Assembly (NCBI RefSeq): GCF_021134715.1
Contig: NC_060022.1
Coordinates: forward strand, 4,841,001-4,905,000
Source: Daphnia pulex
Taxonomy: Eukaryota; Arthropoda; Branchiopoda; Diplostraca; Daphniidae
DNA: 64,000 nt
Direction: 5' to 3'
The position numbers were made by a program, and so were the translations under genes. Position 1 is the first letter of the stretch. Every line of letters begins with the position of its first letter. The notes under the pieces were generated by a model. It searched no databases. It was given only the letters and a program-made list of their open reading frames with translations, and was not told where the DNA came from. Below are positions 1 through 64,000 of this stretch, piece after piece.

Positions 1-866
1 GCTGGTTGCTGCATACCTTGAATTGCAGTTAATTTAAAGCTCCGGTAATTTATTGATGACATTTCCCTAGTAGAAGCGTAAAATAATAGTACACAGCATT
101 TGAAATAATGAACAACACCTTTACCCTTTAGCTAGTCTACAGGGCGCATGCAGGGCGCAACTGGGCGCATGTTTCAAAGCAGACAGACGAATTTTAAAGG
201 GTAACGCCCAAAGTTCTTTAGAGATGGCGCAGGCTTTTTAAGCGTGTCCTATCTATACTATCTCTGTTTTCGGGTGTAGGCGTTCGATTAGTCGATACTT
301 TGCGAGTATATCGATTGATGTTGCTGTTCTACACTTTCAGTTATTCAGTTCCTTAGGCGTTTCTGTTCAAGATTTGTTGTTTTAATCACGCTTAAAAAAA
401 GACTGCCGAAATGATGCATCGTGCCCATCGTGACCAATCGAGTTGAAGGCCTTGAAGCCTGTCTTTCTCCTTGCGGGTGCGTGTCGTGAGTAAGCAAACG
501 GCAAGGGAAGCTACGACTAGCTCTCGTCGTCGAAGCGTCGCCTCCATCTTGCTTTCTGTATGTGCCTATGTGTGTGTGATGTTGTTGGTGGGAGGAGCCT
601 TTAACGAAAGCTTGAGCTAGCGCCATATCGTTGTCGTAGCGCGCGTGAGAGGAGCCACAGGCTGATATACGTAACGAAAAGTTGAATACAGACGCATTCA
701 GTGACGCGAAAGCCTCCATTTTGACTTGGCTGTGTATGCGTTTACGTGTCAGTCCCGCGTCCGCGTCGGAACGGCTGTCCAGGGTTGGTCCCCTCCCGAC
801 CACCACCCTCTGTAACCACCCCCCTGTGACGTCGTCGCCATCTCTTAATAACTCTCTCTCACCTCG
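1..866 (+). promoter_or_regulatory. Upstream region and probable non-coding first exon of the CREB-like gene
   Basis: No convincing protein gene is visible here. A strong splice donor (CTCGG followed by GTAAGT at 867) suggests that the stretch ending at 866 is a non-coding first exon, joined to the acceptor at 2326-2327 just before the CREB start codon. A CRE-like TGACGTCG lies at 826-833. Initiator-like TCAGT motifs occur near 347 and 697, but the transcription start cannot be fixed from sequence alone. Long open frames on both strands here have no recognisable domain. Confidence 0.4.
826..833 (+). promoter_or_regulatory. CRE-like element TGACGTCG
   Basis: This is a seven-of-eight match to the CREB-binding palindrome TGACGTCA, close upstream of the presumed first splice donor of the CREB-like gene. 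It fits autoregulation together with the elements at 1825 and 1836. Confidence 0.4.
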
Positions 867-1824
867 GGTAAGTTTGTTATAACAAACAGCAGTAATATAG
901 AAATATTTCCGAAAACTAGTTCTACTCTCTGCTTTTGCCTAATATGGATTCTAGCAATAGGACTGGTGGTGGTAGGCCACTTTCATTCGTCTATATTATA
1001 CCTTGCCAGCTACCACCACTGTTCACTATATAGGCGATTGATTTTTTCTTTTCAACCTAAGCCAACCCACACACACACACACACACCGACATTGTGCGGG
1101 AGTTATTTCTAGTTTTGCCCGTCTCGTTTCAATAGCATTTGACTACATGAAAAGTCATTTTTTTGCATTTGGCACGAAAATGTTTTCGTATCGAATGTTT
1201 GCTCCCGTTTAACATTGTGCAAACAATCACGAGAGAGAGAGAGTGCAACCGAGGCGCCACTACAACAAGAAACACAGTTTGTGTAGTCTGCTGGGTGTTG
1301 TGTGTGTATGTGTGTGTGTTGATGACGAACTTGTCTTCATTTCATTCTACCAACGTTCTCAGCTGTGAATTACGACCCAAGAATTTTTTTTTTCTTTTTC
1401 CTTCTATCCAATGTGCAATCCCTTTGTTTTCACGTCAGACATTTTCACACGATTCCACCGGGTAATCGGGAAAACACACGATGACGATATTTTGTATAGA
1501 TTCACTTTTCGTTTTAAAATTGAAGGCGGTCAAATGTTGAGTCAGACGTGGAAAGAAATTTTATCCAATTCGTTCCAGTCTGAAAGAGATAAATAATTTG
1601 TTGGCCACAAACGAAACAAAAGTAGAAACAAAATAAAAAAAAAAAAATAAATCCGGCTCTGTTATTCTCGCTTTTTGTGGTTTTAAACAAAATAAACTTT
1701 TTAGTTTAGCTTATCCTTAAAAAAAAGAAAAAAGGCTGTAGGGAGAGAGAGGAGAGAAAGAGGCGGCGAGGTGGTTGGTACGAGTAATGAATAATACGGT
1801 GGGAGGGTTGTGTGCGTCAGCAGA

Positions 1825-1842
1825 TGACGTCAGCGTGACGTA
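1825..1842 (+). promoter_or_regulatory. Perfect CRE palindrome plus adjacent CRE-like site upstream of the CREB gene
   Basis: TGACGTCA occurs at 1825-1832 and is followed 3 bases later by TGACGTAG (1836-1842 and the next base). The first is the exact palindrome bound by CREB dimers. The pair sits about 510 bp upstream of the CREB start codon, either in the first intron or in a second promoter whose start could be the TCAGT motif near 1999. Vertebrate CREB promoters also carry CREs that mediate autoregulation, so feedback control is a reasonable inference. Confidence 0.55.
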
Positions 1843-2353
1843 GGTATAACAGTTTCCGGCTTCTCTCTAGCGCCTTTTTTTCTCTCTCCACTCCTGCTGC
1901 ATAGTCCCGCGATCGTGCGGTCGGTCCAGGCGGTCGTGCAACAACAGTTGTAATACACCAGCCAGTCGGCTTTACTGCGCCTTTCACCTTCACCAGCATC
2001 AGTTGGCCAAACGCTCACTTGTCCACCCTTTTTTTTTTATTACTCATTTCGGTAGTAGTGAAAAATAAGGAGAGAGAAACTGTTTTTTTCTCTGATTGTG
2101 TCTGTCTCTGCCATCTTTTGTCGTGTTTTCCCAGCGAACCTTTTAAAACAAAAACAAAAAGTGCTAAGGTCCGTCGGCAAAAATGTTTCCAAGGTGCGTC
2201 CCCCCTACTATATTTTGACCGGCAATCGTGTGTGTGTGTGTTTGTATGGAGATGTGACGTGTCAACATCATCATTTGCATCTGGTTTTTCTTGCGGTTTT
2301 CTTATCGTTTCTTGTGTGTTGTTACAGATCAGCAGGTCTTGAGTTGAGGTATC

Positions 2354-4331
2354 ATGGACTTGGTGGATGCCAATGACGGATCAGGCGAGAGTGATCCTCA
2401 CAACTCCGGTGCAGCAGAAAGTTCATCCCTGAACGGTGGAAGAAGTAGCGGCGGAGGCAATATTGGCGGCTCCAATCCCAGTCATTCCCAATCCTCGTCC
2501 GCCATCAGTATTGTTCACGTTTCTGTACCGCAAGCTCAAGTAAGTTACTATACATTGGTCATTACCCTGGGCGTCCTATCGGCGTGTTTGTTTCATGCTA
2601 TCTTTCAAATTTGGGATGCTTATCTTTTATTTCCTTCATTTCAAGGTGCAATCGGTGATACAGCCAACGTCCGTCATTCAGAGTACGCCTAGTCTACAAG
2701 CCACCTCCCTACCAAAAGGCAACATCATTTTAGTTAGCAAGCCAAATTCCGTCATACACACAACCGGCGGTGGCGGAGGCTCCATCCAGACATTACAAGT
2801 AGTCCTAAAAATAACTTTTACTCTGTTGGGAGGCGGGGAGTTCCTCTTACTAATGGTTGTTATTGCTTCTTCACAGGTGATTGATAACAGCGGCTTGCAC
2901 GAAGACGAAAACACCAAAAAAAGGCGCGAAATCCTGGCACGCCGGCCGTCTTACAGAAAAATTCTCAACGAGTTGGGAGGTTGCGAGATTTCCGGCAAGT
3001 TTATCTCCTCGGGACTTCCTTTTCCCTTGTTCTCTTTTTTTCCTTTTTTGTTTTAGTTTTTTATTCTTTTTTTTTATTGTGTAGTGCATTTGTTTCCCTC
3101 CGTCGATTCTAAACGCATCATTTATTTCTCTCTTTTTCATTGTAGAAGATAAAGGAGACTCGCCGGGAATCGATTCAGATAGTAGCAGTTCGTCTCCCGC
3201 GCCCCCTTCTAGCCATAATCAAAGAACGGCCTCGTCGGTCGCTATCTCTGGCACGCATTATCAGACTACTGCAGGTTTAATCAAAGGTATTATTAGACCC
3301 AGAATCTTGGCTCTCTTGCCTTTTCTTTCTTTTCTTTGTTGTTGTTGTTTTGTTTTCTATTTCTCTTTCTTTTCAAACGAACCCATTTGGTATATTTCCA
3401 CAATTTTCACGCAATCTTCACTATGACATTCTAGTCCTACCTGGTGGAACCATCCAACTGGCTACACCAGCCGGCAATACTAGCCAGGGTTTGGGCGATG
3501 GTGGTGGTCAAACACTATCCACCCTCACTATGACAAATACGCCAGGAGGAGGTGCTATTGTCCAGTACGCTCAGGGTCAGGACGGCCAATTTTTTGTGCC
3601 AGGTTGGTTGTGGAAAAACATAAAAGAATCAAGTCACCCATCCATCCATCTTCTATCCTATCCACAGTATATATGTCGTCCCATCTAACCTTATCTCTGT
3701 CGTCTGATAGCACCCTTACCCTTTCTGGCCACGTATCAACATTTCACGTTTTTTATTTATTTATTTATATTTTTTGTATTGTCGTTTTTAGTTTGCGTCA
3801 CCGGTGACCTGCAAGCATACGCTTTACGTCCCGTCACGACCACAGCCGGCCTTAATTCGACGGGCGTCGTAGTCGGCAGTGGCACCGGACAAAGCTTACA
3901 GGTACGACCAGCTGTTATTATTTTGTTGCAATTATTTTCGTGACTCATCACGATCATTTTATTCTGATAGAATTCCAAACTTTTGGCGGAAGAAGCGTCC
4001 CGAAATCACGAACTACGTATGAAGGGAAAGTGAGTAACGTGATTATTATTATTATTAAAACTAAATAGAGACCGTTGCTAATTTCTAATTTGTCTGATGT
4101 TGCAGTAGCGGAAATCACAGCGACGAATGGGACCCGTCGGAGCCATCGCTACAAAAGCGAGAGCTGCGACTGTTAAAGAACCGAGAAGCGGCTCGAGAGT
4201 GTCGCCGGAAGAAGAAGGAATACATCAAATGTCTGGAGAATCGAGTAGCTGTACTCGAGAACCAGAACAAGGCCTTGATAGAGGAGCTCAAGTCGCTCAA
4301 GGAACTCTACTGCAGTCAGAAAACAGACTGA
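2354..4331 (+). CDS. CrebB: CREB/ATF1/CREM-family bZIP transcription factor
   Basis: Nuclear cAMP-responsive transcription factor that binds CRE sites as a dimer and recruits CBP when phosphorylated. Coding exons: 2354-2539, 2646-2798, 2877-2994, 3146-3286, 3435-3602, 3792-3901, 3971-4029 and 4106-4331, giving 386 residues. Ser/Gly-rich and glutamine-containing activation segments come first. The kinase-inducible domain around residues 128-145 contains RRPSYRKILNEL, with predicted phospho-acceptor Ser138 equivalent to mammalian Ser133. The C-terminal bZIP (about 329-381) has a basic region (KNREAARECRRKKKEYIKCL) and a leucine zipper ending just before the stop, as in CREB. The first coding exon follows an acceptor at 2326-2327 and its ATG has a good context. 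Intron 3 (2995-3145) must use a GC donor, because the nearby GT donor leads to an immediate stop. Identity is clear; only the untranslated first exon is uncertain. Confidence 0.95.
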
Positions 4332-5698
4332 ACATTTGTGGAACGGTGTGTGCTTTTAGGCCACCAATGATTTGAAAACTACCAAGCGCGCTTCACCTTT
4401 AATTCCCACATCCTCTTTTTTAAAACATCGTCATTTTTCCATGTTGAAAATCCCTTTTTTTCTCTGTCAGAAATCCTTTCTTCTATCATCACCTCAGTTT
4501 ATTTCTCTTCTCTCTTTCTGTCCTCTGACTGCTGGAACACTTGGCTCCAGTTTCCGACCTTTGAAATCACTGGTAATTTAACCCTAATTTTTTTTCTCGC
4601 GCAGTTTTCATATTTGTTTTAACTTTGGTTTACTCCACTGGAAGAAAAACAAAATTCAGAAGGAAAGAAGAAGAAAAAAAACGCTCGCCCAGTGTGGGAT
4701 TAGGCGAGTTGGTGAATTTTTTTTCCCGCTCTTTCTAATATTTGTACATCAATCATCTATGTTAAAAACTTTTTGGATATAAGATTTGTTTTCCTCTCTA
4801 ATTCATTTATCGTAGAAACAGTAACAGGAAAGCAAGGCGCGGGTTTATTTGGCTGTGGCGGTTCACGGTACACACAAGCTTACATTTCTGGCACTTTTGT
4901 CTACGTTTGTGGGGGGGATTATTTGTGAAGTGAGTTAATGAATTGTACATATAAAGAAATTATATCAGTAATAGATTTTGCCAAGGCGAGTTTAACAGGA
5001 GAAAAAAAACGTCGATCTTAATCCACATGATTGGGTGTATCATGTTATCGTAGACTGTGCTGTTTTTGACGCCATTTTGTACGACTTTTATCGTTAGATT
5101 TTCCCCCCCTTCCCAGCAAATTTCCCTTCAATTCAAACCAACATCTCTTTCCTACTTTTCTTTCCTTTCCTCTTCAGACTGCCTTACGATGACTGATAAG
5201 AAGAATATTTAATCGCCATGTTTTTCACCAGCCCGTTGCCATCTCAGTCTACCACCATTTCGACACGTAACTTGATCCTCATTCAGAGCCCATGCTTGTT
5301 TATGCCCCTCGACTTGTACGTGTCGTCCCATTTTCACTGGCTCCTCCTCTTTCTTTCCTTGTTCCTCTGCAGCATGTAATACGATTTCAACTGAATCTTT
5401 TGTAATTTTCCACCTGTGGTTTTTGTACACACAGTATGCCTTACACGGCATTACAATACACTTTTTGGTGTAGAATGAAGACCGTTAATTGAGTCTCTAC
5501 CATCAAGACCCATCCCACTTTAGGAACGACAGTGGCGGTTTTATTTTGCTTGGTAAGCGATAAATCATGTTACATTTGTAATGAAATTTTTTTTTCAGAT
5601 AGATTACAGGCTACAGGATACATAGAACCGCTCAAAACAGAAACCATCGTGTGTCTTAGAGGTATTAACTTCACGAAATGATTTTTCTGGACTTTAAA
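4332..5698. other. CREB 3' UTR and convergent intergenic DNA
   Basis: This stretch lies between the stop codon of the CREB-like gene and the stop codon of the opposing C1q gene. It is T-rich with no recognisable coding exon. I saw no clear canonical polyadenylation signal close to the CREB stop, so the 3' UTR may be long. Confidence 0.5.
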
Positions 5699-7542
5699 TT
5701 AAAAGAAGCTTTCTTCAATTAGGAAGCCAACAAAGTTCATGAAGTGTTGATTATTATCATGAATTGTGCCTGCCGCTAGAAACAGTCTAATTTGATCGCC
5801 CGTATGAAGTTGCAAAACAGATTGGAGCGAAAAAGTTAGGTATAAATTCGTGCTTAAACTCGTCCCAACGACTTCACCATTCAACTGTAACCGAACATAT
5901 GTGTATGTATCAACAGAATTACTGATACCCGACAAAGCAAAAAAATATTTTCCTGATCTTGGAGCTACGAATGTTCCTGTCGCAGTGTTCATGGCATTGC
6001 CCAGGTTTAGCTTGGTGACTTCAAATGGGACAACACTGTTGGCTGTTAAGTAGTCGGTGTTTCTTTGCACGTAGAAAAACACAGGTGACGATTTCACATC
6101 AGTAAACCCTATCCACGTTTGAAAACCTAGATGCGAAATTAACAAGTAATGATTGAGTTTCATTTAGATAAGGGAGAACCACCAACCTTGGGATGTGGGT
6201 AGTTTACTAAAGTCACAGTAAACTGTCTCCACTTGAGAAACACCTCTGATCAAATAAAGGCCGCTGAGTACATGGCCGATCTGCCACAATTCCGTGCACG
6301 AAGTGGGCATTCCGTTAACGACTCTCTGACCGGAGCATTTTAACTTTCCCAGCGTATGAATTCCACTTGACGCTTCCGGGGACGTTCTTCCGAAATTCAA
6401 CCGCGAAACTGGAAGATCTTCTTTCTTAGTTATTTCACCTTTATGCAGTGGGTAAGTGGTAGAACTTATTTCAATTAACTTATTTCAATTATCAAATACA
6501 TTTTTTCCGGCTGAATATGTATACCGCTGTCGGATAAGTTGCTGGGTGCGTAGGAATCGCAATTGCATTTGACGTTAGAGTCGACGCAAGAATTTTCAAT
6601 GCCGCACTGGCACGTATGAGTAGCATTGTTATTTCCCGACCAGTAGTATTGCGCTTGTCCGTTTTTGTCATTCCACCAGGAATAAGCGATCTCGTTAAAT
6701 TCAAGTGGAGCCGAAAAACACTCATACTAATAGTCATAATCCAAATCGTTAAAAAACAAGCTATTATAGAATTTGTGATGACTCGGGAATAATACCTTGA
6801 TTGATTGTCGACATTCATCCGAAAGTTCGATAAGCGCAGATATTTGTCTTGACGAAGCTTCGTATGCAATTGATCTCGTGTAACATCCAGGGTCCAAGCA
6901 GTGCCCAACATTTATTGCCGACTCACTGTTATGCCCAATAAATGTAATTCCTGAAAACAACGAATGATTTAAAAGGAAAATTATTGCACATCACCTGTAA
7001 TTATTTCATTCATTCAAAAAATTCGAATACCTGACGACATATCACAGGTGACTTGGATTGGATCTTCTCCCACACCCTGGCCGTCTGGGTCGATCCAGTA
7101 AACGCCGGATGTCAACGAGGGATTAGCCAAACGGGCTTCGTGACAAGTCCTTGGTAATCCACTTTTGGTTTCGAGTCCCACCTTCGCTCCATTGTTTAAA
7201 ACTACTTGCTTGTCAAGCTCTTCTCGACCAAAGTGGGATTTACACGACGCCAAAAGTAAGTCTTGTTCTTGAACCTTTAGCTTAAGTTGCTGCACTTCTT
7301 CACTCAGACGACCAAATTGGACTTTGACAAAATTTTCAAATTGGTCCTTGAGAGTTTCCTTTAGTGTAATTCTTTGGATATTTTATTATGAAAACTTTAA
7401 TTATAATATTCAAGCTTACGTAATCATTCCGGAGAACTTTGTTGTCTTCAGCCGACAAGTGGTTTTTCTGACCGCCTGCTACACCTAATGCAATTACGAA
7501 AATCAGAAAGAAAGTCGTGGCGTAATGGGATGATACAGCCAT
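5699..7542 (-). CDS. Secreted fibrinogen/contactin-associated-like module protein with C-terminal C1q domain
   Basis: Probable extracellular recognition protein. Exons on the minus strand: 7542-7420, 7358-7031, 6950-6796, 6726-6525, 6438-6187 and 6126-5699, giving 495 residues. The first exon encodes a signal peptide (TTFFLIFVIALGVAGG). A heptad-rich segment follows (ETLKDQFENFVKVQ, then VQQLKLKVQEQDLLL). Next comes a cysteine-rich module resembling the fibrinogen-like part of neurexin IV/CASPR proteins: SGVYWIDPDG, VTCDM, then CQCG and CNCD cysteine motifs and the phrase LPVSRLNFG. A second short motif (SCTELWQIGH, SGLY, VYCDF) precedes the C1q domain, which fills roughly the last 125 residues (FVAPRSGKYFFALSG and FVGFLIEESFF). 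C1q trimers usually bind surface ligands. Such proteins are numerous in aquatic invertebrates and often immune-linked, but the ligand here is unknown. All splice phases agree. Confidence 0.85.
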
Positions 7543-7604
7543 TCTATGTTAACGCAGAAAGCGAATAAGTATTGTGTGACAGTGACACCAACAATGCAAG
7601 CCAG

Positions 7605-7611
7605 TTATATA
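7605..7611 (-). promoter_or_regulatory. TATA box of the C1q-domain gene
   Basis: TATATAA on the minus strand lies about 63 bp upstream of the start codon at 7542. That spacing leaves room for a short 5' UTR of about 30-35 bases. Confidence 0.5.
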
Positions 7612-7749
7612 CAGGCTTCGCGATGTATATTGGACATTGAACCAAATCATTCGATTGACATTATATTTCCAAATTTTTCCGTGTTCCGATAATAATTCTT
7701 GTACGAGCGGGAAATCCCATTCGAGATACGAAATAAGAGAAAACAAATA

Positions 7750-8700
7750 TGTTTTTCTTTGCTGTTTGTTTATGCCTTTGTCCTTTGTAATGTGGATTTA
7801 AGAAGAGTTGATTTATCCGCTTTAGATAAAGGAAGTTGTTCCCGTCCCGAAAATGTTTATCAAAATAATTGAATATTAAATTAAATCAAGTCGCCAGGGC
7901 TATAGTACCCTTGAAATCGCTAAAAAATATAGCTAACCATTTGGTCAAACGGTTAGGTTTCAAATTACATTTTAAAAGTGTATTGTACTCCTTCCGGCTA
8001 ATCATTTCACGGTTAACCATAATTTTATTTATTTTCTTTTAATTTAGAAAAGTAATGCGAGTTTTTATTATTGCATTCAGCAACTTGACAAGGGAGCAAT
8101 TCAATTCGAACTGGTTAGACTATGGTTTCCATTTCGTTCCGCCAGTTCCCGTCCAGCAGCAACATCCAGCAGCCGGAATACGGAATTCCTTTTTTTTTCA
8201 CGAATAACCCTTGTGCCATCTGTCGGACATCATAATTTTAGCCACCTAGCGACATGCAGTGAAGGCGGTATTGCTTTCTGATTGCTCAACTGCTACATCT
8301 CTCATCAAGTCATCATCGATCATCGACTATTTTTATTTTGGTATATAAACGAAAACGAAAAATAAGTCTTCAGATACAAATTAATATCGAGGATATGACA
8401 ATGATGTATAAATAAATACAGTAAATATTTTGAAAAAAAAATTTTGAATATTACAAATCGCTTAAAATATAGCTAAGCTAACCATTTGCGACCATTGGTA
8501 CGCGCCTTCGTCAGAGACGGGAGATAAAAGAGGATATTTTCTTATCTAATCATTGTGTGGTTATAGCCAGCTGTCTACTAATATGTTTTGAAAAATGTTG
8601 GTTTATATGACACATTGTTAAATAACTCTAATGAAACCAAAGTTATTCTGATTTCACACTACAAAAGATGATAAAACACTCGGCAAACGTGCTTGCTTAC
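7750..8700. repeat. AT-rich intergenic DNA with a short imperfect direct repeat
   Basis: This lies between the divergently arranged C1q and RING genes. A 30-34 bp motif beginning AAATCGCT and ending AACCATTTG occurs at about 7914-7943 and again at about 8455-8488. The second copy has an extra GCTAA. No coding exon was seen. Confidence 0.45.
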
Positions 8701-8721
8701 AGATGCCGCTGAACGTGCGGC

Positions 8722-8729
8722 TATATATA
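8722..8729 (+). promoter_or_regulatory. TATA box of the RING-finger gene
   Basis: TATATATA lies about 50 bp upstream of the ATG pair at 8778/8781. This spacing argues that translation starts there and not at the in-frame ATG at 8703, which lies upstream of the TATA box. Confidence 0.5.
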
Positions 8730-8777
8730 TACCAACGACGACGTCCGTTTCGTTGTTGGTATAACTATATTGGACGC

Positions 8778-9410
8778 ATGATGGCTAATAACGATACATC
8801 TATCACCGCAACCGGTTTCAGCCAGGCTCTCAATTACGACGACGGCCAATGCGCCATATGTCTGGGACCTCATGCGGATAAATCTCAGTTGCAGTGCGGC
8901 CACTTCTTTTGTTATCATTGTCTCAACGAGTGGCGTAAAATCAAGTTGGAGTGCCCCACTTGCAAACGACCCTTCACTTCCATCTTGCACAATATTGGAT
9001 CAACGGACGGCCAACAGATTCACACGCCCGACCCGTCTCTCCTCGGTCTGGCTAGCCATCACATGCGAACGTTCGCGCAAACGTTGAGCGATCCCGAATT
9101 CCGCCGCGGACTAACCCGACCAGACATAATCCGTCTAGTTGACGATTTCCGCCATGTACTCAACGATGCTCAAGTTATCGAAGCATTCGACGACCCCGCC
9201 TTTCGTACCCAGTTGAACGATCCCGAATTCGGTCGGACGTTCGACGACCCAGAAGTGAACCGCTTGCTGGGCATCCCCGAATTTCGTTGTGCCATGTACG
9301 AGACGGCTGGCGAGGTTTTGGACGACCAACAGTTTCTTTCCATTTTGAGCTCCCCTGATTCACGCCGGTTTTTCTTGGCTGATTTGTCTCTAGTACTCAA
9401 CGGAAGTTAA
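8778..9410 (+). CDS. Intronless RING-finger protein, probable E3 ubiquitin ligase, with DP-repeat tail
   Basis: A 210-residue protein with a C3HC4 RING near its N-terminus: Cys25, Cys28, Cys40, His42, Cys45, Cys48, Cys59 and Cys62 match the zinc-ligand spacing, including the QCGHFFCYHCLNEW core. RING domains recruit E2-ubiquitin, so an E3 ligase role is likely. The C-terminal half repeats a short Asp-Pro motif (SDPEFRRGL, DDPAFRTQL, NDPEFGRTF, DDPEVNRLL, IPEFRCAM). This recalls, but is not clearly, the STI1-type chaperone-binding repeat. The frame continues upstream to 8703, but the TATA box at 8722 favours the start at 8778 (or 8781). No intron is present, unlike most neighbours, so it may be a retrogene. 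Substrate unknown. Confidence 0.8.
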   Translation: MMANNDTSITATGFSQALNYDDGQCAICLGPHADKSQLQCGHFFCYHCLNEWRKIKLECPTCKRPFTSILHNIGSTDGQQIHTPDPSLLGLASHHMRTFAQTLSDPEFRRGLTRPDIIRLVDDFRHVLNDAQVIEAFDDPAFRTQLNDPEFGRTFDDPEVNRLLGIPEFRCAMYETAGEVLDDQQFLSILSSPDSRRFFLADLSLVLNGS

Positions 9411-9550
9411 ACGAACCCCTTTACCGCCCACATGAAACAACACCAAGTATATTAGAGGGAATAGCAGTCAAATGTTTTTAGCGTCCAAGATACCACGACA
9501 AAATTACCCCTTCGATATCATCTCTCCATAAATTACGTGAGCTATTTGAA

Positions 9551-9573
9551 AATAAAAATGTCTTTCCAATAAA
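9551..9573 (+). promoter_or_regulatory. Polyadenylation signals of the RING gene
   Basis: AATAAA occurs at 9551-9556 and 9568-9573, about 140-160 bp after the stop codon and followed by T-rich sequence. Confidence 0.5.
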
Positions 9574-10009
9574 TATTGTCCTTGTTTTAGTCACTTTGTA
9601 TCCAACGCACTAGATTGAATGACGTACTATATATTCTTCTTATAGGGATTAATATGACGTACGCAAAAGCAATCTCGACCACTTCACATTAATCACGATT
9701 AGACGTCAAGTGTGAAGGGAAATCTCACCAGACCATAAAACACTAAATTAATATCAAGTACAGACTACAGATAATGTAATAACATTCAGACACACAATTT
9801 AATTTCTCTCATTTGCAAGGTTATAGTAAGACCGCAACAACTTTAACCTTCGGATAGTTCAAACCTTGCGTGCAAGAAAATATTAGCTTATTCCAACGTC
9901 TACCAATATAATGACATAAATTTAGAGATTCATTCGATGAAATTGAAATTTGAATTTGAAATTTTTGAGGCCTTTGAGGAAGCGCTGGCAATCACACCGC
10001 TTTTATCTT
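9574..10009. other. Intergenic DNA, nothing recognised
   Basis: AT-rich sequence between the RING gene polyadenylation signals and dispersed repeat copy A. I see no coding exon, RNA gene or strong regulatory motif. Confidence 0.4.
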
Positions 10010-11275
10010 TTTTTGCGGTTTGGTTTTAGGGAAGGGGTCGATTTTCTTTGATTTTTTTATTTTGGCGGGATGTGGGAGGCGGGTGGGGGGGGGGGGGGGT
10101 ATGTAATTAGAATATTTGTGTCGTCTGCTTTCTTTTGTTTCAGCACAGTTTCGAAAAAGCAAAAAGAGGTGAAGTTTCAGAAATTTTTTATCATTGAAAA
10201 ATTGAACTCATCACTGGTATGGAAACGTGTACGTGGCTGCAGCAAGAGAAATAGCAGAACAAAATAAAAATTTGGTCGTCATGTCTCCATGCTCTCCACT
10301 CCCTGCTGTTTCTCAGGTAAATAAAAATAAGAATACGAATGAAATGATTTTGGGAGCTAATACAGAAGAGTTAAACCTGTTCCAAATGAGTGAAATGTTG
10401 GTGCCCGACTACATTGACTATTCAACATGCACGTTGTCGATGCATGGCAGAGTTTGTTTGCTCTGTGTAACCTTTAAACCTTTGTGCAGATTTCAGGCCT
10501 GAGCCAGCCATCGTAACCATAAGATGTCCCATATGTTTTAATACTGACCTGACATCACCAGCAATCTCTGCATCATCAATTGGGTAAAGATTTTTGTTAC
10601 TTTTATTAACCTGTTACCTGCCGTAGATTTCAATGGTGCCTGAAACTTGCACAAAAGGACACATAAACCTTAAGTAATCCTGTTAGTCCTGTTATTAACA
10701 ATAAGGGGTTACCACTGTCTTTCTAACTTTTCCTTACTTGTTGTCTTTGCAATATTATTTTCGTAACCCATTTTTTATTTTTTGTTTTCATAAACAGCTT
10801 ATAGCGGTCCTCGTGTACACCACTAACCCATGTGAAGGTGTGTGTATATTCGCGATGACCCCCTTTTCCTATCCTGCCTGGCGTCAACTTTACTGAAGAT
10901 GGAGCACTTGTGGAGGCCTGGCTGTGGATTTCCCAGGCTTAAAGGTAGGACGAATGTTTCTCTATTCTTCCTTTTTTTGACGATTTGGTGGCGATGGTTA
11001 AAAAACGTTACGGAGTACGATTATTCCTGAGATAGGCTTTTGACTGCAAGTTTTCTCTAGCCGTTTGTGTTATCTCAATCATGGTTAATTTGACAACTCG
11101 TTTGTAGAACGTCTTTAGATCAGGCTTGTTTTATACCTCACAAATTTGTCTGCGGGCAAACAATCAAGTTCCAAAAATTGTTTAATTTTAAACACTTCAA
11201 AACGATGTGCAAAGTCTATAAAATTGTACGTCCAAGAGGGACCAGCCGCCACAACGGCACCTCCTCGTTTTATTA
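10010..11275 (+). repeat. Dispersed repeat family, copy A
   Basis: Shares ordered blocks with copies at 13930-15060 and 35480-36580, for example TCGATGCATGGCAG, CCTATCCTGCCTGG-type and TCCCAGGCTTAAAGGTAGGA sequences. Two exon-like blocks are bounded by acceptor-like and donor-like sequences: 10490-10583 (TGTGCAG before, GTAAAG after) and 10798-10944 (AAACAG before, GTAGGA after). A stem-loop spans about 10807-10859. The right end, CCGCCACAACGGCACCTCCT, is close to the end of copy C. A 15-base G run at 10085-10099 lies inside. No frame is conserved between copies, so a non-coding unit or decayed element is likely. Confidence 0.7.
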
Positions 11276-12740
11276 TTCCACGTTATTCATAAATCAGAAG
11301 CCAGTAGATCCTACGGTTTATACATAGTGCCGCCATACAAGGCGATTCATCAAAACGTAAGCCAACTTTGAATAATTTATGTCTTCCTAGCCTCCTGCGG
11401 GATTGCGTCTATGCTCAAACTTGGTACTGTAAATATATGGTCAATCCTTATTCCTACGCATAAGCGGATGGACTTTGCTCCCCACAGTGGCTTCATCAAT
11501 TTCATCCGGTTGTTTGAGTTCCAAAAAACATTCTGAACTGCATAAATTCAATTTAAAAATGTCGTCTTGCGGGAATTGTAGACGATATACTTTTCCGTCA
11601 TATTTCAGCCGAGTTTTATCAATTCGCTTGTGGTCCGTTTGATTTCAATGTGCTTGACTGAATTAAATCGCATCCGCCTAGGAGTCAATTGGGTGGAAAT
11701 TGCATGACGTTTGGAAGCCGCTGGACTATCAGCAGTCCTCCCGTTTATGAAAGAAACTGTGTCATTGTCTGTGTTGTGACGTAATTTTGCCAAGCGTACA
11801 CGCAACGTGATATTTCTTGACTCATTGTGTCTTTGAAGACATCGAATCTTGCCAGCCCCGTCCATCCCATTGGCCATTGCATTCATTGTATTCCTCAGCA
11901 ACAACTATACCGCATTGCTGATAACAAAGACGCTATTCCATTAAAGTAATTCATTCAAACTTAGAGTAGTACATCAGCCCTTGTTGTCTGATTTTGCTCT
12001 GCTGCGTTGGGATTTTTTTGTCGATGGTCAATGGATTGGTTAATCACTTCCGTTTTTTCTTCAAAGTGAAGGATCGGCAAGATAAAGAGTCGGTCGATTT
12101 TGATAGGCAAGTCAATAACAATTTGATTCTTTGGCCTTGTCAGCCCTGATGGGGAAGGATCACCAATATCAAGAGGAAAAGTCGTAAATTTCAGTTGGCC
12201 CAGATGTCACGACCATTCTATACAAAATTTCGGGTTTATGTAGTTTAATTTTTCAACAGTCTGAAATGGAATCGAGTCCGGATTGGGTTTAAATTCTTAA
12301 ACTTAATCAGAAATCCGCCTTGTACTTTCAACACAAGGCAACAAAATGCAACGAAATATGTATAAGACACCGCCGTTGGGAAATGGGAATTTGTTCTTGT
12401 AACTTCCACGAATGAGGACAAAACGAGTCGTAAATTTACATAATAATAGTATATTGTTCGTTTGACGAGTAAACTGGATAACCCCAGCAGCAGCAAGGAA
12501 TAAAGGAATATATAGATCTTGATGCATGCCTTTCCGTGATGTTGTCGTGTGCTCATCAACAAGTTTCGAAGAAAAGTCATTGGCTCCCAAAAGTCTGTTG
12601 ATGTAAATAACACGAAGTACTGTGCATAATAAGTTGGGAAATGCAATCAACTATCAGCTGGGAAATGTTCAGGATAATAAGGGCACGCGTCGATATTGTG
12701 ACAGAAAAATTCAATGAAAAGGCCGCAGGGATCGTTTGTG
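11276..12740 (-). pseudogene. Possible degraded coding region, minus strand, unidentified
   Basis: Three stretches have unusually good protein-like composition on the minus strand. About 12646-12303 includes a hydrophobic segment (IYIFLYSLLLLGLSSLLV). About 12180-11960 reads from DIGDPSPSGLTRPK to its stop. About 11640-11440 reads through LKYDGKVYRLQFPQDD and LCSSECFLELKQPDEIDE to its stop. They lie in different frames with no consistent set of splice sites that I could find. This could be a decayed membrane-protein gene downstream of the gustatory receptor, or separate exons of a gene I failed to model. No domain is recognised. Low confidence. Confidence 0.2.
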
Positions 12741-15512
12741 TCATGTCGGAGTCCCTTTGAACTGGTAGAGGATCACCAAGTAAGTAATTGTCGTTCCAAT
12801 TAGCTATTTACAGAGAGAGAGAGAGAGAGCAGACAAGAACGCATATATTATAGAATGAAAGTCAAAGGCGCGGCAGCAAGTCAAGTAATGACGCACATGT
12901 GTGACAAACACACTCGAAAGGATAAAAGGGCGGGGCTCACCTTTGGCAATAATTGACGCCTCAGATGGAACAGACCGTAGACGTCAAACGTCGGCGCCGT
13001 TTGTAAAACTTGACCGCCCAACATGAGTTGCTGCTTTGTGTGTACCGTCGACACATTTTCATGTCAAATGTCATTCCAGTCGATATAATTTAATTAAATA
13101 ATAATTGCACATATACCTGCTGTTGGTGGAGCAAAGAATGGCTCGTTATGTGATCGCTTCCTACAGACGCCAGCGTCTTCAAACAAGCCAGTGCCTGAGA
13201 TGATTGCCCAGCAAAACAAATTTTAAATGGGCGCCAGAATTAATTAAACTTAAACGGTTCAGCTCGTCACCTCGGATTGGATGCGATCGCAGGCGTAGCC
13301 GAGCAGAGCGAGACGTGCCACACATTCCAACTGGTAGAGGGCGACTTTGAGGAAGGAATACTCGCCCATGAGCAACATGAACGACGTGTTGACGAAGCCG
13401 GTGAAAGCGAAAACGACGTGGATGAGGGACAAGGCCTGGAAACGGCCATTCAGTTGATCGACGGTCTGACAGACGAGGCCGTGATTCGCTCGGATGTCGG
13501 CCAAGTCCAGGCTATTGGCCGCCTTAATGCTCCCGCCTTGCAGATAACCGGCCAGCCTCGAGTTGACGTGCTGGAAACTGCCGGCCAGGGCCAAAGCCGA
13601 GATGAAGAACAGGCAATAGCTGGCCATCGGGTAAAACATACAGAGTTCGCCCAAAATGGAAGAGCTAGTTTGAAACCAGTTCCATTTCTGTCGGTACAGC
13701 GTCATCGCGATTTGCACCGTTACCTGTGAATTGCACCAATTCATTTTATCTTTCAACAAATAGAGGAATTATACGGTAGTCATTTATTAGGGGGTGTATA
13801 ATTTGGGCGGGTTTTCGGTCTTTTTGCGGGTTTTCGGTCTTTTTGCGGGTTTCATGCAAATTGTGATATGGATCTTGTCCGTGCAGGATAGGCTAAATCG
13901 AATTTGTTGAGACGAACAATTTGATATGAAAATAATGCGGTTGTGATTGAAGGAAGGGGTCGATTTTTCTACCGGGGGAATTATTATACCAAACAGAAAT
14001 GGTATTAAATTTCAACTAAAATTATTCCCTCAACTTATTCGGTTAAAGTCGGTTAAAGTTCAAGGTTTTTATTGTTTTTATTGTTATACATTTATTTGTT
14101 TTTGATAACCGCCCTACTCCATGTTGTTTAGCGGGTAAATAAAACTAAGGATACAAATAGAATAATTGTTGGAGTTATAGGGGAGTTAGTTCCTGACTAG
14201 TCTTTGTCATGTGATTGCCCTGTCGATGCATGGCAGTTTGTTGGTACTATGTATAATTGTATATAACCTTTTTTTCAGATTCGAGCCAGCCATCATAAAA
14301 CCACACAATATGCAAGTTTTTCTTGTGCAGGTGTTAACCTGTCACTGTCACCGTCACCCATCAACAATCTCAGGATCATTGCTTGGGTAATGATTTCTTT
14401 AATTTTAATTGACCTGTGGCCTACTAGATATTTGAATGCTGCATTATCTGCATCAATGCAGTGTATTACATGTAAACCTTTAATTCTCCCATCCAATTTA
14501 TTAAAAATTGAGGTTTACCCAGTGTCTCGCTTTCAACTGTTTCTGACTTGTTGTTCCTGTCAATACTTATTCGTAACCCATTTTCTATTTTTATTTAGAT
14601 AAAAAGCATCCCATTTGCACTGGAAAACTACCGATGTCAATCGAGTGACGGATCTCTCTTCTTCCCCTTTTTTAAAATGTCCTCGTGTACGCCCATGTGA
14701 ATGTGGGTGTATTCACGAGGACACCCTTTTTACCCTATCCCGTCTGGTTGTAATTTCAACTCTTCAGCGGATGGATGGAGCAACTGACGAAGATGCCTGG
14801 CTGTATTTCCCAGGTATAAAGGTAGGACAAAATTGATCTCTTTTCCTTTTTGGCAATTTTGAGTGGCGTCGATTATAAATCGTAGTCACGGAGGATGTTT
14901 ATTCCGGAGCTAGGCGGTTGACTGAAACTGTTTTCTCTCTCCGTTTTGGTTTTTTCTCAGTCAGGGTTCACTAAAAATCTCATTTGTCGAATGACTGCAG
15001 ATCAGGCTTGTTTTATTTTGTACCTCACAACTTTTTCTGTGAGTAAACCATCACATTTGAAAAATATTTGAACCTCTTACGAAAGCGACGATGAGAGTAA
15101 CGGCGATGAACGACATGCGGCGTAATTTGCGGTAATAGTGGGCGTCGTGTTCTAGGAGGCGCTCCAGCCGCTCGATGGCGGAAATGATTTCGGCGAAGCT
15201 GCCGAAGGTCATGCAATACAAAACCGCGTGAGCCAAAACGTTGCCAAGAAAGAAATTGATGTAATCAACGAATTCGTTCATGGTAGACAGTGTTAAGGTA
15301 GGAGCGTATTTCACGTAACGGTAGCCGTTCCATCCGATGTTGAACGTGAGGCAAACGGCGGCGTAGAAGCGTAGAAAATAGCGAGTCCCTCTTTTTCCTC
15401 TGACTAATTCATCATCCAGTTGGAAATGGATGCCGCAAAATTGCAGGAATTTCAGGATCGGCTCAACGGCTTCCGAGAACGAAGCCATTTTTGAAATGTC
15501 TCTCAGCTTCAA
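12741..15512 (-). CDS. Gustatory receptor (insect-type chemoreceptor, 7-transmembrane)
   Basis: Chemosensory receptor of the insect Gr superfamily, expected in the plasma membrane of sensory neurons. Exons: 15512-15081, 13723-13271, 13194-13117, 13033-12941 and 12803-12741, all phase 0, giving about 372 residues, a usual Gr length. Several hydrophobic segments are visible (for example FLRFYAAVCLTFNIGW, LAHAVLYCMTFG, MASYCLFFISALALAG). The last exons carry the family signature: a TFDVYGLFHLRRQLLPK segment (TM6-TM7 region), then the C-terminal TITYLVILYQFKG, matching the Gr TYxVxLxQF motif. The first intron is large (13724-15080) and filled almost entirely by repeat copy B in antisense orientation; the other introns are 70-140 bp. 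The acceptor of exon 4 could shift by three bases (13033 or 13030). An ATG at 15488 is an alternative start. Ligand unknown. Confidence 0.88.
13808..13845. repeat. Two-copy 19-bp tandem repeat at the left flank of repeat copy B
   Basis: The 19-mer CGGGTTTTCGGTCTTTTTG occurs twice in direct succession inside the gustatory receptor intron. It lies just outside the point where similarity to the other dispersed copies begins. Confidence 0.6.
13930..15060 (+). repeat. Dispersed repeat family, copy B, inside a gustatory receptor intron
   Basis: Homologous to copies A and C, from the GAAGGGGTCGATTTT block at about 13951 to sequence matching the ATCAGGCTTGTTTTA block near 15000. It ends abruptly about 20 bp before the splice junction of the receptor's first exon, so it is shorter on the right than copies A and C. 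Exon-like blocks lie at 14279-14386 (TTTTTCAG before, GTAATG after) and 14599-14821 (TTTATTTAG before, GTAGGA after). The stem-loop at 14679-14722 is the best of the three, pairing GTCCTCGTG with CACGAGGAC and TACGCCCA with TGGGTGTA. It is antisense to the host gene. Confidence 0.75.
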
Positions 15513-15622
15513 AGTGCGGCGCCAGCCAAACTGAACTGCTCATTTATCAATTTGACTCACTGGGGTTCCTCTCTTGGTGGGGTTGACGATTGCGCCGTGA
15601 CGCCATAATGTCACCGCCGGCC

Positions 15623-15628
15623 TTTATA
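15623..15628 (-). promoter_or_regulatory. TATA box candidate of the gustatory receptor gene
   Basis: TATAAA on the minus strand (followed by GGCC) lies about 111 bp upstream of the start codon at 15512. Confidence 0.4.
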
Positions 15629-15639
15629 ACCCCAATATC

Positions 15640-16946
15640 TTTGATGAATGGGCTGAAACTGTAAACGTCAATCTAAAAAAAAAGCCAACGCAATTTGTTA
15701 AATGGTTTTTTATTTATTTATTCTTATTTTCTCGAACGTTTTGTTGCGTCACGGCGTTTGACCTCGGTGACGATAGATAGCGCTATCGTGAGTTGCCCAT
15801 CTTGGGACCTTATATAGCCTCATCTTTTTGTGATATCACCCGATGATTTATATCTCTCTCGCCCGAAAGAGATGACATACAAAAAGAGCTGCAACACAAC
15901 ATTTCATTGCCACGCACTCAGTGAATGATGATCGATCCCGTTTCAAATGCGTCCCACATGTAGAATATAGCCCACGATCTCATGATATAGGGAAGAAAAA
16001 TATTGGACACAGAAGTTGCTAAAAAAGATATGCTGGGGGGTGACTTTTTTCTTTTCTTTCGAATGGGATCAAGATGCGATACATAACACGTTATAGCGAG
16101 GAAAAGGCAAGGCAAAAAAAATTAATGTATACCAAAAGACCTATTTCCCTAATGGAGCCGCCGACCCAGGGGAATGACAAGGCACAGCAGCGCCAACCGG
16201 AATATAAATATATAGATACTTATATATATATATATCTGGCAATATATAGAGCAGCAGCAATATAGCTGGTGATGGTTTCCAACACATCTCTCGCCCCACC
16301 CCTGCTGCTGCTCTATAGCTGGCTGTATTTTATATATCTATTTCTTTAGTTTTCTTCCCCGCACTATATACTATATGACAAGGGTACCTTTCGCGGGTGA
16401 GCGTGTACACATAAAAAAGGGGGGAAAATGATCAATACCAACCACTACTAGTATATAGTATGTGTGTACACCGGCTCACGCGTCCTGTGTACACACACAC
16501 ATATCTATCTGATGTAGACAGCGGTATATACTGAGAGTTTATACGAGCGGATAAAAAAAAGAGAAGAATAAGTCGACGACCGTGAACTTATTCACACGCT
16601 CACTCACGAATATTACATCTCGGCTCACATTGATATACACACGCGTCTATTTCGGTCTTTTTTTTATAAGGAAGAAACTGACGGGGATAATTTTCCTCTC
16701 AAAAAATCAAGGGAAAACGATTTGTGTTTCAAAAAAGAAAAATCAATTAATTCAAAAGGATTTCAATTTTCTATATTTGGCGCCCAAAAAGGGGAAAAAA
16801 ATTTCAAATTGGATTGTCATGACGACAATTTGTAGTAAAGTGACAGGGTGATAGACGCGCACACATTTTATATAATATTAAATCAATCAATCAAAGCGTA
16901 TTTTAAAAGCTCCGGGGTTGGTTTTCTCTATATCTTGTTGATCGAA
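15640..16946. other. Intergenic DNA with TA and CA microsatellites
   Basis: This region between two minus-strand genes contains TATATA tracts near 16215-16250 and CA/GT-rich palindromic stretches near 16440-16505. No coding exon was recognised. Confidence 0.4.
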
Positions 16947-17733
16947 TTAAAGACGTAGTGAATTGATTTGCTGATCCACGCTGTGAATTTTCCGGATGAG
17001 GTTGGCTTTCTCCACTTGGAGTCGACTGCACTCTTCCTTCAATGAATGGCTATTTAGGACTGGGTTTATTTTTTCCGCCGTCCAGCAACAACAACAACAG
17101 CAGCGAAATTGCGATAGATAAATCCGGATAAATCAAATAAAAATCAGAGTAAATATAGATAGATGTTGTACTATAAACGTGTAGACTCACGGATTCGATT
17201 GGCGAAGGAGAATCGCGTATTGAAATTCCATCCGTGTCCGGCATTCTGGCACGGCTGGGTCGCGTAGTCCATATCCCTCAATCGCATTCGGTCCACTTCA
17301 AGTTTCTTGCAGACGGCGTCCAGCTCCGACTGCAGTCGACTCTTGTCCTGCAAAAGCCTCTCCTTCTGAAGGTTCTTGTTGGCCAGATTTCGGACGGCCT
17401 CCGCAAGATTTGTCTTTTGTTTTTCAAACCCCCCGCCGGACATAAAAATAAAAGAAACGACAATTGAACAAGAGCTGCGGTATTACTACTACTTGATGGC
17501 AAAGTTTGTACATGGCTGTATACATATTTACACAAGAGAGTAGAATGTAAATGAATTGATAGTCAACACAAAAGCAGCACGGGGGCGACTTTGTGCACGG
17601 CTATAAATATACACGCAAGCACAATCAAAACGAGTAGAGCGGGAATTACCCGTTTGCGTAATAGTCCATGTACATACAAATGCGTGGGTTTGCTGTCTGT
17701 CTGTGTGTTTACCTGTTCGCCGTAAGAATCCAT
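16947..17733 (-). CDS. Small coiled-coil protein of unknown function
   Basis: Modelled on the minus strand as 17733-17713 (M-D-S-Y-G-E-Q), 17413-17191 and 17059-16947, giving 118 residues with consistent phases (0, then 1). The protein is almost entirely heptad-like and charged (LAEAVRNLANKNLQKERLLQDK, broken in the source by no stop; then LQSELDAVCKKLEVDRM; then LKEECSRLQVEKANLIRK and QQINSLRL at the end), so it should form a long helix or coiled coil. I do not recognise a family. The 7-codon first exon is the least certain part; translation could instead start at the in-frame ATG at 17443, giving an M-S-G-G-G N-terminus. No signal peptide or membrane segment is visible. Confidence 0.55.
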
Positions 17734-20700
17734 CGATGCGCAGATAAATGCAGAGGAATAATAACAAAGAGTGATGCTGTATAGCTGCTGCTCTAATAAA
17801 TTTGTGTAGGACGACGTGTGTTGCTGCTGCCGTTGTGTATCGATTGAATCTGGACCGGCAACTGATTTCTCCAGCTTTTAACAACTATCAAAGAACACAC
17901 TGAAAGCTCTCTTTGAAGGCAGCCAACCAACCGGAACTGCACGAGCCTCCCCCCCCCTCCCACCCCTCCCACTCTTTTTTCTTTAAAGCGAATGAAATTT
18001 GAACGAATAGTTTGAGCCTCCTGTCTGCTGGCCCACACGTTCCAAGTATTTGGTGAATGTATCTAAACACCAAAGGCTTTTATTACTATTATAACATCAC
18101 CATCTTTTTAAAACTGGTGCACGGTGATTGGGTGTAAAACAAGAGTGCGACGAAGATTCAACTTACAACCACAACACCACAGGAACCAGATCCTCATTCC
18201 CGCGTTGTGTTGTTTTACAGCGCCCGGCATCGTCTCCGGTTTCCGCGTTTGTGTTATTATTCCCATCTTGAAATTACAGAGAAAAGCTTCTCCTTTCTTT
18301 CTTCTACTCTGAAAGTTTAGACATAACTTCTATATATAATAGATCTATCCATTATTTGATGGTGTGGTGCAAAGAAAAGAGAAAAATATTATTGTGATAC
18401 TCGGCTCGGCATCACGTCTCCCGATTTGTATCGCTCCGTTTCGGGTTACCCGACAGAGCACGAGCGGTGTAGTACACGACGCATTGACGACAAGGGGGGA
18501 GGAAAAAAAAGAAATAAAAGAAAATCGTTTTTTCCTTCCTTCTTCTTCTTCTTAGATATTTTCCACTGGTGCGTGTTTCGTTTCAACTAATTGGATTGCT
18601 CTGCTTTAGGCCTTTCAAGCTCTTATAAGGAACATTTCTTCCAGTGTAGTTTCTTTTTCCAGTTGCCCAGTCATTGGTCAATTGTATCTCTCTTGTGTAC
18701 ACACAGAACAGGACGGGCTGAAATAATATCGACTGTGACTGGCCCGTTTGTTGTGTAGTGTATAGACTCGTCTCTGCTGAGCTCTCCTGGACATGCCGAC
18801 CACTTTGATGTCGTGAATAGATGAGTCTGGACGGGCAGGAGTGCCCGTTTCTCTCTCTATACTGCTGTCTCTATGCGCATTGACTAATTCCAAATGTCCA
18901 AGTTTGTAGGACTCGTTAATGAAGCGGCGCAGGCAGCAGCATCCCAGTGCTGCTGGCCCTCATTATACGCCCGTCTATATTCGCCCGCCGCTGCGACGGG
19001 AGAATGACGCGTGTCAAGAGTCGACAATATAAGTTGAGGGACCCAAAGAACGCCCCCCGTTGTACAGCACTGCCAGGAGGAGGAAGCAGGAGCTATTACC
19101 AGCAGTTTCTAGAGCATCAGAGAGTTTGATGGTGGGCAAAGTTAACTGTCCAGCGCCACCGCCGCCATCCCAGTAGCAGCAGACTCACGCGTGCGATGCC
19201 AAAGGAGAGAAAAGCCCAGCAGCAGCAGCAGAGGCTCCTTTCATCTCTTTTCATAGTCCTCACCTTATCGATCGCTGACGAGAAGTTGTGTCTCTTTTAT
19301 TTCGATTATTTCCACGAAATTATTCTCCCAACAAATTGAACGTTCACCTTCCCGAAATTTGGCCGGTCAATCGCTCACTTTTGGATGGAGTTAATCGAGT
19401 AAAGATTTGTAGTTTATAGCTTGCGATGGACGGTGTTATCCATTTGATGCTGAAGGAGTTTGTCTCCTCCGCCCACGCATCACACAGCTGGATTGAACGC
19501 ACCTCTTTATCTCTCTTCTCTGTAGACAAATAAAGGAGCATCAGAGATATTAAAGGGGGGATCGCGGGGATTGCTTTTTTTCGCCTTCTTGCCCGTCAAA
19601 ACTTTCCTGCCAAGGAGCAGCAAGGAGCTGCTGCCTTTGGAAAAAAATAAATAAATATAGACAAGTTTCAGGATAGGAGCTCTCTCTCTCTCATCGCTAG
19701 GGAATTCCTATCGTTGCTGCAGTCTATATAGAAGCTCCTTCATCTATTTCCCAACTGATTGTCCTCCTCCTATACACACGGCCCCGCTCGTTTTCTCTCT
19801 TCTCTCTCTGGCAGGATATATCACAAAGTCGAAGATGCTCCTGGCTCCTGTGTTAGTAGCAGTAGTAGTTGTGTATAGTCTATAGTATGTTGGTAATTGA
19901 AATTCCTGGCAATCTTCGTGTCTAACGCTATAGACGCGGGAGAGAGGGAAAAGAAAAAAAAAAAAAACCTTGTGAGGGACACATAAGAGCACCGATCCTT
20001 CCCCCTGCTCGTTTCTATCCCTCCCTCCTTTTCTTAGCCAGACGCAAACGTTCTTCCAATTCTCTCTCCCTCTCCTTAATATCATTCGACTATTATACGG
20101 TGCTCCTGCTGTATAGTACTTTTCCACCCACCCTCCACCCCCTCCTTCTTTCTCTCTCTCTCTTGCTCCTGCCAAAACAGACAGACAGCAGACGTGTGCG
20201 TTCTATATCCCAGCAGCAGTGGTACACACACACACATTGGAGCGATATCAACTTGGTATATTAGTCTCCAGAGGGGTTTGCTATATCCAGCCGATGGCTT
20301 TCGAGTCTTACAGTTAGAGACACACAACTTTTGGGCGAATGTAATATGTAGTAGGTCCTTATTATAAAAGCGCTCGATTTCACCCTCTGCCAGTTATGAT
20401 TAGAGTGTATGAAACATCACGAAAAAGAGTGTTGAATCCTGACATTCGATTTGCATCCGGCTCCTGGATTGAGAATCTTTCAGTCTCACAAGGATCGGCG
20501 TATATAAGTATATACTGTAGACTTCCAGGAATGTTGCTGGTCTGAGGGCTATAGGGGGAGATGAATCAAAGAGGACGACCAAATCATCATCGTGCCGATG
20601 TTGGGCTCAATCATCCCCAAACCGAGTCGTCACGTGGCGCGTTCCTTTTCTATCACGTCAATAACAGGAGCCGCCCCTTCCTTTTTCTCTCTCTCTGTCG

Positions 20701-21280
20701 TCCGTGTGTGTTATGATATGTCACGATCATCCACCTTCTATATCTCCCCCTCCCCCTTTTCATATGGATACAAATGCAGCGGCTATGATTGCGCGATAAA
20801 AAAGAGAAGAATGACAAAAGGATGTACGTAACGTGCGTACGTAAGAAGAAGAAGCGTTTCAATCAATACATAATAATACACTCGTGACCGGTTCGTTTTC
20901 ATCCAAAAGTCTAAAAAAAAGAGAAAAGAGAAACCCTTTTTTTCTCTTTTTTTATTATTGGGTGTGTCCCCCCATCTGTCCGTGCCTATTGTTCACGTAC
21001 AAAACTTTTTTTTCCGAGAGAAAGGGGAGAGATGGCCATGACGTTTTTGCTGGGCATCCCGAAAATAAATAATAAAAAACGCGTCTGAAAAAGAGTAAAG
21101 AGTAGAGAGAGATGAGAAGTTGTATCTCCTTTTTATGATGTCGAGTAATACAGAGCGCCTGTCCGTGTCTACTATATAGAGGAGAGAGAGAGAGAGATAA
21201 AGGCGCGCGGTTTAAATCGATGGAGAGGCCATAGGCGATCGTCGGATATAGAGAGTCGTCAATATCTATCTATCTACTCT

Positions 21281-21304
21281 TTATATGTGTGTGTGTGTGT
21301 GTGT
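21281..21304. repeat. TG dinucleotide microsatellite
   Basis: A run of GT units follows a TCTATCTATCTA stretch. It is one of several dinucleotide tracts in the non-coding region. Confidence 0.7.
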
Positions 21305-21778
21305 ACTTTGGATATATAGTACATAACGACATGGCGAATGAAAAAAAAAAGTAAGAAAATCTCTCAAAAGAAAAAGCTCGGGGGGTTCGAGAGCGGGGAG
21401 AGAGAGATGGCCGATGATTGCCAATGTTCCACAGCTCTAGACACATTTTTGGTCGATGGCTCTTTGATGTTCGAACTCTGACTACGTGTAGACACACACA
21501 CTGTGAATGTGTGTGCTGTGTGTGATGTTATCGTCCGTTTCGACTTCTTCTTTTTCTTCTTTGTACCTTTGCGTTTATTTTCATCCTCTTTTCCTTTTTT
21601 CTTGGGAGATATTTCTGGCTCTTTTGTGTCCTGTCGGAATAGATATTCACGTTGAAATTTGTTCTTCATCATTTCAGTTGGCACAGAGACGCTAGAGACG
21701 CCAGGAGCAGTCATTAGCCGGAAGAAGTCGGGTTACATATATTTCGAATCTGTTCTCTATTAAAAAAAAGGAACAAAA

Positions 21779-21797
21779 GCAGCAGCAGCAGCAGCAG
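21779..21797. repeat. AGC/CTG trinucleotide microsatellite
   Basis: About six AGC units in non-coding DNA. Confidence 0.75.
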
Positions 21798-23667
21798 AAA
21801 CTGTACAAACATGAAATCCCAGCCCAGCTTTGCATTTCTCTAGAAAAGAAAAGGTCTATATAGAGTCGTCGTACCCTATACACTATTTGTTAGATCTAGC
21901 TTTGATAATAATGAGGATTGACGTCACATAGATGTAGAAGACATTATATAGCGAACTAGATTCTCGCCGTGAAAAAATAATGAAGCGACGACATACGCAT
22001 TTCTATTTATCAAATGGAGGAAAATGTTGGAGAGAAAAAAACACGAACGACGCGGCACTGGCACCCGCCAAACGGGCCGTCGAGTGTGTCAAGAAAAAAC
22101 CTTAGACTGCTGTGACGTTTGTATACCGTAGCACAGCAGACGGACGGGAGGTTGAAGTGATTTGAATATATTTAAGAAAGTTTTCTTGACGTTGAGAGAA
22201 CTGTGAAGAGCGCGCCCAGCAACTTTCCTCTTTCGTTTTTATTCCAGTCGCCAAAACTTGATAATTCTCTTCTCCTTTTTCCCTAGCTGCTGCTGCTGTA
22301 CTGCTGGGGTGTGTAGACACTAACAACACAGTTCAGGGTCTCTCCATCTTGTTTCATGTATATCTTGAAGTGGAGGAGCTGGGCGGACGGCGACAACTTC
22401 AAAAAGTCATCGTGATGATGACAACGTTTCCAACAAACTTCCGCCTTTCTTTTTCTTCTTTTTCTCCTGACAGACAGGAGGAAAAAGAATCGATCGATCA
22501 AAAGAATTTTGATTCTTGTCTCTGAAAGCCTTTGCTCTAATTGGGATGTCTTGTAATAGGAGCGGCGGCCTATAAATATGATGATACAACAAACGCCAGC
22601 AGCCTCATCTGCGGGCGTTTGTTGCATTGCATTTATGGATTTCTGTGTCTAGTAGCTACATAGTACAGTCTAGTCGTGTTTGTTTTCCTTTATTTTTCTG
22701 CGGCAGCCGCTTCCCTTCGCACAGCTGTGCGCTCGCCCAGCAGCAGAGGAAGAAGAATAAAGTGTCTAATATAGTACACACAGAGCACAGGGTCTTGATG
22801 TGTTGTGATAGCCGAAGGAGGTACAGACGGGAGCAAAAATGGTGAGAGGGGTTCCTTATTTTCTCGTCGCTTTTGTGGGTAGAGCCAGAAATAAAAGGGG
22901 GGCAGGCACATGTTACAAGACCTCCATCTATATATCCCTCGTCGCAGATATTATATATAGCAAGCATCGGTGTAGGAGGGGTGGGTGGGGAGATGTACTA
23001 TGTACTTTTGTATTCAGGTCGGATGCGATCTTGATGTCGACGCGTGCGGCGCCTTGACAAAATCTTTGGCTAGGGGGAAAAAGGGGTCGACGTCGGTGGC
23101 GTCGGCGGTGAGTCAACGGAGATTGTCGGCGACCCGGGGATTTTGACGGATGTGTCAAAATGCCAAGAAGAAGACGAACGTGCACAATGCAAACACACAC
23201 AAAAAAAGCAAAAGCAACCCAAGACCCCCTAGCCTGTTTAGTGTCGCAAAGCCCCTTTGGATCTATAAAACATCTCAAATACATACACGGCCACTTTCGA
23301 ATAAATGCTGTAATCCATCCGCATTTCCACGCTAAATCGATGAAAACATCGCATTTTGCATCTCATTATTGAGGAAAAAATTCCTGACGTCTATACTACA
23401 TCGATCGATAAAAAACAGTCTACAACATCCTTAGTTGTAAACTCTAATGAAATCAAATTGCGTGGGTCCAATAGAAAAGAAGAGCGGGAAATTGATCAAA
23501 AGTGCGAGCGCTGTTTTCCCTTTATTTTTTTTTATTATTTGCCCTTAACTAGATAAGAGCGCAGCAGGAAACTTGCAACTACTCTTGATAGAAGCGGTCG
23601 GGACTCGGGTCGGGAAAGAGAAAAAAAGTTTCGGGTTAGTAATCAGTTGATGGACTGGTCTATTCTC

Positions 23668-23688
23668 CTGCTGCTGCTGCTGCTGCTG
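23668..23688. repeat. CTG trinucleotide microsatellite
   Basis: Seven CTG units in non-coding DNA. Shorter CTG/CAG runs recur near 19219, 24357, 30966, 44176 and elsewhere. Confidence 0.8.
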
Positions 23689-26600
23689 TGTATCTCGTCG
23701 GATGTGCGCACGTATCAACTCAATAGACGAGTGGGAGAGATGAGCGAAAAGAGGGAAAAAAAAGGGACGACAGAAATCAATAACGAAAAAAAGTTTCTTT
23801 TTTGAAAAAAGGGTTTATTTCTTTTTTTTTTTCTTTTTCATTATATAATATCGATCGTCGCTAAATAAAAGTCTGTCTTTTTTTGTCACACAGCAGATAG
23901 ATATTTAGATATGGTATTTCCTTATATTATCCATTTCTTCGACGTTGTATAATTCCTTGTCTATCAGGATTCCATTCGTCAATCAGATTTCCTCTTTTCT
24001 TCCGGGTTTTTTTCTTTGATCCTGTTTTTTTTTTTAAAATCCTGTTCAATCCTTGACTCGTTGTTATAACTATAGCTCACAAGTCTGGGCTAATTTATTA
24101 GATTTTCCCCCTACGGTCGTCTTCGTTCAGAAAAATTCTGCGCATAGACAAACAAAAAATGTCGTATAGTACATCCATCGGGTCACAACTTTTTGGCTGT
24201 TGGGATGGAGAGGAAACAGATATCCCTTTTCATTTGTAGCAGCAGCAGCCCGACATATACACACACGCAGTTGGGCAGTGCACTATATATGCAGTACACA
24301 CACACATGGATGTAGAGTAGAGTCGGATGGGGCCATCTTTTATTCAAAAGCTGAGCTGCTGCTGCTGCTGGGTTGTATAGGATAGAAGCGACGCTCTGAC
24401 TACTTGATACATGACGGCCTGCAACGAGACGGACGAATAAAAAAGGGTGGGGGGGGGAAGAAGAGGCTTTCCGGCCTGGCTTCTTCTTCTTTTCTATTCC
24501 GGCGCTCTCTTAATATATATGTATGTACTTTTTGAAGCTGTCTGTGTGTACAGTATATATATCTGCTTGAGATTTATATATGTGGGACGCTCGTCGGTCA
24601 CGGTTGGTGTGCGGTTTGCATTGGTTTCTATCTCTTTTTTCTTTTCCCGTGTGTCAACACATCCACTCATATATACAGCCGGGCAAAAGGGGAGCCAGAG
24701 CATTCCAGATTGATATTCTCCTGGCCCGCCGTATCCAATTTCTCCTGATTCTTTCTGATTCGCAGCCGGCCAGCATCCAGGGGGGACGACAACAACAACA
24801 ACATCAACAACCGGCGTCACATTTTTCACTGCTGCCACTGGTGCGATAAGGAGAAGCGGAGAATCTCACTAGGGTCAAATTATTATAGAGGGGCTCCTGG
24901 AATATCTAACGGATCAAAGTCCCAGCCAGTGGCGGAGTGGGAGCCACACCATTTATTCAAAAAGTTGATGACGTGATCCCACCCGTTCTCCCTTTTTTAA
25001 ACCAAACCAAATTGAGGACGAGATATACAACAAAGTTCTTCTCCTTTTTGACGTGGGTGTGTGTGTCCCTGCAGCAGTGCAGCAGCACAATTCAGCGCGT
25101 ACGAAATGCTGAATGAATTCCTAATTAAACGGAGCAGCGGCTCGCAAGAGATCCTCTGCTGCGTCTACTACATAGTCCCCCGCATCTTTTCACATAGATG
25201 CCCTGTAGTGGTGGTGTAAATAGTACATGGATGTTGTTAATCAAGTTCCTTCGTCAGAATTGCCAGCTCCTTTTCTACGTTCAGTACACACACGTACAAA
25301 TTTATAGATAAATTTCTCGTCATATCTTCCAAGCTTTTGAGAGATGTAGCCGCCGGCGTTTCTCTCCTAGTACATGTCGACTCAAAAAGCCAATCAAGAA
25401 ATCAAATCTTGTCCTCAGGAAATGTGGAATCAGATTACATCATCATAGACGTACGGAATATAATTTGATTTCTATACTACTAGGGGTAGGTCAATTGACG
25501 AGGAATTAGACGCGCCCATTTCAACCCGAAAAAAAGAAAACGGGTCGGGAAAATGAATTTGACGTTCGTTTCGTTTGAGGGCCAGAGAATATTAGGAAGA
25601 CGATTCGATAGATTCAACTCCGCTCCAATGGTCTTCCTTCCTCCCTGAACCCCAGAATTCAATAATTATAACAATAGGAAATAAAGAAGTAGAGGGGGGA
25701 AAAGAAAGAAAAAAATGGGATTTTTTGGTGATCCTGTTTAATAAAGCCGAGCTCGCGGCTCTTCATGACGTTGTGGAGCGAATTGGCTCATTTGAAAGTC
25801 GTCGACTGAATCATCTAAAAACGCACACGACTTGACAAAAGGAGGGTTTCTTCTTTTCTTTTCTTGATTTCCTGTTCCGATATTATGAAGTATTATACAG
25901 CCTGGTGATCCTGCCATCATTGATTGGGCGCCAAAGTTCAACTTGAAAGACGCGCCCAGGCTCATCTTTTTTTTCCCTCTTCTCAATTCTCATAGAAAAT
26001 AAAAAGCGCTGGCTAATTGGATGGGCACGCACACACAGAACCGACGTCTATGATATGGCGGGAGGAGCTTTTCAAACATGGCAACTTTGTGTGTGTGTGC
26101 CTTGTAGACTAGATTTTTCACAAAGCCCCTCCCAACCAAAAAAGAGACTTTGCGGGGATCTCTAACTGCCGAAATGCGCATAGTATAAATCTCATCTCTC
26201 TCTCTCGGCTGCGCTATACTGCTCTTGTCTAGATTTTTAGCCCGCAACATCTATTCCACACAGCCTTGCTACGTCAGATATACAGTAGTAGTAGGAGCTT
26301 TGTGCGCTCGTTATAATGCTACCGGCAAAATAGAAGATGTATCTTGATGAACTGCACGAATCCCCCCCGACATAGTATAGGATATAATACGTAATATCCA
26401 TGGCCAAATAATAAGAATATCGAACAAAGTTTTCGCTCGCTGGATAAGTTGGGGGCCACGTCCGTAAACAAATCGAGGCCATACGCCGTCAAATATTTAG
26501 ACAAGAGCGTGTTATTGTGTTGTCTAACTATATGGGCTAGTAGATCTAATGCCCTGTGGGCTTTAGGCTTTTTTTTTTCTTTTTCTCTACACTTGGCAAG

Positions 26601-29600
26601 ACGGCGTGAATGTGTACACGCCTTTTCTAAATGCCCAGAGTTCATCCGCCGAGAGTTAATACGGCCGCCGCACACGCGGAAGCCACCGAGGCTCAAAAGT
26701 TTTTCGACTCTTGTGTAAAAACACATTTGAAAGGCTTCAGACTATTCCAGCCTGACTTTAATTCTTTTTCTTTTACGTGTATGTTGTGTGTATTTATACT
26801 ACGCTTATGCACATCCAGCGATTTTTTTTGCTTTTTTGGGTGAAAGTTGCTGGTTCCCGCACTTGCATGCGGATACATATCCCGGGGTTATAATTTAAGG
26901 AACGTGAACTCCCAACCACACCGACACCAGGGAATAAGCTCTGGCGCGTGTTTTCAGAAGATATGGAGATTCTTTCTCTCTGAAGAAGAAAAAAGTTTAT
27001 TTAAAAAAAGAATAAAAACTGAAATGTTTTTAAAATTTATTTATTTCAGTTGCCAGCGCAAACTGCTGGTGCTGAACTGCGCAACTTTTTTATTTCGGAA
27101 AAATCAAAAAATATTCTTTCCGGGAAGTTGTGTGCCGAATTTTACATAAATATATATAGTAGGCGCAGCAGCAGCAGACGCTTTACTGAGAAAGAAGATT
27201 CGGTGTATGTGCATAAGGCCAGCAGCAGTCAGCGCTCCTTATGTGCTAGGAGCGGCTCGTTTGATTATATCGACGTTGGCATTTTTTCGGCGATTGCCGA
27301 ATCCGTTTTCCTTCAGCGCCAGAAGTTTCTCTACATGTATAAATATACTCTGTACGCTTATATATATTTCCCGTATAATATACGCTTCCTGTTGGACGTC
27401 GTCATCACACATATAAGACTGGGGGGGTGGCGTCTGTTGGCGACAGTTTCGTTATTATCGAGAAAGAAAAGGCATCGCCAGTTTTGATGGCAGTTGAGAG
27501 AGAAAAAATAGAAGGAGATCCTGTTTTCCACGAATGGAGGGACAGAATAATAATAGGAGGAGGGTTCTCCTCCTCCTTCTGCTGCTGCAGACACAGTTGA
27601 GCCTTTTTGAAAATGAAAATACGTGAGGGCTACAAACATTTCTATATTATATAGACGGGAGCCAAGTGTTACTACTATGCAGTCTCGAGTTATGTTATAA
27701 AAGTGGGAGACTGCTTGTGCTGTCGTTATTTCTTTCTCTTTCTCCAATAGAATATCCAAGCCAAAAGAGAATAGAAAGAGAGTGTAGGGGTGGGTGTGGT
27801 GTCGCTAATACGGTCGTAGTTGTTAAGGGGTGCGAGACTAGCGGTCATTGTTTCGGTTGCCTAGGCGACAAGACCGCATCATCGACACCGTTCATATCCG
27901 GGCTGGTTGTTTGGGCGACGGATAACATTATCTCTGTTGGGCTTCTACTATATCGTCTCAAATCTCTTTTCTCCATCCGCTTTCGACGATGATATAATTA
28001 CCTTTTCACTAATCTTTTTGTCTCCTTATACGTATATTTTTGTCGCTGGGTGTTGTTGCACAGCACACTCACTTGGGCGATAGATCTATATAGTCCGGAT
28101 GGGGGGATTATACATGTAAGCAGAGCACGGGCAAATGATTAACGCGCTAATGACGCAAGGGGGGCGATGCAAAGAATCCAGACTGAACTGGAAGGGCGGT
28201 GCCAATATCAAATGATTTGGAACATTCTCTCTCTCTTGACTCAAATCAGGCTCCCCTATTACTCTGTGCACAACTCCCTCGTGTGTTCCCCCCACCCAAA
28301 TGAATCTCGTCGTTATTGCGCAACTGAGAAAGAAAAAATGTACCGAGAGAAAAAACTAAGCGCATTGCGAGCTGGCGACAAAGTGATTTGACTGCCGGCT
28401 GTGACGACGACGACGGCGACGTCCGTCGTTTCATCGTGGCCGCCGCCCTTTCAATTCCGCTCCTCCATGTTTTCAAGTGGATTTCAATCCGACCGACGCC
28501 GCAGCACACGTTCCCCACCCCCCCCACCCCCTCTCTTCCATTTCGCCTTGATGTTGGACTGCGAAATTGTAGACCGAATAAAACAAAAAAGGAGAAGAAA
28601 AGCTCGTCGTGATGGGGAGATATTGTCCCCCAAAAAGAACCTCCCCTTTTTACATAAATAGGGGACACGCCCATCATCACCGACCGACGTCGGTACGGGG
28701 TAGACGCGATTATTTGACTGTTTCTCCCCCCATCCACCCTCCGACCTCTAATCTTTTCCAACGAGAAATAAAAAAGCCAAAAAGTGGCTTAGACTCATTT
28801 TCTCCTGTAGTATAGGGTCCCTTCCTGTTCCATCCATTGGTTATTTGGCGGAATATTAGGAGGACCAACGGTCCAAGGCTAGCTGCTGATCTCTGGTTGA
28901 GGGTGGAGGGGGGCCACATCATTTCGTCTTTACTGGCAACTTGCCTTCCGTCTCTATAAACTACGAGATTGCGGATATGAGACGCGAAAAAAGAAAAGAA
29001 AAGAAAAGAAGAAGCTGCTCTCATGGATGGGCCGGCAGTGTGTATCTATCTAGATGCACACGGATGCTCTCTCTATATGATACATCCAGGCCGTGCTGGA
29101 AGTTATCGAACCGCGGCACATCATATCCTTTTTTCTTTTTTTACTATTTGACTCGGACGATCTATATAGAAAAGTCGAAAGAAATTTCGATTTACAGTCG
29201 CTGGATCCGACCAACTTGTTAGTGATGGTCGGATGGAATACAGCACAAGGCCAGCAGCCAAGACTCTCTCTCTCTCTCTCCCGGCCACAGCCAAAGACAT
29301 ACGGAGAGAAGGACATCGTCGATGACGACGGAAGAAGAAGAAGAAAATAAAGTTCCTTCCGGCCTATCCATCTCCGCTGCTCCTATCGATCGATACGCAA
29401 CTTCTCCAAATTCCTTTTTATTTTTTATTTTCAAATCGGAGCCAATTGAAATATTAAGGGGGGATCTATTTTTTGACACTTGGACCCGTTGCTCCCGATG
29501 AACGAAATGTGACAGTTCTCCATTATGGATAAAAGGTGGAAATGATAAAAAAGAAAAAGAAATATTTGAGGTTAGTGCTACGCTACAGTCAGAGTTGAAT

Positions 29601-30328
29601 ACGGTCGGGAATAAATAGACGTCATCACGAACACCAGCTCTCTCTCCTTTCAGGCGAGTTGTGTCATATTACAGTGGGACTATTTTCATTTTTTTTCCCC
29701 GCGTCTACGATTTCGAACCCGCCGACACCGTTTAGACTCCCGCACTGCCGATGTACACACACTCGAATAACACCAATCTCCTTTTCTTCTCCTTCTCCCA
29801 TGTTGAAAGATGTGTGTGTGTGCATAGAGATACAAATCAAATATCCATTACTCTTATATAACAGGGTCGACTTTTCTCAACAATATTGAACAAAAGGCTC
29901 TTCGCCAACAGCACAAGGATCCTCCTATTTTTTCTTGGTGGGGGACTACTGCAAACGATTTATGTACATTTCGAAAACGAATGGGCAAAAGCAGTTTCCC
30001 GACCGTCATTTGTGTGTGTACACATGTTATATATACGTATATATATATATGATATCCCCTCTTCCTTGTAGGCTTCTTCTACTGTCATATAAATCTCTGG
30101 GCTAAAGTCGTACGTATAAGAGCAAATGGCGAGAATGTTTATTCATTGTTTATTGTTATTTCGTGTGAAGAATCAATGAGGAGAGAGAGAGAAATGAAGG
30201 GACCACACGCGATACACACATACAAATGAAAGGAGAGTCTCTCTATATGTACACACATTCCCTCATCCCCCATCCCCCATTAATAAGTATATGTATATAA
30301 ATATAGGAATGGGATTATAGGAGTTGTA

Positions 30329-30350
30329 GTAATAATAATAATAATAATAA
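30329..30350. repeat. AAT trinucleotide microsatellite
   Basis: About seven TAA/AAT units in non-coding DNA. Confidence 0.8.
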
Positions 30351-32216
30351 TATGCAATATATACAAGGGGGGGAAATTGATTAGTAATATTTACCGAGCT
30401 GAGAGAAAATATAGAGAAAAGATGACACACAAGTCTTCTTCTTTCGTTATTACACCACGGAGTACATGTACAATATAAGAAGTAAAAGAGTATAAGAACA
30501 AGGAGAGAAAAGTGTATTATTATGTAATGAATGATTGGTGAGAGAAAAGATATCGAGCTGCTGCTGGGGGGGGGATATTTACTGCTGCATGATGGGACAT
30601 ATTTATTAACATGTATAACACACATTAGATGGATATATTTTCTCAAGAGTTATATAGCTGCTGCTGGGTGTGTGAGTAAAAGAAAGGGAAAGTTTCGTTA
30701 TTGATTATTTTATACATGTACACATCCAGCGCAACCAATTCCGGACATTCCTCGCGAATTTTTATTTCGTTTTTTTGCGGCGCTTGTTCTATTTGATTCG
30801 TCGTTTTCTTTTTTAAGTTCTCCAACAAAACAAACAAAAATTGTTTTCTTGTCATCAACGACTTGTCCAACAATTCTATAGTGACAAGGCACTGGCAGTT
30901 CGATTCTTTGCTTTTCTTCCGTTTGGGCGCTATACAATTCCGCCAACCTCTTTCTTCCTGCTCTCTCTCCAGCTGCTGCTGCTGCTGTGTATCTATTTGA
31001 TAGACGAATACGTAAATTTCTAGACAAGAAAAAGAAGAATCAAAAGGAAGGAACTGTTTGTAGAGTTCCTTCAAGAGAGAGTCGCTACTGATTAGCTTGA
31101 CAGACCCTACCGACTTTTCTTTTCTTTTCTTTTCTTTTTTCCCTGGAAATTTCTCTCCTGTTTCTAGCACGCGCATCCTGGCCAGCCAGCAGCCATCTCC
31201 CCCTCTTCCACTCATCTTCTTCTGCTGCTCCGCTCCCGGACAATCGATTTCCCTTTGCACGGTTGACCGAAAGAGAGACCGAGAGAGGGAGAAACTCGCT
31301 CACAAATATCTCGAAATATTACGGATGGACGTCGAGCAGCAGTTTTCTATGTACCGCATATAATAACGAGGGTATGGTAGGGTGGTGGTGGTAAGGGGGG
31401 GGGATATAACCCCTTAGCGTGTAGTATATGTACACTCCCTTGTGTTTCTCCATCTCGTCCGCGGAGGAACTTGCATCCGCGACGCACACACGGCGGCGGC
31501 GACAATTGTATTGATCGGCGCCATGGCAATAGTGTCGACTGCTTTCGTGTGTACATAGAACAACACGCGGGAAAATAATATTCCGAATTTTTCAAACAAA
31601 AACCCAGTCAAAAATTTCCCACCAATGAAAAACCCGGTGGCATGGGAGCCTGCCGGATCTTTCAAATAGATTTGTGATGATACGTAAGAGAGATTAGAAA
31701 ATAAAAATAAAATCGGTCGATGTTTCTTTTTATAATCGTCGCTCGTAATATAAAAATAGAGCCGTGTCGAATGTGCAGACTGCTGCTGCTCTTTTCAACA
31801 ACATTCAACAACAACCCCCCCAACTGTAATTTCAGTTTTTGATGTTGGCTGATAGATATGAGAACACGAAACCGGGCGGCAGGGGGGAGAGAGGGTCGTC
31901 ATCACTTTAATACACAAAAAAAGATAAAAGGGAAATGATGATTTAAGAGAGAGAGAATATAAATATATTTATAGTGTGTATAGAGAGAGCGTCGAGAAGA
32001 TATTCGATCCGACTAGACTCGGCAGCAGCTGCGAATACGAGCAGCTTTTTTGAAAAAAAACAAATTTTTATTTTATTTTATTTTATTTTACTTTTTTAAT
32101 AAAATCTATTCACCCTATTATTATGGCCCATAGAGTATTATGTGTGTGTGTGTAGATCTGGTTCGCTTGAAATGTTTTAACTCATCCGCTTGAACGATCG
32201 CAATGAGGGAGTAGGA

Positions 32217-32230
32217 GGGGGGGGGGGGGG
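32217..32230. repeat. Poly-G run
   Basis: Fourteen consecutive G. Assembly length may be unreliable here. Confidence 0.8.
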
Positions 32231-32670
32231 AGTCTCTGGTTATCTAATCCTGTGGGGGTTGCTGCACTGCTGCATAGAAGATCGTTGCGGCTGTTTAAGC
32301 GTCGTCAACCATCTTGTTTCGGGTTGTCGTTGTTGTTCGATGTCAATACAATGTACAGTTTTTCAATTCCTTTTCCCCACCGAATCGAAAAAAGGTTATT
32401 CGTTTGGTTGTTGTTGTTGTTGCAGTGATTGGGCTCGTTAAATTCACACGACTAGGTGGGTCGTCAAGGAGTCGTGGCCAGCACCAACAGGGCGTCACAC
32501 GGCCTCTGCCTTAGGGCAATCCAGCCCAGAGTCGAAAAACGAACGAGTCTATAACATAATGGATAGAGCGATGGGGAAACGCGATACATCATTGGCTGAA
32601 TACAACAAGGAGCAAGTCCTCCCCATGTACACAGCCAAAGGATGGAGGAAGGAGGAAGACGACTGACTCA

Positions 32671-35600
32671 TCAGATCGTTTCCGGAACAGTGGGCAACTG
32701 TCGCTGATGGATGAGCTTGTGATGGTGGTGGTGGTGCTGCTGCCTGCCAGCGGTTGTTGTGTAGTTGCTGGTACCACCAACTCCGCCGCTCAAATGATTG
32801 CCCAACGGCAAAGCTCCGGAATAGGCGGATGAACCCGTCTGCTGCTGCTGCTGCTGCGGATGACTGATGGCCGGCTGATGGCAATCGGCTGGGGCCAGGA
32901 CTCCTCGCGGCGGAGGCAGGGCCAGCAGCAATCGACTCCAGCAGAATCTCCGGTTCCACTCGACCACTTGACTGTGTTTCAACAGCAAGTGCAGGTCCAG
33001 GTCGGCGTCGATCTCGCGGACAATCTGCGGTTCCGGCAGCAAAATGATGACGCGGTCCCGACGGGATCGGACCGACCCTCCGCCGACGGCTCCGGCCGAC
33101 GCCGGTTGCCACGTCGATCTCAGCAAGGATCGGACGTTGGCTTTGCCCCACTCGGTTTCCACGAAGCTCTTGGTCAGCAGGATGAGGAGCCGGCGGCTGG
33201 CCAGGGCCGCCGCCGTCAAGTCCTGATCGTGATCGGCGATCCGGTGCTGCAGGCACAGCTGGTAGGTCTTGCGCTCCAGCCGGACCAGCGTGTCTTTGAG
33301 CAGGACGTCGTCCTTGGCCGAATAGACGACCAGAGCGTCGAACGGTTTGCTCTCGGCGCTCTCCTCGTCCTGCTGCTGCTGGTAGCACATCCGCACTCCG
33401 CACTGGCTGAAGAGGAGGAGCCGCAACTGGCGGCGGCAGCAGCACAGGCAAATGCCGGCCGACAGGACCACCAGGGCCAGGGAGAATGTGGCGGCCATTA
33501 GGAGCCACCAGTCGGCCGGATGGTAGGGACTCAACAGGACCGACGAGCTGTCCGACGTCGGGCAACTTTCGTTGGTGGCCACCAGGATCTGCAAGCCCAG
33601 CGGTGAACAAGTGACCGACTCCTGGTCGTCGATGCTGGCCCGGGTCGACTGGAGCCAATCGCGCAGCGGGCGGACGAAATCGCATTGACACGACCAAGGG
33701 TTATCGGCCAGCCACAAGGAGCGCAGGTAAGGATTGGCCGTCAACAGCTGGGCAGCGTCGTAGCGCGCCAGCTGGTTGCCGCTGACGTCCAGCACCTGTA
33801 AACTTCTCAGGTGACTGAATGTCTTGGCGTGAATAAAAGCGATCCGGTTGTTCTGGACGTAGAGCTCGCGCAGGTTCTCCAACGGCTCAAACTCGTAGCC
33901 GGACAACTCGGTCAGCTGATTGCGGTCCAGGTGGAGGACCAGCAATCGTTTCAGCCCGCTGAAGGTGTGGTTGTGCAGCGAGACGACGGCCGAGTTGTTG
34001 AGCAGCAAAGTCCTCAAGTTCTTCTTGCCGATAAAGGCGTGATTGGTCAGCTGACTCAAATTGTTGCCGTCCAGGTAGACGTCGGTGGCATCCATCGGGA
34101 TCCTGGACGGTATGTCGGTCAGCAGGTCACCTCCTCCGCCTCCGCCGGAACAGTCGACGACGTTGGTGGACCACGACTGGTCGTGGTAACAGGAGCAATT
34201 GGTCGGGCAGGTCATTTCGCAGTCGCAGGCGTCGAAATCGCAGCAGTGGCACAGGGCGAAACAGTGGGCCCGGTACGGGCACAGAAAATCCGACGAGGTG
34301 GCCTCCACTAGCGGCGTGACTGAGCGTGAACCACGCCCGTACGACAGCCGGCAGTAAATCGAGTCCTACATACGTATAATTATGGAGATTGTTATTTATC
34401 GAACGGTGGTGGCGGAGGCCGGAAGCCGGAGCTCGTTAACTATTTTTTAATGAATTGATGAATTAAAAAATAGAACAGGAGAGACTTACCAAATCCATGG
34501 CTCTTGGGTATTGGCCGGCATTGTTGAGTGCGTTGATCCTTTGGAGCCATTCCCTGCGTCGTTTAATAAATCAAGGCGTCATTTGCATTTCGATCCTTAC
34601 TCAAATAGTTGTGACACACATTCAACGTCCCCCCCCTTCACTATTCTAATTGGGCCGCCGGGCTCTCCACAAAAGAATAAGTATATCCCCGGCCCCACTC
34701 CTCCCAGGAACAAAGTCAAATGAAAATGAATCGTTTCCTCCTCCTCCCGCGGTGCAACTATGGGTGCGGCTCCTGCCGGCCGGGATCGGCTCCTCGAGAC
34801 TTTATTGATTGATCAGAGCTTGATTGATGACTATAAAAGACTCCTCTATTTCTTTCTCATTCGTTGTGGATATAAAGGAAGAAAAAAAGTAGCTTTGAAA
34901 CAGGTCAAGGATTATATAAGTTCGGGTCGATGGAATATAAGGAGCTGATGTACAGCCAAGGAGCAGCAGCTTGGTGGTATATATCGAATCCTATTCTCAG
35001 GGATATAGCTCGGGCCAAATGAACGACGGGTATAGTAGTATGGCGACCCAATCTTATATTGCCCGTCTTCTATATAGACGACGGCCTCTTTTTCTCTCGA
35101 CTCTCTCTCTATCGCCGGCCGTAAAGCTCCTTTTTTTTTGTGTTGGGCTGGACAGGAGCTCGGCATATATACACTATATATAAATATACGAGCAGAGGCT
35201 TTTCTTTTATGAAGTGGCTTGTGTGCCACAGGAATTAGGGGGCCTCCTTCAGGATTGACTGGGCGATTCATCAGTGGATCGAGTAGAGAAAATAAAAGGA
35301 ATCAAAATGTAGTACATCTTAAAAAAGGAAAAAAAGGAAAAAAGGAATAAGTATTCTTTATTCTTTTGTGTTTGATTAGGTTTTGGGGTCTTTGTTTTCA
35401 TGTTCCATTTCTTTTTATTTTATAAGTCGATTTTGAATCATTTTAACTATCGATATCTTATTAGGCATGGCTTATGCTAATTAGAATTTCGTCTGCTTTC
35501 TTTTTGATTACACGTTTCGAAAAATAGACGAAGATAATCTCGTGTCGTGCCTCTTTATAGAATCGCTTAATATACACACCATGCTGTTCAGCAGGTAAAC

Positions 35601-38600
35601 AAAACTAAGAATGTAATTAGAATAATTACGGGAGCTTAAAAAGAAGAGTTGAATCTGTTCTAAAGTTGTGAAATCTTAGATCTTGACTAGTCTTTGCCAT
35701 GTCGTGCCCCTGTCGATGCATGGAAGTTTGTTGGCACTTTGTAACCTTTTCTTTTATGCAGATTTGAGACCTGAGACCACCATCATGACCACAAGATATG
35801 CCAGTTTGGCTTGTGCTGTATTAACCAGTCATCAGCATCAATCTTATTATCATCGCTTGGGTAATGAAATTCGTTACAACTATTCCTGTGACCTGCTAGG
35901 TATCTTAATGATGCACATGACTTGTACACATGCTGCAGTGTGTTACATAAAAACCTGAAATTCTCTCATTTATTAAAAATTTTGGTTTACCCACTATCTC
36001 ATTTTCAGCTTTTCCTTATATAGTTATTGTTTCTGTCAATATTTTTATTCATAACCCATTTTAAAATTTTTAATTTAGATACAAACAGCATCCCCCTTGG
36101 TTGAAGAAACTACTAATTACGGCGTTACCGGATCTTTCACTTTCTTCAAATCCCCTCTCTCCTTGTGTACACCCATGTGAGTGTGGGTGTTAGACTCGGT
36201 ACAAGTCTGAGCCCCAGCCTTTTCCTATCCCGCCTGGTGGATTCAACTCTACATGGGAAGGAGAACTTTTGGATGCCTGGCCGTGGATTTCCCAGGCTTA
36301 AAGGTAGGACAAACGTTTCTCTCTATTCTTCCTTTGGCGTTGATTATCAATCGTTAAGGTGTACGATTATTAATGAGCTAGGCTGTTGACTGTTTTCTCT
36401 TGCCGTTTTTGTTAACTCAGTCAGGGTTCATTAAATAACTCATTCGTTAGAAGAACTCTGCACATCAGGCCTGTACTCACAACTTACATCTTTGGGTCGG
36501 AAATATTTTAACTTTAAACACTTGAAGCAAAGTGCCACTATAGAAAGGGACGTGCCGCCACACCTCCTCGTTATCGTCCTAAAACTTCACTTGATCGGAT
36601 TTTTAAGTTGAAACTCTTTTATATAGGCCCAGACATACAAGGCAGAGCGAGGGCGGGTCACTATTGAGTGAGAATGGGGCTACAGCTCGGGATCGATGAA
36701 AACGCAACGGGGGAGGAAAGGGACGTGTACACAATTTCGTGTGTGACAGTCAGTTGGCTTGACAGAGAGAACGACAGCTGAGCTGAGAGAGAGTCGACAG
36801 ATTCTTCAATTGTTGGTTGGCGATCGATATTCCATCTAGAGATGTTCCCTTAACATTTCCCTATTGTTCTCTCTCTGCTCTTCCTCATCTCCTTCCTCAT
36901 CTTTTTGTCAAATTTGATGATTTTTTCCTTTTTGCTCTCTCTGCTCCGCCTCCTTGTTTGTATCTTTTTTCCTCGACGCCTCGATGGATTTCTTTTTCCC
37001 AGGGCCTAGATACTTTGCCCCCGACCCAAACGGTAGAGGCCCATATATATTTTTAGTCTATTGAGCGAGAGAGGAAACAAAAGAACCGGAGCCTCATACT
37101 GTCGAAAATGAAATAGACAATTTTCTCCTCTCTCTTTTCTAGTTTCTTCTTTCTTCTACCCTTTTTCTTCCGTCATCCGAACAAAAGCTCCGGGGCCTAT
37201 TATATATAGAGTCGACCGTGAATGTCGGAGTTCAAATAAGAAGCTTATACAATCGCCCAGTGTGTGTACATACACACGCTCGCTAGCAGAGAGAGAGAGA
37301 GAAAAGAGCTATAGTATATACCCTGTTTTTCTTCCTTTCTTCTTCTTTTTGTTACTACAGTCAACTTAAAGATGAAGAAGAAAATAGTCCGGCCACTCTG
37401 GAGCTTAGAGTTTCAAGTTTCGTGGCATCATGTTCCACGTCCAGTCCAAAGCAAAAGAGCCCAGTCTTTTCTCCAGTTTGGCAAGTGAGAGAGAGAGAGA
37501 GAGATACAGAAGGGTCTTCTCAAGTTACTGGACTTGGGGGGAAAACTATCGCGTGCGCCGCCCATGAAAAAAGACACACAGGGAGGGAGGGAGTCAAGTT
37601 GCACGGTCCGTCTTCAGTCCAGCAATGGGGAAGGTAAACTTTTTTTTTTTTTAGAAATGGGCAGGGCAGGGTGACTATTAATTCGTGATTTCGCCTAATG
37701 AGCGCTTAATGGTAGTTTCTACTTACATGTCGCAATCGCACTGGAACGGGTTGCCGCCCAGGTAGAATTCCGGCAGGACCTGGACGTCGGGGCTGAGTCG
37801 CAGGGCGTTGAGGTTGAGCGTCACCAGCTGGTTGCCGTAGAGGTCCACCCGGCTGAGATTGGCCTTGTCGGCGAACGTGTTGGGCTCGACGACGCTGATT
37901 TGGTTGTCGCTGAGCGTCGCCACCCGCAGGCCGTGCGGAAGCGACGAGGCCCCGATGGAAGCGATCCGGTTGTAACTGGCGTCCAGTGTCTCCAACTTGA
38001 GGTGGCTCTCCAGTCGCAGGTAGTTGCCCAGCTCTTCGATCTGGTTCTTGTGCAGGTCCAGCCACTGGAGCCCAGTGGGCAGGAGGGCGTAGTCGAACCA
38101 GCGCAGGTCGTTGTCCGACACGTTCAGCCGCGTCAGGTGCGGAAGATTCTGGACGACGTGCTCCAAGCTGCTCAGGTTGTTGCCGTTGAGGAACAGCGTC
38201 TCCAATCCAGTCAGACCGTCCAGGGCTCCTCGCTCCAGCGTCTGCAGCGACGAGTGCGACAGGTCCAGGCTCTTAAGCAGACCCAGCGGCGGAAGCGAAG
38301 CGGCCCGGATGGTCTTGATTTGGTTGCCGGACAGCCGCAGGTGGTGGAGATTTTTCAATCCGCGCAGGGACGTGGCGTTGATGAAGCGGATGCGATTGTG
38401 CGACAGGTCCAGGGTCTTGAGGAGCGTCAGGGTCTTGAAGGAGGACGGCAGTCGTTCCAGTCGATTCTCCTGCAGGTGTAGCTCTTCTAGGTTGGAGCAG
38501 TTGCGGAAAGTTTCGGCGTCCAGGCCGACCAGGGAGTTGCCGTTGAGTCGCAGTTGGTTGAGGACCAGCAAACCGTTAAAGTAGTGGCTCTCGATGAAGG

Positions 38601-40326
38601 CCAACTTGTTGTCGGACAAGTCGAGCGTGTGCAAATTGCTCAGCGAAGCGAACGAGCCGGACTCGACGGCTTCGATGGCGTTCGAGTCGAGTTTCAGGAC
38701 CTGCAAACTGTACAGGTCCTTGAACAGCGGGCGGCGGATGCGGCCGATTTGGTTGTGGGACAGGTCCAGCACCACCAGACGGACCAGGTTGTCGAAGAGG
38801 CTTCCGTTGGCCAGCGTCAGCCGATTCCACGCCAACTGCAGCACTTCCAGGTGACGCTGGGAAGCCAATGAGCCGGCCGGCAGGACGGACAGGGTGTTGT
38901 TGCTCAAGTTGAGCTCCTTCAGAGCGGCCGTTGACGTCAGGAAGGTTTCCGGTAGCCTCTCCACTTGGTTGACGGACAGGTCCAGTTGCTCCAGCTGCTC
39001 CAGGGGACCCAGAGCCTCGTCGTCTAGCTGCTGGATCTTGTTGTGGTCCAGTTTGAGGATGCGCAAGTGACGCAGGGCGGCCACTCCGCGGCCTGTCAGC
39101 GCCGCCAGTTGATTGTAGGAGGCGTCCAGCGTCGTCAGGGGGGTCGGGCAATACGCCGGTGGCGTTGGAGTTGAACTGGTCGCCGTCGTCGTCGTCGTCG
39201 TTGTAGTGGAAGTTTCCGTCTCGATGGCGGCGGCCTCAAAGTTCAATCCCAAATCGTTGAGATCGGCCAGTCGGTTGTGACTGACGTTCAGAAATTGGAG
39301 GCTGGTCAGATCGCAGAAGAGCTGGCGCCGAAACGACTGGATGTTGTTGCGGCTGAGATCCAGCCGTTCCAGTTGGGCAACGTCGTGAGCTAAGCTGTCG
39401 CGACTCAGGTCGAGATTCATGGCCGGCCAGACGTCGTTGTGCGAGCGAATGGCCAACGATCGAAGATCGCGCAGTCCGTGGAAGACGCCGCGGACCAGCT
39501 GGCCCAGCTTGCAGTAATCGATGGCCAGTTGTCGCAGATGGTGCAAATGGCTGAAACTGTGCGGATGCAGAAAGCTGCAACCAACACCCAACATACACCA
39601 AACCATTAAATTTTGATTGATTCGCAAGAGAGGCCACAGACACACATCAAAAGGCCTTTTAATCAATAAATCAGAGAGCTCGTTGCTGCTGCTGCTGCCG
39701 GAAGGTTTATTTGTCTTCATTTACAAATGGCTGCAGCGGCGGCAGCAGCAGCAACGATTGAATTGCCAATCATCAAATGACGATCGATCAATAAAGTTAG
39801 GCGGGTAAATTGAATTATTTCGACGACGAAATTGAAAGGGCGGGTCTTTTTTTGGAAAATAAAAGAAAATGGGTAATTGAATGTGTTGTACAATGGACGT
39901 TTTGTGTTGTTGCATTTACCTTTGGTAGAGGAGCGAATCGCTGCATTCGATGGTGAGCGAGGCCGTGTGCTCCCGCGGCACGACCGAGAAATTGGTCTGA
40001 TCGAATTGACTGTTGATGGTGCGGAGTCGGCAGTGGAGTGCCACGTCGTTAGGGCCGGCGACTCCGGCCATTGGCAGCAGCCCCGAATGACCCGATGATC
40101 CGTTCCCATCGCTTGACGTCGCCATCGACGACGACATGGACGACGTCGACGAAGTGGATGATGACGACGAATTCATCATCGTCCATTGGCAATCGGACGG
40201 CGCCTCGTAATGGAAACTGGCCCGGCACAATGCGAATTGCGTCGTCAGTAGTAGGAAAAGGACGGATAAAACATTGGCGGCGTTATTTATCGGCCGGCTC
40301 CGTTTCATCCCCATCATGGCCGCCAT
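32671..40326 (-). CDS. Toll-like receptor of the multi-cysteine-cluster type (Toll-6/7/8/18-wheeler-like)
   Basis: Single-pass receptor for developmental or immune signalling. Exons: 40326-39920, 39574-37727, 34553-34490 and 34365-32671, with matching phases, giving 1337 residues. The signal peptide is NVLSVLFLLLTTQFALCRA. About twenty leucine-rich repeats run from roughly residue 140, beginning FSHLHHLRQLAIDYCKL and IRSHNDVWPAMNLDLS as in Toll-7/18-wheeler. A C-terminal cap spans the small exon (CDCDMEWLQRIN). It is followed by a cysteine cluster (CPYRAHCFALCHCCDFDACD and CEMTCPTNCSC) and a second LRR block ending DNPWSCQCDF. A membrane segment lies near 1059-1082 with CLCCC at its inner edge. 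The TIR domain spans about 1114-1262, starting FDALVVYSAKD. Its BB-loop region reads HRIADHDQDL and lacks the usual R-D-x-x-P-G. The tail is Gln- and His-rich. Repeat copy C lies antisense in intron 2. Confidence 0.93.
35480..36580 (+). repeat. Dispersed repeat family, copy C, inside a Toll intron
   Basis: Homologous along its length to copies A and B, with shared blocks such as TTAGAATTTCGTCTGCTTTC, GTCGATGCATGG, TCATCGCTTGGGTAATG, CCTATCCCGCCTGG and TTTCCCAGGCTTAAAGGTAG. Exon-like blocks lie at 35762-35860 (TTTTATGCAG before, GTAATG after) and 36079-36303 (TTTAATTTAG before, GTAGGA after). The stem-loop at 36162-36205 keeps ACACCCA/TGGGTGT pairing, and CTTGTGTAC pairs imperfectly with GTACAAG. 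It is antisense to the Toll gene and lies within the intron from 34554 to 37726. Confidence 0.75.
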
Positions 40327-43300
40327 TTATATATATCCTCCCTTTTCTTTTGATTCCTTTTCTTGTATTTTGACTTGTTCCCGGATGATTCCCCACACTC
40401 GCACAGCTAAGAGATCGGGCACTGCACAATTGGAAGGAGGGAAAAGAAAAAAGCCGGGCGAGTTGTATGGTACGTCTCTGAATGGGCAGCAGCAGCAGCC
40501 TAGGAAGCACTTTGGAATTCTTCTTGTCTCGTCGTCGTCGTCCTTGTCTGACTTCTTTTCAAAACTTGAAAACGTGAATTATGACGCCGATTTATCACAG
40601 CCAAAGGATCTTTACTTGGTTTTTTATTTTTTTTTTTACCGTATGGTGGGTGGTACTAGATAGTTTTCTTTTTCCTTTTGTCGTTTATTTTGGATATTCC
40701 GTCGTATTTTATAATTTTCTTTTGTGAATGTCCTCGACAGAAAAGTTTTTTTATTTTTATTTTTTTCCGGATTATAGTTAAGTATATCGGATGGGATCTA
40801 GGCGACACGGTCCCATTAAACTGACATCTGCACCGTTTGGTCTTTAAAGAATAAAAGGGGGGGACCCTGGACTGTTTAGTGGAAAAATCTAACCGGAGGG
40901 GGGGTCACACACATACACATACACAACACAGCTTTTTTTCTTTTTTCCGCTCACTCACTGTGCGGAGGTTCTTTCGGCTATTGAATTTCACACGACAATG
41001 GGCACCGGCAAAAGAAGAAGAAGAGGTCTCAGCCGTTGGTTGTTGTGGGCTCAGCTCTCCGACGAATAATCAAGTGAAGGGATGCAGCAGTGGTGGCCAT
41101 TTCCGAAAAAGAAGAACGAAACTTCCACTTTTTCTTTCGGTTGAAAAACAACAACACACGATCCGGTCATCAGCAATTTCCCAACGCCGTGATAATTACA
41201 GGCAACAGCACACCGAACACACACACAGCTCTCAACCAACACTGGTCGGTTGGTCTGGAGAGAAAAAACAAGAAAAAAACAAACACTGCCACGCACAAAC
41301 AACAATCATCAAGACACCCGCAAACTTGAAACCCCCCGAAAAAAAATTCGAACGAGAGTCTCAGAAAGGGAATGTCGGTCGTGAATCACGAAACACACAG
41401 CGGCTGATGAGTTGTGTGCGTGTGTAGATTATTTTTCTTTCTTTCCCTGGGAAGAAGAATCGAAAAAAAAAGTTTTCTGGGTGGGATGAGACTGACACAC
41501 ACACACACACGTCTATCACCGACTATAGCGTCAGAGGGAATGAGAGAGATCCGTCCAGCCACGGTGACTTCATAACACACACACACACACGGGCTGGGGG
41601 CTTTCCAGTACACCCAGTGTTTTCGGCGCAGACTGGATGGAGTTCCCTTTTTATCGACGAGAGAGTGAGAGTCTCTGGCCCTCCTCCCTGTACACACAAT
41701 CCCCCGAAGAGAGAGATGGTTGGGGGGGATTTTCAAAGCTCTTTATTCTTCTTTTTCTTCTTCCTTTTTTTCTGTGTGTGTTGTTAACTGTGAGGGCCGT
41801 CTAAGAGCAGAGCTTGGACCCCCCGCTGCTGAACAATACACGGGCCGCGCTATATAGTACAGGCTCGTGTATTTATGTATACGAATGGCTTTTTAGATTG
41901 TCCACGGGGAAAGAAGAGGAAAAAAGGGGCGCAAAAATATCTGTCAACTTTTTTTCTTCTTTTTTCCAAAGACGGGACAGCATTTTAGTTCGGGAACGTG
42001 GAAACTTTTCGATCTCTTGTTATTTGGGAGAGATTGAAAAAAAAGGCGACACACACAAGTTTTGTTGGGGGATAGCTATAAAGCTACTGCTGTGGACGTT
42101 GGGCCATTTCTCTCTCTTCTTTGTTAACACTGGGAGAAAGAATCCCGAGTGAGAGAGAGGGAAACGGACGCGCGCATTTTTCAAAAAAAAAGGTTCGAGT
42201 CGACGTCCGACGACCCATTCTGTGAAACTCTTTTTCCGTCCAATCGAGTTGACACTCGTCTTATTGTGGAGAAAACTCACAAACAGAACGGGTCGCATCG
42301 ATCAAAGTCATCAGCCCCCTAGAAAAACTAGAGAATAAGTGAGGGGAAATGCTCGAACAACAACAACAACAACCACGACGCTACAATAATAGTCGGCACA
42401 TTTATAAGAAAAAAGTTGTTGCCATCCGAAAAAAGGAGAGGGCTTGAGCTTTGCTATTCGAATCGATTGTTTGTTTCTTTTACTTTAACGCATTGACGAT
42501 AATCCACCATCCAAGTGTCCGCCTTATAATATTCCACGTCTTATATTTTTCGTTCCATTTTCTTTTGCTTCGAGTCTCTCTCAATCAAAGCCGCACCTGC
42601 TCTACGCCTACTCTTTTCTTTTTCCTTCCTTGTTAGACAATCGTTGAGCTCGAATAATTCCGGGTAACAGTATCAAATTATGAAAATTCTAAAGGCCGGC
42701 CAGACGTGTCGAGTTTCCAACAGCAAACAGGACTAACTCTGGGAGGAAAAAGAGAAAAATGATAATCCTAAATTCAATTATAGAGGGAACAACCCCAGCC
42801 GACCATTTGAACTTTTGACGGTCTCACACGCCATATACATTCACAAGGAGGGAGGGGGGGGGAGTCAAATAAACCTCCGACGTGCAGTGCAGTAGAGAAA
42901 CTGAAAGTAGAAAAACTTCGACCTCAATCAGCAGCTCACACGATGTTTCTCCCCTTATTTCCAAGTGACACATGTGCTGCCAGTTAGAGCGAAATCTACG
43001 AGGGTAAAAGGGAATGTAGTATAACCTTTGTCAAGTTATAACCAGCGCACACAGGGTGTGGAGGAGTAACAGCAGCAGCCCCTCTTAACTCGATTGTTAA
43101 CAGTCGACGAGAGCGCAGCAGCACAAACGCCGAGGTTCTTATCTACGAGTCAGTGCGTTTTTTGGAGAGGGGGAGGAGGGCCGGGCGTGTATAGAGTCAC
43201 GTTGATGAGAATCATCAAAACCTTTCATATTGTTATACATACACTTGTATTACGCAATTTTCTCTCTTTTTTTTTGATTCTCTTAATGCGAGGGGCTCAC

Positions 43301-46300
43301 ATATTACAGACACCGACGACGAGCCAAGGATCAATGACTTTTTCCTTCCTTCCTGGAAAGCTTTTGATATTTTTTTTTGTTTTCAAGTAGGAGCCAGGAG
43401 CCAGTGTATAGTCGAGTACTTTTTTCTTCTTTCAGGAGCTCCTTGTTCATTCGACTTTGAAGTTGGAAACAAGCGCAAACGACGACGGTGTCGCTCTTTT
43501 TCTTTCCCCAGATTTTTCTATTGATGTCTTTCTTTCTCTTCGACTATTCATCGAATTTCCCCTCAAGTTTGTCTTCCTTTTCTCTCGCGCACAAACGCAG
43601 AGTCGACTGATTAGCCCTGCAACTGTGTTTGATAACTATCTTCTTCTTTCTTTCCTTTTTTTAAAGAAATAAAACACGAAATCCAAAAGCGGTTGCCTCC
43701 TCCCTCATCCGAGAAATTTCCCAATCGGATGGACTAGGACGCGTCAAACACTAAAAAACTTTTTCAACACCGCTCAAGTGCTTTTTTGTGTACTTATATA
43801 ACACACACGACTATTATATGCTGACGGCCTCAGCGGGATTTTTTCCTTTTTCCTAGTCGACTTTGTGTCCGACCACTGCAGAGCCCTCGAGATGTGCTCC
43901 GACAACAAGGCAGACGCACACACAAAAGAAAGAAGTCTGAACCGCATACACACATATATATAGCGAAGCGCTCACGGTCTATATCTATAATGTTCTATCA
44001 TTATTTATGTGCGTTTACGCCTACGTCGTAAAAAACATCCGCGACAACAAAGGGAATAAACCTCCTCCTCTCGGAATAATAAAACGCTGGTGAACAAGAA
44101 GAAGAAGAAGAAGAAAGTTTGAATGGTGTCGATCCTGCTCGGATGATGATGGGGGGGGGGATCCCTTTTGGTACTGCTGCTGCTGCTGAAGAGAGTGTGC
44201 GGCGCATATCATTCTCTCTCTCTTTCTTTCCAGCTCTTTTGTATAAGTAGATATGTTGCGCGGCTGGTGCTGTTGTGTTGTGTGCAGTCGCTTTTATCAG
44301 TCGACTGGCCCTCCCGCTTCTTTTTCCTTTATTATTATTCCCTCCCGAACGCGCTCGCGTATTATAGTCGACGGCACGACGCGCCTATTATTCATTCTTG
44401 TTGCAAATTGCCACACAAGACTTTTTATTTTGTATTTTTCCGAATATTCTTCTTCTTCTCGTTAACTTTCGCTCTTAAAAGGTCAAGTCAATGTCGCCCA
44501 GCATCTTCTTCTTTTGCCTTGGCGTGTGTAATGTACATTTCCCTTTTTTTTATTTTTATTTTTCTCTCTCCCGAGAGTGAGAGAGAGAAAGAGAGAGAGA
44601 GCCATGATGGCGTGACGGATTCGATTTGTGTGAGCTGCTACTCCATCCGGATGCCTACGTGTTATTTCCCCTCCTACTCCTCCGCTCGTCTCTCTTATAC
44701 GGTTCATGTATAAATGTACATTGCGCGCACACACACACACAAGTCATCAGGGAATCCGATTCTTAATGGTTCGGTATCATCGGGCCAACAAGCGTCGGCG
44801 TCGGCGGCAACTTTTCCCGCTCTGCCAAATAAAAGGGGACGACGACACAAATATAACCCCCAACCAAAGTATAAATTCCGTATGTACCGGGAAAACGGTC
44901 ACGAAATGCTCTTGTCTCTTTCGGCAGCTTTTCATCGTGACGTTAGAGTTAATCTCGCAGACGAGAAGCTGCAGCAGCGCTAAACTATTATGTGCATCTG
45001 CGATATTTAGCATCTCGCTCTGATGGCCAGTGTCGTCTTTGAACGGAATTGGGCACGAAACATTCATATTAAGGACCAAAAGGATACAAGATCAAAGGAT
45101 AATAATGTGTGTGTGCACAGTACACACGGTCAAGAGCAGCAGCCAAGAGCGTGAATACTGCACCAATCCGCCGTGGACAACGTGACGCATAGTCGGGAAT
45201 AATCCGTTAGACGGCCACATACAGATAGAAGCCAAAAAAAGAAAGCTAGAGAAAAAGGGAAAAACACAAGACACCCAGAAGTTTATGTGCATACACATAT
45301 ATACCTAGAAGAATTAAAAATGAATGTATACATGTAATTTTTGGTTCCTTTATTTTTCTATCCCGTCTGCGCTATATAATCCCCGGGAGATGTCGACTTC
45401 TCGCCTATTCTTTTTCCTCTTTTTTCCCGACACAAGGCCACGCCACACGTATGTACACGTCCATCTTGTCGACTTAGGATCTATTTATCACGAGAACTTT
45501 GTCTAGCGGGACTCTATATACATGTGCTATGTGCGGCTTTTCGGATGCGGCGGCGGCGGCCCCCTTGTACACACTGTATAGACGCGGTTTACGTTTTCGC
45601 TTTGGCTGCTGCTGCTGCTGCTGCTGGCTTCTCTCGTGTATAAAAGATTAAATTCCCGCAGGGACGCGATAGGACAGAGAAAAAAAAATGGCAGCCAAAA
45701 GGATGGAAAAAAGAGGTTAATTCAATGTTATATTCGCCGGAGAATAGATATGTAGAAAGTAACGGCGGCGGGTCTATAGACTTGCACGGAGACATGAACA
45801 CGGTAAAATGAATTGACGGTTAGATGTGTACGTTTTTGTAGAGAATATAGGGACAGCTCGAGAAGATAAACGAGGGACTCTGTACGTACAAGCCGCTGGG
45901 GGAAAGCATTCGATCAATTTGTTGGTTGTGGCCGTCCGTGTGACTTGACTCGCCAAAAAATTGTTCAGAGTCTTTCATCAAGTCTTCCCCTACACATAGT
46001 AATATACACAACCGCGTGTCGTTATTGAGCTTTCTTTTCTTTTGATATCGTTTACGTTTCCATGTATTGTGGCCACCCATCTCATCTCAGGCGTTTAAGC
46101 CTTTACATACACGAGCGTCCAAATTTGTTTGGGGGTTTCGTCGAGTGAAATTTGCATGTCAGATGAGGGAGAAAGAGAGGGGGAAAAAATAAAAAAAAAA
46201 AGAATCAAAAAGTTACAATAGGGAACGACTCGCTGATGAGTTATTCAGTCAGCGTGATGATGATGAAAAGCCGCACTGGGTTTTTCATCTTCCCATCAAC

Positions 46301-48396
46301 CCTTGCGTCATCTCATATTTATGATAATGTCGGCGGTTTTTTTTTTTTTTTTTATTTTTTCCCCTCCTTTTATTTTCTCGTTTCACAGAACGTGAACGAC
46401 AAAAGAGTATGTATGCGCGCTTGAAACTCTTGATGAATTGCTGGATCGTTCATCCATGTACAGGATATATCGCCCCCCTGCCATTCTTTTGGGTTGCGCT
46501 ATCAATTCAGATCAATTCCCGTTTACATTCCCAATTGTTTTGCTGACCGTTTCGCCCAATCGATGGAATGACGTCGTCGGAGAATTCCAGCGTCCCCGTT
46601 TCTTTCGATTGCTCAGTTTCAATTACAAAACTATTTCCCTCCTCATCTGATGTCAAGGTATTCCGAGTAATCAACGTCACCAGAGATCACGACTCAAATG
46701 AATTTGGCTCGTTAATAAGTTAACTGCTTAGTTTGGTGAATGAAGCGTTGATTTCATTACGGGGATATCCGTGAATCGCATGCGTGCAAAAGTTCATTGA
46801 AAAATACCTGGAATCTATAATTCATTTAGAATTAATGGCGCTCTGCTGGCCAACAAGAGCTTGCGCAACTCTTCAAGACGACGACCGGTAACGACGGTGA
46901 TTTACAAATTCGAAACAATATCAAATTTATGTCTGACATTTAGACTCAACAAATTGATTTTAAAAAAAATATCCTTTTGGCCAATCAGCGTAGTCATGGC
47001 GAGTGTAATGGCAAGGATGCCAGTCGAGTAGTTCTCGGTTTTTAGTTTGAAATGGGGACGCCAATTAATTTTAACTGTTAACTATTTCGGAGGACTATGC
47101 CTACACAAAATAGGAATAAATATTAATTGACTCTTATTGGCTTCGCAGGACACGCCCCTCTCGACTGCTACGTCAGCACTTTACCCGTGTGCCATCCTAA
47201 TTATCTATTTATGGATCGTCCAATTATTTTACTGTCACTTCCGAGCAGAACAACGTATGAGTAGTGCAATTTTTACAGGTGAATAGCGAAATCCTCTTCC
47301 CATTCCCCGAATAATTATTTATTATGCAGTGCGCTACAAGATCCTGCTGTGGATGCCGGCAGGCTTAGAGCAACCCACTAAAATTGTTTGAATCAATGAT
47401 TCAAAATTGAAATAACGTTTCGGTGAAAAGGCAACAATTCGCTATCTTGAAAGGACTCGTCGACATTGTTACTCGTATTACGACGCTTGGGTACTGTTAG
47501 GAAATTCAACGATTGTAACATGTACCCGGAGGAACGATTGGTGCGTAGTTTTCAAATAAAATTTAATTTTACAAGAACCAGTGAAACACTGTTAAGCCAA
47601 CACTTGAAAAATAAATTAGTTTACTCAACACCTGCGGGTAATATGACTCAACGTTTGCTTTTTGGGCTGATTTACCCCTAGGAAAACTATACAGTAAAAA
47701 AAAAGAAATTATTAATGCTAACGTGATGAAGGACTAGTAAGAAAATAAAAATGACAGCATAAACGAATGCTCCCATGAATGTGCCGAAAGGTCATCTCTC
47801 GAGGGTCATGTTCATTTTCCTCTTCGCCAGCGCCCGCACACAGAGACAGCCAAGCCAGCTATCATGTTATCCACAGCTTGTTATCATCTAGCCCGAGTTT
47901 ATGTAAACAAGTTTCCCCTTGGTCCGTTCAAATTGACAGGGCACAACAATAATAATAAGCTCTCAGACACGCTAACAAGAACTTACGCCCTCAAGCTCTG
48001 CTCTTCACCAAAGTCTGTTCTCCTTTTTAAGTTGATGATGATAACGAACCCATGTATAATAATTTTTCTACACATTATATTTTAGTCTCTTCTTTCAACA
48101 ATCTTTTTTTAAACCTTCCCTTTGCATCGTTTTCGTGACTGAAAAATAACAAAATTTACGTGCGCCGTCGTCCGTCGAGTATGGCCGTACCTCGAGTGAG
48201 AAGAGGCTTCAGTCGAGATTGACTCAAAAATAAAAACAGTAACAAACATGGCCTACCTATGACATTTCAGATTTCACTTTCTACAACTGCTGACTGGAAA
48301 CAAGAAGTTATCAATCAACAGGTTTCTTTGAAGTCGTTTATTTGATTGGATTCATAGTTTAACAATGTAGTTTTCTTTTTAACTATTTATTTTTAG
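40327..48396. other. About 8 kb non-coding DNA upstream of Toll and CCDC28
   Basis: The Toll gene points left and the CCDC28 gene points right, so this region presumably holds both promoters and Toll 5' untranslated sequence. It contains CA/TG, GA and CTG microsatellites (for example seven CTG units at about 45606-45626) and long pyrimidine tracts. The longest open frames (near 40879-41427 and 44168-44713) are low-complexity and were not accepted as genes. Confidence 0.45.
45606..45626. repeat. CTG trinucleotide microsatellite
   Basis: Seven CTG units in the non-coding DNA upstream of the Toll gene. Confidence 0.75.
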
Positions 48397-48430
48397 GATC
48401 CATATTGGTTTTCATCGTTAAGCAAGGATC

Positions 48431-49274
48431 ATGGAGGAATCCCATACACCCAACACTCATAGCCATCATAACAGTAAAGAACGGACAAGGAAAAGCCCAC
48501 ATCCGATTCCTGAAGTGAAAATTCAGATTGATTGTTCTTCTCGTACGTCTTCCAGTCACAATCACAGGGGTGCTTCTTCAGATGGGACGTTGACAGAGAA
48601 TTCTTCCTCAGAAACACCTTGGAATCGGGAAGCCAAAAGAACTAAGATATTTCACCCCAAGCCTCCCAGGAAGGGTATGACATCATTTAGCCTAGCATAT
48701 TTTATTTTCTTCTCTTGGTGGCATGACTTTTTTTAAATAGATTAGCACTACCAGATCTCCTGTAGTCAGTTGCATGCCTCATTATGATTTACACATGTCC
48801 TTTTCTCCATGTTATGTGCCTGTTTTCCCTTGCTTCTTTGTTGGCTTGTTTGTTGTAAATTGTCAGCTAAGGAGTTGTACCCAGAAAGTTCGCACAGTTC
48901 CCACTCATTCCTCACAGATGTGGCTGATATGAGGTCCATGGAGACGGCGCTGATTCAACTAGTCAACGATTTTCATTCTGGGAAACTCCAAGCATTCGGC
49001 AAGTTTCAAAGTCTTCAATTTTTATGGCGTGATTATAATAATCAAACTTTCGGAATTTGTAGGTCGTCACTGCAGTACTGATCAAATGGAAGCTATTAGA
49101 GACCAGCAGGAGAAATTGGCGAGATTACACTTCGAACTTGGAGCGCAGCACGATGTCAACGCCCAGCAGACGTCAGACAACATGAATGAACTCGTATCTG
49201 CTTTGGAGCATCTCTCCCAAACCATTGAACAATTACATCCACACTCTAGCCAGAGCCAAAGTGATTCAAACTAG
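48431..49274 (+). CDS. CCDC28: CCDC28A/B family coiled-coil protein
   Basis: Exons 48431-48674, 48867-48998 and 49063-49274 give 195 residues. The N-terminal third is Ser/His/Lys-rich and probably disordered. The conserved core follows: FLTDVADMRSMETALIQLV, NDFHSGKLQAFG, and DQMEAIRDQQEKLARLHFEL, matching the CCDC28 signature. It ends in a helical segment (LVSALEHLSQTIEQLH). Vertebrate CCDC28B modifies Bardet-Biedl syndrome and is linked to cilia length and mTORC2; a ciliary or signalling scaffold role here is inferred. Intron 2 (48999-49062) has a GC donor (GCAAGT), since the GT four bases downstream gives a frame that stops within a few codons. An acceptor at 48395-48396 suggests a spliced 5' UTR. 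The gene is convergent with the carbonyl reductase downstream. Confidence 0.88.
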
Positions 49275-49653
49275 CTTACCTCATAGTTCTGCTGTACAGT
49301 TTCAAGATCATTTTCTAAATTGATATTATACATTTCGGATCCTTTTCCATCATTCCGTCGAATTTTAATTTGAACGTCATATTTTTCTACCATTACACAG
49401 CTATCATATAACTTGACTGTAATCCTCAACATGTCTCATAAGTGTAGTACTGATGGGATGTGGCGTTACTACCTTCAGCATTATGATTTTCTCATTAATG
49501 TGACCAAAATGAGAAAGTAAAGAATAGCGAAGAAGCGTTGACAATGACCAAAATATCCCTTTCAACAACCAAATATATTGTATTCAAAATATAAATCAAC
49601 TAATTAGCTGGGATGATTCTAAATCCATATTACCGATCAACGGACAGCAGACA

Positions 49654-50769
49654 TTAGTCAAGAGGTGGCATTGGTCCTTTCACCCAATCAACAATAGTCT
49701 TATCGCACCAAACAAATAGTCCTTTAGGTTCTTGCACATTAGGAGGCAACAGGGCCAACCACGATGGAGCAACGGCACCTATACACAACAACATACCACA
49801 GATCAGTAATGCACTTAATAATTTATTAATAGAAATTGTGTTACCTTTTTCAATGGTGAGGACTCCTCTATATTCTGACATTTGAGTGTTAACATAACCG
49901 GGGTGAACGTGGTTGATGATGATGTCTTCGCGTGAATCGCGTTCAAAGTCTCTGTGTTGGATGCGGGTCATTGCGCTTACACCGATTTTTGATACGATGT
50001 AGGTCGTGTAGTAGCCAGTTGCAGGCCAGCCATACTTGGCATGTTCCCCTTTTTGAGCTGAACTGTTAATAAAGAACTTTTTTATCAAAATTTAATTCAC
50101 TGTAGACTTCTAAGCTGAAATAACTTACTCAACAAAATTCTTCATCAGACCATCAAGTTCTTCGTAGGTCAAATCTGGTGAAGACAGCTTAGCTTTCAAC
50201 TCATAACCCATAGCAACTGAATCTTCTCCTGTGATTTGTGTCAGATGACCCAACATACTAGAAAGGTTCACCACCCTTGCATGAGGCTTAAGGATAGGAA
50301 ACAAAATTTTGCAAACACGTTGAGTGTCAAAATAATTGGTTTGCATGGTTGTTTTTGCATGTTCAGCAAAGACTTCATCAGGCAATCCTTCCTTGAATGG
50401 AAGTAAAATTGCAGCATTGTTCACAAGAACATCCAACCCTCCATAAGTGTCTTTTAAGTGATCTCGAAGTTTTAGCACACTGGATTCATCATTGATGTCC
50501 AGTTGATGAAACTTTGGCTGTAGCCCCAACTTCTTCAGTTCTTCAACAGCCGCCAGTCCACGTTCTTCATTTCGGGCAGTGAGATATACTGAACCTTCAA
50601 ATTTGGCACATAGTTCCTTTACTGTGGCAAATCCTATACCCTGATTAGATCCAGTTACCTAAAATTGTTTGAAATAAAGACAAGATTGTGTGAATGTATG
50701 TTTAAAATATGTGTGCGACATGTGGCACAAACGAAGAGAAATTACCACAGCGACTCGGTTTCCTGACAT
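49654..50769 (-). CDS. CBR1: Carbonyl reductase-like short-chain dehydrogenase (CBR1 family)
   Basis: NADPH-dependent cytosolic reductase of carbonyl compounds. Exons: 50769-50746, 50658-50129, 50062-49845 and 49778-49654, giving 298 residues with consistent phases. The cofactor-binding VVTGSNQGIG is at residues 8-17, followed by the family's LDIND and LVNNAA motifs. The catalytic serine lies in the NLSSM motif, and the Tyr-x3-Lys pair is in TTYIVSKIG. The HPGYVNTQM motif follows, and the C-terminus (FVWCDKTIVDWVKGPMP) fits CBR1-type monomeric reductases. The long helical insertion before the active site (ELKAKLSSPDLTYEELDGLM) is also typical of CBR1 rather than of smaller dehydrogenases. The start codon is 8 codons before the first intron, as is common for this family. 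Physiological substrate unknown. Confidence 0.92.
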
Positions 50770-51462
50770 AGTTCAGATGGAGAATTTGACCTCAGCGTAA
50801 AAGTGCGAAGTGTGAACTGTCAATGTCAGATTGTCAGTGAACTGTCAAATTCCGAAGCAGAAGACTTGCGGAAAATTTTATAGAAACTCTGGAATACGCA
50901 AGTCGCTAGATGGCATTAACACTTAGTAGCTAGCCTATATGGCAAAAATGGTTGTTTCACTGAAACGTGTAAAGAGCTCGATATCTTTCAGTAACTTTTG
51001 GTAAATCAACTAAAAGACACTGATTATTTTTACTGAAATCTGTAAGGTTTTATATTTTTCTTTTCGATATTGACCTTACCGATCGATTTAAAAAAGCAAT
51101 CGATTACCTGAATGTTTTTACTTTTTTTCCCCCCTTCCCCCTTTTTTCCAGCAGAAGGAAGAAAGGAATATGGCCGGATTTTGACGTGTCGTTCAGTCGT
51201 TCTCAACTGTGATTTTGTTGTCCCCTTCCCTAAACTCATCATCGCCATGAATCTCATCTCTATGTAATTCTTATTGTTTTTGTGATTTCTCCGTTCTAAT
51301 TGAGTGACGTGAAATAAGGGATTTTCCACTTAACCTTGCACAATCTCAGCTGTATTACTAAGTCTCAATACCTTGCTGAACAGTCACGCTTCAGTATTAA
51401 TCGCGCCGTTTTCATCTATCCCCTTTTGTGATAAATTAAAAAAAAAACAAACAAAAAAAAAC
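50770..51462. promoter_or_regulatory. Divergent promoter region between carbonyl reductase and GRAMD1 genes
   Basis: The two start codons are about 690 bp apart and point away from each other, so both promoters should lie here. No TATA box was obvious. A T/C-rich stretch lies at 51119-51150. Confidence 0.4.
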
Positions 51463-54400
51463 ATGTCTCTTGAAAAGAGTCTCAACTTGGACAATGAAGA
51501 GTCTCCCGCTGGAGTGGTCAGACTCTTAAAACAGATGTCTGAGCCTAGTGATTTCAATAGCAGCATCAATAATGTTCAGTCTGGTGTGGTGATTTCTCGA
51601 CAGAGCTCCAGCAAGTCTCTGGGACATTCTTCAACAGCAGATTCCAGCTTTGACAGCATCTCCCCCGAACCTCTTAGGTAAATTGCAAAACATTTACTTA
51701 ATCGTCAAGCATTACAATGTTAATGACAATGGGTAAACACACACAGGATAAGAAAAGAAAAGAAACACATTGTTTTGCATCACTAGTCACTGCCATCTGC
51801 TGGTAAACAGCTGAGGATATACAAACTTAAATACGGCGCGTGCGCCTTTTGGGCCGTTATATTATACACGTTTGCCAATCGGTGGAAATGTTGCTCACGA
51901 CTGTTTATTGATCTGTGCGTCCCCATGTAGCCTTAGCTCTTTTTCCTCTGCTCAGCTCATCCGCATTGATTGCTACGTGTCAGTTAAGCTGGTCCGGTGT
52001 TCTTCAGTTGCTGCTGCAACGGAAGAAAAAAGTCGTCAGAAAGCCGCAGTCATTCGATTGATTGCGGAACTTTTGCGCAGTAGCCAATGAAATCAGGAGC
52101 GGATATTATGTGTGAGCAACGTGTGATCAAATAATTTCATCGTTTTTTTTATTCCAAGGTAAGGAAGGACTGATATGGCAACAATTCACGTTGGTGTGTT
52201 GTACCTTAGACTTTTTAAAAAGAGCTGAAGAAGTCTTAGGAGTTATAAGTATCGACAGATTTGCGCGTGTCTGTGTGTGTAGGGCGTCCTTATCGATTTG
52301 AAACCAGGAAACGACCAAAGAAAAGGTGTAGGAAGTATGACAGAAACTAGCAGGACAAGTTGTGGCCTTGACAAATGATGTTGTTGTCGACGTTGTTCCG
52401 TCTTCAGATGGAACATTTTTAACATTGTTTTTTATCATTGGCAATTATTTTTATCCGTTCGTTGATGGCAGTCTAGAAAGCAGCGAAGAACAAACGTCGC
52501 CTATACGGAATCGTATCCGTCGGAGCGAAACTCTGCCCCCAATCATCTGCAGATCCGAAGGTTTGTAATTTATTCATTCTGTTTATGAAAGAATTCAAAT
52601 TAAGTTGTGGTTTTTTTCTTATAAATTAAAGGGGATTCGGCTGAAATTCCGAATGGAAACATGGCGACAACCGGATTGGACCATGGTGGAGGATCTTCTC
52701 ATCTCACATCGCCGGAACGATTGGCTCCCGCACTTTCCTACCCTTGTCTGTTTACGGCCACGACGTCGACGTCGGGAAATTTATCGACGACCACAACGGC
52801 CACGTCCGGCCTCTCCAACTCTTTGCTCTCTTCTTCACCAAACTTGGCCGGTGCGACAGTGGAAGGAACAGCAACAACACCGTCTTCATTATCATCGTCG
52901 TCGTCATCCAACAACAATTCCTCGTCATCGGAGACGACGGAAGCGATTGGACCATCACCATTGGCCCCGGCTTTTTCATCCTCGTCCCCCCTGAACAGCA
53001 GCAACAGCACCGGCTGTTGCAATGGCTCCATGGCGGACCATGAAATGAATCCTTTAGTTTCTTCCCCGTCGCCGATCCCCGGCGGTCATCAGAGACCGTC
53101 CAGGTCCCGTAGTCCATCCAGCCCGTCGCCTACCCGACGGAACGATGAATCTTCTAGTAGAGAAGCTAGTCTTGAGAAAGCCTCCAGTAGTGCGGCCATT
53201 GCCGCTGCTGCTGGAGTAATAGGAGTTGGTATTAGTAGTGGAGGTGATGTTTCGCTGGATCAGATTTCCGTCGAAGGGGGTGAATCTGGAAGCGCTGGAT
53301 CGATGCGATCCTTTGAACATTTGCCGAGAAATACGCCCAGTGGTCCGGAAAGTATTAACGGTAGCAAGGTATTTCACATTTTAAATTTTACTTTTTTTTT
53401 TAATAACCTTGATTGAATTACAATTGATTTTTGCTTATTAATTCGCCAGCAGGGTCGTAGTGGCGGAAGGAAAAAGTCTGCCTGGTACCAAATGTTGAAT
53501 CCGACGTACCGCTCCCGTTGCGAGGATTTCAAAAGGATTTTCAAAGATTTGCCGGTCGACGAGCGATTGATTGTCGATTATTCATGCGCCCTGCAACGCG
53601 ACATTTTACTGCAGGGTCGCATTTATGTGACGCAGAATTACCTCTGCTTCTACGCGAACATTTTCCGCTGGGAGACGCTGGTATAAAAATAAATTCTTTT
53701 TAAGTAAAAAGAAAAGAAAAAAAATCAATTTGCTGTTTATCGATTTTATCAAATTCTGTGGCGTCGGATCTTTACTATTCCATTTTTTTTTGTTCAAAAA
53801 GGTGCAACTCCGATGGAAAGAAGTGTCTTCACTGACAAAAGAAAAGACTGCCCTGGTGATCCCCAATGCAATCCAGATCTGCACCGAGGCGGATAAGCAT
53901 TTTTTCTGTTCTTTTGGGGCGCGTGACAAAACCTACGTTGTCCTCTTCAGAACTTGGCAGCAGGCTCTTCTCGATCAGGTTTGTATTGATTTCCTTTAAC
54001 TTTTCTATTATACATGGAGGCAGGCGGCCACCACGACGACTAGATTCTTTGATGCATCCTGCGTGAGGAGCGTATAAGAAAAAGAAAGAAAGAATGGGGG
54101 GTTGACGACCGATCGAGAAACAGTACCATCTACTGGACAGTTCTACAGGCAGCAAGGGAAATGGGAGCCGAGATAAAAATTGTCTAGTTGAAAAAAAAAA
54201 CTGAAACAAAAAACTAAAGCCAATGACTATGTGAAAATGAAGAAGGGATAAGATAAGAAGACACACCAAACTTTAGCGTAGGGGGTTATAGTCGAGAGTA
54301 TCTGTTCTTTTTTACTTCCTTCTTTTTCTATCCAATTGTTGATGATTCTCTCTGTCTCTCTTTCATTTTTTCCCTGATTGGTTCCGACGCTTCCGTCTCG

Positions 54401-57400
54401 GTTCTTTGGGTTTTTTCACACTCGTTCGTTTGCGGTGGCCATCGTCGGTGTTTCTTTTTTCACCTCATACAAAAACCCAACGGAAATCACTCACGCACAC
54501 ACGCACGCACTCGTTTGCAGCCGTTAGGCAATCAGGAATTGTGGAAGTTCGTCCATTCTGTCTACGGCACTGAGTTGGGGTTCAGCAGCAACGACGAGGC
54601 CGGAACTTCTTCGTCCATCGTCTGCGGAGTCAGCGCTTCCGCCGGCGAGGCCTCTCCTCTATCGGAAATCAACCAAGTCCAGCCGTCTATTTCTTTGCAG
54701 CAGCTCAGCTCGCCCAGTCCATCGCTTCATTCAGCCCAGACGTCCAACGACGACGACAGTGGCAACGTCCTCCACCAGCCCATCAGCCACAACGCCATCC
54801 GAAATCGGCACCATCATTACAGTCGACGCCTTCAGGTGGGTCCTGATTCTCACTCACTTCATTCTGCATGTCTGTCCGTCTCGTCCGTTGCATCCATCTG
54901 CCGTTTCTCTCGTCTCTTTCCACTTCATCGTCTTCTATGTCTATCCGATTATAATCTCTGCAACAGATGGCGTTCGCAACAACTTTCACCATTTTAACGC
55001 TAGATGGCAGTCAACCAAGTACCTAAAAAAAACGGTCAAAAAAAGACTCGAGAGACAGCACGCACGGGAAAAAAACAAAACAAACGCAATTGACACAACA
55101 TAGACTCATTGGGAGTCATTTGAGCGTGAAGTTGGAGGGTGGTTGTTGTTGTTATGCCGGAAGGGCATGCGTGGACTGCTCTTTTGGTCCCTTTGCGACG
55201 CAGTAAAGATAAAGAATTAAAAGGAAAAAAATAACTTACGGAATGTTGAAAGCTCCAAAAACGATCAACCAAGGACAAGGAGGGTCCTCTTCATCAATTG
55301 AAAGATGGGGGTTCTAATTGGAAACTGCTTTCTTCTTAATGAAATCAAAGGTTATCCATTTCAAACCAGTTATCGACCGTCGACCTCGATCTTATCTTTG
55401 AAAAATGTCGTCCGTTTCCTTTTTCCTTGCGATAGGGAAAAGTGTCAGACAGTTTTTTTTATTTCTTTAGATGAGCATGAAATTTGTTTATCACTCAATT
55501 GGTTGCCAATCATCTTTTAAATCACTCTTTTTTTTATTCGTCGTTTTTGAGGAACAGTTTATTTGTTTTCGTAAAAGGAAACAAGCCGATAATGACGTCA
55601 TTTTGCTTCCTGGAGCGATTCGTGTTTCGATCAGCTGTTTAAGTGCGCGTGCACCGAATGAATAAAATACTACTGCGCTGCGTGACCCTTGTTGTGGGTG
55701 GGTAGACAGGCAGGCAGGCAGAGGGCACACTAACTAACGAAAATTTGACATTCAAACCACTGTCGTACGTGTGTTACGAGTTGTTGTTATTACAAAATTA
55801 ATGGAAAAACGTCTGTAATCGGTCGATCATATTGGAATTGCTGATGGTCCACCTACTCAACTACCGGGTGTATAGTGGAATTGTCCTTGGGTGTCGTGAC
55901 TCACGGCCTTCGCTCAATTATGCAAACGGATAATGGAAAAGGTGATGTCGGTAACATAAGGAAACTTTAACAGAAAATAGTCTACACAGTGGGATGAGAA
56001 TTTTAAAAAAGAACGAAGAAGAAGAATCGGATTGCTCAAGGACGGGTGGACTGGAGTGAGTAAGCCACATCCTTCTTTTTTTCTTTTCCCCCCAGTTTCT
56101 TTTTTTTTTTATTTATTTCACTGGCACTCACGATGCGTAGTATATAGTAGCGAGACACGTTGAGTTTCGGGTCCAGTGCCGTGGAGGAGAGTCTCAGAGA
56201 AAGATGACGGGTGACGAGGTGAACTTAGCGTCTCGGCATCAGATCTTGTTGCCTATATCCGTCGAGTACACTGAAGAACCGGAAGAGCACGTGGATAATC
56301 AGAGTACTACCAGCGAAAGTATGGCGGAAGACGATCATTTGTGTACGGCCGCCGTGGTTATTGTAGTTGACGATCCCGTTTCCCATGTGACGACAGTCGA
56401 ACCACCACCTCTCATTCAGGTATCCCCGTCACTCAGACACTTTCTGTTCAGTGGGGAAATTTTTAATGTTTTTGGCTTTTTGGTTGATTGGTTTATTGAT
56501 TCGTTTGATGTGTGGTGTTTGGTGTGAATTAGACGAAGGCGGCGACCCTTTTGGACGAATTGTTTTATCTCTTGTCCATGGATGGCGAAGCACTCTTCTA
56601 CGACTCTGTCCATTCTTCTTCTTCTTCTTCCAATTGAACGGCACAATTTCAAAAATTCTATTAGTCCGTTTTCTGACGGCTATTGTTTCTTTTTGTTCGT
56701 TTTGGTCGCTTCTATTTATTACACGCCCCGGTTGTTCTTCTTTTCTCCTCGACTTATTTCTGTAGTTTCTGCCTATCCCAATGATTTCAGATCGGGTCAA
56801 CACTTTCACCGTCCAGAGAGCCAGTATTTATAAAAAGAATCCAGGTACATGAGTCCTTGCCAAACGGACACACACACAGAAAAAGAAGAAGAAGTAAAAG
56901 TTTTTCAAGAGAGTCGAGATTAGAATAGAACGGCGGTGCAATGACGTCAGCCTCTCTCGGCCTTGCCTTTTTTATTTTTCCTTTTGAGTCGCCAGTTTCG
57001 CCACCAAAAGTTTGAATTCTTTTTTTCTTTTTTTTGGTTTCCTTTGGAAGTTGACCAAGTTTTTCTCTGAAAATTCAGTGCTCGAATTTTCGCCCGATTT
57101 ATCTTAATTGGGAATGTTTGTAGCTTGCCACTTTTTTCTTTCTTTCTGAAGACAAGTTTTCCATTGTTTCCTTTTTGTATTTCGTCTGAATTTTATTAGC
57201 TGCCGGGTGACGGAACGGGATCCGATTGGAGAGAGTCGCTCGGCATCAGCAGCGGTGCCAGTGGTGGTAACAGCGTCGCCGGAGTGGGCGGATTAGTGGC
57301 AGTGACGGAAAGAGGAGGAGGACCGACTGGAATCATCTTGAAGGACAACATGCCGTCAGCTGGCGGAGGTGGTGGAACGGGCGATGCCGATGTTCCCCCG

Positions 57401-59116
57401 CCTTACAGCGAAACGACCGAGTCGGAAGATGAGCGTTACATGAATGACGAGGCCGTCCAGTGTCCCGTCTTGCACGAAGGCCGCGAAATGGTTAACATGG
57501 TCATGCCCATGAGCGTCGACGAGCTCTTTACTCTTCTCTTCACCAATTCCACGTTTTACATTGATTTCATCACCACAACTCGCAAGTGCACAGGTACGTA
57601 AATTCAATCAAGCAATACAAGACATCTGTCATTTCGAAATGTGAAAACTAACGCATTTGGGCCAAACAGATTTAGATGTGAGCCCATGGCAGGAAGGCGA
57701 GACGAATCCAGCGGAGAAATTCCGCAAGGTTGCCTTTACTATTCCGCTGAGTAACAACATTGGAGTCAAAAGTACACGGGCGGTTGAGAGTCAGGTAAAT
57801 TAAAAATCAAATTTACGAGGAACAATTCAGATTTGAAGTTAATAAACGTTTGCGACTTTGCCATTTTAGACATTATTGGATGTAAGCCGACCGGGCGATT
57901 TTTACGCGATCGATGTGGAAGCCTCAAACAGTGGAATTCCGTACGCCGAAACGTTTGCCGTCTGCTGCCATTGGTGTCTGATGCGATCGGGTTACAGAAA
58001 GTCGCGTCTCGTCATTTACTCGCAAATCAAATACAAGAAGTCCGTATGGGGAATCGTCAAAAGTAAAAATTTAAAATAACAAATTATATAAATTCACCGA
58101 CTTAACGCGAATGTTTCTAAATAATTTCCAGCTTTTATCGAGAAAAATGCTTGGGCTGCTCTTGAGGAGAATTTTGACCAAATGAAACGGAGCTTATTGT
58201 CAATGCAATCATCGAGAGACGCCGAAGATGTCAGGATCGAAAGACGTGCCGAGTTGCCCTCGTCGTCGGGCACAGGATCCGGCGGAGCCATGGGCGTTGG
58301 TGGGCCAATGAGTAGCGGTGGTCCGTTAAAGAAGAGACACCACTCAAGAGCCAACAGGAGGCGCAAGGAGGGAATGATTGACAATGGATTGATGGAGAAA
58401 CGATCGAAGGAGTCACCTCGGTCGTCCAGAAGCGTCAAACAATCGGGAACTGGCGCTGGTGGCGGATCTGGCAGTCTAGGGGTTGTACGCCACAGTAAAA
58501 TGGCGGCCTCCTCTTCTTCTTCCTCACCGACTCCATCTTCGTCAGGATCGACGCCACCTGGTGGTTGCAGCGCTGTTTTCTATGTCGTTTTAGTTTCGCT
58601 GGTTCTTTTGCTCTGCACCAACGGGTTCCTCTTCTCCAAGATTTGGGCATTGGAACAATTGGCCGAGGAACTTGCCCGTCATCCGCCATCTTGCCTTTCG
58701 GCCGCCAACATGGCCGACCTTCGTGTATTAACGTGAGTGTAACCATTTCTGTCACTTTGGCAACCGAAATTGAAAGAAATAAATTTTCATTTTTCTTTTC
58801 TTCTTCTAGAGCCCAGCCGAAATCACCGGAAGAATGGATGCGGATATTGCGGCAACAAGAGACGCTTTATCGATCGACCGAGTCGAAATGGCGGTCGACT
58901 CTGTCGGCCATGAGCGGTTACTTGAAGCAAACTCAAGAATCGCTGACGAACCTTGAAAGAGAAATGGAACCCGATTCCGATTTGATCCGCGCCATTTTAG
59001 AGAAAATCCAACCACCTGCCTCCTCTTCTCCTTCGCCCGTTCCTCCCGTTAAATACCATCCACCTCGATCGACTCCTGCGACTGACGGCGACGATCCTAC
59101 CGATCCGCCCAGTTAA
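51463..59116 (+). CDS. GRAMD1: GRAMD1/Aster family ER-plasma membrane sterol transfer protein
   Basis: Aster proteins sit in the ER membrane and move cholesterol from the plasma membrane at contact sites. Exons: 51463-51677, 52472-52560, 52632-53368, 53453-53680, 53802-53978, 54521-54835, 57200-57593, 57670-57794, 57870-58062, 58132-58732 and 58810-59116, giving 1126 residues in a continuous frame. The N-terminal 345 residues are Ser/Thr/Pro-rich. The GRAM domain (about 356-500) is well conserved (NPTYRSRCEDFKRIFKDLP, DYSCALQRDILLQGRIY, CFYANIFRWETL, SLTKEKTALVIPNAIQICT, ELWKFVHSVYGTELG). The VASt/ASTER sterol-binding domain spans about 680-850 (HEGREMVNMVMPMSVDELF, NSTFYIDFITTTRKC, QIKYKKSVWGIVKTFIEKNA). 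A membrane anchor lies near 970-992 (VFYVVLVSLVLLLC). The protein is longer than vertebrate GRAMD1A-C because of low-complexity segments. A tandem acceptor at exon 4 could add one Gln. An alternative exon may exist at 56204-56419. Confidence 0.92.
56198..56419 (+). CDS. Probable alternative exon of GRAMD1 (alternative start or cassette)
   Basis: An open stretch starting ATG at 56204 and ending at a donor (CTCATTCAG before GTATCC) encodes 72 residues, including ISVEYTEEPEEHVDN. It is in phase 0 with the next GRAMD1 exon at 57200. The upstream AG at 56196-56197 has no pyrimidine tract, so an alternative first exon from an internal promoter is more likely than a cassette exon. Such an isoform would lack the GRAM domain but keep the VASt domain and the membrane anchor. 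The composition is acidic and Ser/Thr-rich, like flanking GRAMD1 linkers. Confidence 0.5.
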
Positions 59117-60371
59117 CCCTAGGGAAAAACAATTATTCAATCATCACTTTAAAAATCCTATTCCATTTGTGACCACCTTTTAAAAGTTTCCTCTTACACA
59201 CACACACACACAATTCACACACGTGCACACACACACAAACAAACAAAAAAAAAAAAAAACGGGCAGGATCCCCCCTGTTAAGTTTTCATTCTTATACTAT
59301 TATAATTATTCTTAAAAAGATTACAAAAAATATATATTATATTCAAAAATTAGGTGAAAAAGAAACAAAAATAAGAAAATGTGTGTGTGGCCCACGGCGT
59401 AGCTGCCCAACCCCCCATGTTTAAAACTATTCCAAAAAAAGAGATAAGATGTGGTATTGTTAACTGCGATAAACCCCTTCTTCCCCCGAACACTCCTCCC
59501 TTTTGTGAAGAGAAGGAAAAAGTCTTGTTATTTGTCATATCATCTTATTTGGCGGCTACATATAAAAACAAACCTCGGTTATCTTTAATTAGATTGAAGG
59601 CACCCTTTGTTGTTTATAGATACTTGGCCCACTTGTGTTTCATACATATAAATAATTGTGTATAGGAAGAGCCGAGAAGAAAGTGAATTCACCCAGTCAA
59701 GATGATGAAGAAGGTAAAAAAAAAGTCCTGATGATTGTGTGTGTTATATACTATTATTTCTTGTCATGTAATTTGATTGTTTCGTCTATCATCGAAAATA
59801 ATATCTAATAGGAAATGGAATTTCCCACATTTTCAAGTGTTTTCAAATCTCAATGTTTTCAACAAATACTGCCGCCATCAGCTTATTATCTTAAGCTGAG
59901 AATGCATTTTTTATCTTTGCAGGTAGTCGACGTTGGTTTATCCTATGATAACAATGAACGTCATTTCGAATGACGACTTGAAAAATAGCAGTCCACAGCA
60001 GAAGGCGTTGCTATCGAATCCCACGTAGGTCGAAACCATTTCTTAACCAACAAGATGATGCATTTTTCTAAATTAAGAAATGATCTGTCGATAGAAATCA
60101 GATACAAAAACTTACCCAATGATTGAAAAAGGTTAATGATCAACATGATATGGTAAAACAAAAATTTGAACGTCAAGTATCGTCATTTGATAGATTAATG
60201 GTCGAAATTATTGTTTACATTTCGGTCAAGAGTCGTCACGTACACTGCGGACCTTCAGAGTTTTTGTAATCAGTTTGGAAAGCCGAAGATTAGAGTCCGG
60301 TTAGACTTTGATAATATTTTTATTGTAACTTTAGAGTTGAGCCGAGTGAGGCCGAGACATTCGTTCCACGC
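59117..60371. other. GRAMD1 3' UTR and intergenic DNA
   Basis: Contains a CA-rich microsatellite at about 59196-59238, an A run, and AT-rich sequence. No coding exon was recognised before the ankyrin gene. Confidence 0.45.
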
Positions 60372-62900
60372 ATGGCCGACGCGAGTGACGACCATCCATT
60401 GAGGCCGCCTCTCTGGTACCTGGAGTTCAGGCAACTGCTGCGCCGGAATCCAGAAGAGGCGGCCAGACGATGGACTCGGCATCTGGACGACAAGGAAAGG
60501 ATCGATATTGTTTGGACTGCTGCTAAAAGTATTCATTTGGATGTGCTCGAATGGAGTTTGTTGTTGGAGAACCAAGCGACAAGGAAACGATGGATCGACG
60601 CCAACGAATTGCGGGACGAATCCGGTTTGTGTCTCCTGCACGAAGTGGCGTCCAACATTTACGTCACCGTACGCAAATTGTTAGCCGTCTTCCAGTTGTT
60701 GATCCAGCGGGTCGGATGTCAAGTCAACGTCACAGATCCCGACGGATGGACCGTCTTGCACTACGTCTGCGGATCTCACGTCAAACGCAATCGTCGCGGG
60801 CGCCAAATGTACATCCGCCTGTTGAAACTTTTAATCGAGTCCGGAGCAGATGTTACTATTGATTTCGAGGGAATCACTCCGCTTCATTTGGTTCACGAAT
60901 CTCCCTGGGCTATCAGGTACTTGCTGTTGAACACTCCAGCCAGGGCTGACATCTCGGATACCTTCCAACGGACGCCTCTCATATGGATTTTACGAAATCC
61001 TCACCTTCCGCCCGTCCGACGCATTCCAGTCTCCATTTTCCGCGGGCGAATGGACTTCACTGAGGCGGATTACATGGGCCATTCCTTGATTCACTACGCC
61101 GTTCTTCGCGCCCAGTCTGACAAACTGGACGACACGCTGCGACTTATCAAGCGACTTGTTGACATCGGCGCTGATGTCAATCACCGAAACAAACGATTAC
61201 GTACCCCATTATTTTTTCTCGTTCACAAGCCCGACATGCGCCAACTGGCGGAATCGCTCATCCAGCGATTTAATGCTGATGTTAACATCGTCGACGCCGA
61301 CGGTTTCACCGTCGTTCATATTGCAGCTATCCTTGGAAAATTGGACTACGTCACCTTGTTCTTGCCTTACCTGAAAAGGAACGTGGGTACCATCAACGGC
61401 GAAACGGTCCGCACTTGTCTGGAACAGTACTGCGATCCTTCGACTATAACTCCCGAACTGGAAAATGAACTGGCCTTACTGGAAAGCAAAAGTGAATTCA
61501 GAGCCAAGCGGGAATATGTCGAGCCGTACACAGTTTGGAATTACGTCCACCAAATGGATCGATTTAGGGGTCTCCTCTCACTTTACATTGTGGACACCTT
61601 TATCCGGTATCGAGGAGGTAATAATATCACGTATTATTTGAAATTAATGACATTGATTCAACTTACGCAAACATTTACAGGTCGGTCGTTATTTACTGAC
61701 TTTTTCCACCACATCAGCCACAGCGCAGCGATTATACAAAGAGCAAAAGATTTCTTGAGCCGCATTTCCAAGTGGAACGGATCGTCACAAATTTTACTGG
61801 ATATAATCGATCAGTACTCGGTCGTTATTCAGGACGACGCTTCCCAAAGTCAGAATATGTCTATTGAAGTAGAAGAATCTACGCAAATTGCTAGATCTGT
61901 TCATCAGATAGTCCTGAAATTGATGGAACAAATTCGGATTAAAGATGCTCAAAATACCAATTTTGGTTGGAAACTGGACGTTTTGCCCGTGGGAAGCTCC
62001 GTCGATGGCAGTAAAATTCTCCTTCCGGATGAATATGATTTCCTTGTTGTATTCCGCCGTTTCGAGACCCAAAACAAGTTGGTGTCTGTCGGAGAGGATT
62101 ACGTGGATCAAGTTGAAAAATTTCGGCTCTATTTGATTCAATGCATGCAAGAAATGGACCAACAGTTGGCCGGAGAGGAACTTGGATTTCAGTTTGTCGA
62201 TTCCGAAATGCGACGGGTCTGTCTCAACATTCGATTGACTTGGCGGGGTAAACAATCGTCAAAAAACAGTGTTTTTCGCGGTTTAGCCATTAGCGTCGAT
62301 TTGACGCCAGTTTTCCACTTCATCGGATGGGAAAATCAAAGTGGATTTCGACCACTTCGCCCGCTAGAGTCGCTGCCCCAGTGGTTTCAACGCGATCAAA
62401 CTGTTGAACATTTTCGACCGGTAAATAATAATGCAAAATATTATCGCAAAAATTATTCTCATAGCATTGATAAAATATTTTTAAAATTTCAGCTTCATAA
62501 TTGCCTGACAATACCCCCGTGCGCTGCGACGATGGAGGCCCGCTGTCTGAGTCATTCATCTCACTGGCTGTTTCAATATTGTCTAAAACTTTTGAAACTG
62601 ATTGTCCAGAGTGAATACATCATCCAGGACGAACCTACACCCAATTCGCATTTTCTGAAAGTGGCTCTACTCAAATACATCGACGAAAAAGGTCCCCCAG
62701 TTCAACGTCAAGACGTGGCCCGATATGTGGCTGGAATCTGCCGCAAATTGCAGGACACGGACTGGCGTTTCAGAATTGATGATTTTGTAGCTGATGTCTT
62801 GATGCCCTCGCCTGTCGTTACTATCAAGAAAGAACTTTTATCAATTTTGGATAGAACTCGTTGTTCTTCTTTTCTATTCCATGATTGTACTTTACTTTAA
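60372..62900 (+). CDS. Ankyrin-repeat protein with C-terminal cGAS/Mab-21-like nucleotidyltransferase domain
   Basis: Predicted exons 60372-61617, 61681-62420 and 62493-62900 give 797 residues. The two introns (63 and 72 nt) are multiples of three without in-frame stops, so retention would give an intact 842-residue form. About seven ankyrin repeats lie at 80-335 (for example DGWTVLHYVC, EGITPLHLVH, GHSLIHYAV, DGFTVVHIAA; spacers LIESGADV, LVDIGADVNHRN). The C-terminal half has the nucleotidyltransferase hallmark VLPVGSSVDGSKILLPDEYD (acids at 533 and 535 in the spliced form) and a third acid in ISVDLTPVF (Asp622), as in cGAS and cGAS-like receptors. A helical lobe follows (WLFQYCLKLLKLIVQSEY; HFLKVALLKYIDE). 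Those enzymes make cyclic dinucleotides on sensing nucleic acids and signal through STING; that role is inferred here. No cGAS-type zinc thumb is visible. Confidence 0.85.
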   Translation: MADASDDHPLRPPLWYLEFRQLLRRNPEEAARRWTRHLDDKERIDIVWTAAKSIHLDVLEWSLLLENQATRKRWIDANELRDESGLCLLHEVASNIYVTVRKLLAVFQLLIQRVGCQVNVTDPDGWTVLHYVCGSHVKRNRRGRQMYIRLLKLLIESGADVTIDFEGITPLHLVHESPWAIRYLLLNTPARADISDTFQRTPLIWILRNPHLPPVRRIPVSIFRGRMDFTEADYMGHSLIHYAVLRAQSDKLDDTLRLIKRLVDIGADVNHRNKRLRTPLFFLVHKPDMRQLAESLIQRFNADVNIVDADGFTVVHIAAILGKLDYVTLFLPYLKRNVGTINGETVRTCLEQYCDPSTITPELENELALLESKSEFRAKREYVEPYTVWNYVHQMDRFRGLLSLYIVDTFIRYRGGNNITYYLKLMTLIQLTQTFTGRSLFTDFFHHISHSAAIIQRAKDFLSRISKWNGSSQILLDIIDQYSVVIQDDASQSQNMSIEVEESTQIARSVHQIVLKLMEQIRIKDAQNTNFGWKLDVLPVGSSVDGSKILLPDEYDFLVVFRRFETQNKLVSVGEDYVDQVEKFRLYLIQCMQEMDQQLAGEELGFQFVDSEMRRVCLNIRLTWRGKQSSKNSVFRGLAISVDLTPVFHFIGWENQSGFRPLRPLESLPQWFQRDQTVEHFRPVNNNAKYYRKNYSHSIDKIFLKFQLHNCLTIPPCAATMEARCLSHSSHWLFQYCLKLLKLIVQSEYIIQDEPTPNSHFLKVALLKYIDEKGPPVQRQDVARYVAGICRKLQDTDWRFRIDDFVADVLMPSPVVTIKKELLSILDRTRCSSFLFHDCTLL

Positions 62901-63261
62901 CAGTTTTCATGTTGTTGTAATCGAATGCGCATTATATAAAAGGGTGATATATTTTTTCGGTCCTTTGTTGGTTTTGTGATTCATTTGGGCATTTAGTATT
63001 TTCTATCTTGTCAAGTTGCCATGATTGATAAAATTATCGGTTTGTGTCAATACGCCTGCATGACTGCATCAAACTCTTGTCAAATAGTAATTGGTTATAA
63101 CTGGATAAATCTATGTAAAACACGTATTCCAATTCGCTTATCTATTTTGAAAATAGCTATGAGCCCTATGACATTGGGTAGACAATTCACATTATTATCA
63201 AAAGGATTTGAACTTAGCAAAACAACCCTGAAACAAACTGTGGTTGCACAATGTTGTATAA

Positions 63262-63293
63262 AATAAATAATGGTTGGATTGTAAAGTAATAAA
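63262..63293 (+). promoter_or_regulatory. Polyadenylation signals of the ankyrin/cGAS-like gene
   Basis: AATAAA occurs at 63262-63267 and 63288-63293, about 360-390 bp after the stop codon. The intervening sequence holds no convincing gene. Confidence 0.45.
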
Positions 63294-63939
63294 TGTCAGA
63301 ATCTTATCCCCGCTTTCTTTCAATTTGTAAACCTTCATCGGGACATCGGAGTTTATGGTTATTTTGTGTGATGACTTTCACTGGGAAATTTAAAAAGTTT
63401 AGACATTTGTCCAGTAGATGGCTTAAATAGAGAAGCGATGAAAAAAAAAGACTAGAATGAAAAAAATCAATTGTAATTGAATTTATATTATAAAATCAAG
63501 CAATAAAATGCATATAATCCTATATTTTATGTTAAAATTAATAACTAGAGAAAAAATCATATTAAATGATGTGCGAAGTTGTGAACAGTGTTTGACATTG
63601 GTGAAAGAAGTGTTTAGGGATGTTCAGGTTTCGGTATGAACAGCTCCAACTTGCCTACAGTCGCGATATCCGATTTGTCTTTTCAGCCATTTTCTCGTCT
63701 GTGTGCACACCGGACTAACGTGGTGGGTGATTATTTAGCTTTTCCTTTTCACTTTTACATTCCTCATAGTTAATATAACTCATTACCATTTCAAATTGTA
63801 ATTGATTGTCAGTCCGTTTTCCTTGAATGTCGATTGAATGAGTAGATTCATTGCAACATTAAGAGTAACATACAGCCGGTTTCACACGGCGTGCTGTCAA
63901 TATTGCTGAACGTGCTCTCTTCTAATTTTCAGAAACACC
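63294..63939. other. Intergenic DNA and 5' region of the right-edge gene
   Basis: AT-rich sequence followed by a probable promoter. A C/T-rich stretch (TTTTCAGCCATTTTCTCG near 63680) could mark transcription start. A possible acceptor (TCTAATTTTCAG, ending at 63932) lies 7 bp before the start codon of the next gene. Confidence 0.4.
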
Positions 63940-64000
63940 ATGGCTGATGATGGACATGAAGAACAGGCTGTTGTGGTGGCTGCCCCTCCACCCATGGCTG
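63940..64000 (+). CDS. N-terminal fragment of an unidentified gene cut by the window edge
   Basis: An ATG in a good context (CACCATGG) opens a frame of 20 codons to the window end (MADDGHEEQAVVVAAPPPMA). It follows a probable splice acceptor at 63932, so the 5' UTR is likely spliced. The start is acidic, then rich in Ala, Val and Pro. Too little is present to name a family. Confidence 0.5.
   Translation, partial: MADDGHEEQAVVVAAPPPMA

What the first reader, a model, noticed from the sequence alone, without database searches (positions are those of the whole stretch)
60372..62900. Ankyrin repeats fused to a cGAS-like nucleotidyltransferase with an intact catalytic triad
About seven ankyrin repeats precede a Mab-21/cGAS-type domain. 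The glycine-serine motif is followed by an acidic pair (DEYD) and a third acid in a VDLTPVF block, so the active site looks complete, unlike many catalytically dead Mab-21 relatives. The zinc-binding thumb of vertebrate cGAS is not seen. An ankyrin platform on such an enzyme suggests a distinct sensing or scaffolding mode in crustacean innate immunity. The motifs are seen directly; the sensing role is inference from the family.
Basis: partly seen in the sequence, partly recalled or inferred. Interest (0 to 1): 0.78.

Follow-up and report, generated by a model that had tools for sequence, protein, structure and literature searches.

The report
Ankyrin-fused cGAS-like enzyme gene
This animal gene encodes ankyrin repeats joined to a very divergent relative of the immune enzyme cGAS; it keeps the metal-binding acids and belongs to a small family of such fusions in the same genome, a protein layout already reported in other animals.

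Summary
Window 60372-62900(+) reads as one gene of three exons with two short in-frame introns, giving 797 aa: ankyrin repeats (about 82-340), then a cGAS-type nucleotidyltransferase (about 395-797). Pfam does not recognise the enzyme half. A profile of six paralogs from the same genome finds it at 1.4e-11 (best of 2000 shuffles 0.037). A profile of all seven has 40 PDB matches: 36 named cGAS, 2 cGLR1, 2 'uncharacterized' (best 8.5e-16). The GS motif and three acids (E533, D535, D622) align with human G212/S213, E225, D227 and D319. The R376 and Y436 positions are changed and the domain is not basic, so chemistry is plausible but product and ligand are unknown. The genome holds at least eight such loci; seven carry ankyrin-like sequence, one has lost all three acids, and nine further places hold fragments. 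A STING-type gene lies 154 kb away. Ankyrin-cGLR fusions were already described (PMC9980059), so this is a new, very divergent member of a known kind. Structure prediction failed (mean pLDDT 35 and 40.5). Sensing by the ankyrin half is inference.

The parts
60372..61617 (+). Exon 1: start codon, ankyrin repeats, linker (residues 1-415)
   Evidence: ORF, splice reading; upstream in-frame stop at 60312, no ATG between
60615..61391 (+). Ankyrin repeat block, about six to seven repeats (residues 82-340)
   Evidence: Pfam Ank_2 4.9e-19, Ank 1.8e-13; PDB ankyrin hits; repeat count and borders by eye
61618..61680 (+). Intron 1, 63 nt, in frame, 25% GC
   Evidence: GT..AG, composition; no transcript evidence
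61681..62420 (+). Exon 2: nucleotidyltransferase core
   Evidence: profile match, alignment A1
61992..61997 (+). Gly520-Ser521, counterpart of human cGAS G212-S213
   Evidence: alignment
62031..62039 (+). E533-Y534-D535, counterpart of human cGAS E225-F226-D227
   Evidence: alignment
62298..62300 (+). D622, counterpart of human cGAS D319; 86 residues between D535 and D622
   Evidence: alignment, spacing
62421..62492 (+). Intron 2, 72 nt, in frame, 18% GC
   Evidence: GT..AG, composition; no transcript evidence
62493..62900 (+). Exon 3: C-terminal lobe with E677, K697, S714, K718 kept (human E383, K414, S435, K439); H715 in place of Y436
   Evidence: alignment
63262..63267 (+). Candidate poly(A) signal AATAAA (others at 63288 and 63502)
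   Evidence: pattern

Best explanation
The gene encodes an ankyrin-fused cGAS-like receptor (ANK-cGLR): an enzyme of the cGAS/Mab-21 superfamily that, when its ankyrin half or its own groove meets a ligand or partner, joins two nucleotides into a cyclic dinucleotide that would be read by the STING-type protein of the same genome. Shown: the architecture, family membership by profile, retained acids, and a STING-type gene in the genome. Inferred: catalysis, product, ligand, the sensing or docking role of the ankyrins, and any link to that STING.
For: A profile of six paralogs, built without this gene, finds its enzyme half at E 1.4e-11, 41 bits, among 2000 shuffles whose best is 0.037, and finds the unspliced window ORF at 2e-10, 36 bits, among 1013 ORFs of the window and ten other loci, next best 0.66. 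Seven-sequence profile against the PDB: 40 matches up to E 10, of which 36 named cGAS, 2 cGLR1, 2 'uncharacterized' (4jlx, 4kb6). GS, the three acids and the counterparts of E383, K414, S435, K439 are kept. The G[S/G], [DE]h[DE], X50-90, [DE] criterion of PMC9980059 is met, spacing 86. Tree of nine sequences: this gene with the paralogs, apart from human cGAS and the genome's mab-21, support 95.7/94. STING_LBD above cut-off in two pieces at C6:5057870 and C6:5058199.
Against: It is very divergent: 17-22% identical to paralogs, longest branch, and it scores lower on the paralog profile (36-41 bits) than a human cGAS stretch does (57 bits). Its own single sequence finds no cGAS in the PDB and no Mab-21 in Pfam. 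R376 is replaced by proline (2 of 3 modes) or a gap (1 of 3), and Y436 by histidine. Domain pI 6.7, while published DNA- and RNA-sensing cGLRs exceed 8.5. No usable structure model. No expression or transcript data.
Confidence: 0.55

Rival explanations
1. A non-catalytic signalling scaffold: the cGAS fold is kept for protein binding, and the ankyrins add docking sites, as proposed for shrimp Mab21 proteins that raise IKK-epsilon phosphorylation without making cGAMP.
For: PMC12928593 reports this for three shrimp proteins (abstract and passages). Base-contact positions are altered. A paralog, L037, has lost all three acids, so members without them exist in the family.
Against: All three acids, GS, K697 and S714 are kept despite about 20% overall identity.
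Confidence: 0.27
2. A cyclase whose trigger is nucleic acid bound directly by the enzyme groove, as in cGAS and fly cGLR1, with ankyrins only for localisation.
For: Family membership; three of six paralogs have domain pI of 8.3-8.7.
Against: This member has domain pI 6.7, and only one of six paralogs exceeds 8.5; no zinc thumb.
Confidence: 0.13
3. A decaying gene on the way to becoming a pseudogene, like the L037-type fragments elsewhere in the genome.
For: Longest branch in the tree; fragments of the family exist at nine other places.
Against: Open frame over 2.5 kb, plausible splice sites, all acids kept.
Confidence: 0.05

Closest known systems
Ankyrin-fused cGLRs of animals (Li et al. 2023, preprint PMC9980059)
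   Same: Ankyrin repeats plus cGLR domain with G[S/G] and acid triad; the paper names ankyrin and TPR modules among cGLRs, and three cGLRs of the coral S. [quoted passage not shown]
Human cGAS
   Same: Nucleotidyltransferase core, acids and several active-site residues.
   Different: No zinc thumb; R376 and Y436 positions changed; ankyrin half; domain not basic.
cGLR1 with solved structure (PDB 8gjy, 8gjw; organism not shown by the call)
   Same: Matched by the family profile at 7.5e-12 and 3.5e-06.
   Different: Insect cGLR1 enzymes respond to dsRNA (PMC8410604, passages); here the ligand is unknown and ankyrins are fused.
Shrimp LvMab21-1/2/3 (PMC12928593)
   Same: Crustacean members of the superfamily.
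   Different: Reported not to sense nucleic acid or make cGAMP; the word ankyrin does not occur in the main text.
Mab-21 of the same genome (C6:1888830)
   Same: Same superfamily.
   Different: Matches PF03281 at 2.2e-40, which this gene does not; its ORF scores at background (E 2) on the paralog profile.

Membership tests
cGAS-like receptor (cGLR) | Sequence-profile homology to cGAS | tested here: met
   shown through the paralogs, not with the single sequence (negative)
cGAS-like receptor (cGLR) | G[S/G] loop and [DE]h[DE] X50-90 [DE] triad (final criterion in PMC9980059) | tested here: met
   GS 520, E533-Y-D535, 86 residues, D622. The stricter search motif h[QT]GS is not met (V519). Five acid-complete paralogs have gaps of 92-96, just over the range
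cGAS-like receptor (cGLR) | Pfam Mab-21 (PF03281) domain, used to define the superfamily in PMC10732462 | tested here: not met
   no hit up to E 10; genome-wide PF03281 and PF20266 searches return none of the eight loci; paralog L035b has a sub-threshold Mab-21_C hit, 0.022
cGAS-like receptor (cGLR) | Predicted structural homology to cGAS | tested here: inconclusive
   single-sequence AlphaFold2 model, mean pLDDT 35
cGAS-like receptor (cGLR) | Synthesis of a nucleotide second messenger | not testable with these tools
   needs biochemistry
Ankyrin-repeat proteins | Ankyrin repeats | tested here: met
   Pfam Ank_2 4.9e-19
Vertebrate-type cGAS | Zinc thumb H(X5)CC(X6)C in the C-terminal lobe (recalled) | tested here: not met
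   falls in a gap of the family profile; no added segment in this gene beyond one residue

The most novel reading that the evidence does not exclude
In this lineage the cGLR set is built almost wholly from ankyrin fusions that turn over by birth and death, and the ankyrin half, not a nucleic-acid groove, is the sensor: a guard-like receptor that recognises a protein and signals through a cyclic nucleotide of unusual chemistry, reflecting the altered base-contact loop.
Probability: 0.18. Interest if true: 0.75.

Novelty: new member of a known kind. Interest (0 to 1): 0.42.

Why it matters
It shows a family of ankyrin-fused cGAS-like genes that the Pfam Mab-21 models miss, in a genome that also has a STING-type gene. 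The family contains acid-complete members and an acid-lost member, so it offers a natural set for asking what the ankyrin half adds. It does not by itself establish a new mechanism.

Tried and rejected
Two separate genes: rejected. The frame is continuous even across the two short introns, and paralogs L033 and L034 carry both halves in single ORFs of 780 and 757 aa. Chance resemblance: rejected by 2000 shuffles and 1013 ORFs. Membership in Mab-21 proper: not supported. Ankyrin effector or defence labels from NCBIfam and PADLOC lie within the repeat region, and the NCBIfam scores fall far below the cut-offs; taken as generic ankyrin matches. Structure: both folds were single-sequence and too poor to use; no fold search was run. 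Relatives in viral contigs and genome contigs: none confirmed (0 of 9 and 0 of 34 candidate stretches). The weak place L011/L014 on C4 was looked at once and not pursued. A second Mab-21_C locus (C4:3000328, above the cut-off; ORF of 822 aa) was set aside as another kind of gene, by eye only. Independent origin of this gene's ankyrin fusion cannot be excluded: of 16 other genome matches to the whole protein, listed from a capped set, none lies in the other cGLR loci, although pairwise comparison does align its repeats with those of L033, L034 and L036, and its repeats gave no match up to 0.01 in L039, L013 or L035, where other members' repeats did match L039 and L035.

Full report
What is there. 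The ORF at 60372-62900(+) is real. It reads through two likely introns, 61618-61680 and 62421-62492, each GT..AG, a multiple of three, and far poorer in G+C (25% and 18%) than the exons (44-51%). The spliced protein has 797 residues. There is an in-frame stop 20 codons upstream at 60312 with no ATG between, and an AATAAA at 63262. No transcript data were available, so the introns are a sequence reading.

Ankyrin half. Pfam finds Ank_2 at 4.9e-19 in two stretches, with Ank, Ank_4 and others. By eye I count six to seven repeats between residues 82 and 340. A single-sequence AlphaFold2 model of exon 1 was too poor to count helices (mean pLDDT 40.5).

Enzyme half. Alone, residues 414-797 have no Pfam match up to E 10 and no cGAS match in the PDB (one match in all, a carboxysome protein at 0.087). 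The link came through the window's own genome (G000, 133,188,837 bases in 13 contigs; window at C6:4841001-4905000). A search with the enzyme half gave itself and two weak places. One, on C4, proved to be a relative, and its C-terminal stretch used as a query gave 12 matches, among them this gene at 7.2e-4. The other (L011/L014) was looked at once and not pursued. Further searches with L036, L037 and L034 gave 16, 26 and 13 exon-by-exon matches; this gene is not among them.

The family. Eight loci remain after setting fragments aside: this gene (Q), L033 (C10:3824438), L034 (C6:3870695), L035b and L035a (side by side at C10:2514856-2518381), L036 (C1:87897), L037 (C5:10649629) and the C4 locus (L013, L039). 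Ankyrin-like sequence is present in 7 of 8: Pfam matches over the cut-off in Q, L033, L034, L036 and L037; similarity to other members' repeats at L039 7033-7697 (2.3e-13), nearly 2 kb before the first C4 enzyme exon, so joined to it by nearness only; and, weaker, in L035b (1.4e-9, no Pfam ankyrin). L035a shows none. These searches are six-frame and score only the best candidates, so the count is a lower bound. Nine further places carry L037-like pieces, seven of them with stops inside and two being short pieces of 34 residues. One more weak place, C10:6387964 (0.029), was left out.

Homology. The six paralogs' profile, built without Q, finds Q at 1.4e-11; the best of 2000 shuffles of Q scored 0.037. 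Against 1013 ORFs of 50 aa or more from the window and ten other loci, plus a human cGAS stretch, human cGAS came first (8.1e-17, 57 bits), the unspliced window ORF second (2e-10, 36 bits), and the next scored 0.66; the mab-21 ORF scored 2. For scale, each paralog scored 179-419 bits on the profile of the other five, so Q stands well outside them. The seven-sequence profile (A1), which includes Q but is shaped mostly by the paralogs, gave 40 PDB matches up to E 10: 36 named cGAS, two cGLR1 and two 'uncharacterized'. A tree of nine sequences and 336 columns puts Q with the paralogs, apart from human cGAS and mab-21, with 95.7/94 support, on the longest branch; the paralogs without Q have 74.4/72. 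Long-branch effects cannot be ruled out.

Active site. In three MAFFT modes G520, S521, E533, D535 and D622 align with human G212, S213, E225, D227 and D319; E677, K697, S714 and K718 with E383, K414, S435 and K439. The human residue numbers and roles are recalled; the offset of 160 was set from the position of the GS motif in the chain. R376 aligns with P670 in two modes and a gap in one, and Y436 with H715. R376 is not constant in the family either: L033 has Q and L034 has K. Six of the seven aligned enzymes keep all three acids; L037 has S, H and T there. The C4 locus, not in that alignment, reads EFD and the third acid in its exons, with S where the others have the G of GS; an exon edge may fall there.

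Spacing. The gap between the second and third acid is 86 in Q, within the 50-90 of PMC9980059, and 92-96 in the five acid-complete paralogs.

Charge. Domain pI is 6.7 for Q (6.5 for residues 480-797; 7.1 for the whole protein; 9.1 for the ankyrin half) and 6.8-8.7 for the six paralogs (Biopython). PMC9980059 reports pI above 8.5 for DNA- and RNA-sensing cGLRs and suggests non-nucleic-acid ligands for acidic ones (passages). pI methods differ, so this is only a hint.

Pathway. STING_LBD matches at C6:5057870-5058142 and 5058199-5058408 exceed the cut-off; a third piece beside them does not, and a fourth match on C1 is weak. I read a GHGLAYSYYYGFLRIILP stretch in that locus, which resembles the STING core as I recall it. 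It lies 154 kb from the gene; this may be chance.

Literature. PMC9980059 (passages and section 19) states that 87% of cGLRs carry no added signalling domain, that some carry ankyrin or TPR modules, and that three S. pistillata cGLRs carry fused domains including ankyrin repeats. PMC12928593 (abstract start and passages) describes shrimp Mab21 proteins acting without cGAMP synthesis. PMC10732462 (passages) required a Mab21, OAS1-C or SMODS domain, a filter that this gene would not pass on my Pfam result. PMC8410604 (passages) covers insect cGLRs. A search for 'cGLR' with 'Daphnia' gave one paper, on another subject by its title, not opened; 'cGLR' with 'ankyrin' gave four, of which I opened PMC9980059 only. 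Other searches: one paper; 173, 20 listed; 115, 15 listed; 83, 20 listed; of these I opened the four named here. I found no printed account of this gene in these searches, but most listed papers were not opened, and subscription papers and supplements were out of reach.

Organism. 

Verdict. An ankyrin-fused cGLR, very divergent, probably enzymatic, of unknown ligand and product: a new member of a known kind, of moderate interest.

Noticed in passing
G000 C6:5057870-5058605 (L038): A STING-type gene lies 154 kb from the window gene on the same contig, which also holds another ankyrin cGLR (L034) and mab-21.
   Followed up: partly
L037 (G000 C5, about 10649503-10652486): An ankyrin cGLR whose three catalytic acids are all replaced; L037-like pieces lie at nine other places, seven with stops inside.
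   Followed up: partly
L033:4934-7001 (-): Ankyrin frames just upstream of the L033 cGLR, one with a sub-threshold PPPDE peptidase match (Peptidase_C97, 0.0056).
   Followed up: no
Alignment A1, N-terminal part: The six paralogs share a cysteine-histidine cluster ending in C.WC just before the enzyme core, possibly metal-binding; the window gene lacks it.
   Followed up: no
window 32671-34308 (-) and 37723-39720 (-): Two leucine-rich repeat ORFs in stretches of raised G+C.
   Followed up: no
window 2595-3056 (+): ORF with a pKID domain (CREB type as recalled), E 1.5e-15.
   Followed up: no
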